A DNA stretch of 64,000 bases. Source: a virus. A program made the position numbers and the translations under genes. The notes below the pieces were generated by a model. That model saw nothing but the letters and a program-made list of their open reading frames with translations. It was not told the DNA's origin and ran no database searches. This document shows, in pieces, positions 1 through 64,000 of this stretch (within the stretch, counting starts at the first letter, position 1; every line of letters starts with the position of its first letter). The stretch lies in the IMG/VR virus record IMGVR_UViG_3300026488_000013, positions 103,051 through 167,050 of that record; one strand, given 5' to 3'.

Positions 1-213
1 TATTAAAGAAATATTCAATCCATCGATTAATCCATTTTTTTTACCAAGCAACTTTGCATTAAAATCATTCAAATAGTCAGAGAAAAATACCTGTTTATTA
101 GTGCTTGTAGTAATAGAAATAGAATAAGGGTCAAAATATCTTTCTTGAATTTTGGACAATTTACTTTTTATCGTCGTAATATCGTCGCTTAAATAATCTA
201 TAACAACAGTCAT
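1..213 (-). CDS. Unknown protein, N-terminal part (runs off the window)
   Basis: An open frame of 71 codons starts at an ATG whose first base is 213 and runs off the left window edge. The first residues read MTVVIDYLSDDITTIKSKLS. The start lies 3 bases after the stop codon of the upstream gene, with AAGGA a few bases before it inside that gene's end. It is the next gene of the portal operon. I do not recognise it; a virion or prohead role would fit the position. Confidence 0.6.
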   Translation of the reverse strand, partial: MTVVIDYLSDDITTIKSKLSKIQERYFDPYSISITTSTNKQVFFSDYLNDFNAKLLGKKNGLIDGLNISLI

Positions 214-216
214 ACT

Positions 217-723
217 TTATAATCGTCCTTTAATATTTTTATAAATATATTCTGTTAAAGGTTTTAAAATAGAAATAAGAAATTGGTAATATTCTTTGAC
301 TGCTTCAAGAGAAAAATTTTTAGCAACTTTTAAGAAATCGTCTGTTAAACTATTTATTATCGTTAATGTTTCCAAAATATCTTTATTCCGTTCGTTTTTT
401 ATTAATTCGGGCATACGAATTATAGTGTCAATTTTATTATTAATCCTTTCAATCTTATCTATATAAAAATATTTTTCTTCAATGTTTAAAAAATGCTCTA
501 ATTCTGTAGGAATAGATACATTGACACTTTGGTTATGTGCTGCAGTTTGAAGTAATTGGTTTATATCTTGTTGATTAGATAGTTGGGGTGATTCTTCTTG
601 TTTATTCTGCGACGGGTTGAAGTTTGGATTATTTTGTTGTTGAGGCAATTGTTCATTTTCTTCAATAAAATGTTTATTATATTTGAATTTGTAATATTCA
701 ATTAACAAAGGATTACTTCTCAA
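217..723 (-). CDS. Unknown protein downstream of the portal gene
   Basis: 168 codons. The start is TTG, directly after the portal stop codon, with GGGAGG about 7 bases upstream inside the portal gene, so translation is probably coupled. Residues 22-60 are Gln/Asn-rich low complexity (repeated Q and N); the rest is predicted helical and charged. No domain recognised. Its place next to the portal would suit a prohead core or scaffold protein, but this rests on position only. Confidence 0.6.
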   Translation of the reverse strand: MRSNPLLIEYYKFKYNKHFIEENEQLPQQQNNPNFNPSQNKQEESPQLSNQQDINQLLQTAAHNQSVNVSIPTELEHFLNIEEKYFYIDKIERINNKIDTIIRMPELIKNERNKDILETLTIINSLTDDFLKVAKNFSLEAVKEYYQFLISILKPLTEYIYKNIKGRL

Positions 724-3420
724 TTAAAATCCTCCCGATAACCCACCGCCACCAGATTGTTCTTGCTGTTGTTTATTAATGTTTAACAATTTGTCAAACT
801 CCGCTTCTTTAGGATTATCTGATTTGAGTAATTCATCCCATTTAACAGATGGAACTAATTCCTTTAATAGCTTTACTATATCTAAAGTATTGGCTAAATT
901 GGGAATTTGGGTTAAAGTAGATATTATTGCTCCGGCAGTTCCTACTATATTTTGAAGCTGTAGAAGATTTAGAATTATGGGCCTAATCATTCTAACTTTT
1001 ACAAAATTATACGTAGGAATATAGGTGGTTTTAGGTTCTATTGTTTCAAATATGATTTTATCAAATAATTTATTTATTGAAAGCTCAATATTTTTTTGAA
1101 TATCGGTTATCATTTCAGACCATTGTATGTTTGCATCTACTATTTTCTCTCTAATCTCAGCTCCATCCATAAATCCGAGTCGCATCGATGGAATATTTGA
1201 TAACATTGCAATATCTTGCTTAAAATCTTGAATATCCTGAACTCTTACATTGGGGTCTCCTAATCTTTCCATTGTTTGTGATAATATAGGTTGACCATCC
1301 TTCAACACTTCAAACATAAATTTAAAATCGGTCAAATATCTGTTTATTTTTTCTAATCTGCCTAAATCATCTATCGTTAGCGATGCGCCACGGAGTTTAG
1401 ACGCAATTTGCCTCACTTCACTTTCCCAGTTTTGCAATGCACCCGCATTTATTTGATACTTTGTATATAAAGGTGTTCTAGTTAATCTATACATTATATT
1501 TGAATAAACACTAACTAAATACAAAGTTGAATGGAGAGCCACCGGAGACAAAATTGATTCACCGTAAGGATATTCATCCATATACAAATAAAAATGAATT
1601 AACTCATTCGGTAATAAGATTCTAAACCTTATTTTAGATAATTTTTGCTCAAAAATAACATCCTGCAAAACATTGAAAAACTGATATTTAAACTTTTCAT
1701 CAATGTTTATCAATTCAAATATCTTGTTTAAAATTTTTTTATATCTCTCATAATATTCAATTTCTGGAGTGGTTAACCCATTTAGGTCATTTAAAGATTT
1801 TTCTATTTTTTCAATATATTTATTTAACACAGAATTCAGATTTTTATAAAAATAATCTAACAACTTTGAATACATTTTCTTAGAAACTTTTTCAAAATCC
1901 AAATGCAGCGTGTTTATTTTGTCAAATATTTTTCCTAATTTTTCAATTATGGAATCGGTAGCCGAAATAGATTCATAGTCGTTGTTATCCGAATCAGTTT
2001 TATAATACGGATTTATTACCAAGTATCCGTATATTTTATATCCATCACTTATAGGGATAACATATTCAGGGTCATATATTTTAAGTTCAATTTTTTGCGA
2101 CAACTCTTTATGGCTAAATAATCGTAAATAATTTAAATAAGATTCGATTTGGTCTTCTATGGTTTTTCTATTTCTATTATTCTTCTTTTCTCTGCCCGCT
2201 CCCTCAATCAGCAATGCTTCAAAATTGTTATTTATTTCTTTACCCACCGATTCAATATTTTCCAATTCTTGCACCACAGTTTCATATTTTTGTTCATAAT
2301 CGTCATAATATTCATCAATTTGTGTCTCATTCATATATGATGAATTATTTAAGATGGGATTTGATATTTCCAATTCGAGCAATTCTTTTGAAACTAAATT
2401 GAGGGTCTCTTCCAGTAAATTGTCAAATAATTGATATTTGTTTATTTCGTTTCTTTTATATTTTGTAATAAGGGCGGTAATTTTATTTACCGAATAACTT
2501 GTTTCATTAATCAGTTCATTATTAACAGAGTTTATTACTTCAGATTCAAAAACTAGTTCCGGTGATATTAACTTTCGAGCGGAATTACTATGTGATGTAG
2601 AGTAAGAAAATACATTTTTTATAGTAGCGAAGTTGTCTAACAAAAATTTCTTTTTATTAATAACTTCAATATATACGTCACCTTTGACTGCGGCTTTTGG
2701 GATAATTTTATTTCTAAGCAGATTATATATATCTAAATGCTTCTCAATAATTTTATATATCCTTTTAATTTCATCAACTATTTCTTTATAGTATATATCG
2801 TTAATATATTTTTTAATCTCAATATTCTCTTTATAATGAAATATTTCTCCGGAAACAGGGTCTTCTTGGAGGATTGACCTTACATACTCTTTAACTATGC
2901 GGCGTGCGATTGGGAAAGATTTATAAAGATTATGCATAGATTTATATACCGTAGCTTTGTTAGCATAGTATGGTATAATCGATTCGAAAGATTGAGCTAG
3001 ATTATTAAGAATTTTTTTCTTTCCAATATCTGATGAAATAGAATTCAAATCTCTTATATCATAAACATCCTTAAATAATTCTATAAATACCCTTTGTAGC
3101 GGATTATTTTTCAATTCATGATACAAATATTCATCTGAAATGGTCTTCTTTCCGAACAAAAATAATTCTTCTCCAATATCATTTTTTTTACCTTTTTCAG
3201 CATGTTCCTTTAATGTTGTAATAAATTCTATAAGTGCTGGCAATATATTCGTTTCGTCGGTATCTTTATGAGAATTATTTAAGTTTTCCTGGGAAAACTT
3301 GGACACAGAATTTAACTTTTCTTCTAGTTCATTAATTTTATTTATCAGTTCATTTTCTTCTTTGTTCGAAGAAAAAATAGATAAAAATCTTTGTATTAAA
3401 CCTTTATTACTATCGCTCAT
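724..3420 (-). CDS. Probable portal vertex protein (T4 gp20-like)
   Basis: 898 codons, long for a portal. The C-terminal half carries features I associate with T4-type portals: PYGESILSP followed by a long helix (LVSVYSNIMYRLTRTPLYTK), then the DIAMLSNIPSMRLGF region, equivalent to the portal tunnel-loop/helix area. The N-terminal third is a charged helical extension. The C-terminus ends in a Gly-rich tail (QSGGGGLSGGF). It would form the dodecameric DNA entry ring at one capsid vertex. Start chosen at ATG 3420 with GGTGAGG upstream. Flanking genes look like virion proteins. No terminase or capsid gene is in the window to confirm the morphogenesis cluster. Confidence 0.6.
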   Translation of the reverse strand: MSDSNKGLIQRFLSIFSSNKEENELINKINELEEKLNSVSKFSQENLNNSHKDTDETNILPALIEFITTLKEHAEKGKKNDIGEELFLFGKKTISDEYLYHELKNNPLQRVFIELFKDVYDIRDLNSISSDIGKKKILNNLAQSFESIIPYYANKATVYKSMHNLYKSFPIARRIVKEYVRSILQEDPVSGEIFHYKENIEIKKYINDIYYKEIVDEIKRIYKIIEKHLDIYNLLRNKIIPKAAVKGDVYIEVINKKKFLLDNFATIKNVFSYSTSHSNSARKLISPELVFESEVINSVNNELINETSYSVNKITALITKYKRNEINKYQLFDNLLEETLNLVSKELLELEISNPILNNSSYMNETQIDEYYDDYEQKYETVVQELENIESVGKEINNNFEALLIEGAGREKKNNRNRKTIEDQIESYLNYLRLFSHKELSQKIELKIYDPEYVIPISDGYKIYGYLVINPYYKTDSDNNDYESISATDSIIEKLGKIFDKINTLHLDFEKVSKKMYSKLLDYFYKNLNSVLNKYIEKIEKSLNDLNGLTTPEIEYYERYKKILNKIFELINIDEKFKYQFFNVLQDVIFEQKLSKIRFRILLPNELIHFYLYMDEYPYGESILSPVALHSTLYLVSVYSNIMYRLTRTPLYTKYQINAGALQNWESEVRQIASKLRGASLTIDDLGRLEKINRYLTDFKFMFEVLKDGQPILSQTMERLGDPNVRVQDIQDFKQDIAMLSNIPSMRLGFMDGAEIREKIVDANIQWSEMITDIQKNIELSINKLFDKIIFETIEPKTTYIPTYNFVKVRMIRPIILNLLQLQNIVGTAGAIISTLTQIPNLANTLDIVKLLKELVPSVKWDELLKSDNPKEAEFDKLLNINKQQQEQSGGGGLSGGF

Positions 3421-3457
3421 TATTGCCTCACCTATCTTCTAATTGGTATTGAAAAAA

Positions 3458-3814
3458 TTAAAATTGGGCCAGATTGCACTCGATGAAATCTTTTAAAGTA
3501 TTTAAAGAAACTATTTTTAACCTACTATTGAGAAAATCTGAAGTAAAATAGATTATTGATGGAACAGAATTTATTAGCAAAAGAAAATGATAAAAATTTT
3601 TGTTGCCATATATATCAAATGCGGTTTTAAATGGATTTTGTTCCCACTCTGGTTTAAACTCCACTTCCACAGTATTGTTTAAAAAATAGTCTATATTTTG
3701 AATAAATAAATTTGAATAAGGATATTGAGAAAACTGATTATGAATAAATGAAATAATATCCGAAGACTGTATGCTCTCCTTAAATTCGTCCAAAGGATTT
3801 ATATATTGCTGCAT
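3458..3814 (-). CDS. Small protein resembling baseplate wedge gp53-type proteins
   Basis: 118 codons. The central stretch (WEQNPFKTAFDIYGNKNFYH, then LLLINSVPSIIYFTSDFL) has the pattern YG-x(n)-LLL-x-N that is common in small phage baseplate proteins of the gp53/LysM type, followed by a short segment like the LysM-like end (LKIVSLNTLKDFI). It lies between the helicase and portal genes in the same direction, with a weak AAAGG ribosome site. The baseplate assignment is inference from pattern and context; an unrelated small virion protein is possible. Confidence 0.35.
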   Translation of the reverse strand: MQQYINPLDEFKESIQSSDIISFIHNQFSQYPYSNLFIQNIDYFLNNTVEVEFKPEWEQNPFKTAFDIYGNKNFYHFLLLINSVPSIIYFTSDFLNSRLKIVSLNTLKDFIECNLAQF

Positions 3815-3848
3815 TGAAATAAAAATTTAAACCTTTATTATTCAGTAT

Positions 3849-6263
3849 CTATTGAAGATATTCTTTTACCTTCTGATATACAGTGAGACTTTCTATCATT
3901 TTATTAAGTTCCCTTAATTTTAATATAGAATCATTAATGTCTTCGTATATAAAGGGCAATTCATAAATATCATAAAACCTATTATTAAATTTGTTATACA
4001 AAATATAGGAACCGGCATATTGAACAATTATGTTAAAATGGACTGGGACTCCATCAATTATTATCCTTTTATGTTTAAAATCTATTTCAATTTTCTTAGC
4101 AATTTCGGGATTTGATTTTATCTTATCCAATAATGCGGCGGAATATGTATATTCATTTATTGGTTGCCCCGAATCCTTTATCTTTGTGAAACTAAATTGT
4201 GATAAAGAAATAACATTTTGGATTACATCTATATCGTCGGAATTTGAAAATATATGGTTTATATTTTTATTTTCCTGTTTTACAATCACATCATAATTTT
4301 TTTCACTACTATGCTCCATTTCTTCTGATGCGGCGGTGAATAAATCAAATTCATCATCACTATCGTTTAAATTTACAAAATTCTTATTTCTTATTTCTTG
4401 AATTTTCTTTTCAATTTTAGTCAATTTCCTTTGCAGGTTATCCAGATTAAAATTGGATAAATTCGATTCAACTATAATCTTATCAATAAGCTTACTTATT
4501 CTATCATTCGAAATGTAATTAGTGTTAAGACCGGTATCTAAAAGGAAATCGCTTATACTTTTAACATTTATTTTCCTATTCTTGCTTTTCTTTTTATTAT
4601 TTTGTTCTTCTTCATTTTGAAAATCGTTACTCTGCGAAAAAGCAGGCTCCGTTTTACGAATCATGAATATATAATCAGAATATTGAATTTTCTTATACGA
4701 ATCACCCATTATTTTATTGTTAAGCGGGGAACTATAATCTTCCCCAATTCTATTTAACTGTGTTGCAGTAAATACTGGTATCATATACATCTTAGCAAGA
4801 GAGCGTAAGTCATTTATTATTTGACCATGTTCCTTATACTCATCATCATAACCCTTGGTAGAAGTCATAAGGTTAAGATAATCTATTACAACCAATTTAA
4901 TATTTATTCCATATTCTGATTTAAGATGTTCGATATCCTGTATTAAATCCGTCACAGAATATTTATTCTGCTTGTCAGTCACATCTCTAATAATCAGGTT
5001 TACTTTATTTTTGGTTATTTTGTATATCGAATTCTTTTTAAGTGTTTTAAATATGTCAGATATTTCCTTCTTATGTTTTTGGGCTAATTCAGGGAAATAT
5101 TTGTTTACCATATTAGAGAGGGCCGCAATATTATCGTAAAATCGTTTGACATGTTCAAAATTATAGTTACCAAATATTGATATTATTCTTCTGGTTAATT
5201 TAAATTTGTTATCTTCCAGTGTTACAAACAATATACCGTCATTTTCTTCGAATGAACTCAAATTTGATTCAATAAATTTTTTCACAGCATTGATTAAAAA
5301 CATGGTTTTACCGTGTGAGGATGGCGCCGCCAGCAAATAAATAGAGCCCGTTTCAAAACCTCTTATAGGTATATCCCAAAACAACCATCCGGTTTCATAT
5401 AGTTTATAATTTTCAGAGACAAACTTAGTTATTTGCTCTAACGAATTAGTTTCTTCTTCTTTTTCCTCATTACCCATTAACAGGAATTTATCCGAAATAC
5501 TATTTTCATCAAAATTCCCCAGCTCTATTTGTGAAATAATATTTTGAATTTCAAACTTAAAATCGTTAATTTTCTTAAATATATCATTTAAAGATTTAAA
5601 ATTGCCATATTCAAAGTTTAAAACTGTCGATTCATATTTCATCAACAATTCCTTTATGTTTACCAAACTTTTCCAACCCTTCAATATGAGAGAAATCTCC
5701 GCCTCTTTTTCTTTTATATTTTCCAAATTTATAAATTCCGTAGGGTTTTTCAATATCCGGTTAATGTCTTCGGTAGAGAACCCGAAATACTTAAATAAAT
5801 ATTCTTCCGGAATTAAAATATTTTGGAAAATTAATGAAGGCAGTTCTGTTGAAACTATAACTTTGTTAGATTTAGAAACTGCGCCACGGTTTAAATATTG
5901 CTCATATACCCCTTTACGAATAGAAATAATTGAATAAAGATTTTTAAGTATAACTCCTTTTTCAACCAATTCATTTTTTAAAGATTTAAAATATTCATTA
6001 ACACTCAATATTGAAGTATCGTCCGGCACGAATTCTTCATTAAGAATTTTTCTTATTTTATTCTGTAGTTTCTTACTGTCCTTTATAGTTTCGTTGAAAA
6101 ACGAATTTATAATTTCCTCTATTACCAAAAGAGAAAAATTTAAAAATTTATCCTCTTCATATTTTAACACTGGATTTAAAACATAATATTCAAACATTTT
6201 TTTAAACACATTAGGTGCGAATAATTTTTCAACAACATGCTTAATCAAAGAGGCACCTTTCAT
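3849..6263 (-). CDS. Replicative DnaB/gp41-type DNA helicase with long C-terminal extension
   Basis: 804 codons. The RecA-type motor is clear: Walker A variant APSSHGKT (Lys about 319), acidic FVTLED after strand 2, Walker B VVIDYLNLM (Asp about 461) and the DnaB H4 motif TATQLNR (Gln about 502). Residues 1-290 are helical, where DnaB proteins have their N-terminal hairpin domain. DnaB and T4 gp41 end shortly after the core, but here about 280 further residues follow, highly charged between about 540 and 660. It should unwind DNA 5' to 3' as a hexamer ahead of the polymerase. Start ATG 6263 has AGGGGG upstream. It sits among virion genes rather than the other replication genes. Confidence 0.85.
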   Translation of the reverse strand: MKGASLIKHVVEKLFAPNVFKKMFEYYVLNPVLKYEEDKFLNFSLLVIEEIINSFFNETIKDSKKLQNKIRKILNEEFVPDDTSILSVNEYFKSLKNELVEKGVILKNLYSIISIRKGVYEQYLNRGAVSKSNKVIVSTELPSLIFQNILIPEEYLFKYFGFSTEDINRILKNPTEFINLENIKEKEAEISLILKGWKSLVNIKELLMKYESTVLNFEYGNFKSLNDIFKKINDFKFEIQNIISQIELGNFDENSISDKFLLMGNEEKEEETNSLEQITKFVSENYKLYETGWLFWDIPIRGFETGSIYLLAAPSSHGKTMFLINAVKKFIESNLSSFEENDGILFVTLEDNKFKLTRRIISIFGNYNFEHVKRFYDNIAALSNMVNKYFPELAQKHKKEISDIFKTLKKNSIYKITKNKVNLIIRDVTDKQNKYSVTDLIQDIEHLKSEYGINIKLVVIDYLNLMTSTKGYDDEYKEHGQIINDLRSLAKMYMIPVFTATQLNRIGEDYSSPLNNKIMGDSYKKIQYSDYIFMIRKTEPAFSQSNDFQNEEEQNNKKKSKNRKINVKSISDFLLDTGLNTNYISNDRISKLIDKIIVESNLSNFNLDNLQRKLTKIEKKIQEIRNKNFVNLNDSDDEFDLFTAASEEMEHSSEKNYDVIVKQENKNINHIFSNSDDIDVIQNVISLSQFSFTKIKDSGQPINEYTYSAALLDKIKSNPEIAKKIEIDFKHKRIIIDGVPVHFNIIVQYAGSYILYNKFNNRFYDIYELPFIYEDINDSILKLRELNKMIESLTVYQKVKEYLQ

Positions 6264-6289
6264 TTAGAAACCCCCTACACCTGATTGAT

Positions 6290-7720
6290 TTAAAAACTTA
6301 GAGCCAAAGAAATTAAAACAGCATCGGGCGAGATATTTACCCCGACCATATTATTACTTATATCCGTATCGTTGTCGAACCTAGAAACATATTCAAAATA
6401 TTCACTCAATATTGAAAGGAACTTATCATATATAACATCACAATCATAGTTTACTATGTTAGATTTAATCTCTTCGTATTTAGTTAAAAGAATATACATA
6501 TCATCAAAAATATCGGATGAATACTTAACATTGCCGGTATTAGAAACAGTATTTAAAACCATCAAATTGGTAAAAGTCCTAGTAGATAAATTTATCATCC
6601 AACTTGAGAGATAATCGCAAAGAATTTCTTTATTCAGCAGTCCCAATTGTTTACCTATTCCAAAGTAATTTATTTGAATTTGGAATAATTCATTTACTAG
6701 GACTTTAAGGACAGAAACCGAAACATATGTTAATATTGCATCTATTTTTGCAATTATAGAATATATAAGATATGTTTGCAAATTATAGATGTATTTACTG
6801 ACAATATTCAAATTAGATTTTATTTTTGATTTTATTATTTCGTATAATTTATTAACCAACATATCCACAATATACATTTTTGAAGTGTCTATTTTTGCGG
6901 AGGCAGAATCATATTTAAACATCAACGGTATAAACAACGCTAAATCTTGCAAAAGAATATTCGGGTTTATGAAAATATAGTTAGATTTAACAAAATACTT
7001 ATCTATATTAATATATTCTTTTATCTGACCTACAATAATATCATTTATTTGGGAAGATAAATTATTAATATAACTTGTTTTATCCTTTTCCACAACAAAA
7101 CTTTCAAAATTATAGACATTATACAGCTTATTCAAAAATATAAAATCATAAGCGGAGTTCCCTACATTTTCAATTGTATTGTAATAGGTATAAAAATAAA
7201 AATCATAATAATGTGAATGTTCTCGAACAATAAAGTATTTTTTATATCTGCGACTTCCTGTTAAAAGATTATTACTATTAAGAATTGAATTATCGTAATC
7301 TGAACTTAGATAATTAAGAAATAAATCAACGTTATTAATTAATTTACCACCCTTAAACAAATAAAATTCATTAAATCTTTTTAATAAACTTTCTAAATAT
7401 CTATCTGAAATCAGCAAATCAAATATCAAATTTATATCGTTAGGATTTATATAAAGCAACTCACTATCAAATGCAGTTAGATTCAATATATTAGAACTTA
7501 TTTTTGGGTTATAATTAAAATAATATGCACGGCGGATTAATTCTAATATTGACAAATAATTAAAAAAGTTTCGGATTAAACATTTGGAACTATCTTTTAC
7601 ATTAGAAAATATTAAACTATATTTTGGGGAAAAGTCAGTTATTAATCCACATTTTCTTAAATTTTTAACAGTGTTATTTAAAGTAAAAAATTTTGGAATT
7701 GAATATACTGAATATTCCAT
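6290..7720 (-). CDS. Unknown protein between helicase and virion gene
   Basis: 476 codons, rich in Ile, Asn, Tyr and Leu, with no motif I recognise and no signal peptide. Start ATG 7720 lies 18 bases after the stop of the upstream virion gene; no clear ribosome site is visible, so translation may depend on coupling. Same-strand neighbours (putative baseplate protein upstream, helicase downstream) make a virion or baseplate role possible but not shown. Confidence 0.55.
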   Translation of the reverse strand: MEYSVYSIPKFFTLNNTVKNLRKCGLITDFSPKYSLIFSNVKDSSKCLIRNFFNYLSILELIRRAYYFNYNPKISSNILNLTAFDSELLYINPNDINLIFDLLISDRYLESLLKRFNEFYLFKGGKLINNVDLFLNYLSSDYDNSILNSNNLLTGSRRYKKYFIVREHSHYYDFYFYTYYNTIENVGNSAYDFIFLNKLYNVYNFESFVVEKDKTSYINNLSSQINDIIVGQIKEYINIDKYFVKSNYIFINPNILLQDLALFIPLMFKYDSASAKIDTSKMYIVDMLVNKLYEIIKSKIKSNLNIVSKYIYNLQTYLIYSIIAKIDAILTYVSVSVLKVLVNELFQIQINYFGIGKQLGLLNKEILCDYLSSWMINLSTRTFTNLMVLNTVSNTGNVKYSSDIFDDMYILLTKYEEIKSNIVNYDCDVIYDKFLSILSEYFEYVSRFDNDTDISNNMVGVNISPDAVLISLALSF

Positions 7721-7738
7721 TGTTTAAAAAAATTAATC

Positions 7739-8953
7739 TTATATTTTCTTTCTGGTAAATGAAAAATACGATTTTTTATGAATATGTTTATCGTGAGTTA
7801 ATTTTTCGGTTGAAATTGGATAAGCATCCTTATACGGGCGCAATGAATTTATTAATGATGCTAGAGTAGGCTGGTATGAAATTAATTTCTCATCTGTAGG
7901 TGTAAAGGAACTAGCATCTATAGGGTTTGTTAACACATTTTTTGTGTCCAGTGGTTCATCTTTTAAATTTGTATAATCTATCGAGAATTGCGAGTATAAA
8001 TCTACAATGCTAATAGTAAGTTCCAATTTGGTAGGTTGTTTATATGCATTATATACCGTGTTCTGACCACCTCGATTTATAGTGATTGATTGTATTGCTC
8101 CCATAACTATATCCTGCAACCCATATGCTTTAACCCTAACATATAGTGGTATTCCCACAAACCCATATATATTTAATGGGGAACCTAACAATAACAATGC
8201 AATAAGCGGTGCATACACCCATTGATAAAGTATTTCAGGATGTCCATATGGAGAAGATAAAGTAACATTAATGTTTAATGTTCTAGAATATTGAGTATCT
8301 GCCCAAACTTTTGGGAAATCTATTTTTAAACCTCTTGAACCAGCGCTGGCAATTTGAGATAGAAAACTAATAAAATCATTTCCTGTCATCTGTGAAACGG
8401 TTCTATCTATCTCATCAGGGGTAAGATACAATGATTTAGACACCATTTTAAATAATTCAGCTATTCCACCAGTTAATTGTTTTATCTTATTCCCAAAACT
8501 ATCTAGTAATTGTTTTATAGGAATTTCTTCGTAGTTCGATGTAATGCTTTCACTTAATTGTGTATTATCGGTAGCATACAGTCTGATAAAGCTAATGGTC
8601 TTATCATCGTCAATAATTTTAAACATTTTAAGCAATCTATTAAACTGTTTAACCCCCTCGGCATAATCTGGTTCGTATAAATATGTTAATGTATGTTCTA
8701 ATTCCTTTTTAGTATTTTCATCTGTATTTGAATTCCTAATTCTATCTACAATCTTTGACGACGGCTTAGGTATCATAGGAATAATATCTACAGGATGAAG
8801 ATTAGAGAAAATTAGGTTGGTATAATATCCTGTTCCGAAATAGCTTCTGTCTTCTATTAAATTTGACGCATCTATTTCCAAATAAGACATATATGTCCAA
8901 GGAAGACCTGTTTCTATAATGTATTTTCCCGGCCCTATTCTTGTTAAAATCAT
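7739..8953 (-). CDS. Putative virion (tail/baseplate) structural protein
   Basis: 404 codons. The segment from about residue 225 reads like contractile-tail baseplate or tube-cap proteins of large phages: a beta-rich stretch NVTLSSPYGHPEILYQWVYA, a hydrophobic helix APLIALLLLGSP, then YVRVKAYGLQDIVMGAIQSI and a final beta segment ending in a DLYSQF element. This is the pattern (SPYG-x-P ... LALL ... G-x(n)-I-x-S-I) I know from such families, though I cannot name the exact homologue. Start ATG 8953 with GAGGGG upstream. Confidence is moderate for a virion role and low for the precise position. Confidence 0.45.
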   Translation of the reverse strand: MILTRIGPGKYIIETGLPWTYMSYLEIDASNLIEDRSYFGTGYYTNLIFSNLHPVDIIPMIPKPSSKIVDRIRNSNTDENTKKELEHTLTYLYEPDYAEGVKQFNRLLKMFKIIDDDKTISFIRLYATDNTQLSESITSNYEEIPIKQLLDSFGNKIKQLTGGIAELFKMVSKSLYLTPDEIDRTVSQMTGNDFISFLSQIASAGSRGLKIDFPKVWADTQYSRTLNINVTLSSPYGHPEILYQWVYAPLIALLLLGSPLNIYGFVGIPLYVRVKAYGLQDIVMGAIQSITINRGGQNTVYNAYKQPTKLELTISIVDLYSQFSIDYTNLKDEPLDTKNVLTNPIDASSFTPTDEKLISYQPTLASLINSLRPYKDAYPISTEKLTHDKHIHKKSYFSFTRKKI

Positions 8954-8977
8954 TACTTTTCTTAAATCCCCTCTAAA

Positions 8978-10366
8978 TTAAGCAAAAGCCAACACCAAAT
9001 AATCTCTCCATTCATTTGGAATATCTATTCTATAACGGAGTGGCTTCATTTTCATAAAATCTTCATCGTCTAACCATAAATCATATGTCGCTTCTATTCC
9101 GTATTTTTCATTTATCACCAATAATTTTTGCGAGGGTCTTGTTAACCATCCTTTTGAATACGAATATTCATCTACACCTTTTAAAGTTCCATTCATAATT
9201 ATAAATCCTGTCCCATCATATAGCATAGCCGGAACATGGAAATGTCCTACAACATAATATGTCATTGGTATGTTCGGTTGTTTTACATTTGGAAAGAAAT
9301 TAATATTTTGCTTATTTCCAAAATCACGCCGCAATCCATAGAAAGGAATACCACTCCAAGATTTAATCTCGTCGCCATGAGAAAAACAAAATCTAAAACC
9401 TAATATATCTTTAAAAATAAATGGAGACTTGGTTATTTCCCATTTTATGTTTTCATATTTTTGAGTTAATAATGCAGCTATTTGATATGTGATATAATCA
9501 AAAGAATTAAATCTTTTCTTATATTCCTTCTTCTTTGTTATCCTTCCATGATTTCCTACCACTGTAAAAACATTTACCTCGTTAAACACTTTTGACAGTT
9601 CTATTAAAAGGGCCGCAATTAAATAAGCAGCCAAACCTATTTGCTCGGTAATCGTTAAATCAACATTTTTAATCAATTCATCATGTATTATTCCCGATAC
9701 CATATCCCCGCCCAACCAAACATTTATTTTTCTAATTCCATCATTACATTCATATAATTTTTTTATCTTTACAACTTTCTCAAATATTTTCTCAACTCTT
9801 CTTGTAGCAACATTTAAATCAAATTTATTAACATATCCTATTTCTTCAGGTTCTACTATTTCTAATATATGCCAATCAGATAAAAGCAATAAAAATTCCC
9901 TCTTCAATTTATTTTTATCTTCAAAATTTATTTTTTCTCTGTCAGAATAATTTATTTCAAATTTTATTTCATTTAAACTATATTTTAAAAATTCGATTAA
10001 AATTTCGTCAATTAATTTTTTATCATTTTTGTTTTTCTCATCGATTAATTTATTATAAATTTCTTTTTTTAAATTTTTTACATTTTCATTTTTCAATAAA
10101 AATTTTAAAAACTCCTCAAAACATTTTTCGTTCAACAAAATTTGTTTCAAAATTTTATTTAATTTTCTGGCTTTATATTCTCTGATTAAATAATTACTCT
10201 GAATTCTTTTTCTACCAGGAATTAATTTTTCAATTATCTCTTTTGAATAATTTTTTGTTTTAATTTTATTTATTATTTCTAAAATAATTTCTTCCAATAA
10301 ATTAATCATTTCATCATTAATTTTTAAATTGTAATTTTTTAAACATTTTAAAATTATTTCTTTCAT
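8978..10366 (-). CDS. Calcineurin-like metallophosphoesterase (SbcD/Mre11-like core)
   Basis: 462 codons. The phosphoesterase motifs occur in order from about residue 160: SDWH (DxH), GGDMVSG (GD), GNHGR (GNHG), FSHGDE (GH-type) and VGHFHVP (GHxH), together binding two metal ions. The N-terminal 140 residues are very Lys/Ile/Asn-rich and helical. Homologous cores are found in SbcD/Mre11 nucleases and other phosphatases; which substrate this one uses cannot be read from sequence. No SbcC/Rad50-like partner is seen in the window. It is the first gene downstream of a repeat element, and no good ribosome site precedes ATG 10366. Confidence 0.8.
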   Translation of the reverse strand: MKEIILKCLKNYNLKINDEMINLLEEIILEIINKIKTKNYSKEIIEKLIPGRKRIQSNYLIREYKARKLNKILKQILLNEKCFEEFLKFLLKNENVKNLKKEIYNKLIDEKNKNDKKLIDEILIEFLKYSLNEIKFEINYSDREKINFEDKNKLKREFLLLLSDWHILEIVEPEEIGYVNKFDLNVATRRVEKIFEKVVKIKKLYECNDGIRKINVWLGGDMVSGIIHDELIKNVDLTITEQIGLAAYLIAALLIELSKVFNEVNVFTVVGNHGRITKKKEYKKRFNSFDYITYQIAALLTQKYENIKWEITKSPFIFKDILGFRFCFSHGDEIKSWSGIPFYGLRRDFGNKQNINFFPNVKQPNIPMTYYVVGHFHVPAMLYDGTGFIIMNGTLKGVDEYSYSKGWLTRPSQKLLVINEKYGIEATYDLWLDDEDFMKMKPLRYRIDIPNEWRDYLVLAFA

Positions 10367-10420
10367 TAGACTTTTAAAACTAATGGATTTTTCGTTTTAA
10401 TTTTTTAAAAAAGAAAAAAA

Positions 10421-10550
10421 TATAATTCTCACATAATTCTTAAATAAATGTTCTTTCAGAAATTAATTTGTTCCATAAATGTATATCATATATAATAGGT
10501 ATATCTTTTATTTATATATTTATCCAATAGATGTATAATTTTATTTGTGT
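10421..10550. repeat. Intergenic repeat copy 1 of 8
   Basis: About 130 bp between the end of the beta-prime fragment gene and the phosphoesterase gene. It closely matches copies at 18381 and 42875 (shared blocks include TTCCATAAATGT, TCTTTTATTTAT and TCCAATAGATGTATAATTTT). On the minus strand it contains an imperfect hairpin (AATTTCT paired with AAGAATT). Function unknown: promoter, terminator, origin element or small RNA are all possible. Confidence 0.75.
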
Positions 10551-10592
10551 GAATAATAAAATAAAATTGGTAAGGGAAATACTACAATTCGA

Positions 10593-13061
10593 TTACATAA
10601 ATATCTTATCAAATGCACTTTCAACATATGTATCTTTTGTTTCAGTTAACATATTTCTAAGTGTCCGCTTTGAAGGTTCGTATAGAAATGCCAATATAGG
10701 AGATAATCTTTCAGATGCCTTGGGTAAGGGCAACTTCACAAACTTTGACAAATCTAATTCGTGGAGCTGGACATTATTATTGTGAATAAAGTATCTTAAG
10801 GTTCTATTTATATCGTCAACATCTTGCTCCGTTTTTGATTCGTTAACTTCTGTATCATTATCCAATTCTATATCTTCTTCTTGTTCTATTTCATTTTCTT
10901 CTTTCAAGAACCATAACGCACTCAATATAGTTTCAATCATTACAGATTTAATAAGTTCTATCCCCAATAAAGTATCTGTTATTTCATCATATGCAGTAAA
11001 TATATCTTTATCTATCATTTTGGATTTTATTATTTTTTCAATATTAACAATTTTTGTAACAATATCGTCGTTTACCAATTTACCATTTCCTTTTACTTTA
11101 AATTTTATTATTCCATTTTCACCTATCTTAACGTCTATTAATTCTATTCTATAATCATACCCATTCTCCTCTAGGAATTTGTTTACTTCATTTATCAACT
11201 GTTGAGGGGTATATTCTTTATTATGGATTTCGATATACCCGTCATCGGTATTAAGTTCGATTTTGTATTTTTCTAATATTTCGTTGGGTATCTTGATTAT
11301 CGCACGGCCGGATGTATGGAATGTGCGTAATATAAGTTGAGTAAACCTTTCAGTTATATATTGGATTGATAACATTCCCAGCTGTTTTGATTTTATGGAT
11401 TCGTATCCTCCGCATTTTTTACATACTTTAAATCCAGGAAGTTTGCAGGTTATAGGGCTTCTTAATAGTATTTCTTTACCAATTATACTTTCGTAGTTAT
11501 TTTTTGTTATTAAAATCTCTCTATTTAATTCTTCATCCTTGTAATATCTTCCTATCAAGGATTTGGCATGAACTTCATTTTTTACCTTTATTTTAAAATA
11601 TTTATCAGTCCCGCAATCTTCCGTATCTTCATCAAACATTATAAATGATAGATTGTATAAACCTGTCCTTTGGAGAAATCCAGAGCGTGGCGTTTGAACC
11701 ATTTTGTCAATCTCTCCTTTTCTTGCACCGTGTGCAGACATAAATAATTCTTTTTTTGTTAAACCTTTATTTAATGGATGTCTTACCGGTTCGGATTGAA
11801 CTATATTTTTTGCATCCGCAAGAAAACCTTTCGTATATATTGTCTGTTCAATTTGGTCTCTGGACGCTCTGGCCCCCGATTGATATATTTTCCAAAGTTC
11901 CGTATCTTTCTTTTCCATTTCTTTAAAAACTATTTCGGAATATTTATTTAAAAGATATAACCCAAATATTGGCTCGTTCGGAATGTTGTTTAATATCTTT
12001 TCCACTTCATCTTTGTTGGGGGTTATATAATCGTCCAACGTTAATTTTGGTGCAATTTTCGAATACGAAAATTCTGATAATACTAACATTATTTCGTGAA
12101 ACAAATCTAAATATCTCCTACCAAATTTTTCCAAATCTTTATCTTCATAAAGTTTTTCTTCCTTGTTTAAATATTCGATTATTACTTCGTTCACAATTCT
12201 TACCTTTTTCTTATTTATATCAGTTTCCTTTAGATAAAGCTTTTTATTAAACACTCTATAATTCAAGTAAACCAACCCATACGGTAATGTTATATTTTGA
12301 TTTTTTATTCTTACTGCATACTTTCTTACATCCTCTTTAAACAGAATAATTGGGTTGGGTTTAAAATCCTCAATCGAATCTATTTCAATTATTTTTTCAA
12401 TATATTTCGTTGTCGATAACTGATTTAGTGCATATAAATATTCATGGCGTAATTTGTGTAAAAAATCATCATTTCTGTGGTATCTCAAGAATGTGGTTGC
12501 ATGAATTCTCTTATTAAATATGTCTTGTTTTGCTTCAACAGTATTTATTGCATACTGTGCCATTGTGTCCTGCACAACTATATCATTTGCTACAAATGTG
12601 AAATTCTTATCCAGTGTCATGTCATATGCTGTTCCTTTTCCAGAATATCTTATTTCAATATCAGTTATAGGTATCCGTTTTACTTTATTATTTGGTAAAA
12701 CTTTGATAAAGTATAGGGATTTCTTAATTTGGAAAGGCATATTTAAAATTTCTACAGGAGATATTTTTTCAAACTCGTCCAGCTCTATATTATAAACAAT
12801 CAGCGAGTGGTCTCCAGATGCTTTAAATGGTTGAAATCTATTTCGTTTATCTTTTATTTCGTAAAGGTCTAAGTTTTCATGGACAGAGAACTCAATTATT
12901 TTTGCTCTTTCAATTTTTCCAGTTTCCATATTAAGCGATTTTGTAAACATATCTTTCATAGGTTTATATTTGATTACTTTGACTCCATCGTTTCTTACAT
13001 ATTCATCAATTTTGATAAAAAATTCTTCTAGAAATTCTTTAACACCAACCATTTTCTTCAT
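10593..13061 (-). CDS. RNA polymerase beta-prime, central fragment preceded by a split-intein C-half
   Basis: 822 codons from ATG 13061, chosen because a TATGGATATG motif lies at the fixed distance upstream; the in-frame start 24 bases earlier would destroy it. Residues 1-165 are an intein C-part that still holds block B (ASGDHSLIVY) and ends NFTFVANDIVVQD. The extein follows at TMAQY, which fits the bases after NADFDGD, the catalytic beta-prime motif. Downstream are typical beta-prime motifs: HGARKG near 442, an EDCGT-like segment, a zinc site (RSPITC ... VCKKCGG, about 538-550) and QLILRTFHTSG near 575. The N-terminal beta-prime portion with the intein N-half is not in the window. The stop is TAA at 10593. 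Confidence 0.85.
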   Translation of the reverse strand: MKKMVGVKEFLEEFFIKIDEYVRNDGVKVIKYKPMKDMFTKSLNMETGKIERAKIIEFSVHENLDLYEIKDKRNRFQPFKASGDHSLIVYNIELDEFEKISPVEILNMPFQIKKSLYFIKVLPNNKVKRIPITDIEIRYSGKGTAYDMTLDKNFTFVANDIVVQDTMAQYAINTVEAKQDIFNKRIHATTFLRYHRNDDFLHKLRHEYLYALNQLSTTKYIEKIIEIDSIEDFKPNPIILFKEDVRKYAVRIKNQNITLPYGLVYLNYRVFNKKLYLKETDINKKKVRIVNEVIIEYLNKEEKLYEDKDLEKFGRRYLDLFHEIMLVLSEFSYSKIAPKLTLDDYITPNKDEVEKILNNIPNEPIFGLYLLNKYSEIVFKEMEKKDTELWKIYQSGARASRDQIEQTIYTKGFLADAKNIVQSEPVRHPLNKGLTKKELFMSAHGARKGEIDKMVQTPRSGFLQRTGLYNLSFIMFDEDTEDCGTDKYFKIKVKNEVHAKSLIGRYYKDEELNREILITKNNYESIIGKEILLRSPITCKLPGFKVCKKCGGYESIKSKQLGMLSIQYITERFTQLILRTFHTSGRAIIKIPNEILEKYKIELNTDDGYIEIHNKEYTPQQLINEVNKFLEENGYDYRIELIDVKIGENGIIKFKVKGNGKLVNDDIVTKIVNIEKIIKSKMIDKDIFTAYDEITDTLLGIELIKSVMIETILSALWFLKEENEIEQEEDIELDNDTEVNESKTEQDVDDINRTLRYFIHNNNVQLHELDLSKFVKLPLPKASERLSPILAFLYEPSKRTLRNMLTETKDTYVESAFDKIFM

Positions 13062-13081
13062 AATTCTATCATATCCATAAA
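13062..13081 (-). promoter_or_regulatory. Leaderless-type start motif before beta-prime fragment
   Basis: TTTATGGATATGATAGAATT directly precedes ATG. It matches the recurrent TAYRGRTAWT element at the same distance seen before at least 14 other genes. No ribosome site is present. Confidence 0.6.
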
Positions 13082-13140
13082 TCAAGTCAAATGTGAGAAA
13101 TCATAATGTTTTAAAAAATAAAACCAAAACAAGACTTTTG

Positions 13141-15168
13141 CTATTTTGCGATTTCATTAAAAATTTGTCTTTTTGTATTCAAGATTCTACAAATCTTTTC
13201 GTCTATAGTATCTTTTGCAATCAAATAGTATATTAATACCGTATCCGATTTCTGTGATATTCTATGTATTCTATCCTCCGCCTGCTCTAAATCCTGTGGG
13301 TTCCACCACAATTCTACAAACAACGATGTATCAGCCGCAGTGAGAGTTATTCCTTCTTTTGCGGCCTTTAAAGACAATACTATAATTTTATGCTCAGGAT
13401 TATTTTGAAATTTATCTATTATTTGTTTTCTTTCTTCCGGGGGCGTATCCCCGGTTATTTTTAATGGTTTTAATCTACCAAGTTGTTTGTCACTTACTAT
13501 TTCCTCATATAACCTTTTCTGAACCTCCTTATGATATGCAAAAACCACCAATTTAGAATTAGGATATTCCGCAAAATAATTTCGTATCCAATCTATAGCA
13601 TATTTAGTTTTTATTTCTCCTATTTTCATCCACAATTTATTATATAATATCAAGAATATTTCAGGATACTTCTGTGCTATATAATCCATTGCATTCTGAA
13701 CATCTGTTATATATGAGGGTAGGTATGCACTGGGTCTAATTTCTAATAGTAGATTTTTTATTTTATCAACGGAATTATAATTTTGTATCTTAAATTGCTC
13801 GTATTCTTTTTTATCTTCATCCGATAATTCAACCCAAATAGTTTTAACAAGTTTATCCGGTAATTGTTTTAATACTTGTTTTTTTGTTCTTCTAATCATT
13901 ATCGTTGTTCTCAATTTCATATTTATGTCATCTAACATTCTGGAGCCTAATATTTTCCAATAACCTCCACGCCCTTTTCGTATGAATTCCATTATCAAAT
14001 ATCTTTGTCTAAATTCCGTTATCGTATCAGCATAATATTTTAAAGTGTCCGTTATTTCCAGTAATGGTATTAATTCTTCAGGATTGTTTTGAATAGGCGT
14101 TCCTGTTATGAGAATTTTTTTATCTATTAATTTTGACAACTCTAATACCGATTTTGTTCTTTTAGAGTTTCTATTCTTCAAATAATGAGCTTCATCGGCT
14201 ATTAACAGATTAAATTTATGTTTCTTCAATAAATCCTTCCAGTATTGTATTATGTCGTAATTTATTATTACGAATTTTTTGTTTTTAAATGTTTGCAACC
14301 CGTGATAAAACCCGCTCAATGCCGGGTTGGTTCCTTTAAGAATAAGTATATCTGTTGAAGGTATTTTAAAGAATTTTTGTATTTCTCTTTTCCAGTTTTC
14401 TTTTAATATAGCGGGGGTTATTATTAAAACTGGAAATGTTTTTGTTTTAATAGTCCATATTAAAGCTTGAAGAGTTTTTCCGACACCCATTTGGTCTGCC
14501 AATAGCACAGAATTATATTCTTTCATTTTCTTATGTATTAGTTTTACACCGACGCACTGAAATGGAAATAATTTATCTCCACTGGGGAGTATTTTTAAGG
14601 GATAACTTTCATCTTTACATTTTTTACTAGAAACTGCGGCGGATTTTTTATATTCGTCTAGCAATTTTTCCATAACCAATTCTATCGTGTTTCTAATATC
14701 ATCATCTAACCACTTTTGTTCTAAAACCAATCTGTAAGTTTTATATGTTATTGGCAATTCAATATAACTATCTCGATAGTTATAATAATAATTTTTCCCA
14801 TTGATAATATAATCCCATATACTTTTCAATTCATCTGTATATTTCAATACTCTGGCAAGCTGGGCAGGTGTTAGATTTTTCAATCTTAAAAACATTTTTT
14901 CAGTATCAAGTTCCACATTCCTATCCATCTTCAACTCCTCTATTGATGGTAATTTAATAACACTAAAATTAAATTTGGAAATGAGAAATTTCAAATTTTC
15001 GTATTCTTTTTGTGTATAGAGATATATAAGCCACTTCTTTCCTTTTTTACCAAAATAAGTATGACTAAACAAGTTTCTTATATTGTTATTAATTTCATCT
15101 AAATATTTATTCAACTTTATTGTGAAAATTTTATTTCCAACATACTCTACTACACCGGTGGCACTCAT
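13141..15168 (-). CDS. SNF2-family DNA-dependent ATPase / helicase-like protein
   Basis: 675 codons. Helicase motifs in order: I ADQMGVGKT (about 225), II IADEAH (about 323), III ITGTPIQNN, V LSLKAAKEGITLTAADT, VI EDRIHRISQ. The spacing is of the SMARCAL1/Snf2 class, as found in many large phages. It should translocate on double-stranded DNA and could act in fork remodelling, repair or transcription. The N-terminal 190 residues contain no recognised accessory domain. ATG 15168 has AAGGAGG upstream, itself fused to an AAAACTGTTT palindrome. Stop is TAG. Confidence 0.9.
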   Translation of the reverse strand: MSATGVVEYVGNKIFTIKLNKYLDEINNNIRNLFSHTYFGKKGKKWLIYLYTQKEYENLKFLISKFNFSVIKLPSIEELKMDRNVELDTEKMFLRLKNLTPAQLARVLKYTDELKSIWDYIINGKNYYYNYRDSYIELPITYKTYRLVLEQKWLDDDIRNTIELVMEKLLDEYKKSAAVSSKKCKDESYPLKILPSGDKLFPFQCVGVKLIHKKMKEYNSVLLADQMGVGKTLQALIWTIKTKTFPVLIITPAILKENWKREIQKFFKIPSTDILILKGTNPALSGFYHGLQTFKNKKFVIINYDIIQYWKDLLKKHKFNLLIADEAHYLKNRNSKRTKSVLELSKLIDKKILITGTPIQNNPEELIPLLEITDTLKYYADTITEFRQRYLIMEFIRKGRGGYWKILGSRMLDDINMKLRTTIMIRRTKKQVLKQLPDKLVKTIWVELSDEDKKEYEQFKIQNYNSVDKIKNLLLEIRPSAYLPSYITDVQNAMDYIAQKYPEIFLILYNKLWMKIGEIKTKYAIDWIRNYFAEYPNSKLVVFAYHKEVQKRLYEEIVSDKQLGRLKPLKITGDTPPEERKQIIDKFQNNPEHKIIVLSLKAAKEGITLTAADTSLFVELWWNPQDLEQAEDRIHRISQKSDTVLIYYLIAKDTIDEKICRILNTKRQIFNEIAK

Positions 15169-15177
15169 TCCGACTTT

Positions 15178-15200
15178 TCCTCCTTAGAAACAGTTTTAAA
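15178..15200 (-). promoter_or_regulatory. AAAACTGTTT palindrome joined to the ribosome site of the SNF2 gene
   Basis: On the coding strand AAAACTGTTTCTAAGGAGG. The same palindrome plus ribosome site recurs before at least five other genes. Confidence 0.55.
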
Positions 15201-17904
15201 TTATTTCCAAGTCCGATATATCCATATCAACATATTCATCTTGTTTAAACTCTTTTCTAATCAATTCTTTAATATGAGGGAATAACAAAAATTTCCTTAT
15301 CGTTTTATCATAATAATTAATCAACAATTTGCCAGTTTCAGTATTGGTTAAATTATTTTGACCTGTTATATTATTTAAATTAATTTCAAATATTTCTTTC
15401 TTAATATCCCTAAAGAAAATATCTGCGGCGGATTTTATCTTAAAGTAATAATAGACCATTGCATAAATAACTATTGGAACAAGTCTTCTTATCAACAATT
15501 CTATCAATCCGTATTCGTTAATATTTTTATCCATTGCTAATTCATTATAAAATTTCTCTGTGATTATTATTTTGGTGCCTTTTCTACCTGCTCGGCGGAT
15601 TGCGATATATTCGTTATATTCCATTCCTTTAAGAACAGATTTAACTATGTTCTTAGATATTACTTTTTTATATCCAAACTTACCCCTTAATTCCGTATAA
15701 AAATCCTTTTGTTTAATATAGAATTCTACATTTCCTTTTTCAGTTAATTCTTCCATCAAATATTGGAAAATCGTGGATGTTGTTATCCAAAATTTTCTTA
15801 CCATCCAAAGATGCTCTTTAGAGAAATAATAATCTATTCCCAACAACTTTCCATTTTCCTTAATTAATTTCGTTAACTCATTATTTGTTTCACCAATTAT
15901 ATCTTCATACGCACGTTCTAATGTTTCCTTCAAATATTCATAAGTAACCTCAACTTTATCGATTTGAATATCCGGTTCAATATCTTTCCATTCATACTTT
16001 TTCATGTCGTTTGAATACAATTCCCTAATCTCGCTATATACATCATCTTCATTTCTTATTATTTCATACTTCGAACCTAAATATTTTAATATCGCAGTTT
16101 TAATATTAGTATCAAAATTGCTTCCTTTTTTAATTATTTCCCTGGTAACTATCCTCATTATACCACTGCGGTCGGTCATTCCATATCTAATTTTTTTAAT
16201 TTCGATAATACCGTATTCTGATAATTTTCTTATAAACCATCTTATTTCCTTGTTATCTTTCTTGTGATTCAAAATCTCCGCCGCAAGTCTATTCATAAAT
16301 TCAGTTTTATTTATTTCATGTTTATCCACATCTGTTCTAAACTCTTTATCTAACTCACTCAATATAATATTAAATATTTGTTCATACGTCTTTACAAAAT
16401 TGTTTATACTCCCAATAAAGCTGGATAAGTTTTTAAATATCCCAATGTTATTATTATCAATAATAGATAAAGGGGTCGCCTTTCTCCAAGCAATTTCAAT
16501 ATCCCTGTCTAAGTTATTTTTATCTGGTAGATACTCTCTTATCAGTTCATCATATATATCAAAATCCAAATCTAATGCTTTAGCAAACGCCGCAGCGGGC
16601 AACATCACATTTTTAAATCTTTCCCTATTATACATGTCGGATAATTTCGCAATATATGTTTCCAAAGATTTTTTTCTTATATCCTCGAAATTTATTTCAT
16701 TATTGTATTTAACATTAACCAATTTTCCAAATTTATCTTTTATTTCCTTATGTTCATTTAGAACTTTTATAACCGAAACAATTATTTCGTTTAAAGAGTT
16801 AAATTTTGTATTAGCCAATTTTTCACGAATATAGTTTTCTACATTAAATTCCGAAATTATTTTTTCAAGAATTAGCAATTTCGATTTATTGTAGGTTGCG
16901 AATTCGTGATTAAATTTTTTATTTTCACCATTGTAGAATGAAAATAAAAAATTTTTTATTTTTCTTATCCTTATTTCGGCTCTTTTGGTTAAAAATTCAT
17001 TATTTAATTTTAATTCCTCATTTACTATTTTATTAAATTCTTTTTTTATATTTTTTTCTAATTTGGATTTTTTATTTTTTAATATTGAAAAGAATATATC
17101 AAACTTTCCATTATTCTTCCTTAAAATTAATAAATTAATTTTATCTCTAAAGTTGTCCAATATATTGGAATAAATTTTTATAAGGCTTAGTTTTTCACTT
17201 TTATTGAATTGATTTCTTTCAATAAAACATCCCATCATTTTTTCTCCTTTTTCATTAATCACCACGGTGCCGGGTTGCCAAATTAAATTCACAGGATTAT
17301 CTGCAAAATGCATATCCAACTTTAACCCAAATGCATTAAAATAAATTTCCGAAATTTTATAAATCGAATTAACTAATTTTTTTATTTTTTTTCTATGAAT
17401 ATTGTTTTTAAATTTTATTCCGTTCATAAATACATATAACCTCAAATTCCCAGATTTACTTTTTTCTATCCAATAATTTTTTTCTTTCAGGTTTAATATT
17501 GATTCTGCAAAAAATTTAGTTGGGGCATATGCCTTTTCCACGGCGCTATCTATATCAAAAATTAAACAATCAAAATAATCTATTTCGTCCCATTTATTTT
17601 TTAACTTAATTTTATTTTTCCAAGTTTCAGGTTTTAACGTCTTACCCTTCAAAAATAAATATTCATATAGTTTTTTATTTATCTTCTTTCCAAAATTAAA
17701 CCCATTTAAAATTCCAAACAGCTTTTTAATACCTTTGTTCCTGTTATTTCTAAAATTAATGGCTCTTAGCAAAATAGCCCAAAACAATGAATCCAATATA
17801 GATATTATATTCTTACTAATATATCCTGTAATAAATCCTGTTGTATCTTGAATCAATCTTAACATCGCCGCACCCTCCTTTTTCTTTTCTTGTTGTTTCC
17901 TCAT
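15196..17904 (-). CDS. Archaeo-eukaryotic-type primase / replication protein
   Basis: 902 codons from ATG 17904, which has AAAGGAGGT eight bases upstream; an in-frame GTG nine bases earlier overlaps that ribosome site and is rejected. Near residues 114-205 are AEP-primase-like signatures: CLIFDIDSA (DxD metal site), SKSGNLRLYVFMNG (in place of the sxH strand) and NLIWQPGTVV. The long C-terminal part contains a predicted winged-helix region (KDFYTELRGKFGYKKVISKN, then RRAGRKGTKIIITE). It would make primers on single-stranded DNA. A second, DnaG-type primase is encoded at 40.8 kb. The assignment rests on short motifs, so a related replication initiator is an alternative. Confidence 0.55.
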   Translation of the reverse strand: MRKQQEKKKEGAAMLRLIQDTTGFITGYISKNIISILDSLFWAILLRAINFRNNRNKGIKKLFGILNGFNFGKKINKKLYEYLFLKGKTLKPETWKNKIKLKNKWDEIDYFDCLIFDIDSAVEKAYAPTKFFAESILNLKEKNYWIEKSKSGNLRLYVFMNGIKFKNNIHRKKIKKLVNSIYKISEIYFNAFGLKLDMHFADNPVNLIWQPGTVVINEKGEKMMGCFIERNQFNKSEKLSLIKIYSNILDNFRDKINLLILRKNNGKFDIFFSILKNKKSKLEKNIKKEFNKIVNEELKLNNEFLTKRAEIRIRKIKNFLFSFYNGENKKFNHEFATYNKSKLLILEKIISEFNVENYIREKLANTKFNSLNEIIVSVIKVLNEHKEIKDKFGKLVNVKYNNEINFEDIRKKSLETYIAKLSDMYNRERFKNVMLPAAAFAKALDLDFDIYDELIREYLPDKNNLDRDIEIAWRKATPLSIIDNNNIGIFKNLSSFIGSINNFVKTYEQIFNIILSELDKEFRTDVDKHEINKTEFMNRLAAEILNHKKDNKEIRWFIRKLSEYGIIEIKKIRYGMTDRSGIMRIVTREIIKKGSNFDTNIKTAILKYLGSKYEIIRNEDDVYSEIRELYSNDMKKYEWKDIEPDIQIDKVEVTYEYLKETLERAYEDIIGETNNELTKLIKENGKLLGIDYYFSKEHLWMVRKFWITTSTIFQYLMEELTEKGNVEFYIKQKDFYTELRGKFGYKKVISKNIVKSVLKGMEYNEYIAIRRAGRKGTKIIITEKFYNELAMDKNINEYGLIELLIRRLVPIVIYAMVYYYFKIKSAADIFFRDIKKEIFEINLNNITGQNNLTNTETGKLLINYYDKTIRKFLLFPHIKELIRKEFKQDEYVDMDISDLEII

Positions 17905-18380
17905 TTTCTCCACCTCCTTTATTTTTTTCTTTTAAAAATTTCTTGACATCAAACATCATCTACCAAATCAATTATTTCCAAATTTTAAAACAAACAGCAA
18001 TAATGGAATTCAATCCTCGTCCAACGGTGCTTTAATCACAATAATCAAATATATCCATATTGGTTTTTTATTCTCTCTTATTTAAGTGTAAGATTTTTTT
18101 CTTTCTTAGAAATAAATCAATTTTTGTTTATCTGCAAGTTTTCCAAATTATTCTGTTTCTACATTTGGGTTATTAATATCTTATTTAATTTCCTTTCATT
18201 TAAATGTTTTTATTTTTTCTTAAATATTTTAGTATTTAATTTATTAAAAAATTTCTATTTTTGTTTTAAGGCCTAAACTTGTAATTTCATCTTTTATTTA
18301 TTAAATCCTCTTTTTAAAAATTTTGAAACAAAGCCTTATAATAATTTTAGTTCTGTTTTTTATTTTTTAAAGAAAAAAAA

Positions 18381-18516
18381 GTGAAATATATTTTTCCACA
18401 TAATTCTTAAATAACTGTCCTTTCAAGAATTGATTTGTTCCATAAATGTGTATCATATATAATAAGTATTTCTTTTATTTATATCTTTATCCAATAGATG
18501 TATAATTTTATTTGTT
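18381..18516. repeat. Intergenic repeat copy 2 of 8
   Basis: Very similar over its whole length to copy 1 (10421) and copy 3 (42875). It contains the inverted repeat AATTCTT / AAGAATT and, adjacent, GTGGAAA / TTTCAC. The plus strand also has a GATGTATAAT box near its right end. Confidence 0.75.
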
Positions 18517-18574
18517 TCTATTGCAAATTCAATTTTTAACTCAATTCTCTACTTTGTTTTTAAGGAATCAATAT

Positions 18575-18768
18575 TGCATCTCTCCCTAAATAATTCTTCT
18601 TTCAGGAACTTATTTAAATCACAAATGCATTTCATATTCCAAAACGCTAAACAACTTAGTCCAATTAAATAAAATATTTCTATTAATAATAAAATGTTGT
18701 TCTCTTCATTATATAGTAGTCTCTTCTTTTATAGTAATTGTATCCAATGGATGTATAATTTTGTTTGT
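18575..18768. repeat. Intergenic repeat copy 4 of 8 (diverged)
   Basis: Shares the left block (TAATTCTTCTTTCAGGAA) and the right core (CTTTTATAGTAATTGTATCC, GGATGTATAATTTTGTTTG) with the other copies, with extra sequence between them. The right core can fold as a small hairpin (TATCC AAT GGATG). Confidence 0.65.
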
Positions 18769-18839
18769 TTTATATGTTAACTCTCATTTGTCTAAGAAAT
18801 TGCTCAGCAAAATATTATTTAAATTTGTTCAGTAAACTA

Positions 18840-18957
18840 ATAGATTAATTGCAACGAAATGTTATGGTAAATAGGAATACTGTATATTGGTAGATTATAT
18901 CTCTCTCTTTTTTATAATTATTATAACCCAGATGATATATAATAGTATTTTGTTTAA
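18840..18957. repeat. Intergenic repeat copy 5 of 8 (diverged)
   Basis: Only the right core is clear: TTTTTTATAATTATTATAAC, then CCAGATGATATATAAT and TTTTGTTT. It lies about 45 bases before the plus-strand gene at 19003. The rest of the 17.9-19.0 kb gap, apart from copies 2, 4 and 5, shows no convincing gene. Confidence 0.5.
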
Positions 18958-18982
18958 ATGTAAATTGTATTTTCTTTCAAAA

Positions 18983-19002
18983 TATATGGGTAATGGTAAT
19001 TT
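18983..19002 (+). promoter_or_regulatory. Leaderless-type start motif
   Basis: TATATGGGTAATGGTAATTT immediately precedes ATG 19003 and matches the TAYRGRTAWT element at the usual distance; no ribosome site is seen. Confidence 0.55.
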
Positions 19003-19410
19003 ATGAGTTTGGAAGACATTGAGATAGCAAAGAAAATCTGGGAAACTAAAAAAATAAAAGAAAATAAAGTAATAGTTGATAAAAATGGAGAGAAATATGA
19101 AATTAGAGTAGTTTTGATAGATAAAAACAATGATGGTTTATGGAAATTTGCTATAGAATGGAGAAGAATAGATAAAAAACCACAGTGGATAGATGAATGG
19201 AGTTATTTCAAAATATTGGAAATAGGCCCGAACAGCTATATAGTATCAGAATCAAACATATACGATGATTGCTCAATGCCATATAAAAATGATTTAGAAA
19301 AATATTTATCAGAAGCAGATAAAAAACAACTAGAAAAATTATTAGAAGACAAAAAAGAACTGGAAGAAATGTTTGACACCGTATGGAGAGAAATAACAGC
19401 AATATCTTAA
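19003..19410 (+). CDS. Unknown 135-residue protein upstream of nrdB
   Basis: 135 codons, Lys/Glu-rich. The middle is predicted beta-strand with aromatic residues (LWKFAIEWRRIDKKPQWIDE) and the end is a helical charged segment. No family recognised. It starts leaderless-style after TATATGGGTAAT and is followed after 89 bases by nrdB on the same strand, so the two may be co-transcribed. A link to nucleotide metabolism is only suggested by this neighbour. Confidence 0.7.
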   Translation: MSLEDIEIAKKIWETKKIKENKVIVDKNGEKYEIRVVLIDKNNDGLWKFAIEWRRIDKKPQWIDEWSYFKILEIGPNSYIVSESNIYDDCSMPYKNDLEKYLSEADKKQLEKLLEDKKELEEMFDTVWREITAIS

Positions 19411-19499
19411 TTTCGCTTTTTTCATTTTTTTTTTGTTCCACATGTGTAGAGTTTTCAGAAAAGGAATGTTTTAATAATTTCCTCCTGTGGAGGGCAGCA

Positions 19500-20633
19500 A
19501 TGAACAGAATTAAGAAAAGATTATTTAATCCAGTGGGCAATGATTTTGCAGATAATCAATCCCCGATATATTTTGGAACTAGTCCCTTAGTAAATGAACC
19601 TACCGGGCTTTTTACAATATTTGAACCTCGTGATAGAGATATATACGAATTTGTTACGTTACAAAAACAAAGATTTTGGCGAGCGGATGATTACCCAATA
19701 GATGCTATTAAAGAAGGGTTTACCCAATTAGACGAAAATAATAAAAAAATTTTCGAATACACTCTATCTTTCTTAAGCTTCTTGGATAGTGTTCAAGTAG
19801 CAAATATATCAGACTTAAATGTAGTATATAACATGCCCGAGTATAGGTTATGGGGAACTGTTCATCAATACTTTGAACATGAACATAGTATTGCTTATTC
19901 TAATATATTGGTTGGATTATTTAATAATAATACTGACGAAATTAAGCGAATTTTTTATCTAGCTAAAGACCATCCGACACTCAAGAAAAGGAATGAATTG
20001 ATAGCTAATAATTACCAGAAGTTGTTTGATATTTTCTGGGAAGGTATTAAGAATGTTTCGGTAGATGATTATGCACGTGCTTTAACGTATGTCTTAGCCG
20101 GCACGTATGCAATGGAAGCAATTACGTTTTATATGGGCTTTAAAATAATAGAATTTTACCAGTTCAAATATGGAATACTTCCCATGACCAACAAGATGAT
20201 TTCTGAGATAAAAGCGGACGAACTCTTCCATGTTAAGGTCATGGCAACAATAATTAATAGAGTTAAACCTTTTATACTCGAACATATCTCTAATGAGGAA
20301 TTCGACGAAATAGTTAGAAATACATTGAAAGCATACTATGAATCTGATTTAGAGTTTTATAGAGATATTTTGCAGAGAAATGAATTTGGGATAACAGATA
20401 AACAGATTTTTGATTACATAACTTTCTTGACTAATAGGCGTGCTGCCCTGATAGGTTTAAAAGACATAGGTCTCCCGAATGTAGATAACCCGTTCAAAGA
20501 AATAGACAATTTATTTGGATATTTAGAATCTCATGATAATTCTAATAGAAAAGATTCTTTCTTTGAATCATCAAGTGCTGCATACATCGCCCAGAAAATA
20601 GATGATTCAGCGTTGGACGATTTTGACTTTTGA
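19500..20633 (+). CDS. nrdB: Class I ribonucleotide reductase small (radical) subunit
   Basis: 377 codons from ATG 19500, preceded by GGAGGGCAGCA; the open frame extends 39 codons upstream but that part is not protein-like. Ferritin-fold metal-ligand motifs are in order: FLSFLDSVQ (Asp), HQYFEHEHSIAYS (Glu and His), YAMEAITFYMG (Glu) and IKADELFHV (Glu and His). It forms the di-metal/tyrosyl radical centre needed by the large subunit encoded at 52.3-54.8 kb. The C-terminus SALDDFDF is the short acidic-aromatic tail that in class I R2 proteins docks on R1. The two subunit genes are 33 kb apart and on opposite strands. Confidence 0.93.
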   Translation: MNRIKKRLFNPVGNDFADNQSPIYFGTSPLVNEPTGLFTIFEPRDRDIYEFVTLQKQRFWRADDYPIDAIKEGFTQLDENNKKIFEYTLSFLSFLDSVQVANISDLNVVYNMPEYRLWGTVHQYFEHEHSIAYSNILVGLFNNNTDEIKRIFYLAKDHPTLKKRNELIANNYQKLFDIFWEGIKNVSVDDYARALTYVLAGTYAMEAITFYMGFKIIEFYQFKYGILPMTNKMISEIKADELFHVKVMATIINRVKPFILEHISNEEFDEIVRNTLKAYYESDLEFYRDILQRNEFGITDKQIFDYITFLTNRRAALIGLKDIGLPNVDNPFKEIDNLFGYLESHDNSNRKDSFFESSSAAYIAQKIDDSALDDFDF

Positions 20634-20798
20634 TTTTTTTCTTATATTCTATGTTAATGACACAGAGGAATTTCTTAATATTAAATGAATATATAAAAGT
20701 TGAAATGATTTATGAATTGAATTCGACATTTGTAAAAACAAAAATATAAATAATGACTTAAAAAATTATAGAAAAATAGAAAAGAAAACTAATATAGA

Positions 20799-20856
20799 GA
20801 TTTTATAGGGAAATCTGCGGGCTAAAACCCCGTATCTATGATGTGGAGCAGTTCAC
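20799..20856 (+). ncRNA. Candidate structured element ending GCAGTTCAC
   Basis: A GC-rich island between the converging nrdB and 20853 genes. It contains GATTT/AAATC and CGGG/CCCG hairpins and the block CCCGTATCTATGATGTGGAG then CAGTTCAC, which aligns with the 3' end of the structured region at 57.95 kb. It may be a bidirectional terminator or a small RNA end. Confidence 0.4.
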
Positions 20857-21515
20857 ATTTTATACTTTAAATTTCTTATTGCATCGATTAATTCTATTAC
20901 AAAACTCAAATTTCTATAGTATGGAACCTCTAGGATTTTATCTAATTCGCCATCTTTAATATCATATCCAAATATTTTATTTATTGCTCTTTTTATTATA
21001 TATTTGGCTATATTGCTGCTTGTTATATCATCCTCATACTCGAATTCATATATTATATCTTTATAATTTTCAATTTCATTTACTAGAATATCTTTCAAAA
21101 TCTCTATAATTCTGTTATAAAATCTTTCATCTATAATTCTCTTCATCAATGATTTTATTTTGAAAATTCCCTCGGTATGAGGGGATAATAATATTTTTGT
21201 AATATTTGTAGGAATATTTCCGAATTTTCTGTTAAAATACTCTTCAATCAAATACTCGAACTCTTTTCTAAGATACTCATTTTCAACCCAATTTATGTAT
21301 TTGAGTTCCACTATAAGCTCCATTATATCTTTTCCATTTTTATCTTCTATAATTTCTTTATCAGATATGATATAAATGTTAAAGTCATTGACTATTGGTG
21401 TGTCCTTTTCTATATTTATTATTGGCTCTAAATATATAGCATATATCTTTGTATTATTATCTGTTTTATATTTTTTATCTATTTTTGTCACGATTTTGAC
21501 GGTTCTAGCCATCAT
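20853..21515 (-). CDS. Unknown 220-residue protein after the PolB palm gene
   Basis: 220 codons from the first of two adjacent ATGs at 21515, chosen because TCTACGGAAATATATCGGTT precedes it at the fixed spacing; the longer frame up to 21563 would overlap the polymerase gene. The protein is Ile/Glu/Lys/Tyr-rich with alternating strand and helix and no recognised motif. Stop is TGA. It follows the PolB middle fragment by 34 bases but has its own start signal. Confidence 0.65.
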   Translation of the reverse strand: MMARTVKIVTKIDKKYKTDNNTKIYAIYLEPIINIEKDTPIVNDFNIYIISDKEIIEDKNGKDIMELIVELKYINWVENEYLRKEFEYLIEEYFNRKFGNIPTNITKILLSPHTEGIFKIKSLMKRIIDERFYNRIIEILKDILVNEIENYKDIIYEFEYEDDITSSNIAKYIIKRAINKIFGYDIKDGELDKILEVPYYRNLSFVIELIDAIRNLKYKM

Positions 21516-21535
21516 AACCGATATATTTCCGTAGA
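21516..21535 (-). promoter_or_regulatory. Leaderless-type start motif
   Basis: TCTACGGAAATATATCGGTT before ATGATG; matches the recurrent TAYRGRTAWT signal. Confidence 0.5.
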
Positions 21536-21549
21536 AATATGAAAAAAAA

Positions 21550-22710
21550 TTAATATAAAGCATTTATTCTCTTCTCCAGGTTTTTGTTTAAATATTTCTG
21601 AACACCGGCCTGGGCGAATTTAATCATGAATTTTGAATTCATTGTTATTGGACTTCCTATATTTTTATCGTTTAGGATAAATGTAGGAACAATATTTACA
21701 CCATATGATACCGCATTAAGTTGAGGTTTTACAACCTTTCCTTGTAGTTTATCATAATATGAATATTTGAAGTTATCCCCTTTCTCATACCAATATGCGG
21801 AGGTTTTCTTTAGTTGTTTCCGCAAACTCATATAATCATCTATAAATCCAACCATTATACCTACTTGGTTGTCGTGTTTTTCAAATAGTGCCCCACTAAA
21901 TGTTAGAACATATTTTTTCAAATATTTCTCTATAAATTCATCGATAGTTATTTCCCTGATTTTAATCTTATTACTGGTCGGATTATCAACTACTATTACT
22001 CTAAACTTTTCCCATTCTTTATCACTTTTTATACCTAAATATAGTTTTAGGTATTCTTTATATTTTCTAATATTACCCTTCGCTACAATCCAAAAGTATA
22101 TCAATTTATTTGTTTCATCATCCTTATATGACAAAAGATGTGTATAGTTTTCTAGAAATGGTATTAATCTGGTTTTTAATACAATGTAATCCTCACCGTT
22201 CATTATTCCATCTAAAGTATATTCGGCAAAAACATACATGAGTTCATCCAATATTTTTAAAGTGAATTTTAGATTGTTTTCTATAATCTCTTTTTTCTTG
22301 TTTGGCTTATACCATTCTACAAACGATAAAATTAGTCGATTAAATGATTCTTTAAACGAATTTTTAAGATTTAAAATCTTAGATTTTAAGACCGTTTTCT
22401 TCTTAGGTTTATCTGTGTTGACAAATTCTTGCACATATTTAGAGAACTTCCTTAATGCATCGATAAGCTTATACGTTTGGGGAGGATATACTCTGGCCCG
22501 AAGAGTAGTGAAGTCTATATTAAACATTTTTACTGTAGAAGGATACATGGATGTGTTGTGAACAAGAATATAATAATCAGATTTTGGGTCTTTGGCAAAA
22601 AATCTTTCAGTATCTTCTACAGAAATATCATATACATAATCATCCTCAATTTCTATAATTTCTATGCTTTCAATTTCGTCAATAAACCAAACTCTTCTTC
22701 TTTCTATCAT
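21550..22710 (-). CDS. DNA polymerase B, middle (palm/fingers) fragment with split-intein C-half
   Basis: 386 codons. Residues 1-52 are an intein C-half: block F VYDISVEDTERFFA and the canonical end YYILVHN. The extein begins TSMYPSTV, which joins the DFDQ end of the exonuclease gene (26.3-27.8 kb) to give DFDQTSMYPST, the family-B motif A in the T4 gp43 style (SFDLTSLYPS). Further on is a motif B-like segment KPQLNAVSYG and a following helix like that in T4 (SKFMIKFAQAGVQKYL). The gene stops at NALY before motif C, which is in a third gene (29.5-32.0 kb). AAAGGGGG precedes ATG 22710. Trans-splicing with the N-terminal gene is inferred. Confidence 0.87.
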   Translation of the reverse strand: MIERRRVWFIDEIESIEIIEIEDDYVYDISVEDTERFFAKDPKSDYYILVHNTSMYPSTVKMFNIDFTTLRARVYPPQTYKLIDALRKFSKYVQEFVNTDKPKKKTVLKSKILNLKNSFKESFNRLILSFVEWYKPNKKKEIIENNLKFTLKILDELMYVFAEYTLDGIMNGEDYIVLKTRLIPFLENYTHLLSYKDDETNKLIYFWIVAKGNIRKYKEYLKLYLGIKSDKEWEKFRVIVVDNPTSNKIKIREITIDEFIEKYLKKYVLTFSGALFEKHDNQVGIMVGFIDDYMSLRKQLKKTSAYWYEKGDNFKYSYYDKLQGKVVKPQLNAVSYGVNIVPTFILNDKNIGSPITMNSKFMIKFAQAGVQKYLNKNLEKRINALY

Positions 22711-22750
22711 TTGTGCCCCCTTTCTCTTTTTTTTAAAAAATGGAAATTAT

Positions 22751-23371
22751 CTATACATTAAAGCCCGGTATTTTTATTCCGAAATCATCTATTAATATAT
22801 CTAATCCGCTCCATTCGTAGAAATCATAAACATTATGTCTTTTCGGAGGTGGCTGTTTATGAATTATATAAAGTGCTGCGTCAGTCATAAGACCTGCAGC
22901 ATTATTTGCAATATTTATTAATTCATCCTGAACCGTTGTTGATGTTAAAAATGACATTAAATTATCATATGCGATGTTACCAACCAACTTGTCGTTTTGC
23001 TCATCTACCTGGAAGCAATTATCCAAATCACAGTCAACATATTTTGTATAAAATGATATTTTTTTTATTACTGCGCAAGTCTCGGTAGGGGGTAAAAATA
23101 ATTTATCTCTAAAATACGGCATTGTTTCGAACATATTATGGACGAATTGACTGTAGTAACCAAACAGTGTAGTAAATATTCTTTGTTTAAAAACAGATGC
23201 TTCTATAAATTTATAAGAATTATAAGCAGATAAAATGTTGTTTATTAATGAGTCTAAATCCTTTTGGTATTTGGGAGCTATTTTCATCCAATAATTTCTA
23301 AGTTCGGGTATGAACTTATTTTTAAAATTTCTAAGCAAGTGAATATCTTTAATATTTATATCACAAGCCAT
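22751..23371 (-). CDS. Unknown 206-residue protein upstream of PolB palm gene
   Basis: 206 codons, mostly helical, with seven or so Cys residues not arranged as a classic zinc finger (a DCDLDNC cluster is the closest). Start ATG 23371 with GTGAGG upstream. The gene ends 40 bases before the PolB middle fragment and may be co-transcribed with it. No family recognised. Confidence 0.6.
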   Translation of the reverse strand: MACDINIKDIHLLRNFKNKFIPELRNYWMKIAPKYQKDLDSLINNILSAYNSYKFIEASVFKQRIFTTLFGYYSQFVHNMFETMPYFRDKLFLPPTETCAVIKKISFYTKYVDCDLDNCFQVDEQNDKLVGNIAYDNLMSFLTSTTVQDELINIANNAAGLMTDAALYIIHKQPPPKRHNVYDFYEWSGLDILIDDFGIKIPGFNV

Positions 23372-23395
23372 TTATAAAACCTCACGAAAAAAAAT

Positions 23396-23436
23396 GTCGC
23401 CGGATGCTCATTATTTTAGTGATAGGGCGGTTGACT
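23396..23436 (+). ncRNA. Candidate structured element GTCGCCGG ... GGGCGGTTGAC
   Basis: A GC-rich island in an AT-rich gap. It can pair GTCGCC with GGC(G)GAC-type bases, and its end AGGGCGGTTGACTGATTT is almost identical to the end of the 57.8-58.0 kb structured region (AGGGCGGTTGACTTATTT). Terminator or small RNA; strand uncertain. Confidence 0.4.
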
Positions 23437-23483
23437 GATTTAAAATGAAAAAAATATTAAAATTAAAGTTAAGAGATAATTTA

Positions 23484-24515
23484 TTATTCTATGTAAAAAT
23501 CTATCATCATTCTTCTTATTTTATCTTCTATATCTGCCGGTAATTTATTCAAATAGTCGTGTATTCTATAATCCAACATTAATACCATTTTCTCGAGTTC
23601 TTTAGTATTATTTGTTTTAGCTATTTCTATGAGTTTGTTTATAATATCATCGCTATCTAATTCGATATATTTCTCCAATTCCTCGATATTATCTATTGTT
23701 TCTTTTTTACATTCATTTATTTGCTCATTTACATTATCCTCACATTTGGTTATTTCTTCTTTTAAATTATCCAACTGTTTTATTATCTTATCAAACGGAT
23801 ACTCGATATATTCTAAATCATGTTTCATATATTCCACTTCTTTTCTTCTTATCATCGCATTTATATATTTTTTAATCAATCTGCTTATGTTGGCGTCTAT
23901 TTTTATAATACTTTTCAATTTGAACACATATGTATTTCTATATTTCGAGATTTCTTTATCGGGTATTTCTAATTTCTTGTATACAGTATAATATTTGGTC
24001 GAATATACTCCCGATGGACCGTATACGGGGTCGTTCACCTCATATTCCAATATATGTTTGGTTTTTGTCTCTTTTGTATATCCAACATATTTATCATCAA
24101 TATGGAAGAGTATAAAATACCCTTGGTTTTTATTTCCTATTATTATTTCAAATATTGCAATGTCTTTTATATCCTTATTCTTAATTTCATTATATATATC
24201 TTTCAAAGCTTCTATAGGTAGGCAATCTATATATCTTAAATATTCATCTAAATGGATTCTCCAGTCCCATTCATATATTTGTTCTAATATTTCATTTTCA
24301 AAATCTTCTATTTCTTTTATCTCATGTTCGAAATATTTAATAATTTTTTTTATATTCTTTTTATCATTTTCGTGTTTTTCTTTTAATTGTTCTATTTCTT
24401 TCTTTATATGTTTAATTTTATCCACCAATTTATCTATATCGCCAGAAATATACAATTCTTCTATCGTATTTTTTATAACTTCTAATTCCCTAAGAATTAG
24501 TTCTTTTTCCATCAT
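23484..24515 (-). CDS. Unknown coiled-coil protein
   Basis: 343 codons. Residues 1-85 and 230-300 are long Lys/Glu/Ile-rich helices with heptad character, flanking a central beta region with repeated Tyr (KYVGYTKETKTKHILEYEV). No enzyme motif. Two adjacent ATGs at the start follow TGTATAGATATTAACGCACT, the leaderless-type signal. Possibly structural or a regulator; function unknown. Confidence 0.65.
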   Translation of the reverse strand: MMEKELILRELEVIKNTIEELYISGDIDKLVDKIKHIKKEIEQLKEKHENDKKNIKKIIKYFEHEIKEIEDFENEILEQIYEWDWRIHLDEYLRYIDCLPIEALKDIYNEIKNKDIKDIAIFEIIIGNKNQGYFILFHIDDKYVGYTKETKTKHILEYEVNDPVYGPSGVYSTKYYTVYKKLEIPDKEISKYRNTYVFKLKSIIKIDANISRLIKKYINAMIRRKEVEYMKHDLEYIEYPFDKIIKQLDNLKEEITKCEDNVNEQINECKKETIDNIEELEKYIELDSDDIINKLIEIAKTNNTKELEKMVLMLDYRIHDYLNKLPADIEDKIRRMMIDFYIE

Positions 24516-24535
24516 AGTGCGTTAATATCTATACA
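24516..24535 (-). promoter_or_regulatory. Leaderless-type start motif
   Basis: TGTATAGATATTAACGCACT immediately before ATGATG; no ribosome site. Confidence 0.55.
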
Positions 24536-24586
24536 AACTAAAAAAGATAAAAAAACATATACGAAAAACAAAAACACGGAAAAAAC

Positions 24587-25015
24587 TTATTTTTTCTCCA
24601 TTAACAATTCTATATTATCTATTCGCCTAAATATTATTCTAAGATTTTTATCTATCACGAAATCTCTAATTTTATATCTTCTTTTAATATCCTTTAATAC
24701 AACTTCGGGCGGGAGTTTTTTGGTATAAAGTGTGCTCTTTATTCTATATCCGCCCCACACTATGTCATTATCGTATGATTCAACTATGAATCTCCCATAT
24801 GCAAATTTTTTATTTATTTTTTCAAAATCTTTATCTGACAGTCCTAATTCTTCTTTTAACGCCTTTTCTATTTCAGGGATAATATCTTTTAGTCTATATT
24901 TCGGTATAAACACATTTGTTTTAATATATATTGTGTTTTCTTTTGGTATGTATACCCCCATTATTTCTAGTTTCTTCTTGATTAATTTTTTCTCTTTGTT
25001 CTCTTTGTTTCCCAT
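24587..25015 (-). CDS. Unknown 142-residue basic protein
   Basis: 142 codons, Lys-rich at the start and alternating strands and helices after. No motif recognised. AGGAGG lies before ATG 25015. It follows the thyX gene by 53 bases on the same strand. Confidence 0.6.
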   Translation of the reverse strand: MGNKENKEKKLIKKKLEIMGVYIPKENTIYIKTNVFIPKYRLKDIIPEIEKALKEELGLSDKDFEKINKKFAYGRFIVESYDNDIVWGGYRIKSTLYTKKLPPEVVLKDIKRRYKIRDFVIDKNLRIIFRRIDNIELLMEKK

Positions 25016-25068
25016 AAGACCTACCTCCTCTAAAAATTTTTTTTATACTAAATTATCCGTAAATTAAC

Positions 25069-26307
25069 TCATATAATTAAATTATCCATTGCCTTAGCAA
25101 TCACCCTTATATGGTTCTGTGCGTCAGGTTTTATTCTCTCGTTTATAAAATCTTCAATGAAACGACGCAACCCCGCTATTACAATATTAGTAGATTTGAA
25201 TTGTTGTAATTCATCCCTAGCGGCTTCTTTTTTAAATCCTCTTTTTAATTTATTTTCATATTTTAATATGCGGCTCCACTTATCTGTTATAAGTCCGTCA
25301 AAATATGATACAAGTGTATCTACTTTCCACTCCGGGTTTGCATAATTAATTTCATCCATCAAAATAATAACTTCTGATTTTCTAGTTTTAGTGTATCTAT
25401 CAGAACGTTGTAAGAAATTCAGTGTTTTATGTCTAACTATCTGGTGAGTAGTCACTTTATCGGTTTTTTCAATAATGAAAAACTGGTTTTGCCATTTTCT
25501 AATCTTCTCGGCCAGTGCTAATTTATATTCATCTGATGATTTAGATATTCTATAATAATTGGGTATCCTGATAAAAAATAAATTCATATATTCAAACTCA
25601 CATGAAGAGTGATTTTTGATAGTCGGACTTATCTTATAAACGATAGGATTATAAAATTTCTCTGTTATCCATTTTTTGCCCTTTAATTTTTGTATTAACT
25701 CTTTATTATATATATCTTCTAAATTATGTTGGTATCTTTCGAAATTTGTAAATGCGTCCGAATTAAAAATATCGTTTAGCACGTTAGATAAATACGTGAA
25801 CAAATCTCCGACCCAGTAGGTCGGTATATTTTTATAATATTCACAAATATTTATGTTATTGAGATTTAGAAATTCATCTTTTTTATAAGCGTTTCTGATA
25901 TATTCTGCAAACGCCCTATCAGAGATTATTATTAAATCAAAATTCTTATCTATTTCATCTACTCTTGCCGCACCGTAAGGCAGTTTCAACAATGATTTTG
26001 TTATAACATGTGAATCTGGGACAATAAAATAAGTATATGTGGTTCCTGTTATGGATGTATGGCCGTTGTATATCAAATTAACAACAAAATTAAAAATATT
26101 ATATGGTTCATTTGTATTTTTAACTTCCGCATCCAAATATAAATCTAAAATATCGCCTTTATTATAATAACAAACTCTGGCACCCAAATAGTGCCATAAT
26201 TTCTTGTTCCAAAATATATATTGAAGTATATGCTTTCTATTACCAGCAGGAAATAAAAAGTTTAATACCTTTTCAAATGCTTTTATTTCTTCTTTTGTCC
26301 AAGTCAT
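25069..26307 (-). CDS. thyX: Flavin-dependent thymidylate synthase, enlarged
   Basis: 412 codons, against roughly 220-270 in usual ThyX. Core signatures are present: GHTSITGTTYTYF (the H-x-S-x(n)-F strand, about residue 87), HQIVRHKTLNFLQRSDRY (the RHR-x(7)-S-x-RY flavin/dUMP motif, with Lys replacing the third residue, about 293), and a C-terminal AQNHIRVIAKAMDN matching AQ-x-EIR. The extra length is an insertion of about 150 residues between the first two motifs. It makes dTMP from dUMP using methylene-tetrahydrofolate and FAD. AGGAGGGTTAAC precedes ATG 26307. It is located beside the PolB N-terminal gene. Confidence 0.85.
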   Translation of the reverse strand: MTWTKEEIKAFEKVLNFLFPAGNRKHILQYIFWNKKLWHYLGARVCYYNKGDILDLYLDAEVKNTNEPYNIFNFVVNLIYNGHTSITGTTYTYFIVPDSHVITKSLLKLPYGAARVDEIDKNFDLIIISDRAFAEYIRNAYKKDEFLNLNNINICEYYKNIPTYWVGDLFTYLSNVLNDIFNSDAFTNFERYQHNLEDIYNKELIQKLKGKKWITEKFYNPIVYKISPTIKNHSSCEFEYMNLFFIRIPNYYRISKSSDEYKLALAEKIRKWQNQFFIIEKTDKVTTHQIVRHKTLNFLQRSDRYTKTRKSEVIILMDEINYANPEWKVDTLVSYFDGLITDKWSRILKYENKLKRGFKKEAARDELQQFKSTNIVIAGLRRFIEDFINERIKPDAQNHIRVIAKAMDNLII

Positions 26308-26327
26308 TGTTAACCCTCCTTTTTTCG

Positions 26328-27839
26328 CTAAATTAAAATCAACTTATCTCCTATTTTTAATTTGCCAGCATCCTTTAATTCTATTCTTTGTTTTTTATCG
26401 TTATAAACAAAAATTGAATGATTTTCTGTAACTTTTATTACAGCTCCAGATTTTGTTTTTATTTTCAATATTTTGTATTTTCTTTTATGTTGTATTTTCC
26501 CTTTTATCTTTTTCCAAACAACATTACCATTTTTATCTAATGTTAAAGTTTCATCTCCTTCCTCAAACTTATATTCGCCAATCGGAACCTCTCTAATTAC
26601 TCCATTTTCTTTTTTAATCAATATTAATTGGTCATAAGTTAATGATTGGTCAAAATCCATTATTAGTCCTGTTATATATCTGGGTTTGGTTTTTTTAACA
26701 TATGCTCCGAATATTTTTGTTGAAAAATATGTCTCTTTAAATACATCCATTTGCGATGGATATGGGAATTTTTCATATGGCAAAAATGACCTGATTTCGG
26801 AATTATCTCTTTCGGTTAAGATATTACGCATAATGTCTTCGCCATATTTTGTTGCCCCACGGTATGCCATTTTAAACAGTGATTTGGACATTCGTCGTAA
26901 AGAATTATAAGTGTTTATAATGTCCAACTTTTTATCCAGGGCTTTAACCAATAAAGTATCTACAATGTTATAAAAAATATAATCTTCTATATGTTCTTTA
27001 TATGCCAAATCGAAATCTTTCCCTTGTGATGTTTTTAATTCAACCTTTTTAATGCCGAGCTCTTGTTTAGAAATATAGTCCAATTCATATGTTTCTTGAG
27101 TATCACCAAAACCTAACCCTTCGCCGGGCTTATACATGTATAAAATATCAACAAACATCAAATCTGGTGCTTGCAATCCATAGGCTTTCGAATATTGCAC
27201 TGTTTTAAATTTGGATATTACTTCGCCCGGGTTGTCTACTCCTAGATTAATAAGTCTGTTATAAATATATGGGAAGTCAAAATCATCCGAATAAAACCCG
27301 GCTATCGTCCAGACATTTTGCTTTTGAATTAAGTCGAATACATCTTTTATCATTTGCTTCTCTGCATCTATACACGGTTCGCCGCAGGTCTTAGCTTGCA
27401 GATTTTTATTATTCTTCGGAGTATAAATCTTTAATATTACTTTTATATCCTCTTCCGTCTCGAAAATTTCTTTAAGTTTTGAATAATGAGTATTTATAGA
27501 TTTTTCCAAACACTCTCTTAATTCATTCGGATTTTCGATAAAATATTTGTGTTGTTTATATTTGGGGTTTAACAAACAAAAAGCATAAACTTCATTTTTA
27601 TGAGAAAATGCCAATGAAATCAATACTATTGGATATTCCGCCTTGGAAGGTTCGGGAAACACTCCAACAAATCTAGTAAATACCTCTATGTCTATGTATG
27701 CTTTCCTAAAAAATTGTGGGGCATCATAATTATCTTTTTCTTTTCTCTTTTGATACCACTCCAAAGCACGCTGTCTGTCGGGCGAGTATTCTAATGAATA
27801 AAATTGCCATGGTTTTAATTTTTTCAAATTAGCTGCCAT
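26328..27839 (-). CDS. DNA polymerase B, N-terminal 3'-5' exonuclease fragment ending in split-intein N-half
   Basis: 503 codons from ATG 27839 (an in-frame ATG 15 bases upstream overlaps the GGGGG ribosome site). Exonuclease motifs: Exo I AYIDIEVF (Asp50/Glu52), Exo II GFYSDDFDFPYIYNR and Exo III YNIVDTLLV, as in T4 gp43-like enzymes. The extein ends GLIMDFDQ; then a 105-residue intein N-half begins SLTYDQLILI (block A with Ser1) and contains block B (KVTENHSIFVY, TxxH). Together with the 52-residue C-half at 22.7 kb this makes a mini-intein without an endonuclease domain. The mature polymerase would need trans-splicing at motif A. Confidence 0.88.
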   Translation of the reverse strand: MAANLKKLKPWQFYSLEYSPDRQRALEWYQKRKEKDNYDAPQFFRKAYIDIEVFTRFVGVFPEPSKAEYPIVLISLAFSHKNEVYAFCLLNPKYKQHKYFIENPNELRECLEKSINTHYSKLKEIFETEEDIKVILKIYTPKNNKNLQAKTCGEPCIDAEKQMIKDVFDLIQKQNVWTIAGFYSDDFDFPYIYNRLINLGVDNPGEVISKFKTVQYSKAYGLQAPDLMFVDILYMYKPGEGLGFGDTQETYELDYISKQELGIKKVELKTSQGKDFDLAYKEHIEDYIFYNIVDTLLVKALDKKLDIINTYNSLRRMSKSLFKMAYRGATKYGEDIMRNILTERDNSEIRSFLPYEKFPYPSQMDVFKETYFSTKIFGAYVKKTKPRYITGLIMDFDQSLTYDQLILIKKENGVIREVPIGEYKFEEGDETLTLDKNGNVVWKKIKGKIQHKRKYKILKIKTKSGAVIKVTENHSIFVYNDKKQRIELKDAGKLKIGDKLILI

Positions 27840-27920
27840 GCTCAAGACCCCCATACTTAGGTGTTAACAAAAAAATAAATTCAAAACAAAGGACGTATAC
27901 AAAGTATTTTTATTTTTTTC

Positions 27921-28613
27921 TTAGAAATCGAAATCATCGTCTTCCATTTCTGAGCTATCAGAAATATCATCTATAACATTTTCTATTTGTTCTACATTTT
28001 TATTTGGTTGCTTGGATTTGTTATTACCCATTCTTAAATTTCCATTTTTATTTTCATCCGACACAAATTCATATTTATATTTTTGTAAATAATCTGTAAT
28101 TATAAATTCAAACACGCTTTTTAAATATGAAAATGCAACTAGTGGTATAGCAATCGAATATGTTTCGGGTGGATTTTTAGTTTTATCTATTACTGTTATA
28201 GTAAGTCCATTTTGGGTTAATATAAGATTATACGGCCTATTTGGACGATAAATTGATATAGAAATAGATTTACCATGCTCATTTTCTCTTTCTTGTATAG
28301 ATTCAGGTTTTACTATTTGTTTTGCTAAATATTTAAATCTCTTCGCAAATTTGTCAAAAGATATTATTCTTGGATATTCCTCTAAAATCCATTTTATAAA
28401 ACTTACTTCCAATGTGGATAATTTTATAGTAACCTTATTTTCAATTATTTGATTATTGTTTTCTACTTGTCTGAATATTGGAACTTTCCTATTATCTTCA
28501 ACTTGTTTATGAGACACAGGTTTATATATTGTGAGATATATTCCTTGGCTCGATACGGATACATCTATGCGTGCCCGCTGTGTTACAAACAATTGCTTAA
28601 CATTTACAGCCAT
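27921..28613 (-). CDS. Single-stranded DNA-binding-like protein with acidic C-tail
   Basis: 230 codons from ATG 28613, preceded by AAAAAGGAGGTCGAT; the frame continues 23 codons upstream but the ribosome site decides the start. The body contains two repeats of similar sequence (VSSQGIYLTIYKP and ILTQNGLTITVIDK, each followed by a helix LEVSFIKWILEEY / LVAFSYLKSVFEF), suggesting an internal duplication of a small beta-sheet/helix unit. The end is a disordered linker and the tail MEDDDFDF, like SSB tails that recruit partners. ssDNA binding is inferred from the tail and the position next to PolB; the fold itself was not identified. Confidence 0.5.
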   Translation of the reverse strand: MAVNVKQLFVTQRARIDVSVSSQGIYLTIYKPVSHKQVEDNRKVPIFRQVENNNQIIENKVTIKLSTLEVSFIKWILEEYPRIISFDKFAKRFKYLAKQIVKPESIQERENEHGKSISISIYRPNRPYNLILTQNGLTITVIDKTKNPPETYSIAIPLVAFSYLKSVFEFIITDYLQKYKYEFVSDENKNGNLRMGNNKSKQPNKNVEQIENVIDDISDSSEMEDDDFDF

Positions 28614-28644
28614 AAAAATCGACCTCCTTTTTTTTTGTTCTATA

Positions 28645-28661
28645 CGATTAATATCCATACA
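28645..28661 (-). promoter_or_regulatory. TATGGATATTAA promoter-like motif upstream of the SSB-like gene
   Basis: GTATGGATATTAATCG on the coding strand, about 32 bases before ATG, here with a normal ribosome site in between. This copy suggests that the motif is a promoter and not a translation signal. Confidence 0.55.
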
Positions 28662-28702
28662 ACTTATCAAAAGAAAAAACAAGAAAACAGAAATAACAAA
28701 AA

Positions 28703-28935
28703 TTAAAATTCTTTGCAGAATAATACCATAGAATTAAGCCAGGATAACACACAATTAGTTGTTCTTTCGATATATTTTATAATGTCATCCTTATTGCGAA
28801 AATGAGATAAATTAATGCTAATTTGTGTACATTTTTTATTATCTTTTTCAATTATCCCTACACAACAAATTGCAGCTTTTCCTGCAAAGAACTTGTTCAG
28901 ATTTCCATCTTCTTAATAATATTATCAGTGCTCAT
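28703..28935 (-). pseudogene. Small frameshifted ORF (about 77 residues if frame is restored)
   Basis: ATG 28935 overlaps the stop of the acetyltransferase gene and encodes MSTDNIIKKMEI then TGA. In the -1 frame the sequence continues without stop to TAA at 28703: DGNLNKFFAGKAAICCVGII, then EKDNKKCTQISINLSHFRNK, ending VLFCKEF. The second frame has no usual start codon and is closed upstream by TAA. Its protein-like composition and fit in the gap suggest a real gene with a -1 shift near AAGAAGATGG. It may be a decayed gene, a programmed frameshift or a sequencing error. Confidence 0.5.
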
Positions 28936-29500
28936 TAAACACCCCCTTTTGGTTTAGCTTGCAATAATAAATAAATCTCAACTCGTTATTTCCTAAAACA
29001 CCCCGTCTTCTTAAATCCTCCAATATTTTATCAGGTAGTTTTATAAAACCTAATTTTTCAAGCAATCTTATAGAAGCAAGATTGTCCATATTAACCGTAG
29101 CATGGATTGATGATTTATTCAATGTTTCCTTAATATATTTGCAGATGTATTCCAAATTTTCATGTATTATAGTATATGCAATACCATATCTTCTACATTC
29201 AGGATAAACATATATGTCAATAAAAACATTTTTATTTTTGTCTATCGGAATATCCAATCCGAGAAATCCCAATATATCCTCTCTTCCAGTTTTTAAATTT
29301 TTTATTATATATACGAAATATATTGACTTAAATCTTTTTAAAAAATTTTTATCAGCCAATCCTATTAACTCTTCAATCTCTGGTAATAATGCTCCGTGTT
29401 TTGCTAAAAAATCTATAAATTTCTCCAATCCGTTTATTATTTTAATATGTATAATATATGACCTATCTTCTAATTTAATTTCGTAAAATAATTTCATCAT
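28925..29500 (-). CDS. GNAT-family N-acetyltransferase
   Basis: 191 codons. GNAT landmarks: strand LGFLGLDIPIDKN, then VFIDIYVYPECRRYGIAYTI, which is motif A with the acetyl-CoA loop (R-R-x-G-I-A in place of Q/R-x-x-G-x-G/A), and NMDNLASIRLLEKLGF, the conserved N-x-x-A-x-x-x-Y/L-E-K-x-GF end. The acceptor is unknown. Two adjacent ATGs at the start have TGGAGAAAA upstream. It lies 12 bases after the UDG-polymerase gene and overlaps the start of the small frameshifted ORF. Confidence 0.85.
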   Translation of the reverse strand: MMKLFYEIKLEDRSYIIHIKIINGLEKFIDFLAKHGALLPEIEELIGLADKNFLKRFKSIYFVYIIKNLKTGREDILGFLGLDIPIDKNKNVFIDIYVYPECRRYGIAYTIIHENLEYICKYIKETLNKSSIHATVNMDNLASIRLLEKLGFIKLPDKILEDLRRRGVLGNNELRFIYYCKLNQKGVFNEH

Positions 29501-29512
29501 TCGTTTTCTCCA

Positions 29513-32035
29513 TTATGGAATTAAAAAATTAAAAAAATAACCAGAATTAGAATGTTCCGTTTTAATAGCCGAAATAATTTTGTCAAAATTTTTTATTTTT
29601 TCATCTAATACCTTTTCTCTTTGTGTCTGAAAATCTATCTCTATACCAACTTCTTTCAATTTGTCCAATAGGAATTTGGGTTTTATTCCCGGCGGGACAA
29701 AAATAACATTTATTTTTTCCTTTATCCACTGTAAAGGATTTTTCATTGTAAATATCTCCTTTAATTGATAACCCGACAACTCGGTTTTTTTCTTGGTTTT
29801 CAATATTTCGTCTATTCTTTTTTTCAACTTTAATGGATTAGTTATTTTAATAGAAAGTCTGTATGATTTTTTACCGGGGCGCAATTCATCCTTAAAAATT
29901 GTATTCCAAAATTTGGCTGCTAAAACATACGCAGGTTCCTTTTTATAATTTGCCTTAGACCATGAGCTGGGTATTCCGATATATTTTAAGTTTAATTCTC
30001 TAACACTCTCGTTATATCTATTTACCCAATACATTTTCCTTTCAATATATACTGCAGGCAGTTTTTCGATTTCTCTTCTATAATCTATAAATGTTTGAAT
30101 AATATCCATTTGTAGTTCCTTAGTAAATGGGGCCGCATCGGAGCGAACAACCTCAAATCCGGTAATTTTAACTTTGGGTGGGTCATATAAAACTTTATCA
30201 TCCATTAACATATTCACAAAATATCTTTTTTTAGCATCAATAAATGCTATCGCATCCATAACAATTTCTGTTTTGAAATCTAATGTGTTCCATTCCGGAG
30301 ACACATTACAATAATTCAAAACTTCCCCTTGCCATCTTTGCTTTAGATAATCGTTGATTTCTATAGCCAACGGTTTTATAAAATCTTCATATACCTTTTT
30401 AACTATTTCTGGTTTTGATAAATCCCAACCTCTTTCTAATATCCTAGTGTAATTATCAATAAACACAAATAATGAATCAGTGTCTGAATACAGAATATTC
30501 GGAATATTGTTATCTTTCTCAACATCCATAAAGAATGTCGGTGTTGTTATTATATTTTCTTCATCATCATTGATATCAAATACTGCGGTTTCACCCGTCG
30601 CAAATGGTCTATATCCAGAGTATTCTTCAATTTTATTTTCCAATTTGGTCTTAATCTGTAATTTATTAAACTCATACTCCAATTCTTCTAAAACATAATG
30701 TTTCCTTTTATACATTTCAGTATGCGATTCTATTATGTCTTTAAATTCGTCTAGCTTTGAACGCTGTAAATCTTTATAAAATTTGTAATCATATATTATT
30801 TCCGAATTTAGATTCTCACGGTTTTCAATAAAAGAAATTTCTTTTATATCGTTGGTTCTATCCGTAAAATACACTGTATGGCTAAAAGGGATTTTCCAAT
30901 AATAGATTTCATCCGTATCTTTTTTAGTAGTTATAAACAGATATTCGTTTGTTTCCTGAAGAATATTAATATCTAACAACAAGTATTCATCTGGTATTTC
31001 ATCGGGAGAACTTACCTTAAATACATTAATATCTTCCTGCTCAAAATTATTGTTTGTTTTCCCTGGCCTTGATGCAGATTTAATATGTTTTATTTCTTCT
31101 TGTAAAAATGAGAAGAATTTTTCATATTCAGGCGGAGTATCTATATTTTCACGTATATATTTTGATGGGTGAGTTAAATAATACACTTTTATATTTTTTT
31201 CATTAATTAATTGCTGGAGTTGCTCCGAGGATTCTATTAAATTCCTATTTTCACCTTTCCCTAAAACAACAATTATATCTGGGTCAAACTGATTTATTTC
31301 TTCTATCAGATTATTGACACAGAAGTTCTTAAAAATATCGATTAACGGAACTTCTGAGACATTTTTCAATGTTTCTTGGTTAGAAGTTGAACATTTTATG
31401 GAGTTGGTAAAAATATATCTACAATTCAATTGTTCGGTATATTTTCTTAACAATTGACCTGCTTTTCCAACAAAAGGCTCGCCTCTCTTTGCTTCTTCTG
31501 TCCCCGGATTTATCCCAACAAAAAGTATAGTAGGTTTGTCGATATTACTATTAAAAATTTTATAAGAAACTTTCCTTAAATCCTTATTTAAAAGTGGACA
31601 GTTCAAACAATATTTAGAATAAATATTTTCATATTTTTTATACTTATTCCTATAGTACAGAACAAAACTATCCTCTATATTTTTGTTATTGTCAATTTCT
31701 GATAAAACTGGATGTGAATAATTGTTGATTGGATTCTTAGTATAAGGTAGATTCTTTAATTCGTCTAGGTTAAATTCGCCGGGATTATTGAAGTATAAAG
31801 GGATAATTTCATTTAAAAAATAAACGATTAAATCCTGAAGTTTATATTTATTGTGAGCACTTTTATTTAGGTCTAACAATTTAATAAAAATATTATTAAG
31901 TCGAGGGGAATTAGAAAATATTCTAAACAGTTGCTTCAATACGAAACTATAATTATCTCTTATTATATCGATTTCGTCGTTATTTAGCTTTTCTCCATTA
32001 AAAGGTTTTACAATCAGGTCTAACAACTGTCGCAT
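29513..32035 (-). CDS. Fusion of family-4-like uracil-DNA glycosylase with C-terminal palm/thumb fragment of DNA polymerase B
   Basis: 840 codons. Residues about 140-320 look like a [4Fe-4S] family-4 UDG: Cys143 and Cys146 (CLNC), motif GINPGTEEAKRGEPFVGKAG (174-193), TNSIKC (Cys215), Cys239, LGKG, and THPS (His289). Residues about 510-840 are the rest of PolB: NILYSDTDSLFVF is motif C with both catalytic Asp (516-521), followed by KTEIVMDAIAFIDAKKRYF and YKKEPAYVLAAKFWN in the thumb. Motifs A and B are in the gene at 21.6-22.7 kb. No intein is seen at this second break, so the pieces presumably associate non-covalently. ATG 32035 has GAGGA upstream. Confidence 0.85.
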   Translation of the reverse strand: MRQLLDLIVKPFNGEKLNNDEIDIIRDNYSFVLKQLFRIFSNSPRLNNIFIKLLDLNKSAHNKYKLQDLIVYFLNEIIPLYFNNPGEFNLDELKNLPYTKNPINNYSHPVLSEIDNNKNIEDSFVLYYRNKYKKYENIYSKYCLNCPLLNKDLRKVSYKIFNSNIDKPTILFVGINPGTEEAKRGEPFVGKAGQLLRKYTEQLNCRYIFTNSIKCSTSNQETLKNVSEVPLIDIFKNFCVNNLIEEINQFDPDIIVVLGKGENRNLIESSEQLQQLINEKNIKVYYLTHPSKYIRENIDTPPEYEKFFSFLQEEIKHIKSASRPGKTNNNFEQEDINVFKVSSPDEIPDEYLLLDINILQETNEYLFITTKKDTDEIYYWKIPFSHTVYFTDRTNDIKEISFIENRENLNSEIIYDYKFYKDLQRSKLDEFKDIIESHTEMYKRKHYVLEELEYEFNKLQIKTKLENKIEEYSGYRPFATGETAVFDINDDEENIITTPTFFMDVEKDNNIPNILYSDTDSLFVFIDNYTRILERGWDLSKPEIVKKVYEDFIKPLAIEINDYLKQRWQGEVLNYCNVSPEWNTLDFKTEIVMDAIAFIDAKKRYFVNMLMDDKVLYDPPKVKITGFEVVRSDAAPFTKELQMDIIQTFIDYRREIEKLPAVYIERKMYWVNRYNESVRELNLKYIGIPSSWSKANYKKEPAYVLAAKFWNTIFKDELRPGKKSYRLSIKITNPLKLKKRIDEILKTKKKTELSGYQLKEIFTMKNPLQWIKEKINVIFVPPGIKPKFLLDKLKEVGIEIDFQTQREKVLDEKIKNFDKIISAIKTEHSNSGYFFNFLIP

Positions 32036-32060
32036 AACTGCTATTCCTCAGAATAGAAAA

Positions 32061-32918
32061 TTACTTTTTAAAAAATCTATTAAACATATCTCCCTTGCGT
32101 AATCTTTTTATTTTAACAATTCTGCTCGGTTGGAAAAAGTCATGATATGTAATATACATAGTATCGTTAGTGTCTAATTTAAAAACATACACTGGGTTGT
32201 CATGTTCTGTCAAGTCAAAATTTACACCTATAAACACATGAGGTAAATATTTATATCCTCCAGGCGGGTTCAAAGGTGCATTTATATAATTATATTTTTG
32301 AAGTTCGTTGATAATTTCGCTAATGTTATATCTGTAATTAACTAATATCCCGCTAAACGGGTCAACAGACGAGATGATTTCACTATAATTCCCTTGTTTA
32401 TCGAGTATCCTAACATCTATAACAGAAAACGAGAGAGTAGATTGATTATATTGACAAGCATATATCTCGATATTATCGATATTTTTCTTGAGTGTTGCAG
32501 GTATGGTTTCCTTCCTCACGACATACTTTCCTTTCTCGTTTAATATTTCAAAAGGAATGACTATCTTTTCCTTGAACGAAACAACTTCATATTCATCCGT
32601 TTTCGGGAGTTTAGGAATTATATATTGGAGGCCTTCCTTATAATCATACACAATGATATACCTCTTAGTTTCGAGTGCCCCCATTTGAATATCGATAGCG
32701 AAAGTATTTATAAACTTTAGTAAAAAATCCTCGTTAATCTGGGGCAGGTGTTCCTTAACAAAATCCTCGGGCTGGGCTAATTTTAAATATCCTCCGAATT
32801 CCGAATTTTCAAACCTTTCCAATATAATGTTGAAAATAACCTCAATGCCCTTATTTATAGCTATTGGATAAATGTTTTGGTTTTCCTTCTGTTTATTTCC
32901 AATACCAAATAATCCCAT
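32061..32918 (-). CDS. Unknown 285-residue protein
   Basis: 285 codons from ATG 32918, which has AAAAGGGGG upstream; a longer frame to 32984 lacks a ribosome site and would run into the previous gene. N-terminus MGLFGIGNKQKENQN, then a beta-rich globular sequence with many Tyr and Pro (NAPLNPPGGYKYLPHVFIG). No family recognised. It directly precedes the UDG-polymerase fusion and may be co-expressed with it. Confidence 0.6.
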   Translation of the reverse strand: MGLFGIGNKQKENQNIYPIAINKGIEVIFNIILERFENSEFGGYLKLAQPEDFVKEHLPQINEDFLLKFINTFAIDIQMGALETKRYIIVYDYKEGLQYIIPKLPKTDEYEVVSFKEKIVIPFEILNEKGKYVVRKETIPATLKKNIDNIEIYACQYNQSTLSFSVIDVRILDKQGNYSEIISSVDPFSGILVNYRYNISEIINELQKYNYINAPLNPPGGYKYLPHVFIGVNFDLTEHDNPVYVFKLDTNDTMYITYHDFFQPSRIVKIKRLRKGDMFNRFFKK

Positions 32919-32961
32919 TCTAAATAACCCCCTTTTAAAATGTGTTGAAAAATAAAAACAA

Positions 32962-33219
32962 TTAATTTGGAGAAAACAAATCAATTGTTTCTATATACTC
33001 TATTATCAATCTATCTAATACCATTTTGAATATCTTAGGTGATATACATCCATCATATTTTATTGTTAACTCATCAATATCTGTTTCATATATTTTAAAA
33101 ATCATTACTTCATGTTCCATATTATGAAAAATGAAATCCGTTAGAAAATCTTTGAACTCTTTTATCCTTTTTCTATTTATTGTTATTATCTCGGGAAGAA
33201 GAATTGTTACTTTTTTCAT
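32962..33219 (-). CDS. Unknown 85-residue protein
   Basis: 85 codons. The start overlaps the end of the nuclease gene by 47 bases but is preceded by AATATGGATATTAATATGT, the leaderless-type signal, which supports ATG 33219. Sequence is a simple alpha/beta mix with no recognised motif. Confidence 0.55.
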   Translation of the reverse strand: MKKVTILLPEIITINRKRIKEFKDFLTDFIFHNMEHEVMIFKIYETDIDELTIKYDGCISPKIFKMVLDRLIIEYIETIDLFSPN

Positions 33220-33781
33220 ACATATTAATATCCATATTACTCAGTAATTTTTTAAATGCATCAAGCACCATTACAAAATCCAATATTAAATAATTGTTCA
33301 GCAGTTCCAATTTCGTTTTTATATTTGTTTTTACCTCTTCTTTAATATCACCAACACGGCACAAACATAACGGCACGCCATAATCATATTCAAACACAAC
33401 CATAGGTTTTAACCCAAATTCTTCTGCCTTTAATTTTGTATCATAAAATATTTTACCTAATTCAATTTTCAAGAATTCATTTTCATCTCTTAAAGATAAA
33501 AGTCTATGTAATTTATAATCTAATTTTTTCCATTTTTTACATTCTATTAAAAAAGGAAAATATTTAAACCCTATTGATAAATCAATATCTCCTTTTAATC
33601 TGTTGGAAGAACCGGATGCGAAATCTCTATTTGGAAGAAATATTTGTTTTACCTTTTTATTATCTATTGTTGAAAGGAAATTTCTATACTCTGGGATATA
33701 TTTCAAATATCTTTCGTAAATTAATTTGGCTATTTTATCTTCAAATTTTTTGCCTTTTTGTTTTCTGCTGCGACCTTTCAT
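33173..33781 (-). CDS. PD-(D/E)XK-type nuclease, Holliday-junction-resolvase-like
   Basis: 202 codons. The nuclease core is visible: N-terminal KGRSRKQKGKKFEDKIAKLI (basic patch and Glu of helix 1), RLKGDIDLSIG (Asp), FPFLIECKKWK (E-x-K) and a later helix. This arrangement (E ... GDID ... ECKK) is that of Hjc-like and phage recombination nucleases. It likely cuts branched or recombination intermediates during replication. Neighbours are an HNH protein upstream and replication genes. The Ser/Asn-rich tail is probably disordered. Confidence 0.6.
   Translation of the reverse strand: MKGRSRKQKGKKFEDKIAKLIYERYLKYIPEYRNFLSTIDNKKVKQIFLPNRDFASGSSNRLKGDIDLSIGFKYFPFLIECKKWKKLDYKLHRLLSLRDENEFLKIELGKIFYDTKLKAEEFGLKPMVVFEYDYGVPLCLCRVGDIKEEVKTNIKTKLELLNNYLILDFVMVLDAFKKLLSNMDINMYEKSNNSSSRDNNNK
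33220..33239 (-). promoter_or_regulatory. Leaderless-type start motif inside the nuclease gene
   Basis: TATGGATATTAATATGT directly before ATG, one base shorter spacing than the other copies. It lies within the coding region of the upstream gene. Confidence 0.45.
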
Positions 33782-33783
33782 GA

Positions 33784-34209
33784 TTACTCGTCCGCTATAT
33801 CTCCCTGCAGTTTTCGTAAGTTATGTATTTCCTTGTGGCAAAGTTCACAAATAGTAATACTTTTAACTTCATTGTTAAGATGTTTTTCCATTATTAATTT
33901 AGCCAAATCGATTGGAGTGTATGATAATATAGAATTATCCTCAATTAATTCAGTTATTACATTGTAGATTACTTCAAATAAGGTTGGGTCATGATGAACT
34001 TCCGGTTTTGCATTGTCTGGTGGGCGACCACAATTAGGACATGCAGTATATCCTTTCTTTTTTATTTTAGCCCAAATATCATATTCGGGAGTTTTACGAC
34101 AAAGGGAAGAGATTTTTTTGGTTAATTTAATTATATTTTTCTCTTTTGTTAAATCGTATCCGTAATAATCTTGTATATCTTCCGTAGAATAAAGTTTATA
34201 CACAACCAT
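33784..34209 (-). CDS. HNH-type nuclease with two Cys pairs
   Basis: 141 codons. CPNCG, then KPEVHHDPTL, a helix, and CELCHKEIHN form an HNH/zinc arrangement: two Cys pairs hold the metal and the His pair lies in the ββα core. The start overlaps the end of the preceding gene by 14 bases, suggesting coupling; no strong ribosome site. Could be a homing endonuclease or a genome-processing nuclease. Its place beside the PD-(D/E)XK gene favours a joint DNA-processing role, but this is inference. Confidence 0.65.
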   Translation of the reverse strand: MVVYKLYSTEDIQDYYGYDLTKEKNIIKLTKKISSLCRKTPEYDIWAKIKKKGYTACPNCGRPPDNAKPEVHHDPTLFEVIYNVITELIEDNSILSYTPIDLAKLIMEKHLNNEVKSITICELCHKEIHNLRKLQGDIADE

Positions 34210-35083
34210 AGTTTAAAGATAAAACGGGTAAAATTACCTGTTCATAAACTCGTTGGAAATTATAATTTATTAGGTCTTGTTTAGAAATATTGTTTACATC
34301 AATAAATCTCTTTTTGTTCGGATTATAAATTTTTCCAAATTCAAATCCTCCTATTAGCTTCTGTATAGGTTCGGCCAATTCGGATGTTGTTAAAACGTCT
34401 TTCATAGATTCTATATATCGTTTAATAGTTCGTGCCTTATCGAAATAATCATCCAAAGGAGTTTTAAGATTTATAATGTTTAAAATATACTGAGAAATAT
34501 ACTTTAAATTGCCCTTTATTACAATTTCCTCGGGTGAATAATAAATAAACAAATCGCTACCAGTTCTTATCAGTTTATAAACAGGTTTCTCCTTCACTTT
34601 AAACCCTTTTAGTTTTCTTTCCAATTTAGAGTGTTCAGATTTTTTACTATATATTCCAACTATAGCACCATCACGAACAAACTCAAATAATACCGCCGGT
34701 TCGTATTTATCATTAATATATTCAAACAATAATTCTTTATATTTTTTTTCTATTTCGTTTATGAATTTGTTAAACTCTTTTTCTTTATCCTTAAATATTT
34801 TATATTTTAGTGCTTTAAATGCGCATTCATGTTGTTTTTGTTTATTATGGAATATCTTTGTATTTTCATAACATTCCCTAATCTTCTCAAATATATCTGG
34901 GAAGAAATTTACCAGTATAGTTTTAAAAGCTTTGCTTAAATCAAATTCTATTATTTTCATAAATTCACTTGTTTTAACACAATACCTATCCGACAAAGAA
35001 TATTTAACTAAATTCTTCGTTTCTATTTCTTTGAGTTGGGTTTCATAGAAGTTTTTATCTTTAGTTAGCATAAATTCAAACAT
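34196..35083 (-). CDS. Unknown protein with weak resemblance to a polymerase palm
   Basis: 295 codons. Two segments are reminiscent of family-B motifs: EFDLSKAFKTILVNFFP resembles motif A (D-x-x-S-x-Y/F-P-S/T-I), and VLFEFVRDGAIVGIYS is placed where motif C would be, followed by a KLKGFKVKEK segment like that after motif C in small protein-primed polymerases. The usual YxDTD is absent. I treat function as unknown; the similarity could be chance. ATG 35083 has AAGGAGG joined to the AAAACTGTTT palindrome. Confidence 0.6.
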   Translation of the reverse strand: MFEFMLTKDKNFYETQLKEIETKNLVKYSLSDRYCVKTSEFMKIIEFDLSKAFKTILVNFFPDIFEKIRECYENTKIFHNKQKQHECAFKALKYKIFKDKEKEFNKFINEIEKKYKELLFEYINDKYEPAVLFEFVRDGAIVGIYSKKSEHSKLERKLKGFKVKEKPVYKLIRTGSDLFIYYSPEEIVIKGNLKYISQYILNIINLKTPLDDYFDKARTIKRYIESMKDVLTTSELAEPIQKLIGGFEFGKIYNPNKKRFIDVNNISKQDLINYNFQRVYEQVILPVLSLNYGCV

Positions 35084-35092
35084 AGCTCTTAA

Positions 35093-35114
35093 ACCTCCTT
35101 GAAACAGTTTTTAT
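35093..35114 (-). promoter_or_regulatory. AAAACTGTTT palindrome joined to ribosome site
   Basis: Coding strand AAAACTGTTTCAAGGAGG, before ATG 35083; same layout as at 15.2, 40.8 and 60.5 kb. Confidence 0.55.
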
Positions 35115-35452
35115 TTATCAGAATTTGTGTTTGAATTTATCACAGGTTTTGAATTTTTATCCGATTCAGATATTTTAAAAATACTATCTAAGCATTCATC
35201 AACATGGGTGAGCAATAACAACATAAATAACAAAAATAATAATAACAACAAAATATCTTGAACAAATGTTATTAATGCAAAGTATTTCATTTCAAATATA
35301 TTAGTATCGCTATTCAATAAAATATAAATTGATTTTATTAATGTCGAACCAACCAATAAACCTACGAAAAATAATACAAAACTGAAAGCTTTTAATAATA
35401 CGCCATCTTTGAAAAATTCAATTTTATTTCTTAAGTTCTTTAATAACTTCAT
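35111..35452 (-). CDS. Small membrane protein, two transmembrane segments
   Basis: 113 codons. Two hydrophobic segments, about residues 20-45 (LKAFSFVLFFVGLLVGSTLI) and 60-85 (a Leu-rich run ending MLLLLTHVDECLDSIF), with a polar tail. The start overlaps the end of the clamp-loader gene by 29 bases and has GAGGAGGTG upstream. Function unknown; membrane topology unproven. Confidence 0.6.
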   Translation of the reverse strand: MKLLKNLRNKIEFFKDGVLLKAFSFVLFFVGLLVGSTLIKSIYILLNSDTNIFEMKYFALITFVQDILLLLLFLLFMLLLLTHVDECLDSIFKISESDKNSKPVINSNTNSDK

Positions 35453-36647
35453 TTAACACCTCCTCTATTGAGTTAGATGCGGCGGATTTTAATATTTCAA
35501 ATTTTATATTGGTTAACTCATACAACATACTCATTAAAATATTCTCTGGGAATAATGTTGTATCAACATTAATATAGTTTTTATAAAAAATTGAGGTATA
35601 CATCGGATTATTTCTTTCATATTTGGAAATTAAATTCTCATATATATGTTTATAATTAATTTTTACCTTCTTGCTTTCTGCGTAGTGAACCAAATTCTCT
35701 ATTTCTTTGTATGTTTTTATTAATTTTAGCAACGGAGCATATTTAGGTTTTAGCTTTGGTTTTAAATTTATAGCATCTGTTAGTGTTTTTTCTAATTTGG
35801 ATAGGTTAAATGTGGTTATAAACAAGCCGAGCAACTTTGGTGTATATATCGTATCCAAAACAGATATAAATTGATTTATTTTTGATATTATTTCAGATTC
35901 TACTGAATATACTTCCGGTGTGGAAGAAGAATAACCTAATTCAGTTTCTATTATATTCTCGATTATGTCCCTATTAAATTCCCTGGTCGCAGGATTTACA
36001 GAATATTGGAAAATCTGAATAATGTCTCTTAAAGATTTATTCAAATCAACTATAAACTTTTCAACATATTTTTTCACTTCATGATTATCGTAGTTAGAAA
36101 CTTTTTCATTCTCAAATATCCTTATTACAAAATCGGCGACTTTGTCGGGTGGGAGCTTATTGAATTTTTTAATTATAAATCTTTGTAAAAAGTGTGGGTC
36201 GATATTTTGTAAATAATCCAATCTGTTAGTTAGGCCTATAAAATATGTTCTTAGCCTATTCGCATCCTCAATTATTGATTTCAATTCAGTTATAGCTTTT
36301 TGTGATAGTCTATCTATCTCCTCAATAACTACTATTTTAACTTTTGAATTTATTGGTGACGTTTTTATCCATTTTTTTAATTCATCTATATCGTCTATGC
36401 GTCGCCCGGTTACCCTATAATAATTCCTAGGATTGTTTCCGGTTATCTGCTTTATCAAAATATTTGCAAGGGTGGTTTTACCGGTGCCGCCTCTTCCATA
36501 AAAAATGTAGTTCTGGTCAATATACCTATTATTTACATAAGATTTGAATTTTTCTATGTCGTGTTGGTTGAAATCTATTGGGAAAACGAACTCTTCTATT
36601 GTTTTCGGTCTATATTTCTCTGTCCATGGAGTTAAGTCAATACTCAT
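35424..36647 (-). CDS. RFC-like clamp loader AAA+ ATPase
   Basis: 407 codons. N-terminus WTEKYRPKTIEEFVFP is the RFC box; Walker A GRGGTGKTTL (about 50-58), Walker B VVIEEIDRLS (about 104-112, EEID in place of DExD), sensor 1 FIGLTNRLDYL and HFLQRF, equivalent to the SRC arginine-finger region. This is the archaeal/eukaryotic RFC small-subunit or T4 gp44 type. It should load the clamp encoded at 39.9-40.8 kb. No separate large subunit was found nearby; the C-terminal 180 residues would be the collar. The start follows CATATGGGTATTAATCAGTT, the leaderless-type signal. Confidence 0.87.
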   Translation of the reverse strand: MSIDLTPWTEKYRPKTIEEFVFPIDFNQHDIEKFKSYVNNRYIDQNYIFYGRGGTGKTTLANILIKQITGNNPRNYYRVTGRRIDDIDELKKWIKTSPINSKVKIVVIEEIDRLSQKAITELKSIIEDANRLRTYFIGLTNRLDYLQNIDPHFLQRFIIKKFNKLPPDKVADFVIRIFENEKVSNYDNHEVKKYVEKFIVDLNKSLRDIIQIFQYSVNPATREFNRDIIENIIETELGYSSSTPEVYSVESEIISKINQFISVLDTIYTPKLLGLFITTFNLSKLEKTLTDAINLKPKLKPKYAPLLKLIKTYKEIENLVHYAESKKVKINYKHIYENLISKYERNNPMYTSIFYKNYINVDTTLFPENILMSMLYELTNIKFEILKSAASNSIEEVLNEVIKELKK

Positions 36648-36667
36648 AACTGATTAATACCCATATG
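36648..36667 (-). promoter_or_regulatory. Leaderless-type start motif before the clamp loader
   Basis: CATATGGGTATTAATCAGTT immediately before ATG; no ribosome site. Confidence 0.55.
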
Positions 36668-36711
36668 GACATTGAGCTTGAAAAAGAAAAAACAGGTTGA
36701 ATCAACTTTTA

Positions 36712-37032
36712 TTATCGAACCGAAACACGAATTGATATAGATTTTGTTATAAACCCTTCTTGAGGTATTGTCGCTTCAACATATGCGGCTCCATGTCTTT
36801 TCTGTGCCGCCCATTTAGTCACTTCTTGTCTAATTTCCCTAACAAACCTCTCAGATATATTCCTATCAAATATCTTTTTGGCTGCGGTAATCTCGATGAA
36901 ATATGTGGGGTATTTATCTAAAACTGTGTTATCCATTATTTTCACTTTTATAAACTTTTTTTCATTTTCATCAAATATGTCTAAAAGCTTATTAATTTTT
37001 TCGCCTAAAATCTCCTTTAAGTCATTGCTCAT
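36712..37032 (-). CDS. Unknown 106-residue protein
   Basis: 106 codons from ATG 37032 with CGGGGG upstream; an in-frame GTG nine bases earlier overlaps that site. A small alpha/beta protein (KWAAQKRHGAAYVEATIP, then SISIRVSVR). The upstream sequence AAAATAGTTTTTAACGGGGG is a variant of the palindrome-ribosome-site signal. No family recognised. Confidence 0.6.
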   Translation of the reverse strand: MSNDLKEILGEKINKLLDIFDENEKKFIKVKIMDNTVLDKYPTYFIEITAAKKIFDRNISERFVREIRQEVTKWAAQKRHGAAYVEATIPQEGFITKSISIRVSVR

Positions 37033-37033
37033 A

Positions 37034-37399
37034 TTATGCACCCCCGTTAAAAACTATTTTTAAAAATTCAATTGATTTGTGAACAAAGAAATAAGACGAT
37101 ACGAGTGTTACAACAATTAAAGCTACAGATAATCCCAAATATTTATAATTATTTTTATCGTTTGCAAAAATATTTAACAAAACATTCCCCATAATACTTA
37201 ACCATACAGCGATATATAACATGCCCAGTATTGCGGCGGTTTTTAAAACCTCGTTGAATGTGATATATGATTTCACCAATCCATAAATCGCTGCACCAAT
37301 ATCCGCTAAACCAAAAATATTAACAGCCGCCATTGATGCGTAGAATATAATCATTGCGGCGAAGAGGAATACAGCAATTAAGCTATTGGTTGACTTCAT
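37034..37399 (-). CDS. Small polytopic membrane protein
   Basis: 121 codons with three to four hydrophobic segments: SLIAVFLFAAMIIFYASMAA at the N-terminus, a middle one (AAILGMLYIAVWLSIMGNVL) and YLGLSVALIVVTLVSSYFFV near the end. GGAGGG precedes ATG 37399; the gene ends two bases before the next start. The alternating small residues resemble small phage membrane proteins, but no family or holin call is justified. Confidence 0.6.
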   Translation of the reverse strand: MKSTNSLIAVFLFAAMIIFYASMAAVNIFGLADIGAAIYGLVKSYITFNEVLKTAAILGMLYIAVWLSIMGNVLLNIFANDKNNYKYLGLSVALIVVTLVSSYFFVHKSIEFLKIVFNGGA

Positions 37400-37625
37400 T
37401 TCCTAACCCTCCGTTTTGCAAAAAATATTCTATTTCAAGAAAATATCCATACAAAGTTTTTAAAAATGATTTTATATTTTCGTCGCTATTTAAACAATCA
37501 TCAATAAGATTTATTTCTTTATCAAAAATTATTCTGTCTGGCTTCCCAAGAAATTCTATTAAATCTTTAACATGACATACAATAATTCTAACAGTGTATT
37601 TACTAATTTCAAAACATTTTGTCAT
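37383..37625 (-). CDS. Unknown 80-residue protein
   Basis: 80 codons from ATG 37625 (a TTG 15 bases upstream in frame is an alternative). Helical, with Cys pair FEISKYTVRIIVCHVKDLI not forming a zinc site. It overlaps the start of the membrane protein gene by 17 bases. Upstream TATAATTGAATTACCGCCAG is only a weak match to the leaderless signal. Confidence 0.45.
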   Translation of the reverse strand: MTKCFEISKYTVRIIVCHVKDLIEFLGKPDRIIFDKEINLIDDCLNSDENIKSFLKTLYGYFLEIEYFLQNGGLGNEVNQ

Positions 37626-37752
37626 CTGGCGGTAATTCAATTATAAATAGCAGCAATTTAAAATGAAATTTGCGGAAAATAAAAGAAAATGAACAAAGAA
37701 AAAATAAAAGGTTTAAAAGAATTAAACAGCCCCGCCATAGGAAGTTAGGAAA

Positions 37753-37905
37753 TTATTCCAAAAAGATATCTGCGCATATTAGACACATATATAGTGTCCT
37801 GTTTCGCCCTTGGAGCTCTATTTGATTTTCTTCTATAAACGGTGCATTGCAGCGGTGGCAAATGCCAACAACCCTACCGCCTGTAAAGTAAACGAGCCCT
37901 TCTTT
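37753..37905 (-). CDS. Zinc-ribbon ORF without a standard start codon
   Basis: An open frame of 50 codons, bounded upstream by TAA, encodes a compact zinc ribbon: GICHRCNAPFIEENQIEL, then QGRNRTLYMCLICADIFLE and TAA. Two CxxC pairs 21 residues apart and a GR-x-R turn look genuine. The frame contains no ATG, GTG or TTG before the first Cys pair. Upstream, TAACGGGGTATAAGACTAAC matches the leaderless start motif but is followed by TTT and not ATG. It may use an odd start, be a decayed gene, or need editing of the sequence. Confidence 0.45.
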   Translation of the reverse strand, partial: KEGLVYFTGGRVVGICHRCNAPFIEENQIELQGRNRTLYMCLICADIFLE

Positions 37906-38000
37906 TTAAAAAGTTAGTCTTATACCCCGTTATAATTAATCTTAGTTAACTGGCTCTCTACAAAAACTGGCGAAGAGAAACAAAACAATTTAAAAAGAGG

Positions 38001-39554
38001 TTAAACAGGAATAATAAAAATCTTTTCTCCCACTTTTTTCCTAACTATATATACATTATGTTTATTATATAGAAGAGAGAATTTTATATCATTTAGAACC
38101 TTTTTATCACTTTCATTTTTTATTTTTAAACTCCATAAATTCTGATTATCAGATTTATTATTTTTATTTACTTCTAATTCAATCAACTTGATACCAGGTA
38201 TATTATTATCTGAAGATATTAATAAATATACATTAGAAGATTTTCTATTAAATACATCCATCGATTCAATAACGATTTCACCATTTTTATTTATAAATAA
38301 CGGCGAAATAACATTATTTTTATCATATAAAGGCAACGAAGATAGCAATGTTCGCACAATATTATCAATTTCTTTAAAATCTTTATTGAGGCTAAAATCT
38401 GTTATTTCAACTACACCCTCATTTTTATTTTCATTTGTTTTATTGTTCACAAACATGTTTATGCTGTGTACTATTTCATAAATAATATCATACTGAAATT
38501 TAGTGTCATAATTCCTAATATTGCTAAATTCTGTGATATTAATTTTTATACCATAAATCATATTTAAATACTTAATTACGTTGTGGTTTATTACAGTATT
38601 CAAATTTATTTTATTATCTATATTGTGTAGTTCCCGTTGAACATTTATTCCATATAATTTATTGATAACATCAACAATAAATTGCCTTAATCTTAATATA
38701 ACCTTTACAAAATTATGTTTAAAATAATCATGCACATCCTCTTTTGTTACGGTATCCACATATCGATTGATTTTATATAATTTTTTAATAATAAAACTTA
38801 AAGATTTTGTCACTAAATCTTGTAAATCGTTAAAGTTAATATGTAATAATTCTACATATTCGATTCCGCCATAAATCGGGGTTTTAATATCGATAACATC
38901 GCCCGGAATTAAACTACTTAAAACCTCCTTATTCGCAAAAAATTTGCTGTCAATGTTCCGTCTCTTATATCTAACTAATACTGGTTTATTATCAAATTGA
39001 TTAATATATTTTCCTGTTACAATGTCAATCATCGGAAATGCTATACTAGATGCGGCTTTTATTGCTGTATATGCCAAATAATTTTTTTCGTTTACACTTA
39101 AGTTATCAATTTTGTTAATAAACTCAATTTTATTTTCTTCAATGTATCTGTCAATTTCCTTACAATAATCAATAATATTTCTACCTTCGATTTTATTTTT
39201 TAAATAATCTTCATAAAAAGCTTCAGCAGTTACATTTGAGTTATTTCTAAAAGTTACTATTCTAGTTACATATTTATATAAACCAATAGTATCATCTCCT
39301 GTAAAATTAATTTCTCCCCATTGTAAAGAAAATGATGCACGGCGTTTATATTTTTCCAATTTAGGATTAATTAACAAATCTAAAGTCACTAGAAACTCCA
39401 ATATTGGAGCTACTTCGAGATTTAATATAGAATAATATAGATTCCATTTTAATTCTTCTTCTGAACTGTAATAACTTCCTATATAAAGAGGACAATAAAT
39501 AGTTCCAGAAAGGGGATACATTTTCCCTACTTCCAAAAATTTGTAATCTTTCAT
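38001..39554 (-). CDS. Unknown 517-residue protein
   Basis: 517 codons, Ile/Asn/Lys-rich mixed alpha/beta. Start region MKDYKFLEVGKMYPLSG, with no signal peptide. No motif recognised. AAGGAGGTATAAT precedes ATG 39554. The size and composition (many Tyr and Asn, few Cys) resemble the unknown gene at 6.3-7.7 kb, but I could not align them convincingly. Confidence 0.6.
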   Translation of the reverse strand: MKDYKFLEVGKMYPLSGTIYCPLYIGSYYSSEEELKWNLYYSILNLEVAPILEFLVTLDLLINPKLEKYKRRASFSLQWGEINFTGDDTIGLYKYVTRIVTFRNNSNVTAEAFYEDYLKNKIEGRNIIDYCKEIDRYIEENKIEFINKIDNLSVNEKNYLAYTAIKAASSIAFPMIDIVTGKYINQFDNKPVLVRYKRRNIDSKFFANKEVLSSLIPGDVIDIKTPIYGGIEYVELLHINFNDLQDLVTKSLSFIIKKLYKINRYVDTVTKEDVHDYFKHNFVKVILRLRQFIVDVINKLYGINVQRELHNIDNKINLNTVINHNVIKYLNMIYGIKINITEFSNIRNYDTKFQYDIIYEIVHSINMFVNNKTNENKNEGVVEITDFSLNKDFKEIDNIVRTLLSSLPLYDKNNVISPLFINKNGEIVIESMDVFNRKSSNVYLLISSDNNIPGIKLIELEVNKNNKSDNQNLWSLKIKNESDKKVLNDIKFSLLYNKHNVYIVRKKVGEKIFIIPV

Positions 39555-39723
39555 GATTATACCTCCTTATTTTTTTAGAACATATCAAAATGCACTTAGT
39601 ATTTTAAAATTTAACGAAAAAAATATATATTTTCCATTTTTTAAAGATTGTCAAAATATACTTAACATCTCAAACTTAAAAAATAGATTTATCTTTTTAT
39701 TTTTTAAACCTCATAATATAATA

Positions 39724-39834
39724 TTATATTATCCGTAATCGTTTTTTTCCTTCGTCGGATTTTAGATATTTAACATAACATATGTTAATTACTTTATATT
39801 TTTTTCTATGAGTATCGCCCATTAATGTTATCAT
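39724..39834 (-). CDS. Microprotein (36 residues)
   Basis: MITLMGDTHRKKYKVINICY followed by a basic tail ending RLRII, stop TAA. AAAAAGGTAAATGAA lies upstream of ATG 39834. It starts 13 bases after the stop of the other microprotein. Basic and compact; function unknown. Too short to be sure it is translated. Confidence 0.4.
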   Translation of the reverse strand: MITLMGDTHRKKYKVINICYVKYLKSDEGKKRLRII

Positions 39835-39847
39835 TTCATTTACCTTT

Positions 39848-39919
39848 TTATTTGGAAAAATCCTCGGTAAACTTTAATTCCCTTTTATCGAACGGATTTT
39901 CTGCGGCTGGTTGACTCAT
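39848..39919 (-). CDS. Microprotein (23 residues) directly after the clamp gene
   Basis: ATG 39919 follows the clamp stop codon directly. The peptide begins MSQPAAENPFDKRELKFTED and ends FSK. Immediate adjacency suggests re-initiation after the clamp. Possibly a clamp-binding peptide, but it has no proper PIP box; this is speculation. Confidence 0.4.
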   Translation of the reverse strand: MSQPAAENPFDKRELKFTEDFSK

Positions 39920-40759
39920 TTATACGAACCCCATGTCGTCTTCATAAGAAGATATGTTTCCAAAATCATATATTGCAATTTCATAATCAAAAATCGTTTT
40001 ATATATTTGCTTACTATTAAAATTGAAACATAGCATCAGCGTCTCATTTTCTTTATTATATTCTGTGAATATATTTATACGCTCGGTTTTGGAATCGGGA
40101 TATTTGACCTTTAATAAATGAACGTATTCAACAAATGTATATCTATCGGGATTTTGAAAAATAATATTCTCGAGTTTATTTATGTTTGTTGGTAATTCAT
40201 CTTCTAACACTAACAATGCTCCGCCGCTACTAAAAGCTATGGGTTTATAAATATTTCCATTTCTTTCAAAATAAACTCTTAGATATTCCTCATTTTTGTT
40301 AACATTCAAAAACTTACCTAATAGTGTCCCGCTTATTTTATATGTTGGCTCGTTGTTGATAATTTTGAGTATTTCTCTACTTAATTCCCTTTTATTTTCA
40401 AACTCACATTCATCTATTATTGCTGCGGGAGTATTAATTGATAAATTTCCACTTTCAAATATATAAGTGCTATTATCATAAGTTATCATCAGTTCAGAAT
40501 TACCCTCGAATAATTCTTCGGCTTTTCTTAACACACTGATAACATCAACAATATTTATTGTGTGTAGCGTGCCGGTTTTAAATTCGAACACATTTGGAGG
40601 AAATTTAACTACCCGCCCTATTCCAAAATCAGCAATAATATCCTCACCCATTTGTGTAATTGTTAAAACATCATCTTTTTTATATCCAAGATTATTCAAA
40701 ATTTTCCTCAAGTCAGAAATCACAGAATAACTAACTGTAGCAATTACATTCTCTGACAT
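39920..40759 (-). CDS. Probable DNA sliding clamp
   Basis: 279 codons, the size of PCNA or T4 gp45 with a short extension. The layout is that of a two-domain clamp: a first unit with alternating strands and one helix (ISDLRKILNNLGYKKDDV, FELKTG-like strands), a central connecting region, and a second such unit ending with the acidic tail YEDDMGFV. Sequence similarity to PCNA is weak; the call leans on the layout and on position between the DnaG-type primase and the RFC-like gene cluster. ATG 40759 has GGAGGT joined to the AAAACTGTTTT palindrome. Confidence 0.5.
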   Translation of the reverse strand: MSENVIATVSYSVISDLRKILNNLGYKKDDVLTITQMGEDIIADFGIGRVVKFPPNVFEFKTGTLHTINIVDVISVLRKAEELFEGNSELMITYDNSTYIFESGNLSINTPAAIIDECEFENKRELSREILKIINNEPTYKISGTLLGKFLNVNKNEEYLRVYFERNGNIYKPIAFSSGGALLVLEDELPTNINKLENIIFQNPDRYTFVEYVHLLKVKYPDSKTERINIFTEYNKENETLMLCFNFNSKQIYKTIFDYEIAIYDFGNISSYEDDMGFV

Positions 40760-40770
40760 CTTTCAATACC

Positions 40771-40790
40771 TCCATAAAACAGTTTTTACT
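40771..40790 (-). promoter_or_regulatory. AAAACTGTTTT palindrome joined to ribosome site of the clamp gene
   Basis: Coding strand AAAAACTGTTTTATGGAGG before ATG 40759. One of six clear copies. Confidence 0.55.
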
Positions 40791-40799
40791 TAGATTGCT

Positions 40800-41798
40800 T
40801 CAGATTACAATTTTAAATATTTCCGTATAATTAAATTTATCAATCTCACCATAATCCTTATGAATAGGATTTTTATAAAGAATTATTTCCTTTTTATGTA
40901 TGAAATGAATAACCGAGTATATTTTATCAATTTCGTTTTTCAATCTGTAATAAAGTCTTTTTTCATTTATATCTGAATCAAGAAACAAATGAATTTTTTT
41001 TATTTGGGGATATTTTAAAATAAATTCTCTAACTGCACGCTGATAATATGAACCTGTTAATGCGATATATAATAATCTTTCCTTATAATTTGGAAAAAAT
41101 AAACCTGCCAAATTTATGTTATCAAACGGCCCCTCGGAAATTATCAAATCTGTTATTTCTAATTCATTATTAATTTTTTTAAAAATTAAAAAATATTTTT
41201 CATCGGAAAATTTTTTATAACGAATTTTAATATTTTTATCTAAGTTTCTAAATTGTATTAATCTAAGAAATAATTTCCCATCATTAAAGCTTTTATTGAA
41301 AAAATGAATTTTATTTCTTTCAAAAATAGAAACTCCATAATCTGGAAAGATTTCAGGAATTTTTAAATGAGTTCTTTTTATAACATAATTTATTTCGTTT
41401 AAAAAATTTTCTCTTTTTAATAAAAATAAAAATGGATTATTTTTATTAATTTTCGATAAATCACCTTTTTCATAATTTTTATTTTGGATACTATTTTCAA
41501 CAATAAATTTGGAAGAGAAATTAAGGAAAAGAAATTTTTGGTCGAAATATTTTTGGGGATTAATGTTTAAATATTTGAGAAGATTTATTAGATGGCCTTT
41601 TGCCCCGCAGCGGTGGCAATAAAATAAAAGATTTTCTTTTCCAATATATAAATGTCCCCATTTTGGATTTGGTTTTCGATATGCATCATCACAATATGGG
41701 CAGAATAATTGTATTTCTTTTTCATTTTCCTTTAATAACCCGCCGGTCTTATTTTTCAATTCTTCTTTTAATTCATCTGGAACGGTTACTCCTAGCAT
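40800..41798 (-). CDS. DnaG/gp61-type DNA primase (zinc ribbon plus TOPRIM)
   Basis: 332 codons. N-terminal zinc ribbon: FCPYCDD (about 32-38) and FYCHRCGAKGHLINLL (about 57-72). The TOPRIM half has IISEGPFDNI (Glu) and HLFLDSDINE (DxD), the metal sites for primer synthesis. The catalytic core between them is short, as in T4 gp61. It should act with the DnaB-like helicase at 3.8-6.3 kb. The presence of an AEP-type primase candidate (15.2-17.9 kb) as well is unusual. Start ATG 41798 has only a weak GAGCTGAG upstream, 18 bases after the previous gene. Confidence 0.83.
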   Translation of the reverse strand: MLGVTVPDELKEELKNKTGGLLKENEKEIQLFCPYCDDAYRKPNPKWGHLYIGKENLLFYCHRCGAKGHLINLLKYLNINPQKYFDQKFLFLNFSSKFIVENSIQNKNYEKGDLSKINKNNPFLFLLKRENFLNEINYVIKRTHLKIPEIFPDYGVSIFERNKIHFFNKSFNDGKLFLRLIQFRNLDKNIKIRYKKFSDEKYFLIFKKINNELEITDLIISEGPFDNINLAGLFFPNYKERLLYIALTGSYYQRAVREFILKYPQIKKIHLFLDSDINEKRLYYRLKNEIDKIYSVIHFIHKKEIILYKNPIHKDYGEIDKFNYTEIFKIVI

Positions 41799-41816
41799 CT
41801 CAGCTCTTCGAAAGTA

Positions 41817-42548
41817 TTAGACTATCCTTAAAACCGTAATCAACAAATCCGCCGCAGTTTTACTTTCCGACACCTCTATTGCTTGTTCCCAATCTCTTAC
41901 ACATTCGATATATGTATTCATCTCATTCATAATATTATCCATATCAATTTTATCTTTATCACTCAAATTAGCCTCTTTTTTCTCCTTTAAAAATTCCAAC
42001 AATCTTTCCATTCTGATTCTCGTGGCAACAAAATAATTCTTAAAAAATTCTTTTATTTGATTATACTTATCCTTCTTGTATAATTTTAGAATTTTATCCG
42101 CAATTCTCACCGGCCCCTTTTTATCATCATAGTTGTAAAAAAATTCTTCCACCATCCGCCGCCCTTCATACCCAAAAAACATATTGTAAAACACACTAAA
42201 TCTACTATAAATAGTATCGAAATCCGAATTATTCTTCCCTTTGTAAAAGTCCACATTTAAATATGGAATAATACATTCATCATATATTTCGCACAATTTA
42301 GAATAATACAATCCTTTCAATCCACTTTCCCAAAAATCTTTAAAATTCTCTTCAAAATATTGCGGCGCTATTAAATAAAAAAATTCTAAATCCGTTCCAT
42401 ATAAAATTTGTTCTTTTATTAAATTAAACGATTCTCTAATTTCATCTTCCAAATTCTGTAATGTATCTAAAATATCTAATTCATTAGAACTTATTTCCGC
42501 ATCTTTAATATCTTGCCACGATTTTAATTCATTTAAATTTTGTATCAT
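41817..42548 (-). CDS. Unknown helical protein upstream of the primase
   Basis: 243 codons from ATG 42548 with AAAAGGAGGAATAAGT upstream; the longer frame to 42578 reads through that site. Almost wholly helical and acidic in the first 70 residues, with aromatic clusters. No motif recognised. First gene after the second large repeat-filled gap and likely co-transcribed with the primase and clamp. Confidence 0.6.
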   Translation of the reverse strand: MIQNLNELKSWQDIKDAEISSNELDILDTLQNLEDEIRESFNLIKEQILYGTDLEFFYLIAPQYFEENFKDFWESGLKGLYYSKLCEIYDECIIPYLNVDFYKGKNNSDFDTIYSRFSVFYNMFFGYEGRRMVEEFFYNYDDKKGPVRIADKILKLYKKDKYNQIKEFFKNYFVATRIRMERLLEFLKEKKEANLSDKDKIDMDNIMNEMNTYIECVRDWEQAIEVSESKTAADLLITVLRIV

Positions 42549-42874
42549 ACTTATTCCTCCTTTTAATATTTTTCTCAATTAAAAAATTTTAATTAAAATT
42601 TTTAATTGCACATTTTAATAGTTATATTATTAAACCCATAATAAAATTTATCATATTTTAAAAAAAAATTGTTAAATAAATTTATTTCAAAAATTAATCT
42701 AATAAAATAATTTAATTTAAAATTTATTCTTCAATATTTTTTTCATCTTTATTTTTTCTTTATATAAGAAAAAAATTTTCTTTTTCTTTTCATTTTCAAA
42801 ATTTTGGAATAAATTTTTACTTATTTTTTAATTCAAAAATTTATAATAAAAATTTACTTTTTTAGTTAAAAATG

Positions 42875-43010
42875 AAAGATATAATTCTTACATAACTCTT
42901 AAATAATTGTTCTTTCAAAAATTAATTTGTTTCATAAATGTGTATCTTATATACTAGGTATTTCTTTTATTTATGTATTTATCCGATAAATGTATAGTTT
43001 TATTTGTTTT
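42875..43010. repeat. Intergenic repeat copy 3 of 8
   Basis: Full-length match to copies 1 and 2 (TCATAAATGTGTATCTTATA, TTCTTTTATTTATGTATTTATCC, then TGTATAGTTTTATTTG). It lies upstream of the primase-clamp operon. Confidence 0.75.
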
Positions 43011-43069
43011 AGATATTAAACAAAATTTGTTGTTAGTTTCTTCTTTTTCCAATTTAAAATAAAAGCTAA

Positions 43070-43157
43070 AAATCGTTCTTTGAAAATTAATTGTAATGTT
43101 ATATATACTATTTTCTTTTATAGAAATTATACCCAAAGGAAATATACTAATATTTGT
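43070..43157. repeat. Intergenic repeat copy 6 of 8 (short)
   Basis: Right core only: TTTTCTTTTATAGAAATTATACCC, AAAGGAAATATACTAATATTTG. The CC/GG and TATA parts can fold back on themselves. Confidence 0.5.
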
Positions 43158-43439
43158 GAACGAAATAAATTTTGTTTGTATGCACGTATCAAGTTAATAA
43201 AGCAGGGATTTCTTCAACATTTTTGATATTATGGTTTAAATTTTTGGGATGTAGCCAGGATTTTTAAGGATAATTTTTTTCAAAATAGAAAATAATTTAA
43301 GTTTTGAATTTTCCCCATTTTTTTTAATTTTATTAAACATTAAAAATAGATGAAATAATTTTCCTTATATTAATTCTTTAAAAAAATTGGAGACAAAATT
43401 CAATTTATTAAAAATGTTTATTATATCCTTATTAATTGA

Positions 43440-43528
43440 ATAAAATTATCTTACTGATAAATAATTAATTTTATATACAGTTTCTCTTTTATAGTAGTTA
43501 TACCTAGTAAATGTGTAGTTAAATTTGT
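43440..43528. repeat. Intergenic repeat copy 7 of 8 (short)
   Basis: Core TTTCTCTTTTATAGTAGTTA, TACCTAGTAAATGTGTAG, AAATTTG. The surrounding 43.2-43.8 kb is nearly pure A/T with no convincing gene. Confidence 0.5.
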
Positions 43529-43799
43529 AATTACAACAAATTTTATTTGGATACATTAAGTTCCATGGATTTTAAAATAGCTTTATCTTTTTTAATTCTT
43601 AATCTATTAAATCCTTTAAAAATTTATTTAAACCTTCCAATATAAAAACTTTTTTATTTTTAATTTTCAAAAATTAATTTAAATCTTATATTAAAGAATT
43701 ATAATGGTAAAAATAGTTTTATTTTATTTTCTAATGGAATAAAATTAAAAAAATTTTTAAATTCTGAAATTCTGAAATAAAATTTAAAATTAAATTATC

Positions 43800-43916
43800 G
43801 GAGTTATTAGAATTATTTTTATTATAGAAATGAATTTGTCTCATTAATAAATAGCTCACTATACTCTGTATCTTCTTTTATAGTAATAATACCCGGTGGA
43901 AGTATATAATTATTTG
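43800..43916. repeat. Intergenic repeat copy 8 of 8
   Basis: Left block GAATTTGTCTCATTAATAAA and core CTTCTTTTATAGTAATAATA, CCCGGTGGAAGTATATAATT, ATTTG. It ends 63 bases before the 3' end of the beta-subunit gene. Confidence 0.6.
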
Positions 43917-43979
43917 AAAAAATAAAATATTATTTGTGATAAAAAAAATAATGAAAAATAAAAAAAGAAAAAATGAAAC

Positions 43980-46900
43980 TTAAATTCCTGGGTCTAATCC
44001 TAAGGAATACATGACTGCTCTAAATAACTCTTTGGAACCGGTATCTCCTCTTGGATATGTTTCGGGGCCTTTTCCATTATTTACTATGTATGAGTAAACA
44101 TAATTTTTAGCAATGTGGTCGTCCGCCTGAACAGTCAAGAATTCTTTCAACACTTCCGAATCATCGCCTAATCTGTTTAATAATGCTTGGATGGTTAATG
44201 TATCCAACGATTGTGAAGCTTTTTCACCTTCCTTGGATTCACCTTTCACACCCTGTCCGATTATGTTATACTTACCTCTAGAACGAAAACCCATCATAAT
44301 ATCCGGCATATGTTCCAATATTGTTACATATGCAAATCCAACAGCTATGGGTCTTTCGGTAAAAGCTTTTAGGGAAGGTATATATATCCTCTCCAAGAAA
44401 GGAATATTCAAAATATTTTCCATTGTAAACCTAATGTCTTCTTCTTTTATTTCACTGAAAGGCACCGCTATCCAAATAAAAACAGGGTCATGTTTTGGGT
44501 CTTTAATAGATTTACATATTTGCCTAAATTCTTCATCTGGTATATTAACTACACTGTCGATTATATTTTTAACAACTTTCTTACTCTCATCTGTTTCAGG
44601 AATTGACCTAACAAGATTAGAATATACGTCAATTACCAATTTTTTAATATCTTTGGTTTTTTCATTATTTTCAACCATTTCTTTAACTCTTTTATTAAGG
44701 AAATACATTATTTTGCCAATTTGTATTTCTTTGAAGAAATTAGCATTTTTACGTCCAATATTGGATAGTGGATTGTGTATCCAATCTATTTCAATTTTCG
44801 TTATTTCTGAAATAGGTTTTTCATCTAGTTCTATTATTCCGGTATCGACACCTTTATTACCGCCACGGAATACAAATTTATCGCCCTTACTGGGTTCTCT
44901 ATCTGCTTCAATTAAAAACATAATAAGTGCGCCCTTAAATTCATTTCCCTTCCAAGTATGCCCGCCTTTGACAAACATAGATGTATCGATAGTATCTTCA
45001 AATGAATAATCATCTTCCCCGTTAATTTGTTTTGCTAAATCAATTATACCTTTATATTTATTCACCATTCTTTTCCAGACCGTTTCTATAGTTTTAGGAG
45101 CTTTACCATTTATGTAAATTCTAACTTCTTTTAAAACTCCATCTGCCGGTGAACGAATAGCAATTCCATCTGATTCTTTAAATATACCTTGTTCGTTTGC
45201 CATAAACTCAATATCTTCAACAGATGCGGCCTTTTCTTCAGGCATTAAACCATTTTGTTCAAGATATTCTTCCAATGTATCGTTATACTTAAATTTCAAT
45301 AAAATATCTCCGAATTTAACAGGTGTATTTTCTTCATAAACAAATTTATCTACTATTGCGTCTGGTGGCACAATAACAATTACTTCTTTATATCGTTTGT
45401 GCTTAAAACTGTTTAATGCATCTTTTGATGCCGCCCATCCATCTTCATAAACTTCACCTCTGTAAGTGAATAACGCAACCGAAACGTTTTTTCCATATGC
45501 ATAAATTCCCTTTCTTAATTGTTGTGATGCTGCAAGAATCTGCCCCTTTTCAATTTTATCACCTACCTTAACGGTAGGTTCTAATTTAACAGGCATAAAA
45601 ATACCACGTTTAATTCTAGCCAATCTGGGCATTATATTATATATCTTTCTAGTTCCGTCTTCGTATTTAACTACTATATATTTACCCTCTTTAATATCTT
45701 CAACAACACCATTCTTTTCTGCTCTAATTGCAAATCTTTGAGAAACAATCTGTGGTATCAAAAATTCCGAACCCGACGCAACCAGCGGAATATCAGGATT
45801 TTCTATTGGGATAGTTTGTCTCAATTGTTGTGCCATTTTAATTGTTCTATCGTGGTCAATAGATTGGATATATGGGGCCAAAGATTCTCCTATACCCAAA
45901 GTTTCGTATCCTTTTATATTCGATAAGTCATATTTAGATAAGAAGAATCCATATTTATCAGAAATCAACGCCGTCCAGGTTAATTGGTTATTTGAACCTA
46001 CATTAGAATATTCATTGGTATCTAATGCAGATATATTCTGAAAATGTGCGGTTACATGTTTACCAGTTTTAGGGTCTTTTTCAAAAGGTATAAGTCTATG
46101 TTTCAAAGATAGTGCATCATTAGGAAGTCCACCTATTCCTTTGGGTGTTATTCTCGTAGACACATTAAGTTCATCAATAGGATTAACAGGTTCAGTGTAT
46201 TGTAATAAAGATTCACCTAACAATAGTTGTTGAATAACATAATCTGGATTAATATAGTATTTATCCATGTATTTTTCATCAATTTTACCGGATTCTTTTA
46301 ATCCTAAGGCTCTTTTTTCCAATTCATGTTTTGCCTGAGCAATCTGTTTGTATAATATATGCAATACAACTTCGGATAACCTTGTTCTATGTATTCTTAA
46401 ATCGGTGGGTTTATATACTTTTGAGTTAAATAAAGCTGTTAGCAGTTCATTTGTTAGAATGTTAAAGTAGTTTGTCGATTTCCCCTCAGCTTTCAGTATT
46501 TCCTTTGTAACAGGGTCAATCATATATCTTCTAAACAACAAATTAATTCTTGCTGCACCATTTCCGAATAATTTATCCATCCATTCATCCCTTATCTTTT
46601 GATTATTTTCAAATTCTTCAAACTTATATTTGTCTAAATATAAATTATTCACAGCAAATATACCGTTAACAATGTATTCCTCTTTTATGTTATCGGGGTA
46701 AAGATTAAGATATTTATTGTTAGACAACGCAATTGTTGTATATGCGTTTTTGTCGGGAGAATCTGATATTTCATATTCAATCCCTAATTTCTCTAAGGAT
46801 TTTATTATTCCAAAATTACCAAATAAAAACAGAATATATGGCATTTTGAAACCACCGAGATAAATTTCAACATACGGCAATTTGGAAGTTGTAGATAATT

Positions 46901-48788
46901 TATCATTCGGGTTGATTTTTCTTATTAATTTGGTTAAGTAGTTAATCAAATATTCATTTATTTTTTCTTTAAGTTCGGTTTCTTCACCAGAAGTTTTATC
47001 TTTTAAAATAACCGCATCCTTATTAGCATCATAAATGACCTCTTTATCATCACATTCCAAAACTAGGAATTTTGCACTGCCGATAGGATTAAATCCATAT
47101 AATTTACATCCGTCGATAAATTCTACATTATATTTAATGGGTGCCAGGTATTCCGCAATTTCCTCTGGATGTTCTATTTCTTCGATATTTTTAATCAATT
47201 TAGGATACTTTTGATGAATATAATCTATCAACGAATTAATATCATTGAGAGATAATTTATAGTTCTTAAGATTTAAGGTTACGATAGCATAATATGTTAA
47301 CAATCTTGCTTTATTTTTATCTGTAACGGTAATTGGCTTTAGAAATCTTTGATTAGCTAAAACATAAGTCTTTCCATTCAATTTGAAATATCTTTGGTTA
47401 ATAAGAGCGGGGATTTTTATCTGCAAGTCATATGATTCGCCGGTTTTTTCATTTTCCACAGTTACTGTATATAGCCAAAATCTGTTTAGTTTGTCATCGA
47501 TAAGTTCTCTTTTAATGTTCTTAATTCTTTTCTTAAGAGGAACAGTATCTGGAATATCTTCTAAAGATTTTAGCAGTGTTCTAATATATGTATCTATTCT
47601 TTCGCCAAACTCTTTTTCATGTAGATTTGTAATAGTAGATTTTAAAGATAAAACTTTATCAGGATTATATATTGTTTGAAATCTTTTATCTACGGGTTTG
47701 GGAATTATTTCTTCATAAACGATAATATGCCGGCGCAAAATTTCAAAAATATCCTCGGGAGTTAATTTATCCAAATTAACATTTATTAAATTTAATTTTT
47801 CTTTCAAAATTTCGTTTAATAATTTATAAGATTTTTCCTTATCAATTATTTTAATTTGTTTTTCTTCCACATAGTCTTTTGTCAATTCTTTAATAAAATT
47901 TTCTATTTTGTTGTGTTCCTCAGCATTAATTGTATTTTCAATTTTACTTAAAATATTCACTTTAAACGCTTTTATTAGCGTATTCACTTGTTCGTCTAAT
48001 TCATTGTCGGTTAATATTTTTGCGGCGGTTATGTTTAATTCGTTGATTAACTCTTTAGAATATTTCAAAATGTCTAATAACGAATATTTGTTTACTACAA
48101 ATTTACCATTTACAGAATTAGCAAAGATGCTATATATTGCCCTGCTTGAAAATGGGACAACATAATAAATATTGTTTTCAAAATTATCAATACCTTCCAA
48201 TTCGTAAGATTTGGATTTTATCCAAGGTATGAAACTATTTTTAATAAACTCTAAATCTTTGTCATTGTGAGGATTTATTACCAGTATCGGAACAATATCA
48301 ATAGGAGTGTTTATTTTATTTTCTTTATAAAGTTTGTCAAAATATTCTTTTGCATTTTTTAATTCCTGAATAAATATTTCATACCAAATATCCCAGAATT
48401 TTTCTCTACTCTCTTCATATTTTTTAAATACTGGCGAAAGCTGATAATAAATCGGAAATAAATCAACTATTAGGTTTTTAAAGAATGTTATATTATTAAT
48501 TGCCCTTATGGGTTTTATAAGTTTTAACCATCTGTTAGTTTTGTATTGTGAAACTAACTCTTCATATGTTTGAAGAGTATTTATTTTGACACCATAAATG
48601 TTCTTATTATGAATGGGGACATAAAGTTTATCGAATTGGGTTTTAAGGATATTTAATCTGGGAAGTAGTTCGTATGCTGTAGAATTATATTGAGGAAATA
48701 ATGGAAATAAAATAATTACGGCGGGAGGTTTTACTGTAAGAAGAGATACTTTTTTATTAGGAGAATTTATTTTTCTTATATCTATCAT
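43980..48788 (-). CDS. DNA-directed RNA polymerase beta subunit (phage-encoded, divergent)
   Basis: 1602 codons in one piece, longer than bacterial RpoB (about 1340). Landmarks of the C-terminal half: GESLAPYIQSIDHDRTIKMA (fork-loop region like SPFIQHDDANR), VASGSEFLIPQIVSQRFAIR, a hybrid-binding barrel, PSKGDKFVFRGGNKGV (about 1299; matches GDKMAGRHGNKGV) and IDWIHNPLSNIGRKN (matches the conserved NP-x(n)-S-R-MN stretch). It ends YPRGDTGSKELFRAVMYSLG. The N-terminal half is strongly diverged. GTGAGGT lies before ATG 48788. With the beta-prime pieces at 10.6 and 48.9 kb it makes a phage RNA polymerase, as in phiKZ-type phages. Confidence 0.9.
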   Translation of the reverse strand: MIDIRKINSPNKKVSLLTVKPPAVIILFPLFPQYNSTAYELLPRLNILKTQFDKLYVPIHNKNIYGVKINTLQTYEELVSQYKTNRWLKLIKPIRAINNITFFKNLIVDLFPIYYQLSPVFKKYEESREKFWDIWYEIFIQELKNAKEYFDKLYKENKINTPIDIVPILVINPHNDKDLEFIKNSFIPWIKSKSYELEGIDNFENNIYYVVPFSSRAIYSIFANSVNGKFVVNKYSLLDILKYSKELINELNITAAKILTDNELDEQVNTLIKAFKVNILSKIENTINAEEHNKIENFIKELTKDYVEEKQIKIIDKEKSYKLLNEILKEKLNLINVNLDKLTPEDIFEILRRHIIVYEEIIPKPVDKRFQTIYNPDKVLSLKSTITNLHEKEFGERIDTYIRTLLKSLEDIPDTVPLKKRIKNIKRELIDDKLNRFWLYTVTVENEKTGESYDLQIKIPALINQRYFKLNGKTYVLANQRFLKPITVTDKNKARLLTYYAIVTLNLKNYKLSLNDINSLIDYIHQKYPKLIKNIEEIEHPEEIAEYLAPIKYNVEFIDGCKLYGFNPIGSAKFLVLECDDKEVIYDANKDAVILKDKTSGEETELKEKINEYLINYLTKLIRKINPNDKLSTTSKLPYVEIYLGGFKMPYILFLFGNFGIIKSLEKLGIEYEISDSPDKNAYTTIALSNNKYLNLYPDNIKEEYIVNGIFAVNNLYLDKYKFEEFENNQKIRDEWMDKLFGNGAARINLLFRRYMIDPVTKEILKAEGKSTNYFNILTNELLTALFNSKVYKPTDLRIHRTRLSEVVLHILYKQIAQAKHELEKRALGLKESGKIDEKYMDKYYINPDYVIQQLLLGESLLQYTEPVNPIDELNVSTRITPKGIGGLPNDALSLKHRLIPFEKDPKTGKHVTAHFQNISALDTNEYSNVGSNNQLTWTALISDKYGFFLSKYDLSNIKGYETLGIGESLAPYIQSIDHDRTIKMAQQLRQTIPIENPDIPLVASGSEFLIPQIVSQRFAIRAEKNGVVEDIKEGKYIVVKYEDGTRKIYNIMPRLARIKRGIFMPVKLEPTVKVGDKIEKGQILAASQQLRKGIYAYGKNVSVALFTYRGEVYEDGWAASKDALNSFKHKRYKEVIVIVPPDAIVDKFVYEENTPVKFGDILLKFKYNDTLEEYLEQNGLMPEEKAASVEDIEFMANEQGIFKESDGIAIRSPADGVLKEVRIYINGKAPKTIETVWKRMVNKYKGIIDLAKQINGEDDYSFEDTIDTSMFVKGGHTWKGNEFKGALIMFLIEADREPSKGDKFVFRGGNKGVDTGIIELDEKPISEITKIEIDWIHNPLSNIGRKNANFFKEIQIGKIMYFLNKRVKEMVENNEKTKDIKKLVIDVYSNLVRSIPETDESKKVVKNIIDSVVNIPDEEFRQICKSIKDPKHDPVFIWIAVPFSEIKEEDIRFTMENILNIPFLERIYIPSLKAFTERPIAVGFAYVTILEHMPDIMMGFRSRGKYNIIGQGVKGESKEGEKASQSLDTLTIQALLNRLGDDSEVLKEFLTVQADDHIAKNYVYSYIVNNGKGPETYPRGDTGSKELFRAVMYSLGLDPGI

Positions 48789-48850
48789 TTTTTTAAAAAT
48801 ACCTCACTTGGGTTTGGATTTTGTTGTAGAAAGAATACGAAAGAATAAAA

Positions 48851-49519
48851 TTAATATTTTAAAATAAGCTTTTCAAAAGGCGTCATTTTAAGTGGGACTT
48901 TGTTTACCAATGCTTCTTTCACTGCTAAATTCCCTCTTTCGAATGCCATGCCCAATAACCATGATATTTTTCTAGGTAATTGTGATACCCCGACGAACTC
49001 GCAATTTTTATATTCGCATAATCTACAGGGTTTTGATACGTCATTTTTACATCTAAATACCTGTTGAACCATAACCTCAAAATGAACCAAATCAATAGAG
49101 TAATTTAATAATTCTGCAAGGGCTATGACCATTTGTTCGGGAGTTTTTAGAAATTTTGCATTTCCATCCAAAATGCGGCGGAATGTATTAAAATTAGTAG
49201 AGGAACTCTTAATTTTCTGTTTAATAATAGTTTCGCCGGGTTGATATTCTAAAATTATTTCGGATTTATTTTCATCAATATTAGTCGGTTTTATTAGATT
49301 AATATCGAACATGAAAGGAAGGTTTATTATTTTGTCATCATCTGGAAAATATATTTGAATGATTCCCGGAACTTTATAAAATTCCGAAAATTCCTCTATT
49401 TCATCTTTATAATCTTTTTTATTAAGGATTACTACTGCTCTGCGTTTCGCTTTAATTTCTTCCTTAGATATATCTAAGTAATTTTTAATTTCATCTAATT
49501 TTTTTAATTCCACTGACAT
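48851..49519 (-). CDS. RNA polymerase beta-prime, C-terminal fragment
   Basis: 222 codons. From about residue 140 it reads like the end of beta-prime: SIDLVHFEVMVQQVFRCKND corresponds to the DKHIEVIVRQM helix, and PRKISWLLGMAFERGNLAVKEALV plus TPFEKLILKY to the final AFE-x-T-x-x-L helix and its turn. A CRLCEYKNC cluster inserted between them could bind zinc. The first 130 residues are less clear and may belong to the barrel before it. It lies directly upstream of the beta gene (62 bases) and is likely co-transcribed. This would make beta-prime at least a three-gene subunit. Start ATG 49519 has AGGAAG upstream. Confidence 0.6.
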   Translation of the reverse strand: MSVELKKLDEIKNYLDISKEEIKAKRRAVVILNKKDYKDEIEEFSEFYKVPGIIQIYFPDDDKIINLPFMFDINLIKPTNIDENKSEIILEYQPGETIIKQKIKSSSTNFNTFRRILDGNAKFLKTPEQMVIALAELLNYSIDLVHFEVMVQQVFRCKNDVSKPCRLCEYKNCEFVGVSQLPRKISWLLGMAFERGNLAVKEALVNKVPLKMTPFEKLILKY

Positions 49520-49722
49520 TTTTAAATTCTTCCTGATTTTTTTTATATTTAATATGATTATTTATGGAAATAAATTATTGTTATGGAAAATGGTTGGGCT
49601 TTTTGTGCGTTTTGTGCAGATAATAATTTTTCAATACGGTATAAAAATAATAAAAATAAAAATTATAAAATTATAAAATTAAATATTAATGGAGACACTT
49701 TATTATCTTTTATCTTTTATTT

Positions 49723-50286
49723 TTATTGTTCATCTTTCTTGATTCCAGCATCAAATTTTTTCTCAAGAGATAACATTATTTGTTTAAATTCTTCACTCTG
49801 TTCCATATACTGCATAATTTTAAATACTTTTCTTAAAGTATTTAAATCGTCTAAGACTAACCAAATTGTTCTTTGAACAAAATTGGCAGCGTGAATAGGG
49901 TCTGTAAACAATCCTTTAGAAATAAGTTTAGGATATGAAACCATATACATTAGCCTTATAACTTCCCACGCTGGAACCAAATGGTCATTTTTTATTTGAT
50001 TTTTAATATCTTTCATCACCTTATATAAAGTTATAAAATCTTTTACATTGTAAGTGCGTGCAAATTTAGTTAATGTCCCATCTTTGTTCCAAATTATTTC
50101 CCAAAGTGTGTGATAAATCCTGAAAAACAACTTAGGGTCTATTCCTACCGCTTTTGTAAAATCTGCAATAGAAGATTTGATTGTGAGTGCCTTTGCTTGA
50201 GAAATATCTTGGTTTTCCACACTTTCAACAATAGGATATTCTACAAAACTTTCGTAAAGTAGACTTCTAATTTTATCTAATTGCAT
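49723..50286 (-). CDS. Unknown helical 187-residue protein
   Basis: 187 codons, all helix, with no recognised motif. AAAGGAGGT precedes ATG 50286. It follows the PrsW-like membrane gene by 42 bases and is probably co-transcribed with it. Confidence 0.6.
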   Translation of the reverse strand: MQLDKIRSLLYESFVEYPIVESVENQDISQAKALTIKSSIADFTKAVGIDPKLFFRIYHTLWEIIWNKDGTLTKFARTYNVKDFITLYKVMKDIKNQIKNDHLVPAWEVIRLMYMVSYPKLISKGLFTDPIHAANFVQRTIWLVLDDLNTLRKVFKIMQYMEQSEEFKQIMLSLEKKFDAGIKKDEQ

Positions 50287-50328
50287 TATTAATAAACCTC
50301 CTTTCTTTTTTTAAAAAATTGCAGAAAT

Positions 50329-51534
50329 TTAAAAACTCAATAATTTAGCAAATATATCACCTAATTTAATGATTATATTGGCTAATTTGTCAAAAATAAT
50401 TTTTAGTTTATTTACTACAAAATTGGCAATACTTGCTAAACCTAATACTTCTAATGTCCAAATAATGCTAGCAACAACAGCATCTTTAATTAGGTAGATA
50501 ACGTGGGTGACTCCTGTTAATTGAAATCCAGCGGCTAGTGAACCTAACAAATTGTGAACCATGTGAATGAAAAGGTTTCCCGCTATTATTATTTTTAATT
50601 CATCATCATTTTTTCTAACAGTATGACTTACCACAGCAAATTTCGCTCTGGCAAAATTTATCAAATGAAGCAATAGTGCGGGTATGCGGATTAGGATAGC
50701 CACTATAAAGACTATACCTAAGGGAATAGATATCGTATTTCCTAATACAATAACAAAAGCTATATTGATAATATAACTTACCATTTCATAAACAGGTAAT
50801 TGGATAATACCTTCTAATGACATGTTAGCTTTAGTTGATACATATTTAAAGAACTCTTCTAGTAATGGAGCCACGAAAACAGCTCCGAATAAATTTATAA
50901 CACCACCCAATATTGGATTTATTGATAACCCTATTGTAATTCCTATAGAAAATAAAAATGTGTTAATTAACGCTATAAATCCAATTATAAATCCTAATAA
51001 AATGTATTTAATATACCAAATAGCTAGCTTTTTAATTTTTTCAGTTGTTTCTTTAGTTTTTAAAAAACTCTTAAATCTATAAACAGTTTCCATTATTATC
51101 ATTTTAAATCCAGTAATAACAGACATTTTGCCGGTTACTATTCTTTCAACAATAGGGGTGGGGTCAAAAAATATGCTATCCATCCCCAATGCTGCCAGAA
51201 ATTTCCTCGCTTCGTCTTTATCTATCAATAATTGTTTCAATTTTGCTTTTGTTAATTTCCCATATCCTTCTATTTCGGGAATTTTTCCGTCATTGTATCT
51301 AATTAGTTCTTTGTATATTTTATCAACTTTTTTATCTAACACATTACTTAATTCCCTTTCCACTTTTTTAGTAGTTTTTATATCAATGTCTAACGTTGCG
51401 GCCACAGTATTTTCCAAAATAGTAAAAACTTGATTATTATTTAATTGACCAGCTATTTCTTCAAACAAGTTTTCTAATTCTTTAAAAACTAATTCTAGTT
51501 GTATATTTTCTTGAATTAAAAGAGCTTGTCTCAT
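50329..51534 (-). CDS. Polytopic membrane protein with PrsW-like intramembrane protease motifs
   Basis: 401 codons from ATG 51534 (a TTG 24 bases upstream in frame is an alternative start). The N-terminal 175 residues are soluble and helical; then six or more hydrophobic segments follow. Among them are VAPLLEEFFKY (EExxK), LPVYEMVSYI (Glu), IRIPALLLHLINFARAK (R ... H) and FIHMVHNLLGSL (H ... HN): the order and type of the PrsW/CPBP metal-binding motifs. If active it would cleave within the membrane. No such gene is common in phage lysis cassettes; a scaffold-like or host-takeover role is equally possible. Confidence 0.5.
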   Translation of the reverse strand: MRQALLIQENIQLELVFKELENLFEEIAGQLNNNQVFTILENTVAATLDIDIKTTKKVERELSNVLDKKVDKIYKELIRYNDGKIPEIEGYGKLTKAKLKQLLIDKDEARKFLAALGMDSIFFDPTPIVERIVTGKMSVITGFKMIIMETVYRFKSFLKTKETTEKIKKLAIWYIKYILLGFIIGFIALINTFLFSIGITIGLSINPILGGVINLFGAVFVAPLLEEFFKYVSTKANMSLEGIIQLPVYEMVSYIINIAFVIVLGNTISIPLGIVFIVAILIRIPALLLHLINFARAKFAVVSHTVRKNDDELKIIIAGNLFIHMVHNLLGSLAAGFQLTGVTHVIYLIKDAVVASIIWTLEVLGLASIANFVVNKLKIIFDKLANIIIKLGDIFAKLLSF

Positions 51535-51604
51535 CCGGTTAATAATTTCCCCTATCAACGAATTTATTTTGTAATAGGTTTACAACATTTAAATATTAGC
51601 TCTT

Positions 51605-52177
51605 TTATATCTTAACAACCCCGTCAAATTCTTTTTTCAAATAAGGAGACAATAAAAATATTCGTGGTGTCACTTTATGAGGTTCTATAAAATTTGATAA
51701 AAGCCTAATACCTGCATTTAAGAATGCGGCGTAAACTAATTCGGAACAGAACCATTTTTCAGGATTTTGATAATCAGAGAATGTTGCAAACCCTAAAATC
51801 CCTTTAAAATCATATTTAGATTTTCCAAGCTGATGCTTTAAGAATTCTTCAATTTTCTTTCTTTGTTCATTAGTTATATCAATTGAAAATATTGTAAATT
51901 CAGTCCCAGGTTCATGATTATATCCAAAGTAGTATTCATAAACCCCGCCGCCCGTAATAAACGGCGGTTTTACCGTAAAGTTATACGGCTCGTGCCATGC
52001 TTCAATAACATAGGGATTATGTTTATCAGGTTTTAAAACATACGCAATATGAGTATAGGGAAAATTTTGTTGAAATTTTTTAATTAAATTGGAAATAAAC
52101 CCTTTACCTTTAGATGCCAAAATATATGCTTTTGTAATTTCGTTAGAGGTTTCGACATTATTTTGAGATGTATGCAT
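51605..52177 (-). CDS. YiiX/NlpC-P60-like papain-fold hydrolase
   Basis: 190 codons from ATG 52177; a longer frame to 52297 begins in sequence overlapping the nrdA end and is rejected. Typical permuted NlpC/P60 pattern: ILASKGKGF near the start, FPYTHIAYVL (catalytic His), a beta region, and KWFCSELVYAAFLNAG (catalytic Cys in the F/W-C-S-E-L-V motif). These enzymes cleave peptide or amide bonds, often in cell walls or lipids. No signal peptide. It lies between nrdA and the PrsW-like gene. Confidence 0.75.
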   Translation of the reverse strand: MHTSQNNVETSNEITKAYILASKGKGFISNLIKKFQQNFPYTHIAYVLKPDKHNPYVIEAWHEPYNFTVKPPFITGGGVYEYYFGYNHEPGTEFTIFSIDITNEQRKKIEEFLKHQLGKSKYDFKGILGFATFSDYQNPEKWFCSELVYAAFLNAGIRLLSNFIEPHKVTPRIFLLSPYLKKEFDGVVKI

Positions 52178-52277
52178 TAATTTTTGGAAAGAATAATTAT
52201 AGAAGAAAAATATTAGACAGGATTTTATGGATTGATAATGCAAAAACAAAATATTATCAGAACAAGAAAAAATAAAA

Positions 52278-54767
52278 TTAATTAGCACATGATTCACATT
52301 TACTTTCGCCGCTGATTATCTTATCAGGAAGGATATGCCTTATATAATAAATCGTTTTTATCCCTTTCTTAACACTATTTTTTATTATTTCAATGTATAG
52401 TCTTGTTAACTTTTCAGGAGTATTGAAATAGTTATGATTTATGGTTATTTCAAATGAAATTCCGCTATCAATATATTGTTGAATATGGGCAACCACTTCT
52501 ATCAGGTCAAGGTAATCTTGGATTTCCATAAAATGTCTGGAATATACATCGTATAGAAATTTCCCGTTCTCATAATAATATACGAAGTTAACAAATAATC
52601 CGGTTTTTTGGTCTTCTATTTGAGTTAATGAATACGTTGGTAAAATTCCTGCTGTGGAGTGGGCGACCAAAGATGTAGATGTGTTGGGAGGACAAGTTAA
52701 TAGCAATGTATTTCTTAAACCATATTTGTAAATATTGTTTTTAAGTTTGTTATAATTTTCTTCTCCTATTAAATAAACAATCTTATTTTTATCTTTATCA
52801 ATGCGAAATCTTCCGAATAATAATCCATTTTCCTTAATTTTGGTTGAATGATACATGGGTGGAGCCCCACGTTCCTTTGCCAGCTCAGAGCTTACTAAAT
52901 GTGCCAAAAATCCTATTGTTCCAAATACTTTATCAATTATATATTTGGTATCTATAGAATTACCTTTCCCTCTCCTATTAATCAAATATCCTACGTATTT
53001 ATTATTGTCTAAAGAATATTTTACAAACACATCTCCTAATCCTATAAAACCTAACGTTACAGTTCTGAATAATTTATTATGCTCTCTACTTTCTTTAATA
53101 GGAATATTTTGTATTTCCAATAGGTTGTCCATGTATTCATAAATATGTTTCAAAAATTCTTTAAGCTTATCTATCGTATTTAAATTGTCATTGTCTCCTA
53201 ATGGTAAATACCCTTCTTCATATAATCGGCGTAGATTTATATTTGTTATATTGCATGTATGTATATATCCTAACTCTTCATCTTTAATGCAATAGGGGTC
53301 TTTCGGATTTGTATTTTTAAATGGAGAGAAAGATTCGGTGCATAAGTTTGTCGAGTATATTACTAATTCCTCATTGTATGGTGAATATTTATTTACATTA
53401 TCTTTAAAAGATATATAAGGTAGTCCTTTCCTGTTCCAGTAATAAAATATTTTTTTAAGTATGTCTTTAGGATTGATTTTTATATAATTTTTAACCTTTC
53501 CACTTTCAATGAGTTTTACAATTTCGTTATATCTCCTTTCTTCTTCCTCTCCATATACATCATTTAAATCTAAATCTTTGTATCCAAGGATGTTTGTGAT
53601 TTCATGCAAATCTATCAAATAAAAAGATTTCTTTTGGCTTAAGTATTTAAAGAAATATGTAGGTATTACTACTTGCGGGAATACTTCTGGAGATTTTCGT
53701 GCGGGATTTCCTATATCTAAATCTATTGATTCTAACAGATGAAAAATATCTTTATGCCATATTGGTAGAGATACTGTTACAGCCCCTTTTCTTTTTCCCA
53801 TTTGATTCCAGTTATAAGTTGTTACTTCAAATAATTTTATCCAATCTGATATAGGGTTGGATAAGTTCGGATTTCCTTTTATCCAACTACCGGATGGTCT
53901 TATTTTTCCCAAATATAGACCCACACCTCCAGCATTTCTAGAAATTTGAGCTATTTGAGTTTGAGTATGACAAATAGACTCGGTATTGTCGTTAACGTCT
54001 AATATGAAACAACTCGATATGTTAGGATTTTTCCTTCTCAAATTGAGCAACTGCGGTGTTGCAGGTATTATTAGAAAGTTGATTAAATAATTAAAATGCT
54101 TTTTAACTTTTTCTTTATATTTATTCCATGAACACCCATAATGAATTACACTAGGCAAAAATCCTATTAATGACTGTAAGAAAAACATCTCCTCAATACT
54201 CTCAAGAGGTTTATTGTCATACGTGATTATATATGAATTAATCAATTTCTGAACTTGAACATGGGTTGCGTTCTCGAACAAAATATCTTTATTCTCATTT
54301 AATATTAATTCTTCATATAAATCTTTTGCAATCGTGTAAGGTATTTTCTTAAATCGTTCATCATATAATCCAAGTTCATCAATTAGGTAGCCTATTAAAT
54401 AATCCTTCCAAAATGTTTTAAATTTTTTAAATCTACCTTTTATATCAAATAATGTTCCGCCATATTTATTGCATCTATTAGTTCTTAATTTCTTCCTAAA
54501 ATCAATAAGCATTAACCGTGCCGCAAATTTAGAGTAATCTAATTTATTCTCTTCATTTGCCACTAACGATATAGCCGCATTTATCAAATTTTGTTGAATT
54601 TCCTCAGTAGTCATTTTAGGCTTTAAGTAAATACTAAGTTTTTCTTTATATTTATTTAAGTCGATATTTAAACCCTGTATGCATATTTCGATAACTTTGT
54701 TAATTTTATCTGGATTAAAAGGCTCTACTTTTCCATCCCTTTTAACAACTTCAAAAATATTTAACAT
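52278..54767 (-). CDS. nrdA: Class I ribonucleotide reductase large (catalytic) subunit
   Basis: 829 codons. An ATP-cone opens the protein (VVKRDGKVEPFNPDKI). Core motifs: ISSCFILDV (first redox Cys), RNAGGVGLYLGKIRPSGSWI (active-site loop), STNLCTESFSPF (Asn, Cys, Glu of the radical site) and LLTCPPNTSTSLVAHSTAGI (P-x-x-S-T-S). The end CESCAN carries the CxxC used for re-reduction by thioredoxin or glutaredoxin. It reduces NDPs to dNDPs with the NrdB subunit encoded at 19.5 kb. Start ATG 54767 has AAAGGAGGT fused to AAAACCGTTT, a variant of the palindrome signal. Confidence 0.95.
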   Translation of the reverse strand: MLNIFEVVKRDGKVEPFNPDKINKVIEICIQGLNIDLNKYKEKLSIYLKPKMTTEEIQQNLINAAISLVANEENKLDYSKFAARLMLIDFRKKLRTNRCNKYGGTLFDIKGRFKKFKTFWKDYLIGYLIDELGLYDERFKKIPYTIAKDLYEELILNENKDILFENATHVQVQKLINSYIITYDNKPLESIEEMFFLQSLIGFLPSVIHYGCSWNKYKEKVKKHFNYLINFLIIPATPQLLNLRRKNPNISSCFILDVNDNTESICHTQTQIAQISRNAGGVGLYLGKIRPSGSWIKGNPNLSNPISDWIKLFEVTTYNWNQMGKRKGAVTVSLPIWHKDIFHLLESIDLDIGNPARKSPEVFPQVVIPTYFFKYLSQKKSFYLIDLHEITNILGYKDLDLNDVYGEEEERRYNEIVKLIESGKVKNYIKINPKDILKKIFYYWNRKGLPYISFKDNVNKYSPYNEELVIYSTNLCTESFSPFKNTNPKDPYCIKDEELGYIHTCNITNINLRRLYEEGYLPLGDNDNLNTIDKLKEFLKHIYEYMDNLLEIQNIPIKESREHNKLFRTVTLGFIGLGDVFVKYSLDNNKYVGYLINRRGKGNSIDTKYIIDKVFGTIGFLAHLVSSELAKERGAPPMYHSTKIKENGLLFGRFRIDKDKNKIVYLIGEENYNKLKNNIYKYGLRNTLLLTCPPNTSTSLVAHSTAGILPTYSLTQIEDQKTGLFVNFVYYYENGKFLYDVYSRHFMEIQDYLDLIEVVAHIQQYIDSGISFEITINHNYFNTPEKLTRLYIEIIKNSVKKGIKTIYYIRHILPDKIISGESKCESCAN

Positions 54768-54778
54768 TTTAAGAGAAC

Positions 54779-54798
54779 CTCCTTTAAACGGTTTTTAG
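54779..54798 (-). promoter_or_regulatory. AAAACCGTTT palindrome variant joined to the nrdA ribosome site
   Basis: Coding strand AAAAACCGTTTAAAGGAGG. Same layout as the other AAAACTGTTTT sites, one base changed in the centre. Confidence 0.5.
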
Positions 54799-54922
54799 CT
54801 TCAGAATTTAATATTTCCTTAATTAAAAAAAGGATTTTTATAAAGGCCTTAAATCTACGGAAAACATTTAAATAATCTTTAATTTAAAAAAAGAAAAAAT
54901 GGGAAATAACTTTTTATTTCTA

Positions 54923-55195
54923 TTATTTATCTTCTTTATCATCAGGACAATTTGGGCCTACTGCATTTCCGCAGACCCAACAAACGGGGTCTTTGCAATT
55001 GTTATTTGTTCCGCATATCCAGCACGTCCATCCGGTATTATCTTTATTATGATTCTTTTCATCAATGTTATTAGATTTCTCTATATCATTATATTCGTTA
55101 TTGTTATTATTTTTATTTACGTTTTCAATATTATTTTTATCACTAGTATCATTGGTGTTTCTTCTAAGTAGAGATTTAATAAATTCCAACATCAT
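54923..55195 (-). CDS. Small protein with Asn-rich linker and C-terminal zinc ribbon
   Basis: 90 codons. Residues 15-50 are Asn/Asp/Lys low complexity; residues 55-77 (TGWTCWICGTNNNCKDPVCW, then VCGNAVG) make a RanBP2-like W-x-C-x-x-CG ... C-x-x-CG zinc site; an acidic tail follows. Two adjacent ATGs come after AATATAGATATTGCCGTAGC, the leaderless-type signal. Possibly binds RNA or protein; function unknown. Confidence 0.7.
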   Translation of the reverse strand: MMLEFIKSLLRRNTNDTSDKNNIENVNKNNNNNEYNDIEKSNNIDEKNHNKDNTGWTCWICGTNNNCKDPVCWVCGNAVGPNCPDDKEDK

Positions 55196-55215
55196 GCTAC
55201 GGCAATATCTATATT
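55196..55215 (-). promoter_or_regulatory. Leaderless-type start motif
   Basis: AATATAGATATTGCCGTAGC before ATGATG; no ribosome site. Confidence 0.5.
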
Positions 55216-55273
55216 AAACAATAATAAAAACAAATTAGAAAAGATAAAAAGATAATTTTATTAAGAAATAATC

Positions 55274-55858
55274 TTATTCGGTTTTCCCTAATTCTTTCAG
55301 GAATTTATCAAATTCATCTAATTTATAATTTGCGTTTTCTATTTTTTCTTTTTTTCTTTCATACTTTGTTTTAAATTTTTTACTGTTTTTAATATTATTA
55401 TTTTTGTAATTGGATTTTAGGTCTACTATCTTTACCCTAAACGGCTCGAGATAATATTTATTTATATTTTTTAATTCTGGTGAGTTTTTGGAAGAGAACG
55501 CCCTTATCAACATTTGTTCAAAGCCATAAATTGCCGCAAATTCTGCTATAGGGATTTTTATATTCGAGATTATTACATCTTTATTTAATTTTTTATTGGA
55601 TAATTTTTCCTTCGCTTCATCTAACAATTTATTTAAATATTCCATTTTTTTTATGCTAATATATAAATCTTCCAAATTATAACCTAAACCTTTTTCTAAC
55701 TCTTGTACATTTTTATTATATTCTTTTATATCGACAATTGAATAAAACCTAAGTGCAGACTCTAATATTTCCACTAATCCTTCGCTAACATTATAAATAT
55801 ATCCAGTATGTCCTTCTCTTTTATTTTTGCCAGTTCTGAAGCTGCATTTTTTCTCCAT
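55274..55858 (-). CDS. Unknown basic helical protein
   Basis: 194 codons, Lys-rich and helical, with a coiled-coil-like end (KTKYERKKEKIENANYKLDE). The first residues KKCSFRTGKNKREGHTGYIY are basic. No motif recognised. Start follows ATTACGGATATTGAAGCGTT, the leaderless-type signal, on the same strand as the ParB-like gene's downstream neighbour. Confidence 0.6.
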   Translation of the reverse strand: MEKKCSFRTGKNKREGHTGYIYNVSEGLVEILESALRFYSIVDIKEYNKNVQELEKGLGYNLEDLYISIKKMEYLNKLLDEAKEKLSNKKLNKDVIISNIKIPIAEFAAIYGFEQMLIRAFSSKNSPELKNINKYYLEPFRVKIVDLKSNYKNNNIKNSKKFKTKYERKKEKIENANYKLDEFDKFLKELGKTE

Positions 55859-55878
55859 AACGCTTCAATATCCGTAAT
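55859..55878 (-). promoter_or_regulatory. Leaderless-type start motif
   Basis: ATTACGGATATTGAAGCGTT immediately before ATG. Confidence 0.5.
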
Positions 55879-55918
55879 ATGATAGCAAAATAAAATAGAA
55901 AACGAGCGGGAGAATTTG

Positions 55919-56734
55919 TTATTCTGATTGTTTTAATTCATTAATTATTTCATCTTTGTTTTCCTCCAAATATTGTGATAACTTATTAATTGCTGTGTAA
56001 AAATCATCTTCGATATTTCTAACTCTTTTTCCATATACTCCTTGAAATGCTTTTCTAAATATTTCAGATTTTATTAATGCGTTTTTGGTTCCTAACTCGT
56101 AATATATTTCGTTTATCTTTTCATATAAATTATAAAGTTGTTTTGCCATATCTTTTCTTATATCGTATGCTGCAGATAGTTCTATTTCCAGCGGCGTATT
56201 ATCAACTTTTCTGAGGAAATTTTCAAACATGCTTCCGCTGAATTTTTCATTTATCTCGTTAATTACTATACCAACTGTCACATAATACGGCTGGTCTATA
56301 TAATAGAGCATTTCATTTTCTTTAATATCCGGATGCGATTCTAATATTTCTTTATATAGCCTGTATGCCTGTTTTGCTTTGTCTCGCAGATTGGACGGTT
56401 TTTCTATATTAAATGTTAATATAAATTGTGCCAGCTCTGCCGGGATAATTATAACAGGAATATTTTTATATCCGGCCATTTTAGCTGCCATTAATCTATG
56501 TTGACCATCTATTACATAATATTTATCATCGGATGCTTTGAATATTACTGGTGGAACAACAAATCCCACTTTTTCTATAGATTGAAATACTTTTTCAACC
56601 AGACTATTGGAAATGTCTCTTTGTATCGGCGGAATATTTATTTCGTCAACTGGTATAAATGTGAATGTAAATACTACATCCTTATGTTTATCTTTCCATT
56701 TTAACTTTGGGTAGTTTCTTTTCTTGTCTTGCAT
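55919..56734 (-). CDS. ParB/Srx-domain protein
   Basis: 271 codons. Residues 30-110 hold the ParB N-terminal fold: INIPPIQRDISNSLVEKVFQ, VPPVIFKASDDKYYVIDGQH and RLMAAKMAGYKNIPVIII. The D-G-Q-H-R-L-x-A-A motif is the nucleotide-binding site of ParB/sulfiredoxin proteins. The C-terminal part is helical without a clear helix-turn-helix. No parA-like gene is visible, so a plasmid-type partition system is unlikely; in phages such domains occur in nucleases and DNA-binding modifiers. Start follows GTTATAGATAATTAATAAAT. Confidence 0.8.
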   Translation of the reverse strand: MQDKKRNYPKLKWKDKHKDVVFTFTFIPVDEINIPPIQRDISNSLVEKVFQSIEKVGFVVPPVIFKASDDKYYVIDGQHRLMAAKMAGYKNIPVIIIPAELAQFILTFNIEKPSNLRDKAKQAYRLYKEILESHPDIKENEMLYYIDQPYYVTVGIVINEINEKFSGSMFENFLRKVDNTPLEIELSAAYDIRKDMAKQLYNLYEKINEIYYELGTKNALIKSEIFRKAFQGVYGKRVRNIEDDFYTAINKLSQYLEENKDEIINELKQSE

Positions 56735-56754
56735 ATTTATTAATTATCTATAAC
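56735..56754 (-). promoter_or_regulatory. Leaderless-type start motif before the ParB-like gene
   Basis: GTTATAGATAATTAATAAAT before ATG. Confidence 0.5.
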
Positions 56755-56843
56755 TCAGAATAAATTTTTGAAAATAAAATAAAAATAAACAAGATTAAAA
56801 ATGACCTTTTATTATCTTTTTAAAGTCTTTATTATCTCAGTTT

Positions 56844-57581
56844 TTAGGTAGGGATTTTTGGACGGAAAATTGCTTTTACTGTTTTCCATAATTCTTTTGT
56901 TATATTTATTTCTCTGTTTTCGGGATAGATGGTCAAATGAGCGAAGAAAACTTCTGATATTTCTTCCTCAACTTCTTCTGTATTCAATAAATGGCCTATC
57001 GATTCTAAAGGTATTGTTTCAGTATATGACGGCCAGTATGGATTCTCCTCAGTATAATAATGTATTTTTACTACAGGATTACCTTCTGAATCTGTGTAAA
57101 AATCCCAACTGTACTCCATATTACCCGCCCGTTCAGCTATCCAACGATATAGGTCGGGATAGTAAACCTGGGTTCCGAAGCTTTTTGCAGTAATGTCTAT
57201 ATAAATACTTAATTTCTTTCCCACCCCGTATGGTGTTGTTTCACATTTAATAATAGAATTTGATATTCTTTTACCATTTAACAAATCGTTAATTTGATAA
57301 TTACTAAATCCTGCTTCTCTTAGAAATTTCGGCAGGAGATTTCGCAATTTTAATAGCTTTTTTTTGAGTTCGTTGTATCCTAATTTTATTTCAAATTGAC
57401 TATCTCGTTTCGAACATCCAAAAACATCTGATAATAGTCTTAATCCAAAACGGTAATCACTTGTCAGCGGGAATTCCTCGTCACAATTTAAAACTTTTAT
57501 TTTAAATTTATTTATTCTTTTTGACTTGGCTTCATCCAGATATTGTTTAATTGTTTGGTCAAATAACGTTGTGTTTTGCAT
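56844..57581 (-). CDS. Unknown 245-residue protein
   Basis: 245 codons of mixed alpha/beta sequence with many aromatic residues near the end (HYYTEENPYWPSYTETIP). The middle contains a helix-turn-helix-like stretch LREAGFSNYQINDLLNGKR. No family recognised. Start follows ACTATGGATAATTATCGGGT. It is the first gene downstream of the structured region at 57.7-58.0 kb. Confidence 0.6.
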   Translation of the reverse strand: MQNTTLFDQTIKQYLDEAKSKRINKFKIKVLNCDEEFPLTSDYRFGLRLLSDVFGCSKRDSQFEIKLGYNELKKKLLKLRNLLPKFLREAGFSNYQINDLLNGKRISNSIIKCETTPYGVGKKLSIYIDITAKSFGTQVYYPDLYRWIAERAGNMEYSWDFYTDSEGNPVVKIHYYTEENPYWPSYTETIPLESIGHLLNTEEVEEEISEVFFAHLTIYPENREINITKELWKTVKAIFRPKIPT

Positions 57582-57601
57582 ACCCGATAATTATCCATAG
57601 T
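57582..57601 (-). promoter_or_regulatory. Leaderless-type start motif
   Basis: ACTATGGATAATTATCGGGT before ATG. Confidence 0.55.
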
Positions 57602-57680
57602 TGAAAATAGATTTTGAAAATCTAACAAAAATAAATGAAGGGAGTATTCAAAAACTCTATAAAGAATTTCATAGAAAATA

Positions 57681-57718
57681 GTCGCCGGAACCCCCCCATC
57701 ACAGATAGGGGGAACGAC
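57681..57718. other. GC-rich hairpin GTCG-CCCCC / GGGGG-CGAC
   Basis: GTCG (57681) pairs with CGAC (57715) and CCCCC (about 57691) with GGGGG (57708), with a ten-base loop. Its beginning GTCGCCGGA is shared with the element at 23396. It precedes the larger structured region by about 50 bases and may be its left boundary, or a terminator for the opposite strand. Confidence 0.5.
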
Positions 57719-57756
57719 CAAAGAAGAAAAATACTCGCAAACTCCAAAATTTTTAC

Positions 57757-57990
57757 TATAATTTGAATACCAAGGCGGACAGGTTCCTTAGAAACACAAG
57801 GAGATAGGCAATTCCCCTATCCCCAACCCGCAAGGTTATTAAAAACTTGCAGGTTAGACTAAAAACAAATACAAGCCCCTTGTGAGGGGACGGGTAAACA
57901 ACCCACCTTGGTGGGGCTACTTTCTTTTAGAGTAGCCACTACCTAAAGTCAAGTCCCGTATTTCTAATGCAGGGCGGTTGACTTATTTTT
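57757..57990 (+). ncRNA. Candidate structured non-coding RNA, about 220 nt
   Basis: No gene fits here, yet the region is GC-rich and full of successive hairpins: GATAGG/CCTATC (57803, 57816), AACCCGCAAG/CTTGCAGGTT (57825, 57846), CCCCT/AGGGG (57876, 57885), CCCAC/GTGGG (57902, 57911), GGCTACT/AGTAGCC (57915, 57931) and AAGTCAA/TTGACTT (57946, 57978). The last is followed by ATTTTTTAATTT, like a terminator. TATAAT at 57757 would start a plus-strand transcript near 57769. I do not recognise the family. Strand choice rests on the -10-like box and T-run; the structure also reads on the minus strand. Confidence 0.55.
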
Positions 57991-58387
57991 TAATTTGTTT
58001 GACTTTATTAATAATTTCAGATACAATATGATGAGGTTTTCGTCGCCAATTGTTGGATATAACAATATCTGCTAACTCCGAATATTTTTGTTTTCTCATG
58101 TTATATAATTCTTTCAATTCATTTATTGATAACCTCTTAATTAATGGCCTATTCTTTAGAGTTGATAGTTTATTTTTGACAACATTGAACGGTATATTAA
58201 TCCAAACTACTATTGTATCATCCTTATATTTATCTTTAATCAATTTTATCGCATCTTCGTTGGCTCCTAGGCCGCCGCCAGTAGATATAACACAATTATG
58301 ATTGCAAGAGTTTAATATTTCTTTAAATTTATCCAATTCGAAGTTCCTAAACTTACCCTCCATAAAAACAGTTTTTAATACAATCAC
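57983..58387 (-). CDS. Shikimate-kinase-like protein lacking the P-loop
   Basis: 134 codons from GTG 58387, whose GTGA overlaps the TGA stop of the upstream gene. An ATG at 58363 is an alternative. The sequence matches the C-terminal two thirds of shikimate kinases: GKFRNFELDKFKEIL (for GE-x-x-FR-x-x-E), CVISTGGGLGANED (GGG substrate loop), VVWINIPFNVVKNKL, LKNRPLIKR (lid) and MRKQKYSELADIVI (adenine-binding R-x-x-x-Y-x-E-x-AD). The first about 40 residues with the GxxGxGKS ATP loop are missing, and the upstream frame is another gene. It cannot be a normal kinase alone. Confidence 0.6.
   Translation of the reverse strand: MIVLKTVFMEGKFRNFELDKFKEILNSCNHNCVISTGGGLGANEDAIKLIKDKYKDDTIVVWINIPFNVVKNKLSTLKNRPLIKRLSINELKELYNMRKQKYSELADIVISNNWRRKPHHIVSEIINKVKQIKK
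58361..58382 (-). promoter_or_regulatory. AAAACTGTTTT palindrome plus GGAGG inside the shikimate-kinase-like gene
   Basis: Coding strand AAAAACTGTTTTTATGGAGG. Here the internal ATG 58363 overlaps the signal itself, unlike the other copies, so a real start further downstream was perhaps lost. Confidence 0.45.
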
Positions 58388-58551
58388 TCCAATTCAAATG
58401 TTTCTTGATTATTGTTGTGTTCTTTTTCTGGTTCTTTATCATTTTCGTCTTCAATATTATAAACTCTTTCATATCCTTTATTATTTGTTTCGTCTATTCT
58501 TTGATTTTCTCTCTCTTTTTCGTTTTTAAATCCAAATTCTACCCACATCAT
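58384..58551 (-). CDS. Small acidic unknown protein
   Basis: 55 codons from the first of two ATGs at 58551, after AATATGGATAATATATCTGTT; a start 18 bases upstream would remove this motif. Asp/Glu/Asn-rich and probably disordered. Its stop overlaps the start of the shikimate-kinase-like gene. Confidence 0.45.
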   Translation of the reverse strand: MMWVEFGFKNEKERENQRIDETNNKGYERVYNIEDENDKEPEKEHNNNQETFELE

Positions 58552-58572
58552 AACAGATATATTATCCATATT
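58552..58572 (-). promoter_or_regulatory. Leaderless-type start motif
   Basis: TATGGATAATATATCTGTT before ATGATG, one base longer than average spacing. Confidence 0.5.
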
Positions 58573-58609
58573 GAAGGTGCAACAGTTAACATTTTCGTTT
58601 TCAGTATTT

Positions 58610-58629
58610 TATATGGAAAATGAACTGGC
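58610..58629 (+). promoter_or_regulatory. Leaderless-type start motif, divergent to the one at 58552
   Basis: TATATGGAAAATGAACTGGC before ATG 58630 on the plus strand. It faces away from the minus-strand motif, 38 bases apart, forming a divergent start region. Confidence 0.55.
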
Positions 58630-59721
58630 ATGCTAATTACTTTCAAAGAATTTAAGGACAAAAACATATTTGTTAATATTGCTAAAAAAATTTTAACTAT
58701 CGTTCAAAGCAACCAAAAGAGGATTGTTGACGATAAAATTAAAAAGTTTGAAAAAGACTGCAAAACATATATTGAGAAAGGAAAAATATTTAAAATTGCA
58801 GTGTATGAAAGAAAATATAATAATGTTAGACATATCGAAATTCAAATTGTTATAAAAGCTGGTAATAATCGCAATCTTTGTAAAATGAGAACACAAATTA
58901 AAATGAATAATAAAATTTTGAATGAAATTCTTGAAATATTAAATTTTGAGGATAACAATACAACCAGTAAAGTAGAAAAAAAGAATAATCAAAAACTTGG
59001 CGAAACTCCCATATATTATCTAACGACATCAACAAATAAAAAGTATGGTTTCCAAATAAAATTTCAATATGACAATTTCGAGAACCATAGGCCAATAATT
59101 GAGGCATATGCTGATAATATAGATAGGAACTTGGTAATAAAAAGGTTCGCATACAGCTTAGTTAATAGTTTTGCAAGAATGTTAAACATGAGTGATTCTG
59201 ATACGCTGAAACTTATACTATTCTCTCTAGAAGTTCATATAAACCCCGGTGAGCAGATAAAATACCTGTTTTTAAAATATCCTTATAAGTTCAGTGATAA
59301 TCAAAAATATACCTACCAAGAATTCATGATTTATATATACATACCGTCTATAATACTAAGTATTGCTGAAAGAATAGACAAAAATTATATAACTGGGAAA
59401 ATGGACAGGACACTAAACAAATTAGAGGCATTGTTTATAAAAAAATGGAATGGAAAAGAAAAGAAAGACAAGGTTGGTAAACTTATATTAGAACGAGATA
59501 AAATGAATTTGATAAATATACTAACCTGGATAAGGGTGCGACTGTTGAACGATATAATAGACTACCTAAATAAAAGCGAAAATGGAAAGGATTACGAAAT
59601 AGATAAAACTATAAAATCAAATATAGAAAAAATAATGATGTTAGAAGATACAATAAACAGAATATTAAAATACCTACACACATATATGTTCAAATACACC
59701 AAATATATTTTAAATGGATAA
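58630..59721 (+). CDS. Unknown 363-residue basic protein
   Basis: 363 codons, Lys/Ile/Asn-rich; N-terminal part helical, then FKIAVYERKYNNVRHIEIQI beta strands and a helical C-terminal half. No domain recognised. It starts leaderless-style and is one of only a few plus-strand genes. It shares the general look of the paralogue pair at 60.6-62.5 kb (long, helical, charged) but no alignable motif. Confidence 0.65.
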   Translation: MLITFKEFKDKNIFVNIAKKILTIVQSNQKRIVDDKIKKFEKDCKTYIEKGKIFKIAVYERKYNNVRHIEIQIVIKAGNNRNLCKMRTQIKMNNKILNEILEILNFEDNNTTSKVEKKNNQKLGETPIYYLTTSTNKKYGFQIKFQYDNFENHRPIIEAYADNIDRNLVIKRFAYSLVNSFARMLNMSDSDTLKLILFSLEVHINPGEQIKYLFLKYPYKFSDNQKYTYQEFMIYIYIPSIILSIAERIDKNYITGKMDRTLNKLEALFIKKWNGKEKKDKVGKLILERDKMNLINILTWIRVRLLNDIIDYLNKSENGKDYEIDKTIKSNIEKIMMLEDTINRILKYLHTYMFKYTKYILNG

Positions 59722-59755
59722 TAACAGGCATGAACCGCCGGCTTTATCCTATCCT
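59722..59755 (-). other. GC-rich element ending GGCGGTTCATGCC between convergent genes
   Basis: Read on the minus strand, AAAGCCGGCGGTTCATGCC, with AACAGGCATGAACCGCCGG on the plus strand. It resembles the end blocks at 23.4 and 57.97 kb (GGCGGTTSA). Convergent position fits a bidirectional terminator. Confidence 0.35.
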
Positions 59756-59765
59756 AATTTCTTTT

Positions 59766-60449
59766 CTATTTATATTTTTCGCTCAGCTTATCTAACCAAT
59801 CATATAATCCAATTTCTTTCAATTTGATGTTGTTAGGGTATTTTTCGTTCAATTTTTTTCCTAATTCAATGAAACCATTATTTATATACTCTACACATTT
59901 TTTAATTTTATTTGGCTGACATTCGTGCCAAACAGGGTCATATTTTTTCAAAATATATACATACTTATCCAAATCGCTTTCATTAGAATATTTTATCACA
60001 AAAATAGAAAAATCTAATTCAGCATAATCCAATATAGTTTCTATTAGAATTTTTGTTAAATCAAACGCACTATTTTTTACAGAATGTGCCATACGATTAA
60101 TAAATTCATCTTTACTTCCACATATTAAGTGTCTCAATGAATATAAAATACTCAGCGGACTCCTATCTACCAATAGCAATTCATAATTATAGCTAAACTC
60201 TAACTCTTCAAAAATAAACAACATTTGTTTAATGAATTTAGTATGCAATGATTTCACATATGCCAAATCCCTATTAAATATCTCCATCACAGGTATTTTA
60301 TCACTTTTATTTGATAAAATAACTTCCAGATTATACTTAGGTTTAATATAAAGACAATCGTAATCGAATTTAGAGCATATCTTATTTAAATATGTAGTTT
60401 TGCCAAGAAAATCTAACCCATCCACAATATAAACCTTTTTAACTACCAT
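59766..60449 (-). CDS. Thymidylate/deoxynucleoside kinase-like protein
   Basis: 227 codons. P-loop VDGLDFLGKTTYLNK (about 6-20) and LLVDRSPLSILYSLRH (the DR-x-x/DRS motif of the dNK/TMPK group). A lid-like basic segment follows weakly (YDPVWHECQPNKIKK). It would phosphorylate a nucleoside or dTMP and fits with NrdA/B and ThyX. ATG 60449 has AAGGAGGTTAATGGGA upstream, and an ATG six bases earlier is too close to that site. The ribosome site is joined to the AAAACTGTTTTT palindrome. Stop is TAG. Confidence 0.65.
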   Translation of the reverse strand: MVVKKVYIVDGLDFLGKTTYLNKICSKFDYDCLYIKPKYNLEVILSNKSDKIPVMEIFNRDLAYVKSLHTKFIKQMLFIFEELEFSYNYELLLVDRSPLSILYSLRHLICGSKDEFINRMAHSVKNSAFDLTKILIETILDYAELDFSIFVIKYSNESDLDKYVYILKKYDPVWHECQPNKIKKCVEYINNGFIELGKKLNEKYPNNIKLKEIGLYDWLDKLSEKYK

Positions 60450-60460
60450 TCCCATTAACC

Positions 60461-60482
60461 TCCTTAAAAACAGTTTTTAATT
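60461..60482 (-). promoter_or_regulatory. AAAACTGTTTTT palindrome joined to ribosome site of the kinase gene
   Basis: Coding strand TTAAAAACTGTTTTTAAGGA then GG, before ATG 60449. This is the best-preserved copy of the signal. Confidence 0.6.
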
Positions 60483-60559
60483 TCTAAAATTATAACCATA
60501 CTTAATTTATTAAATGTGTTTTTTCATAATCTCAAGATTGTTTTTTAATTTAAATGTAT

Positions 60560-60579
60560 TTTACGGGTATTTAATCAGC
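60560..60579 (+). promoter_or_regulatory. Leaderless-type start motif, first paralogue
   Basis: TTTACGGGTATTTAATCAGC before ATG 60580. About 75 bases including this motif (from TTATTAAATGTGTTTTTTCA) are duplicated before the second paralogue. Confidence 0.6.
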
Positions 60580-61488
60580 ATGGTGAAAGAACTGTTAATT
60601 AAGGATTTCAATACTATGTATAAGATTATTTTTAATCAAAACAAGAATAGGGATAACACAAGATTGGAATTTAAAATATTTCAGGATGATGATAAAATCA
60701 TAGACGGTTATATAGCTATTTCCGATAAAATGAAAAATAGCGATTGGTTAGAATTACAATTTACCAGTTATAGAATACCTCATTTATATTATCGTTTTAA
60801 AGATTACGATGCAATAGCAGAATTGTTAGCAATTAGAAAAATAGAGGACATTGAAAAACCCATATTAGACGACAAATTTTTTAGATGCATAAGCTGGTGG
60901 ATTTACAGCCAAGGAGGTGATGTAGTAGAGAAAAAAATATTAACCGCAATAGAACTTAAAAATTATGATGAACTAAAACCTATATTGAGAAGTTTAATTA
61001 TAGGTGATGTCATAAATATATTCTATAAATATTCAGATGGTTTTTTAAATATCGACTTATCTGAGCTATGGTATACCAAAAGTAAATATGAACGCAAAGA
61101 GCCGTATACAAATTTCAGAACATCAGACGAATTTATAGAATTCTTCTATAAAGAAATATGGAATAAATTAGAAGAAAAAGGCAATAAAATAGAACTGGAA
61201 ATATTTAATGAATTTTGGGAATGTATAATGGAGGCAATAAAATGGTATAAAGAAAACAAATTAAAACTCAATAAAAGGAAAATTTGGTTATTGGATATTT
61301 TAAGAGCTATATATTTAATAAGGGGATATGAAATGTATGAAATTCCATACAGATATAGGTTTATATTAAACGAAGCGTTTGACCCGTTTGAGATAGAAGA
61401 TTTAAAAAACTTTTATAAAATGCAAGTTAGTGATATAATTATAAATAAATATATAATACCATTAATAGAAGAAAAAGAAATAGTTTGA
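60580..61488 (+). CDS. Unknown protein, paralogue A of a tandem pair
   Basis: 302 codons from ATG 60580, chosen by the motif at fixed distance; the frame extends 22 codons upstream in non-protein-like sequence. It starts MVKELLIKD. Shared blocks with paralogue B: RLEFKI, IDGYIAI, NWLEL-like, KPILDDK, EKKILTAIELKNYDELKPIL and YKEIWNKLEE. Mixed alpha/beta with no recognised motif; not obviously an enzyme. Stop TGA. Confidence 0.7.
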   Translation: MVKELLIKDFNTMYKIIFNQNKNRDNTRLEFKIFQDDDKIIDGYIAISDKMKNSDWLELQFTSYRIPHLYYRFKDYDAIAELLAIRKIEDIEKPILDDKFFRCISWWIYSQGGDVVEKKILTAIELKNYDELKPILRSLIIGDVINIFYKYSDGFLNIDLSELWYTKSKYERKEPYTNFRTSDEFIEFFYKEIWNKLEEKGNKIELEIFNEFWECIMEAIKWYKENKLKLNKRKIWLLDILRAIYLIRGYEMYEIPYRYRFILNEAFDPFEIEDLKNFYKMQVSDIIINKYIIPLIEEKEIV

Positions 61489-61515
61489 TTTTTCAATTAT
61501 TTCCTTTTTTTATTT

Positions 61516-61557
61516 CCTGTCAGGCACCCACCATTAAAATAGTAAGGAGTGGTTCAC
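61516..61557 (+). ncRNA. Candidate structured element ending GTGGTTCAC
   Basis: TGTCAGGCACCCACCATTAA, then AATAGTAAGGAGTGGTTCAC. CCAC pairs with GTGG. The end resembles the elements at 20.8, 23.4 and 57.97 kb. It lies just before the duplicated promoter of paralogue B and may terminate paralogue A. Confidence 0.35.
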
Positions 61558-61612
61558 TTTATTAAATATGTTTTTTCATAATCTCAAGGTTGTTTTTTTA
61601 ATCTAAATGTAT

Positions 61613-61632
61613 TTTACGGATATAAATCCCAC
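61613..61632 (+). promoter_or_regulatory. Leaderless-type start motif, second paralogue
   Basis: TTTACGGATATAAATCCCAC before ATG 61633. Confidence 0.6.
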
Positions 61633-62535
61633 ATGGTGAAAGAGTTAGTAATAAAAGATAATTTTTTCGATTACAAAATAAGTTTTATTCAGAGCGAAGA
61701 TTTGCATATTGCAAGATTAGAATTTAAAATATCTCAGAACGAAGAAAAACTTATAGATGGATATATAGCAATTCCAAATAAAATAGGAAATAGAAATTGG
61801 TTAGAACTACATTACACTTATTATGGTTTAAAACCTATATATGAACAATTTAAAGATTATAATGCAATAGCGAAATTAATATCGATTAGAAGAATAAAAG
61901 ATATGGATAAACCTATATTGGATGATAAGCTTTTTAGATATATAAGCTGTTGGATTTATAATCAAAAAGGAAATGAAATAGAGAAAAAAATATTAACCGC
62001 AATAGAACTTAAAAATTATGATGAACTAAAACCTATATTGAGAACTTTAATTATAGGTGAAGATAAAAACATATTCTATAAATATTCAGAAGATTTATTA
62101 GATGATGAATTATATCATATATGGTTTTTTAATAGTAATTACTATCGTAAAGAGCCATATATAAAATTTGATGACTATAATGAATTTAGATATTTCTTCT
62201 ATAAAGAAATATGGAACAAATTGGAAGAGAAACAAGATGAAATAGAACTGGAAATATTTAGCGAATTCCAGAAATATATAATAAAAGCAGTAAACTGGTA
62301 TATAAAAAATAAAGAAAAACTTAATAAAAGGAAAATCTGGGTATTGGATATTTTAAGAGCTCTATATTTGGTGACCATATACGAAAGATACAAAATTCCA
62401 TATAGACACAAAATAATATTGAATAAAATATATAATAATCCATTTGATATAGTAGATTTAAAAGAATTTAGACAAGGCATTCGAAATATAATTAAATTCA
62501 GATATATTGAACCGCTAATAGAAGAAAAAGTTTAA
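61633..62535 (+). CDS. Unknown protein, paralogue B of a tandem pair
   Basis: 300 codons, starting MVKELVIKDN. Roughly 60% similar to paralogue A across the whole length, but bases 61979-62044 are identical to 60926-60991, far above the average. The duplication includes the promoter region. Function unknown; paralogue pairs of this kind in phage accessory regions often act against host systems, but nothing in the sequence shows this. Confidence 0.7.
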   Translation: MVKELVIKDNFFDYKISFIQSEDLHIARLEFKISQNEEKLIDGYIAIPNKIGNRNWLELHYTYYGLKPIYEQFKDYNAIAKLISIRRIKDMDKPILDDKLFRYISCWIYNQKGNEIEKKILTAIELKNYDELKPILRTLIIGEDKNIFYKYSEDLLDDELYHIWFFNSNYYRKEPYIKFDDYNEFRYFFYKEIWNKLEEKQDEIELEIFSEFQKYIIKAVNWYIKNKEKLNKRKIWVLDILRALYLVTIYERYKIPYRHKIILNKIYNNPFDIVDLKEFRQGIRNIIKFRYIEPLIEEKV

Positions 62536-62639
62536 ATTTCTCAATTATTTCCATTTTTTATTTTTCGTAAATCATTTATCGTTGTTTTAACAGGAAAAGT
62601 ATCTTAGATACAAATTAAAAAATAAATAATAACTTTAGG

Positions 62640-62843
62640 TTATTTATCACTAAATATTGATTCTAACAACCATTTGATTATATAATACGCAATAAATGTC
62701 GTTATATTATATTCTATGTTCAATTCGAACAATTTGTTGAATGCCCATATAACTATTAGAGGCTCTACTATAATCTATATAATTAATGCTAATAACGATA
62801 TTAATGTTAAAATATCATCATAATTTCTATTTTCATTTCTCAT
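62640..62843 (-). pseudogene. Small membrane protein ORF with in-frame amber codon
   Basis: From ATG 62843 the frame reads MRNENRNYDDILTLISLLAL then II, TAG (62775-62777), then IIVEPLIVIWAFNKLFELNI and a second hydrophobic stretch ending WLLESIFSDK, TAA. Both halves are protein-like and in the same frame, with two hydrophobic segments. The start has TATATGGATAAATTCTCAGG then T before ATG, the leaderless-type signal. TAG is a normal stop in at least two other genes here, so genome-wide recoding is unlikely. A recent nonsense mutation or a suppressed stop are the options. Confidence 0.5.
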
Positions 62844-62864
62844 ACCTGAGAATTTATCCATATA
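62844..62864 (-). promoter_or_regulatory. Leaderless-type start motif before the amber-interrupted ORF
   Basis: TATATGGATAAATTCTCAGG followed by T and ATG. Confidence 0.45.
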
Positions 62865-62962
62865 AACAATTCCATTATTAAAAATTTAAAATATTTATCC
62901 GTTTTATAACATAATATGTTTTAAATATTAAAAACTAATATTTATAAATATTAAAAATTATA

Positions 62963-63166
62963 ATGAGAAAATATATAGAAATTAACGGAAAGAGCTTTAT
63001 TATCGAAGAACACACCGAAGCGTTCGCAGAACTGAAAAATGATAGAGCCGCCACTTTAGCAATCTTCAAACGATTCGGGGGGATATTTATTCCACCATTT
63101 GCAGTTAGGGACGAAGAAATAAAAACAATTGAAAAGATTTACAGAAAGTGGATAACTACACCTTAA
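62963..63166 (+). CDS. Unknown 67-residue protein
   Basis: 67 codons: MRKYIEINGKSFIIEEHTEA, then a helical middle and a strand-like GGIFIPPFAV. Less AT-rich than its surroundings and protein-like. No ribosome site; the upstream sequence is nearly pure A/T with only a weak match to the leaderless signal. Function unknown. Confidence 0.5.
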   Translation: MRKYIEINGKSFIIEEHTEAFAELKNDRAATLAIFKRFGGIFIPPFAVRDEEIKTIEKIYRKWITTP

Positions 63167-63177
63167 CCTTTTATTTT

Positions 63178-63564
63178 TTATTTTATTTCTACGCTCGTAT
63201 CATACATATAAACAACAATTTCAGTTCCGTCCTCTAGAGATTTTATATTTATTTCATTAAACATTCTTTGCGAATTATCAAAATATATTTTGTTGCCGGA
63301 ATAAACATTAAATTTTTCATTGTTGTTGGCTTCGTCATTGGGCACATTTGGAGAAATTTCTATAGAACCATTTCTAACATCAATCAATATCACTTTCGCA
63401 CCGAATGTGTTTAAATTAATAGTATCATTTTTTAACAATCTATACTTATTAGAATATTTAACAGGAACTGCAAAAGGGCGTACATCTAATAAGTCTAATC
63501 CGTCAATATTATAAAAATGATAAGTTGTTATTTCTGCACCGGGTTTTAATACATCGTTATCCAA
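63178..63564 (-). CDS. Unknown protein whose 5' end abuts the TnpB element
   Basis: 128 codons if read from TTG 63564, four bases inside the phage side of the TnpB element end; an in-frame TAG lies directly before it. The sequence is beta-rich (ITTYHFYNIDGLDLLDVRPF, then AVPVKYSNKYRLL), resembling small phage virion or decoration proteins, with no certain family. The element probably cut the gene off from its own start or promoter. Likely a remnant or a 5'-truncated gene. Confidence 0.5.
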   Translation of the reverse strand: MDNDVLKPGAEITTYHFYNIDGLDLLDVRPFAVPVKYSNKYRLLKNDTINLNTFGAKVILIDVRNGSIEISPNVPNDEANNNEKFNVYSGNKIYFDNSQRMFNEINIKSLEDGTEIVVYMYDTSVEIK

Positions 63565-63567
63565 CTA

Positions 63568-64000
63568 TGACACTCCCCCTGCTTTAGCGGGGGTTTCTCA
63601 GGGTAGGCAAAACCCACCCTGAGCTACTCAGGGAGTATCTCACTCCCCGAGGGCGTGTCAATCCATCTACGAGGAGCTTTACACTCCCCGATACTTTTTC
63701 TATAAACCTTTTGAAGAGGTTTATCGCTCCCACCCCGTCCCTGTGGTAGCTAAAACCACATCTGGGGCAAATGTAGTTCCTATCCTTTGGCTTGTATTTA
63801 TTCCCACATACAGGGCATAGTTGGGTGGTGTAGCTTTCATCTTCCTCTACCACCACTATGCCCTCTCCCTCTAGCTTGTATTTAAGCTTTTGCAAAAGTT
63901 TGTTAAATCGCCACATTAAGTGGATTTTCTGATTGGCGTTTTTGTTGTGTTTCGCCCTATCCCTTATTCCCTTAACCCTGCCTATTACCACCGTCCCTAT
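63568..64000 (-). mobile_element. IS200/IS605-family TnpB element, right end (continues past window)
   Basis: Markedly more GC than the surrounding phage DNA. The right end is a perfect hairpin on the minus strand, CCCCCGC TAAA GC(A)GGGGG, followed by AGTGTCA at the boundary. The tnpB stop codon lies in the hairpin loop, so the 3' end of tnpB overlaps the region that in this family gives the guide-type omega-RNA. The left end and any tnpA are outside the window. Confidence 0.8.
63584..64000 (-). CDS. tnpB: TnpB RNA-guided nuclease, C-terminal part
   Basis: 139 codons, open at the window edge (a GTG at 63991 is internal, not a start). It shows the TnpB end: IGRVKGIRDRAKH, NQKIHLMWRFNKLLQKLKYK, EEDESYTTQLCPVCGNKYKP, zinc ribbon CPVCG ... 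CPRCGFSYH, and RDGVGAINLFKRF with the final RuvC Asp. The position usually holding the second RuvC Glu (IxxEDL) is Gly-Arg here; the Glu residues of EEDESYT may replace it, as known for TnpB subfamilies with a shifted Glu. It would cut DNA matching its omega-RNA guide. Codon use is much more GC-rich than in phage genes. Confidence 0.85.
   Translation of the reverse strand: MGTVVIGRVKGIRDRAKHNKNANQKIHLMWRFNKLLQKLKYKLEGEGIVVVEEDESYTTQLCPVCGNKYKPKDRNYICPRCGFSYHRDGVGAINLFKRFIEKVSGSVKLLVDGLTRPRGVRYSLSSSGWVLPTLRNPR

What the first reader, a model, noticed from the sequence alone, without database searches (positions are those of the whole stretch)
29513..32035. Family-4-like uracil-DNA glycosylase fused to the motif C/thumb piece of a DNA polymerase
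Four Cys in the family-4 [4Fe-4S] arrangement (143, 146, 215, 239), GINPG and THPS precede the polymerase motif YSDTDS in one frame of 840 codons. A glycosylase attached to the catalytic fragment of a split replicase could remove or sense uracil at the fork. With ThyX and RNR encoded, the phage controls its own dUMP/dTMP. I do not know of a described fusion of this kind.
Basis: partly seen in the sequence, partly recalled or inferred. Interest (0 to 1): 0.82.

Follow-up and report, generated by a model that had tools for sequence, protein, structure and literature searches.

The report
Uracil-removal domain on split phage polymerase
A phage builds its DNA-copying enzyme from three separate genes, two of them apparently stitched together by a self-splicing intein, and the third piece carries a built-in domain of the kind that finds uracil in DNA, so each copying machine would carry its own uracil detector.

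Summary
Window 29513-32035 (minus strand) is one open frame of 840 codons. Residues 143-321 form a family-4-like UDG domain with four Fe-S-type cysteines and most uracil-pocket residues, but motif 1 is GINPG instead of GE[A/G]PG. Residues 501-840 are the motif C/thumb part of a T4 gp43-like family B polymerase. Profiles, AlphaFold2 and Foldseek agree.

The rest of the replicase is encoded by two other genes. PolN (26328-27854) carries the exonuclease and the N half of a split intein; PolM (21550-22710) carries the C half plus palm A and fingers. The predicted splice product aligns nearly end to end with one uninterrupted protein of a distant 285-kb phage (E=2e-61). There motif C/thumb is also a separate gene, but the UDG is a third gene 4 kb from it.

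UDG-replicase fusions are not new: UDG-PolA fusions are common (phiLo, PDB 9QHS), and UDG-Pol III alpha fusions turned up here. None of the UDG or T4-like PolB loci examined was UDG-PolB. New here are the family B partner, the fusion to a split catalytic fragment, and a three-gene PolB with a split intein. Activity, splicing and the role of residues 325-500 are untested.

The parts
29513..32035 (-). PolC: whole ORF, UDG + linker + PolB motif C/thumb, 840 aa
31631..32035 (-). PolC residues 1-135: helical N-terminal extension of unknown role
   Evidence: AlphaFold2 helices, pLDDT about 85 to residue 80; no family match
31070..31618 (-). PolC residues 140-322: family-4-like UDG domain (C143, C146, C215, C239; E181, F188, N211, H289; motif 1 GINPG)
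30536..31069 (-). PolC residues 323-500: linker; beta-rich unit at about 340-390, then a predicted helix at 428-473. Possibly the missing PolB N-terminal domain
   Evidence: weak profile signal
29516..30535 (-). PolC residues 501-840: PolB palm with motif C (YSDTDS 516-521) and thumb
26646..27854 (-). PolN residues 1-403: PolB 3'-5' exonuclease and start of palm, up to ...IMDFDQ
   Evidence: PF03104 E=2e-9, phrog_262, profile 106-354
26331..26645 (-). PolN residues 404-508: split intein N half (SLTYDQ...TENH...), ends at the stop codon
   Evidence: TIGR01445, PF14890
22555..22710 (-). PolM residues 1-52: split intein C half, ends ...LVHN|T
   Evidence: TIGR01443
21553..22554 (-). PolM residues 53-386: PolB palm motif A (TSMYPS) and fingers motif B (KPQLNAVSYG)

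Best explanation
The phage's T4 gp43-like family B replicase is made from three genes. PolN and PolM are joined by a split intein into an exonuclease-palm-fingers chain (strongly inferred). That chain ends just before motif C and pairs non-covalently with PolC, which supplies the motif C aspartates and the thumb (inferred). PolC also carries a family-4-like UDG domain (shown), so each assembled replicase would carry a UDG. Most likely the UDG keeps its Fe-S cluster and uracil pocket and surveys template or product DNA for uracil next to the active site, alongside the phage's RNR, ThyX and dUTPase-like gene, as part of keeping uracil out of its DNA (inferred). The beta-rich linker may hold the PolB N-terminal domain that PolN lacks (suggestive only). 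The fusion belongs to a lineage whose PolB was already split at motif C, because a distant jumbo phage has the same split with UDG and motif C/thumb as separate neighbouring genes.
For: UDG fold and Fe-S cysteines. Pocket residues equivalent to Tth UDGa E47, F54, N80, H155 retained (PMC5387724). Complementary polymerase pieces covering gp43 profile positions 106-553 and 548-820. Intein halves complete when joined. Spliced product aligns residues 12-726 of 737 with one uninterrupted ORF of the jumbo phage, 207 bits, E=2e-61. Shared split point and separate motif C/thumb gene there; tree support 100/100. Only one UDG in the genome. ThyX, RNR, dUTPase-like genes. Split gp43 of Aeromonas phage 25 co-purifies and is active (PMC2988022).
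Against: Motif 1 is IN instead of the EG doublet; E41 and G42 changes in Tth UDGa cost two to three orders of magnitude (PMC5387724). No AP endonuclease of the tested families in the phage record. No experiment; no close relatives. The palm/thumb model has modest confidence.
Confidence: 0.55

Rival explanations
1. The UDG domain is mainly a DNA-binding, processivity or assembly module and no longer excises uracil, in the way vaccinia D4 (a UDG) serves the family B polymerase E9 through A20.
For: Motif 1 altered at a catalytically important doublet. Vaccinia D4 precedent with a family B polymerase (PMC3946371, PMC10253040). UDG domains recur on unrelated replicases.
Against: H289, N211, E181 and F188 are retained, which a pure tether would not need. 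A clamp loader is encoded, so a clamp probably provides processivity.
Confidence: 0.28
2. The fusion has no functional coupling: UDG and motif C/thumb were neighbouring genes joined by deletion, and both parts work as they did when separate.
For: In the jumbo relative the two are separate genes 4 kb apart on one strand with HNH-AP2 genes between them. The UDG is joined through a long linker that is poorly ordered in most of its length.
Against: UDG fusions to replicases recur across polymerase families, which chance joining explains poorly.
Confidence: 0.12
3. The reading frame is an assembly or sequencing artefact that joins two genes.
For: One metagenome contig only; no close relative in IMG/VR.
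Against: Codon usage favours one frame throughout all 840 codons. The linker is long, coding in character and partly structured, unlike a spurious join.
Confidence: 0.05

Closest known systems
UDG-PolA fusion polymerases of phages (Thermus phage phiLo, PDB 9QHS; Lysinibacillus phage LysYB1; Microcystis phage Mel-JY34)
   Same: Family-4-like UDG domain N-terminal to the phage's replicative polymerase in one protein
   Different: Those polymerases are family A with the PolA exonuclease between; here the polymerase is family B and only its motif C/thumb part is fused
UDG-Pol III alpha fusions in viral contigs (L141, L181, L190)
   Same: UDG joined to a replicative polymerase
   Different: Family C polymerase, whole subunit; UDG at the C-terminus in two of the three
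Split PolB of jumbo phage IMGVR_UViG_3300021520_000002 (L240/L268/L270)
   Same: Same split between fingers and motif C; nearest polymerase relative found
   Different: No intein, and UDG is a separate gene
Split gp43 (43A/43B) of T4-like phages
   Same: Replicase encoded in pieces; the pieces of Aeromonas phage 25 co-purify and are active (PMC2988022); annotated in Acinetobacter phage Acj61; Alishewanella phage Slickus01 also splits just before motif C
   Different: No UDG; no intein noted
Vaccinia D4/A20/E9 holoenzyme
   Same: A UDG is a working part of a family B replicase (PMC3946371)
   Different: D4 is a separate protein held by A20, and not a family-4 Fe-S enzyme (own knowledge)

Membership tests
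Family 4 UDG (UDGa) | UDG superfamily fold | tested here: met
   PF03167 62.9 bits, cut-off 24.3; Foldseek to 1l9g and 1ui0
Family 4 UDG (UDGa) | Four cysteines of the Fe-S arrangement | tested here: met
   Cys 143, 146, 215, 239 in conserved columns
Family 4 UDG (UDGa) | Motif 1 GE[A/G]PG | tested here: not met
   GINPG; 45 of 54 rows have GEAPG or GEGPG
Family 4 UDG (UDGa) | Pocket residues equivalent to Tth E47, F54, N80, H155 | tested here: met
   E181, F188, N211, H289 (PMC5387724)
Family 4 UDG (UDGa) | NCBIfam cut-offs for TIGR00758 and NF040953 | tested here: not met
   46.8 against 125.3 and 53.5 against 250 bits
Family 4 UDG (UDGa) | Fe-S cluster and uracil excision | not testable with these tools
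   Needs protein
T4 gp43-like family B polymerase | Exonuclease, motif A, motif B and motif C together | tested here: met
   DIEV and YNIVD in PolN; DFDQ|TSMYPS across the splice seam; KPQLNAVSYG in PolM; YSDTDS in PolC
T4 gp43-like family B polymerase | Pfam PF00136 cut-off | tested here: not met
   10.8 bits against 23 on PolC; phrog_262 and gp43 profiles do match
T4 gp43-like family B polymerase | N-terminal domain | tested here: inconclusive
   Absent from PolN; weak signal in the PolC linker
Naturally split intein | Intein N half at the end of one ORF and C half at the start of another, with splicing motifs | tested here: met
   Ser1, TENH, terminal HN, +1 Thr; TIGR01445 and TIGR01443
Naturally split intein | Splice seam restores a known protein | tested here: met
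   Spliced product aligns across the seam with an intein-free ORF
Naturally split intein | Splicing activity | not testable with these tools
   Needs protein
UDG-PolA fusion polymerase | Family A polymerase or PolA exonuclease after the UDG | tested here: not met
   The polymerase part is family B; no PolA exonuclease signal in the linker

The most novel reading that the evidence does not exclude
A family B replicase assembled from three genes, by split-intein ligation at motif A and non-covalent pairing at motif C, in which the piece holding the motif C aspartates cannot enter the enzyme without bringing an Fe-S uracil-DNA glycosylase, so that uracil detection is coupled to polymerase assembly and synthesis, with the linker supplying the polymerase's missing N-terminal domain in trans.
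Probability: 0.35. Interest if true: 0.8.

Novelty: new variant of a known kind. Interest (0 to 1): 0.62.

Why it matters
It adds family B to the replicase families found joined to a UDG: family A is common, and family C was seen here in three contigs. That pattern points to a recurring advantage of tying uracil recognition to replication, as in poxviruses, where a UDG is part of a family B holoenzyme. It also offers a natural three-part polymerase with a split intein at motif A, which makes assembly-controlled replication and UDG-polymerase coupling testable with purified parts.

Tried and rejected
(1) Linker as a remnant PolA 3'-5' exonuclease: suggested by 'YLLLDINI...IPFSH' and by one BLAST extension to residue 413 (L145); rejected as unsupported by profile and shuffle tests. 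(2) Linker as PolB N-terminal domain: kept as suggestive only. In one search, 4 of 340 decoys and 53 of 1000 shuffles scored as high. In one search, 1 of 200 column shuffles did, but on an alignment made by hand with that domain in mind. MAFFT aligned the linker with the jumbo phage's UDG tail in a different register, and that tail alone is not significant. (3) UDG domains of the two phages as one clade: the 100-row tree does not group them, but holding them together is not rejected (p-AU 0.56). Unresolved. (4) Close relatives: PolC, PolM, PolN and the terminase alone found none in IMG/VR; a last scan found only the jumbo phage again. (5) Gut 'Bacteriophage sp.' UDG hits: flanking genes look bacterial; not used. 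(6) The mixed UDG+PolB alignment A3 lacked coherent conserved columns and was not used. (7) A repeated PDB search gave nothing new. (8) RNA families and tRNAs in the window: none.

Full report
Observation. The ORF at window 29513-32035 lies on the minus strand, starts with ATG and runs 840 codons without a stop. Pfam finds a UDG domain at residues 167-308 (E=4.6e-17), and PHROGs finds a DNA polymerase match at residues 507-819 (E=8e-16). Codon usage supports one frame over the whole length, so a frameshift near residue 330 is unlikely, though reads were not available.

UDG domain. The nearest solved structures by sequence are T. thermophilus UDG (1ui0) and T. maritima UDG (1vk2, 1l9g). AlphaFold2 on residues 1-520 with 53 viral relatives gives pLDDT of about 90 or more over most of residues 171-320, and Foldseek ranks the same enzymes first. 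The four cysteines and the equivalents of Tth UDGa E47, F54, N80 and H155 (E181, F188, N211, H289; the equivalence is by my alignment) are conserved. Motif 1 is GINPG. In Tth UDGa the E41-G42 doublet at this place matters strongly: E41Q and G42D lower k2/Km about 900-fold and 90-fold (PMC5387724). Some natural relatives have GQNPG or GRNPG. The domain is therefore family-4-like, probably folded and able to hold a cluster, with uncertain activity.

Polymerase pieces. A profile of nine T4-like gp43 proteins (836 positions) places spliced PolN+PolM at 106-553 and PolC at 548-820, with almost no overlap. The palm/thumb model of PolC matches T4 and RB69 gp43 best (E 3e-5), although that model is of modest confidence overall. 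PolN ends in an intein N half and PolM begins with an intein C half; joined in silico, the halves match archaeal inteins and a PolB16 intein. Joining the exteins gives ...IMDFDQ|TSMYPSTVK..., and this product aligns over nearly its whole length (residues 12-726 of 737) with one uninterrupted ORF of a 285-kb phage (207 bits, E=2e-61). I regard this as strong evidence for trans-splicing, not proof.

The relative. In that phage (L240, L268, L270) exonuclease-palm-fingers is one gene of about 700 codons. Motif C/thumb is a separate gene of 289 codons starting about 20 residues before motif C. UDG is a third gene of 512 codons with a GLNPGTEEVK motif 1. PolC's motif C/thumb matches the 289-codon gene at 86.7 bits, against at most 52 bits for the nine gp43 references. 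A tree of the reassembled polymerases joins the two phages at 100/100. The split between fingers and motif C is therefore most simply inherited. The UDG gene and the motif C/thumb gene are 4 kb apart on one strand there, with two HNH-AP2 endonuclease genes between them, one beginning 17 bases after the UDG gene. Whether the fused or the separate state came first cannot be told from two genomes. The UDG domains alone are too divergent to show a common origin.

Linker. Residues 325-500 link the two parts. AlphaFold2 gives a small beta-rich unit at about 340-390 with pLDDT near 80. Both phages' exonuclease pieces lack the gp43 N-terminal domain, and among the profiles tried the linker scored best against that domain, but not at a convincing level. 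I give it about even odds.

How common are UDG-replicase fusions? Of the 80 best IMG/VR loci for this UDG, 37 are UDG-PolA fusions, three are UDG-Pol III alpha and one is UDG-5'-3' exonuclease. Over both UDG scans 55 distinct UDG-PolA ORFs were seen and no UDG-PolB. None of the 80 nearest T4-like PolB loci carries a UDG in the polymerase ORF. Named phages with UDG-PolA include phiLo, whose polymerase structure is 9QHS. These scans are capped and do not prove absence elsewhere. From own knowledge, TIGR00758 is described as homologous to the N-terminus of the SPO1 DNA polymerase; this was not checked here.

Function. The genome encodes RNR (both subunits), ThyX and a dUTPase_2-like protein (25.9 bits, cut-off 22.9), consistent with keeping uracil out of DNA. 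No trimeric dUTPase, dCMP deaminase, endonuclease IV or ExoIII-type match was found, so abasic-site processing would depend on the host or on unrecognised genes. Best reading: uracil surveillance tied to the replicase. Main rival: a DNA tether, as vaccinia D4 acts for E9 (PMC3946371, PMC10253040). What is shown: the fusion, the fold (predicted), the split and the intein anatomy. What is inferred: splicing, assembly, Fe-S cluster, uracil recognition and coupling.

Novelty. UDG-replicase fusion as such is known. I found no other case on a family B polymerase, none on a split catalytic fragment of one, and no other three-gene PolB with a split intein; hence a new variant of a known kind.

Noticed in passing
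   Followed up: yes
L141:7091-10489, L181:7013-10537, L190:9872-13975: Viral contigs with UDG fused to DNA polymerase III alpha (C-terminal in two, N-terminal in one).
   Followed up: partly
L177:8810-10477: UDG fused to the C-terminus of a 5'-3' exonuclease.
   Followed up: no
L240:5344-11804: Jumbo phage with separate UDG and PolB motif C/thumb genes, two HNH-AP2 endonuclease genes lying between them.
   Followed up: yes
L005:10510-11478: A dUTPase_2-like protein of 322 aa in the same virus record, outside the window.
   Followed up: partly
window 43980-48788: A 1602-aa protein with weak RNA polymerase beta-subunit similarity; another ORF in the record (contig 7330-9348) looks beta'-like by eye.
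   Followed up: no
window 25069-26307: ThyX of 412 aa; only the C-terminal third matches the ThyX profile, so it has a long unassigned N-terminal part.
   Followed up: no
window 27921-28682 and 39920-40759: Unassigned proteins next to replication genes: one ends in an acidic DDFDF tail like an SSB, the other looks like a possible sliding clamp; neither has a family match.
   Followed up: no
window 63584-63991: C-terminal part of a TnpB/Cas12f-like protein at the contig end.
   Followed up: no

Follow-up and report, generated by a model that had tools for sequence, protein, structure and literature searches.

The analysed window comprises the last 64 kb of a linear viral contig of 167,050 bp, derived from a tailed phage that carries multisubunit RNA polymerase genes and has a GC content of 28%. 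A GC-rich island without credible ORF (57670-57984, hereafter R) is flanked by two minus-strand ORFs: one of 245 residues, which starts at 57581, and a shikimate-kinase-like one, whose stop is at 57983. The latter ORF (57983-58387, minus strand) lacks the N-terminal P-loop part of its family, as it covers profile positions 44-158 only, and its stop codon adjoins the right end of R. The GC content is about 0.49 near position 57871 (100-nt windows) against 0.28 for the whole genome, and the sole listed ORF of at least 50 residues inside R is the tail of a mechanical minus-strand ORF of 69 residues. The description of the locus as a GC-rich, ORF-less island in an A/T genome, proposed in a sequence-only reading, was thereby borne out. 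The plus strand of R is A-rich (AT skew +0.33), which fits its being the sense strand.

The plus strand of the stretch 57660-57995 was predicted to fold at -99 kcal/mol, against -74 ± 5.2 kcal/mol for shuffled sequences (z = -4.83, reached by 0 of 100 shuffles); the minus strand of the same stretch folds less strongly (z = -3.17). Seven hairpins were seen on the plus strand, where at least six stems had been announced. The leftmost (57681-57718) pairs GTCG..CCCCC with GGGGG..CGAC. Two others, 57803-57821 (GATAGG/CCTATC) and 57825-57855 (AACC.CGCAAG/CTTGC.GGTT), belong to the 5' domain of the putative RNA (57770-57870). The remaining four form a 3' module and are referred to as W (57876-57889, CCCCT/AGGGG), S1 (57892-57904, GGGT/ACCC), S2 (57910-57943, GGTGG/CTACC), which encloses a further hairpin S3 (GGCTACTTT/AGAGTAGCC), and S4 (57946-57984), whose foot is AAGTCAA/TTGACTT. 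The closing stem AAGTCAA/TTGACTT was therefore recovered as first described. The terminator attributed to it was not: the scan did not report this stem as a terminator, and the T-run following the stem is flanking DNA outside the element. The TATAAT motif, previously placed in front of the structured interval, is in fact located inside it (57757-57762); no good -35 hexamer is paired with it and the sigma-70 consensus scan omits it.

Several known identities were considered and rejected. The Rfam scan suggested in the sequence-only reading gave no family for R at the gathering thresholds, and at E ≤ 10 just two meaningless lncRNA matches far below the cut-offs; the tRNA/tmRNA search was negative. 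No match of R was obtained with the Rfam model of HEARO, the IscB omegaRNA. The strings AGACTA and TAGTC occur in R and recall a group I intron, yet RF00028 gave no match in R at E ≤ 10; a permuted group I intron, prompted by the same strings, was dropped on the same ground. As a positive control, RF00028 detected a genuine group I intron in another part of the phage contig, outside the window (E = 9.6e-17). This intron, at contig positions 6128-7411 (minus strand), is interrupted or split and sits in a region where GC-rich islands are found beside RNA polymerase gene pieces. Searches by blastn of R against phages and plasmids returned short chance matches only. DNA patterns taken from the right end of R gave only unrelated matches in viral contigs and genomes, a single spurious one in the latter, and no syntenic relative was found with the neighbouring proteins as anchors.

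Relatives of R were found within the same phage, so that the term 'orphan' applied to it at first no longer holds. Two of them, E1 (contig 9604-9922) and E2 (contig 18229-18551), share 85% identity across 325 bp and both are protein-less. They open with TTTATAGAAAAT and a hairpin, followed by a TATAATT spacer, a multi-stem RNA and a hairpin then GTTCAC. Their sequences diverge past GTTCACT, which marks the element boundary there, and the copies sit in differing flanks. Two mini-elements of about 55 bp (m1 and m2) consist of the left end joined directly to the right-end hairpin; m2 is found in the window on the plus strand (20804-20856) and ends with AGTTCAC. Around contig position 1000 there is also a right-end relic, whose terminal ATGCAGGGTAGTTGACT is intermediate between the E copies and R. 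Where databases offer no match, orphan-looking structured islands of AT-rich phages can thus still be assigned by comparing sequences of one and the same genome. A second family of right-end-like sequences without tnpB (GAAGCCCCTCACTAAAGTGAGGGG...) was also observed in the contig, at 165-420, 10560-10830 and 99150-99420 (minus strand), with 73-86% identity.

R was placed on E1 and E2 by MAFFT and local alignment. The three are collinear end to end, with a ATAGAAAAT start, the TATAATT spacer and an ATGC.GGG..GTT(C/G)ACT end, which delimits a whole element of about 313 bp on the plus strand (57670-57982). No copy of R's own sequence was found elsewhere in the contig by DNA search, and the positions of its ends therefore rest on E1 and E2. 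The left end (57670-57718) comprises CATAGAAAAT and the leftmost hairpin; its motif TTTATAGAAAAT with the hairpin is the one that also opens E1, E2 and the two mini-elements. In the promoter-like spacer around TATAAT (57750-57770), TTTTTACTATAATTTGAAT aligns with TTTTACATATAATTAAAAT of E2. The left end, the TATAATT spacer, the 3' RNA module and the right end are shared by R and E1/E2. R differs in ending with GTTGAC instead of GTTCAC and in its 5' RNA domain, which is not clearly homologous to that of E1/E2, and the overall identity is low. The layout given by the sequence-only reading is supported for the 3' part and missed that the 5' hairpin is the left end of an element.

With a transition-tolerant score, R reached 124 and 114 against E1 and E2 while shuffled sequences averaged about 71 ± 9 (0 of 500 attaining R's value), and of the 10,782 windows compared (both strands, 1.1 Mb) no other outside the E copies matched as well. 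The plain score was weaker, R's value being reached by 4 and 15 of 500 shuffles. Because the transition-tolerant score had been picked with the alignment known, an independent test was run with a covariance model. A model from relatives had been put forward at the outset as a check; the one used here was built from the 3' 99 nt of the same-phage copies E1 and E2 only and run unfiltered over the window, and its E-values are rough. The top match was m2 (20791-20857, E = 0.0023) and the second was R itself (57885-57983, E = 0.0068), at full model length and on the same strand. Third came the TnpB gene of the window, matched at its 3' end (E = 0.55), followed by a weak match to the left end of R (57634-57721, E = 0.96). 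Over 29 phage records, matches of the E1/E2 model were found in this phage only. Alignment of the RNA polymerase identified a distant relative phage (32% identity), in which neither R, by DNA, nor a match of the E model was found. E-derived patterns searched in viral contigs gave matches that were coding or due to chance. In a null search with model R1, the best match (L163, 21.7 bits) is biased as the locus was picked by an E-derived pattern; loci not picked in this way gave no match at E ≤ 10.

In the minimum-energy folds, the 3' module of R, E1 and E2 shows the same order: W, S1, S2 enclosing S3, and S4. W of R occupies the position of W in E1/E2, and the exact pairs of S2 differ between the energy fold of R and the model alignment. 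In E1/E2 the terminal hexamer GTTCAC has its complement, GTGAAC, within the S1 loop (6 bp). The scaffold of R ends with GGTTGAC at 57982, and its GGTTG is complementary to the segment CAACC of S1 (57899-57903; 5 bp), with the same S1 offset as in E1/E2. Taken singly, such pairings are expected by chance in about 1% (E1/E2, 6 bp) and 9% (R, 5 bp) of cases. In R, S1 must shift to keep the CAACC segment free, and can do so. The foot of S4 contains GTCAA/TTGAC in R where E1/E2 have GAA/TTC.

This organization recalls the omegaRNA of ISDra2 from Deinococcus radiodurans, which has four stems and in which the UUC preceding the guide forms a pseudoknot with a GAA lying upstream, beside stem 1; sequence-based prediction had instead paired it with a second GAA, nearer the 3' end at the base of stem 4 (PMC10097598). 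R has the same stem order (1, 2 enclosing 3, 4), a would-be guide in flanking DNA, a pre-guide 3' end that may pair with the stem 1 region and, at the base of stem 4, a second complement that competes for it; E1/E2 have two competing GAA segments, as in ISDra2 (PMC10097598). The likeness is one of architecture and no sequence likeness is claimed. Surveyed TnpB omegaRNAs have just one consistently conserved feature, a hairpin no more than 10 nt away from the scaffold 3' end (PMC10278001), and in R, S4 proper ends at 57975 and the scaffold at 57982. By analogy with TnpB omegaRNAs, the guide would be TTATTTTTTAATTTGTTTGA (57983-58002, plus strand), a T-rich sequence for which the genome offers no second clean target. 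The resemblance of the 3' part to the end of a TnpB omegaRNA, noticed in the sequence-only reading, is thus supported by the covariance model as well as by the stem order and the putative 3'-end pairing. The ISDra2 omegaRNA overlaps the 3' end of tnpB, whereas R has no tnpB gene directly upstream and has a promoter-like site ahead of the RNA. As modelled, R is built like a TnpB omegaRNA, yet without an attached tnpB it is not a standard one.

TnpB proteins and their guide RNAs are the ancestors of Cas12, and normally form one unit within a transposon. That no tnpB is adjacent to R was confirmed: the only TnpB of the contig is a C-terminal part on the opposite strand, cut by the contig end (63584-63997, minus strand; Cas12f1-like_TNB, E = 1.4e-20). 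It belongs to a distinct family and has its own omegaRNA-like 3' end, in which TGACAC pairs with GTGTCA, the same 3'-end pairing logic as in R with different letters. The contig, possibly an incomplete one, yielded no second TnpB-like gene, no TnpB of a type matching R and no Y1_Tnp (TnpA) match.

The fold appears to be maintained by selection. The cleaner evidence is the comparison of E1 with E2, in which 55 of 64 consensus pairs are unchanged, 6 differ at both positions and 3 at a single position, pairing being preserved in all of them. The compensatory changes in homologues on which the sequence-only reading had made its structured RNA depend are therefore present, and as E1 and E2 are protein-less, the fold was kept without an adjacent tnpB. 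In the model alignment, which was fitted to the model and where helix 2 of R differs from the energy fold, 98.9% of helix cells pair and 9 pairs are changed on both sides. Judging from the E1/E2 substitutions, the fold is selected after protein loss; this applies to an RNA or a single-stranded DNA fold alike, as pair conservation cannot distinguish them.

A parallel for such elements is found in the PATEs of Haloquadratum walsbyi, which contain no protein gene and no terminal inverted repeats but have near-terminal palindromes related to those of IS605-type transposons, and whose core deletion gives terminal-only versions of 52 bp (PMC3119063). R likewise has no protein gene and carries subterminal palindromes (57681-57718 and 57946-57984), the left one weakly matched by the right-end model. 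E1, E2, m1, m2 and the right-end relic form a multi-copy set with common ends, of which R itself is one divergent copy, and the minis of about 55 bp are similar to the core-deleted PATEs. PATEs were described in a haloarchaeon; R is found in a tailed phage and its interior retains a conserved omegaRNA-like RNA domain. From the stem order and 3'-end pairing, as in ISDra2, and the terminal-only copies, as in PATEs, R (57670-57982, plus strand) is read as a protein-less, PATE-like element of IS200/IS605 type with an omegaRNA-like RNA. We give this reading a probability of about 0.8, its function and mobility being inferred; the 5' RNA domain unlike that of E1/E2, the T-rich guide region and the lack of a -35 consensus were counted against it, as were the single copy of R, the 9% chance level of its 5-bp pairing and the failure to find TnpA or a matching TnpB in the contig. 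Under this reading, the two end hairpins would be the substrate of a Y1 transposase (TnpA) provided by another element or the host, and the flanks AAAGAATTT and TTATTTTTTAATTTG are the pieces that would adjoin at the empty site. The RNA would be made from its own promoter, starting probably just after the TATAAT, and its last ~110 nt would adopt the omegaRNA architecture with GGTTGAC pairing back to the S1 region. By analogy, flanking DNA past the 3' end would be read as guide, and a TnpB of the matching type, with its gene at another place, would take up the RNA. This TnpB would then cut the donor site vacated by the element, favouring element retention.

A serious rival for R itself keeps this identity and differs on activity: R could be the inactive remnant of an IS200/IS605 element from which tnpA and tnpB have been lost and whose omegaRNA-like part is decaying without function. 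Only one copy of R is present and it is divergent, the contig has no protein gene to match it, this phage also contains relics reduced to a right end or to a mini-element, and such elements are often core-deleted (PMC3119063). All 3' helices are nevertheless retained in R with compensatory changes, and the double changes without broken pairs in the protein-less E1 and E2 also argue against decay, leaving the relic a possible but doubtful explanation. IS200/IS605 end hairpins act as single-stranded DNA. The hairpins of R could accordingly serve only in this form, as a replication or recombination site or as transposase substrate with no RNA function, and the pair conservation is blind to the difference. 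This is considered unlikely, since compensatory changes are also seen in W, S1 and S3, stems of the interior that do not belong to the end hairpins, and the pairing of the 3' end with S1 is typical of omegaRNA.

Two further explanations were considered. A regulatory or structural phage ncRNA unrelated to transposons and fixed between two genes would account for the strong fold, the clean intergenic position and the promoter-like site of R, and requires no Rfam family. It is nonetheless improbable, as the element-like ends are common to the repeated E copies, the minis consist of the two ends only and the omegaRNA-type architecture was detected by a model built without R. R could also provide the guide RNA of a TldR-like repressor, a domesticated TnpB without nuclease activity that the phage or its host would encode: TldR RNA-guided repressors encoded by phages are known (PMC13418256), and the RNA of R stands alone with a promoter-like site. 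With no second TnpB-like gene on the contig, a T-rich guide region without clean target in this genome and E copies that differ in their flanks in a transposon-like manner, this function is very improbable. Returning to the protein-less IS200/IS605-type element, the conservation by compensatory change of an omegaRNA fold in copies without protein suggests that there is a benefit in retaining just the RNA, and hence that different elements, or a phage and its host, may share guide RNAs in trans. More tentatively, R and its relatives might be RNA-only mobile elements that discarded transposase and nuclease and kept under selection a guide RNA with its own promoter, a TnpB encoded elsewhere, by phage or host, serving for maintenance or to fight rival phages.

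Other features of the phage were noted in the course of the analysis. The family B DNA polymerase is encoded in two pieces of the window (21550-22710 and 26328-27854, minus strand), with a third piece at 29513-32035. Read by eye, the ends of the pieces resemble split-intein halves (DFDQ|S... and ...VHN|TSMYPS), and from these sequences protein trans-splicing may join the polymerase pieces. An AT-rich repeat of about 170 bp is dispersed over intergenic regions, with copies about 80-95% identical; it is found in the window at 10396-10568, 18357-18515 and 42826-43029, and further upstream in the contig. Finally, two tandem duplicate genes of no known family (60514-61488 and 61633-62535, plus strand) share 76% nucleotide identity.
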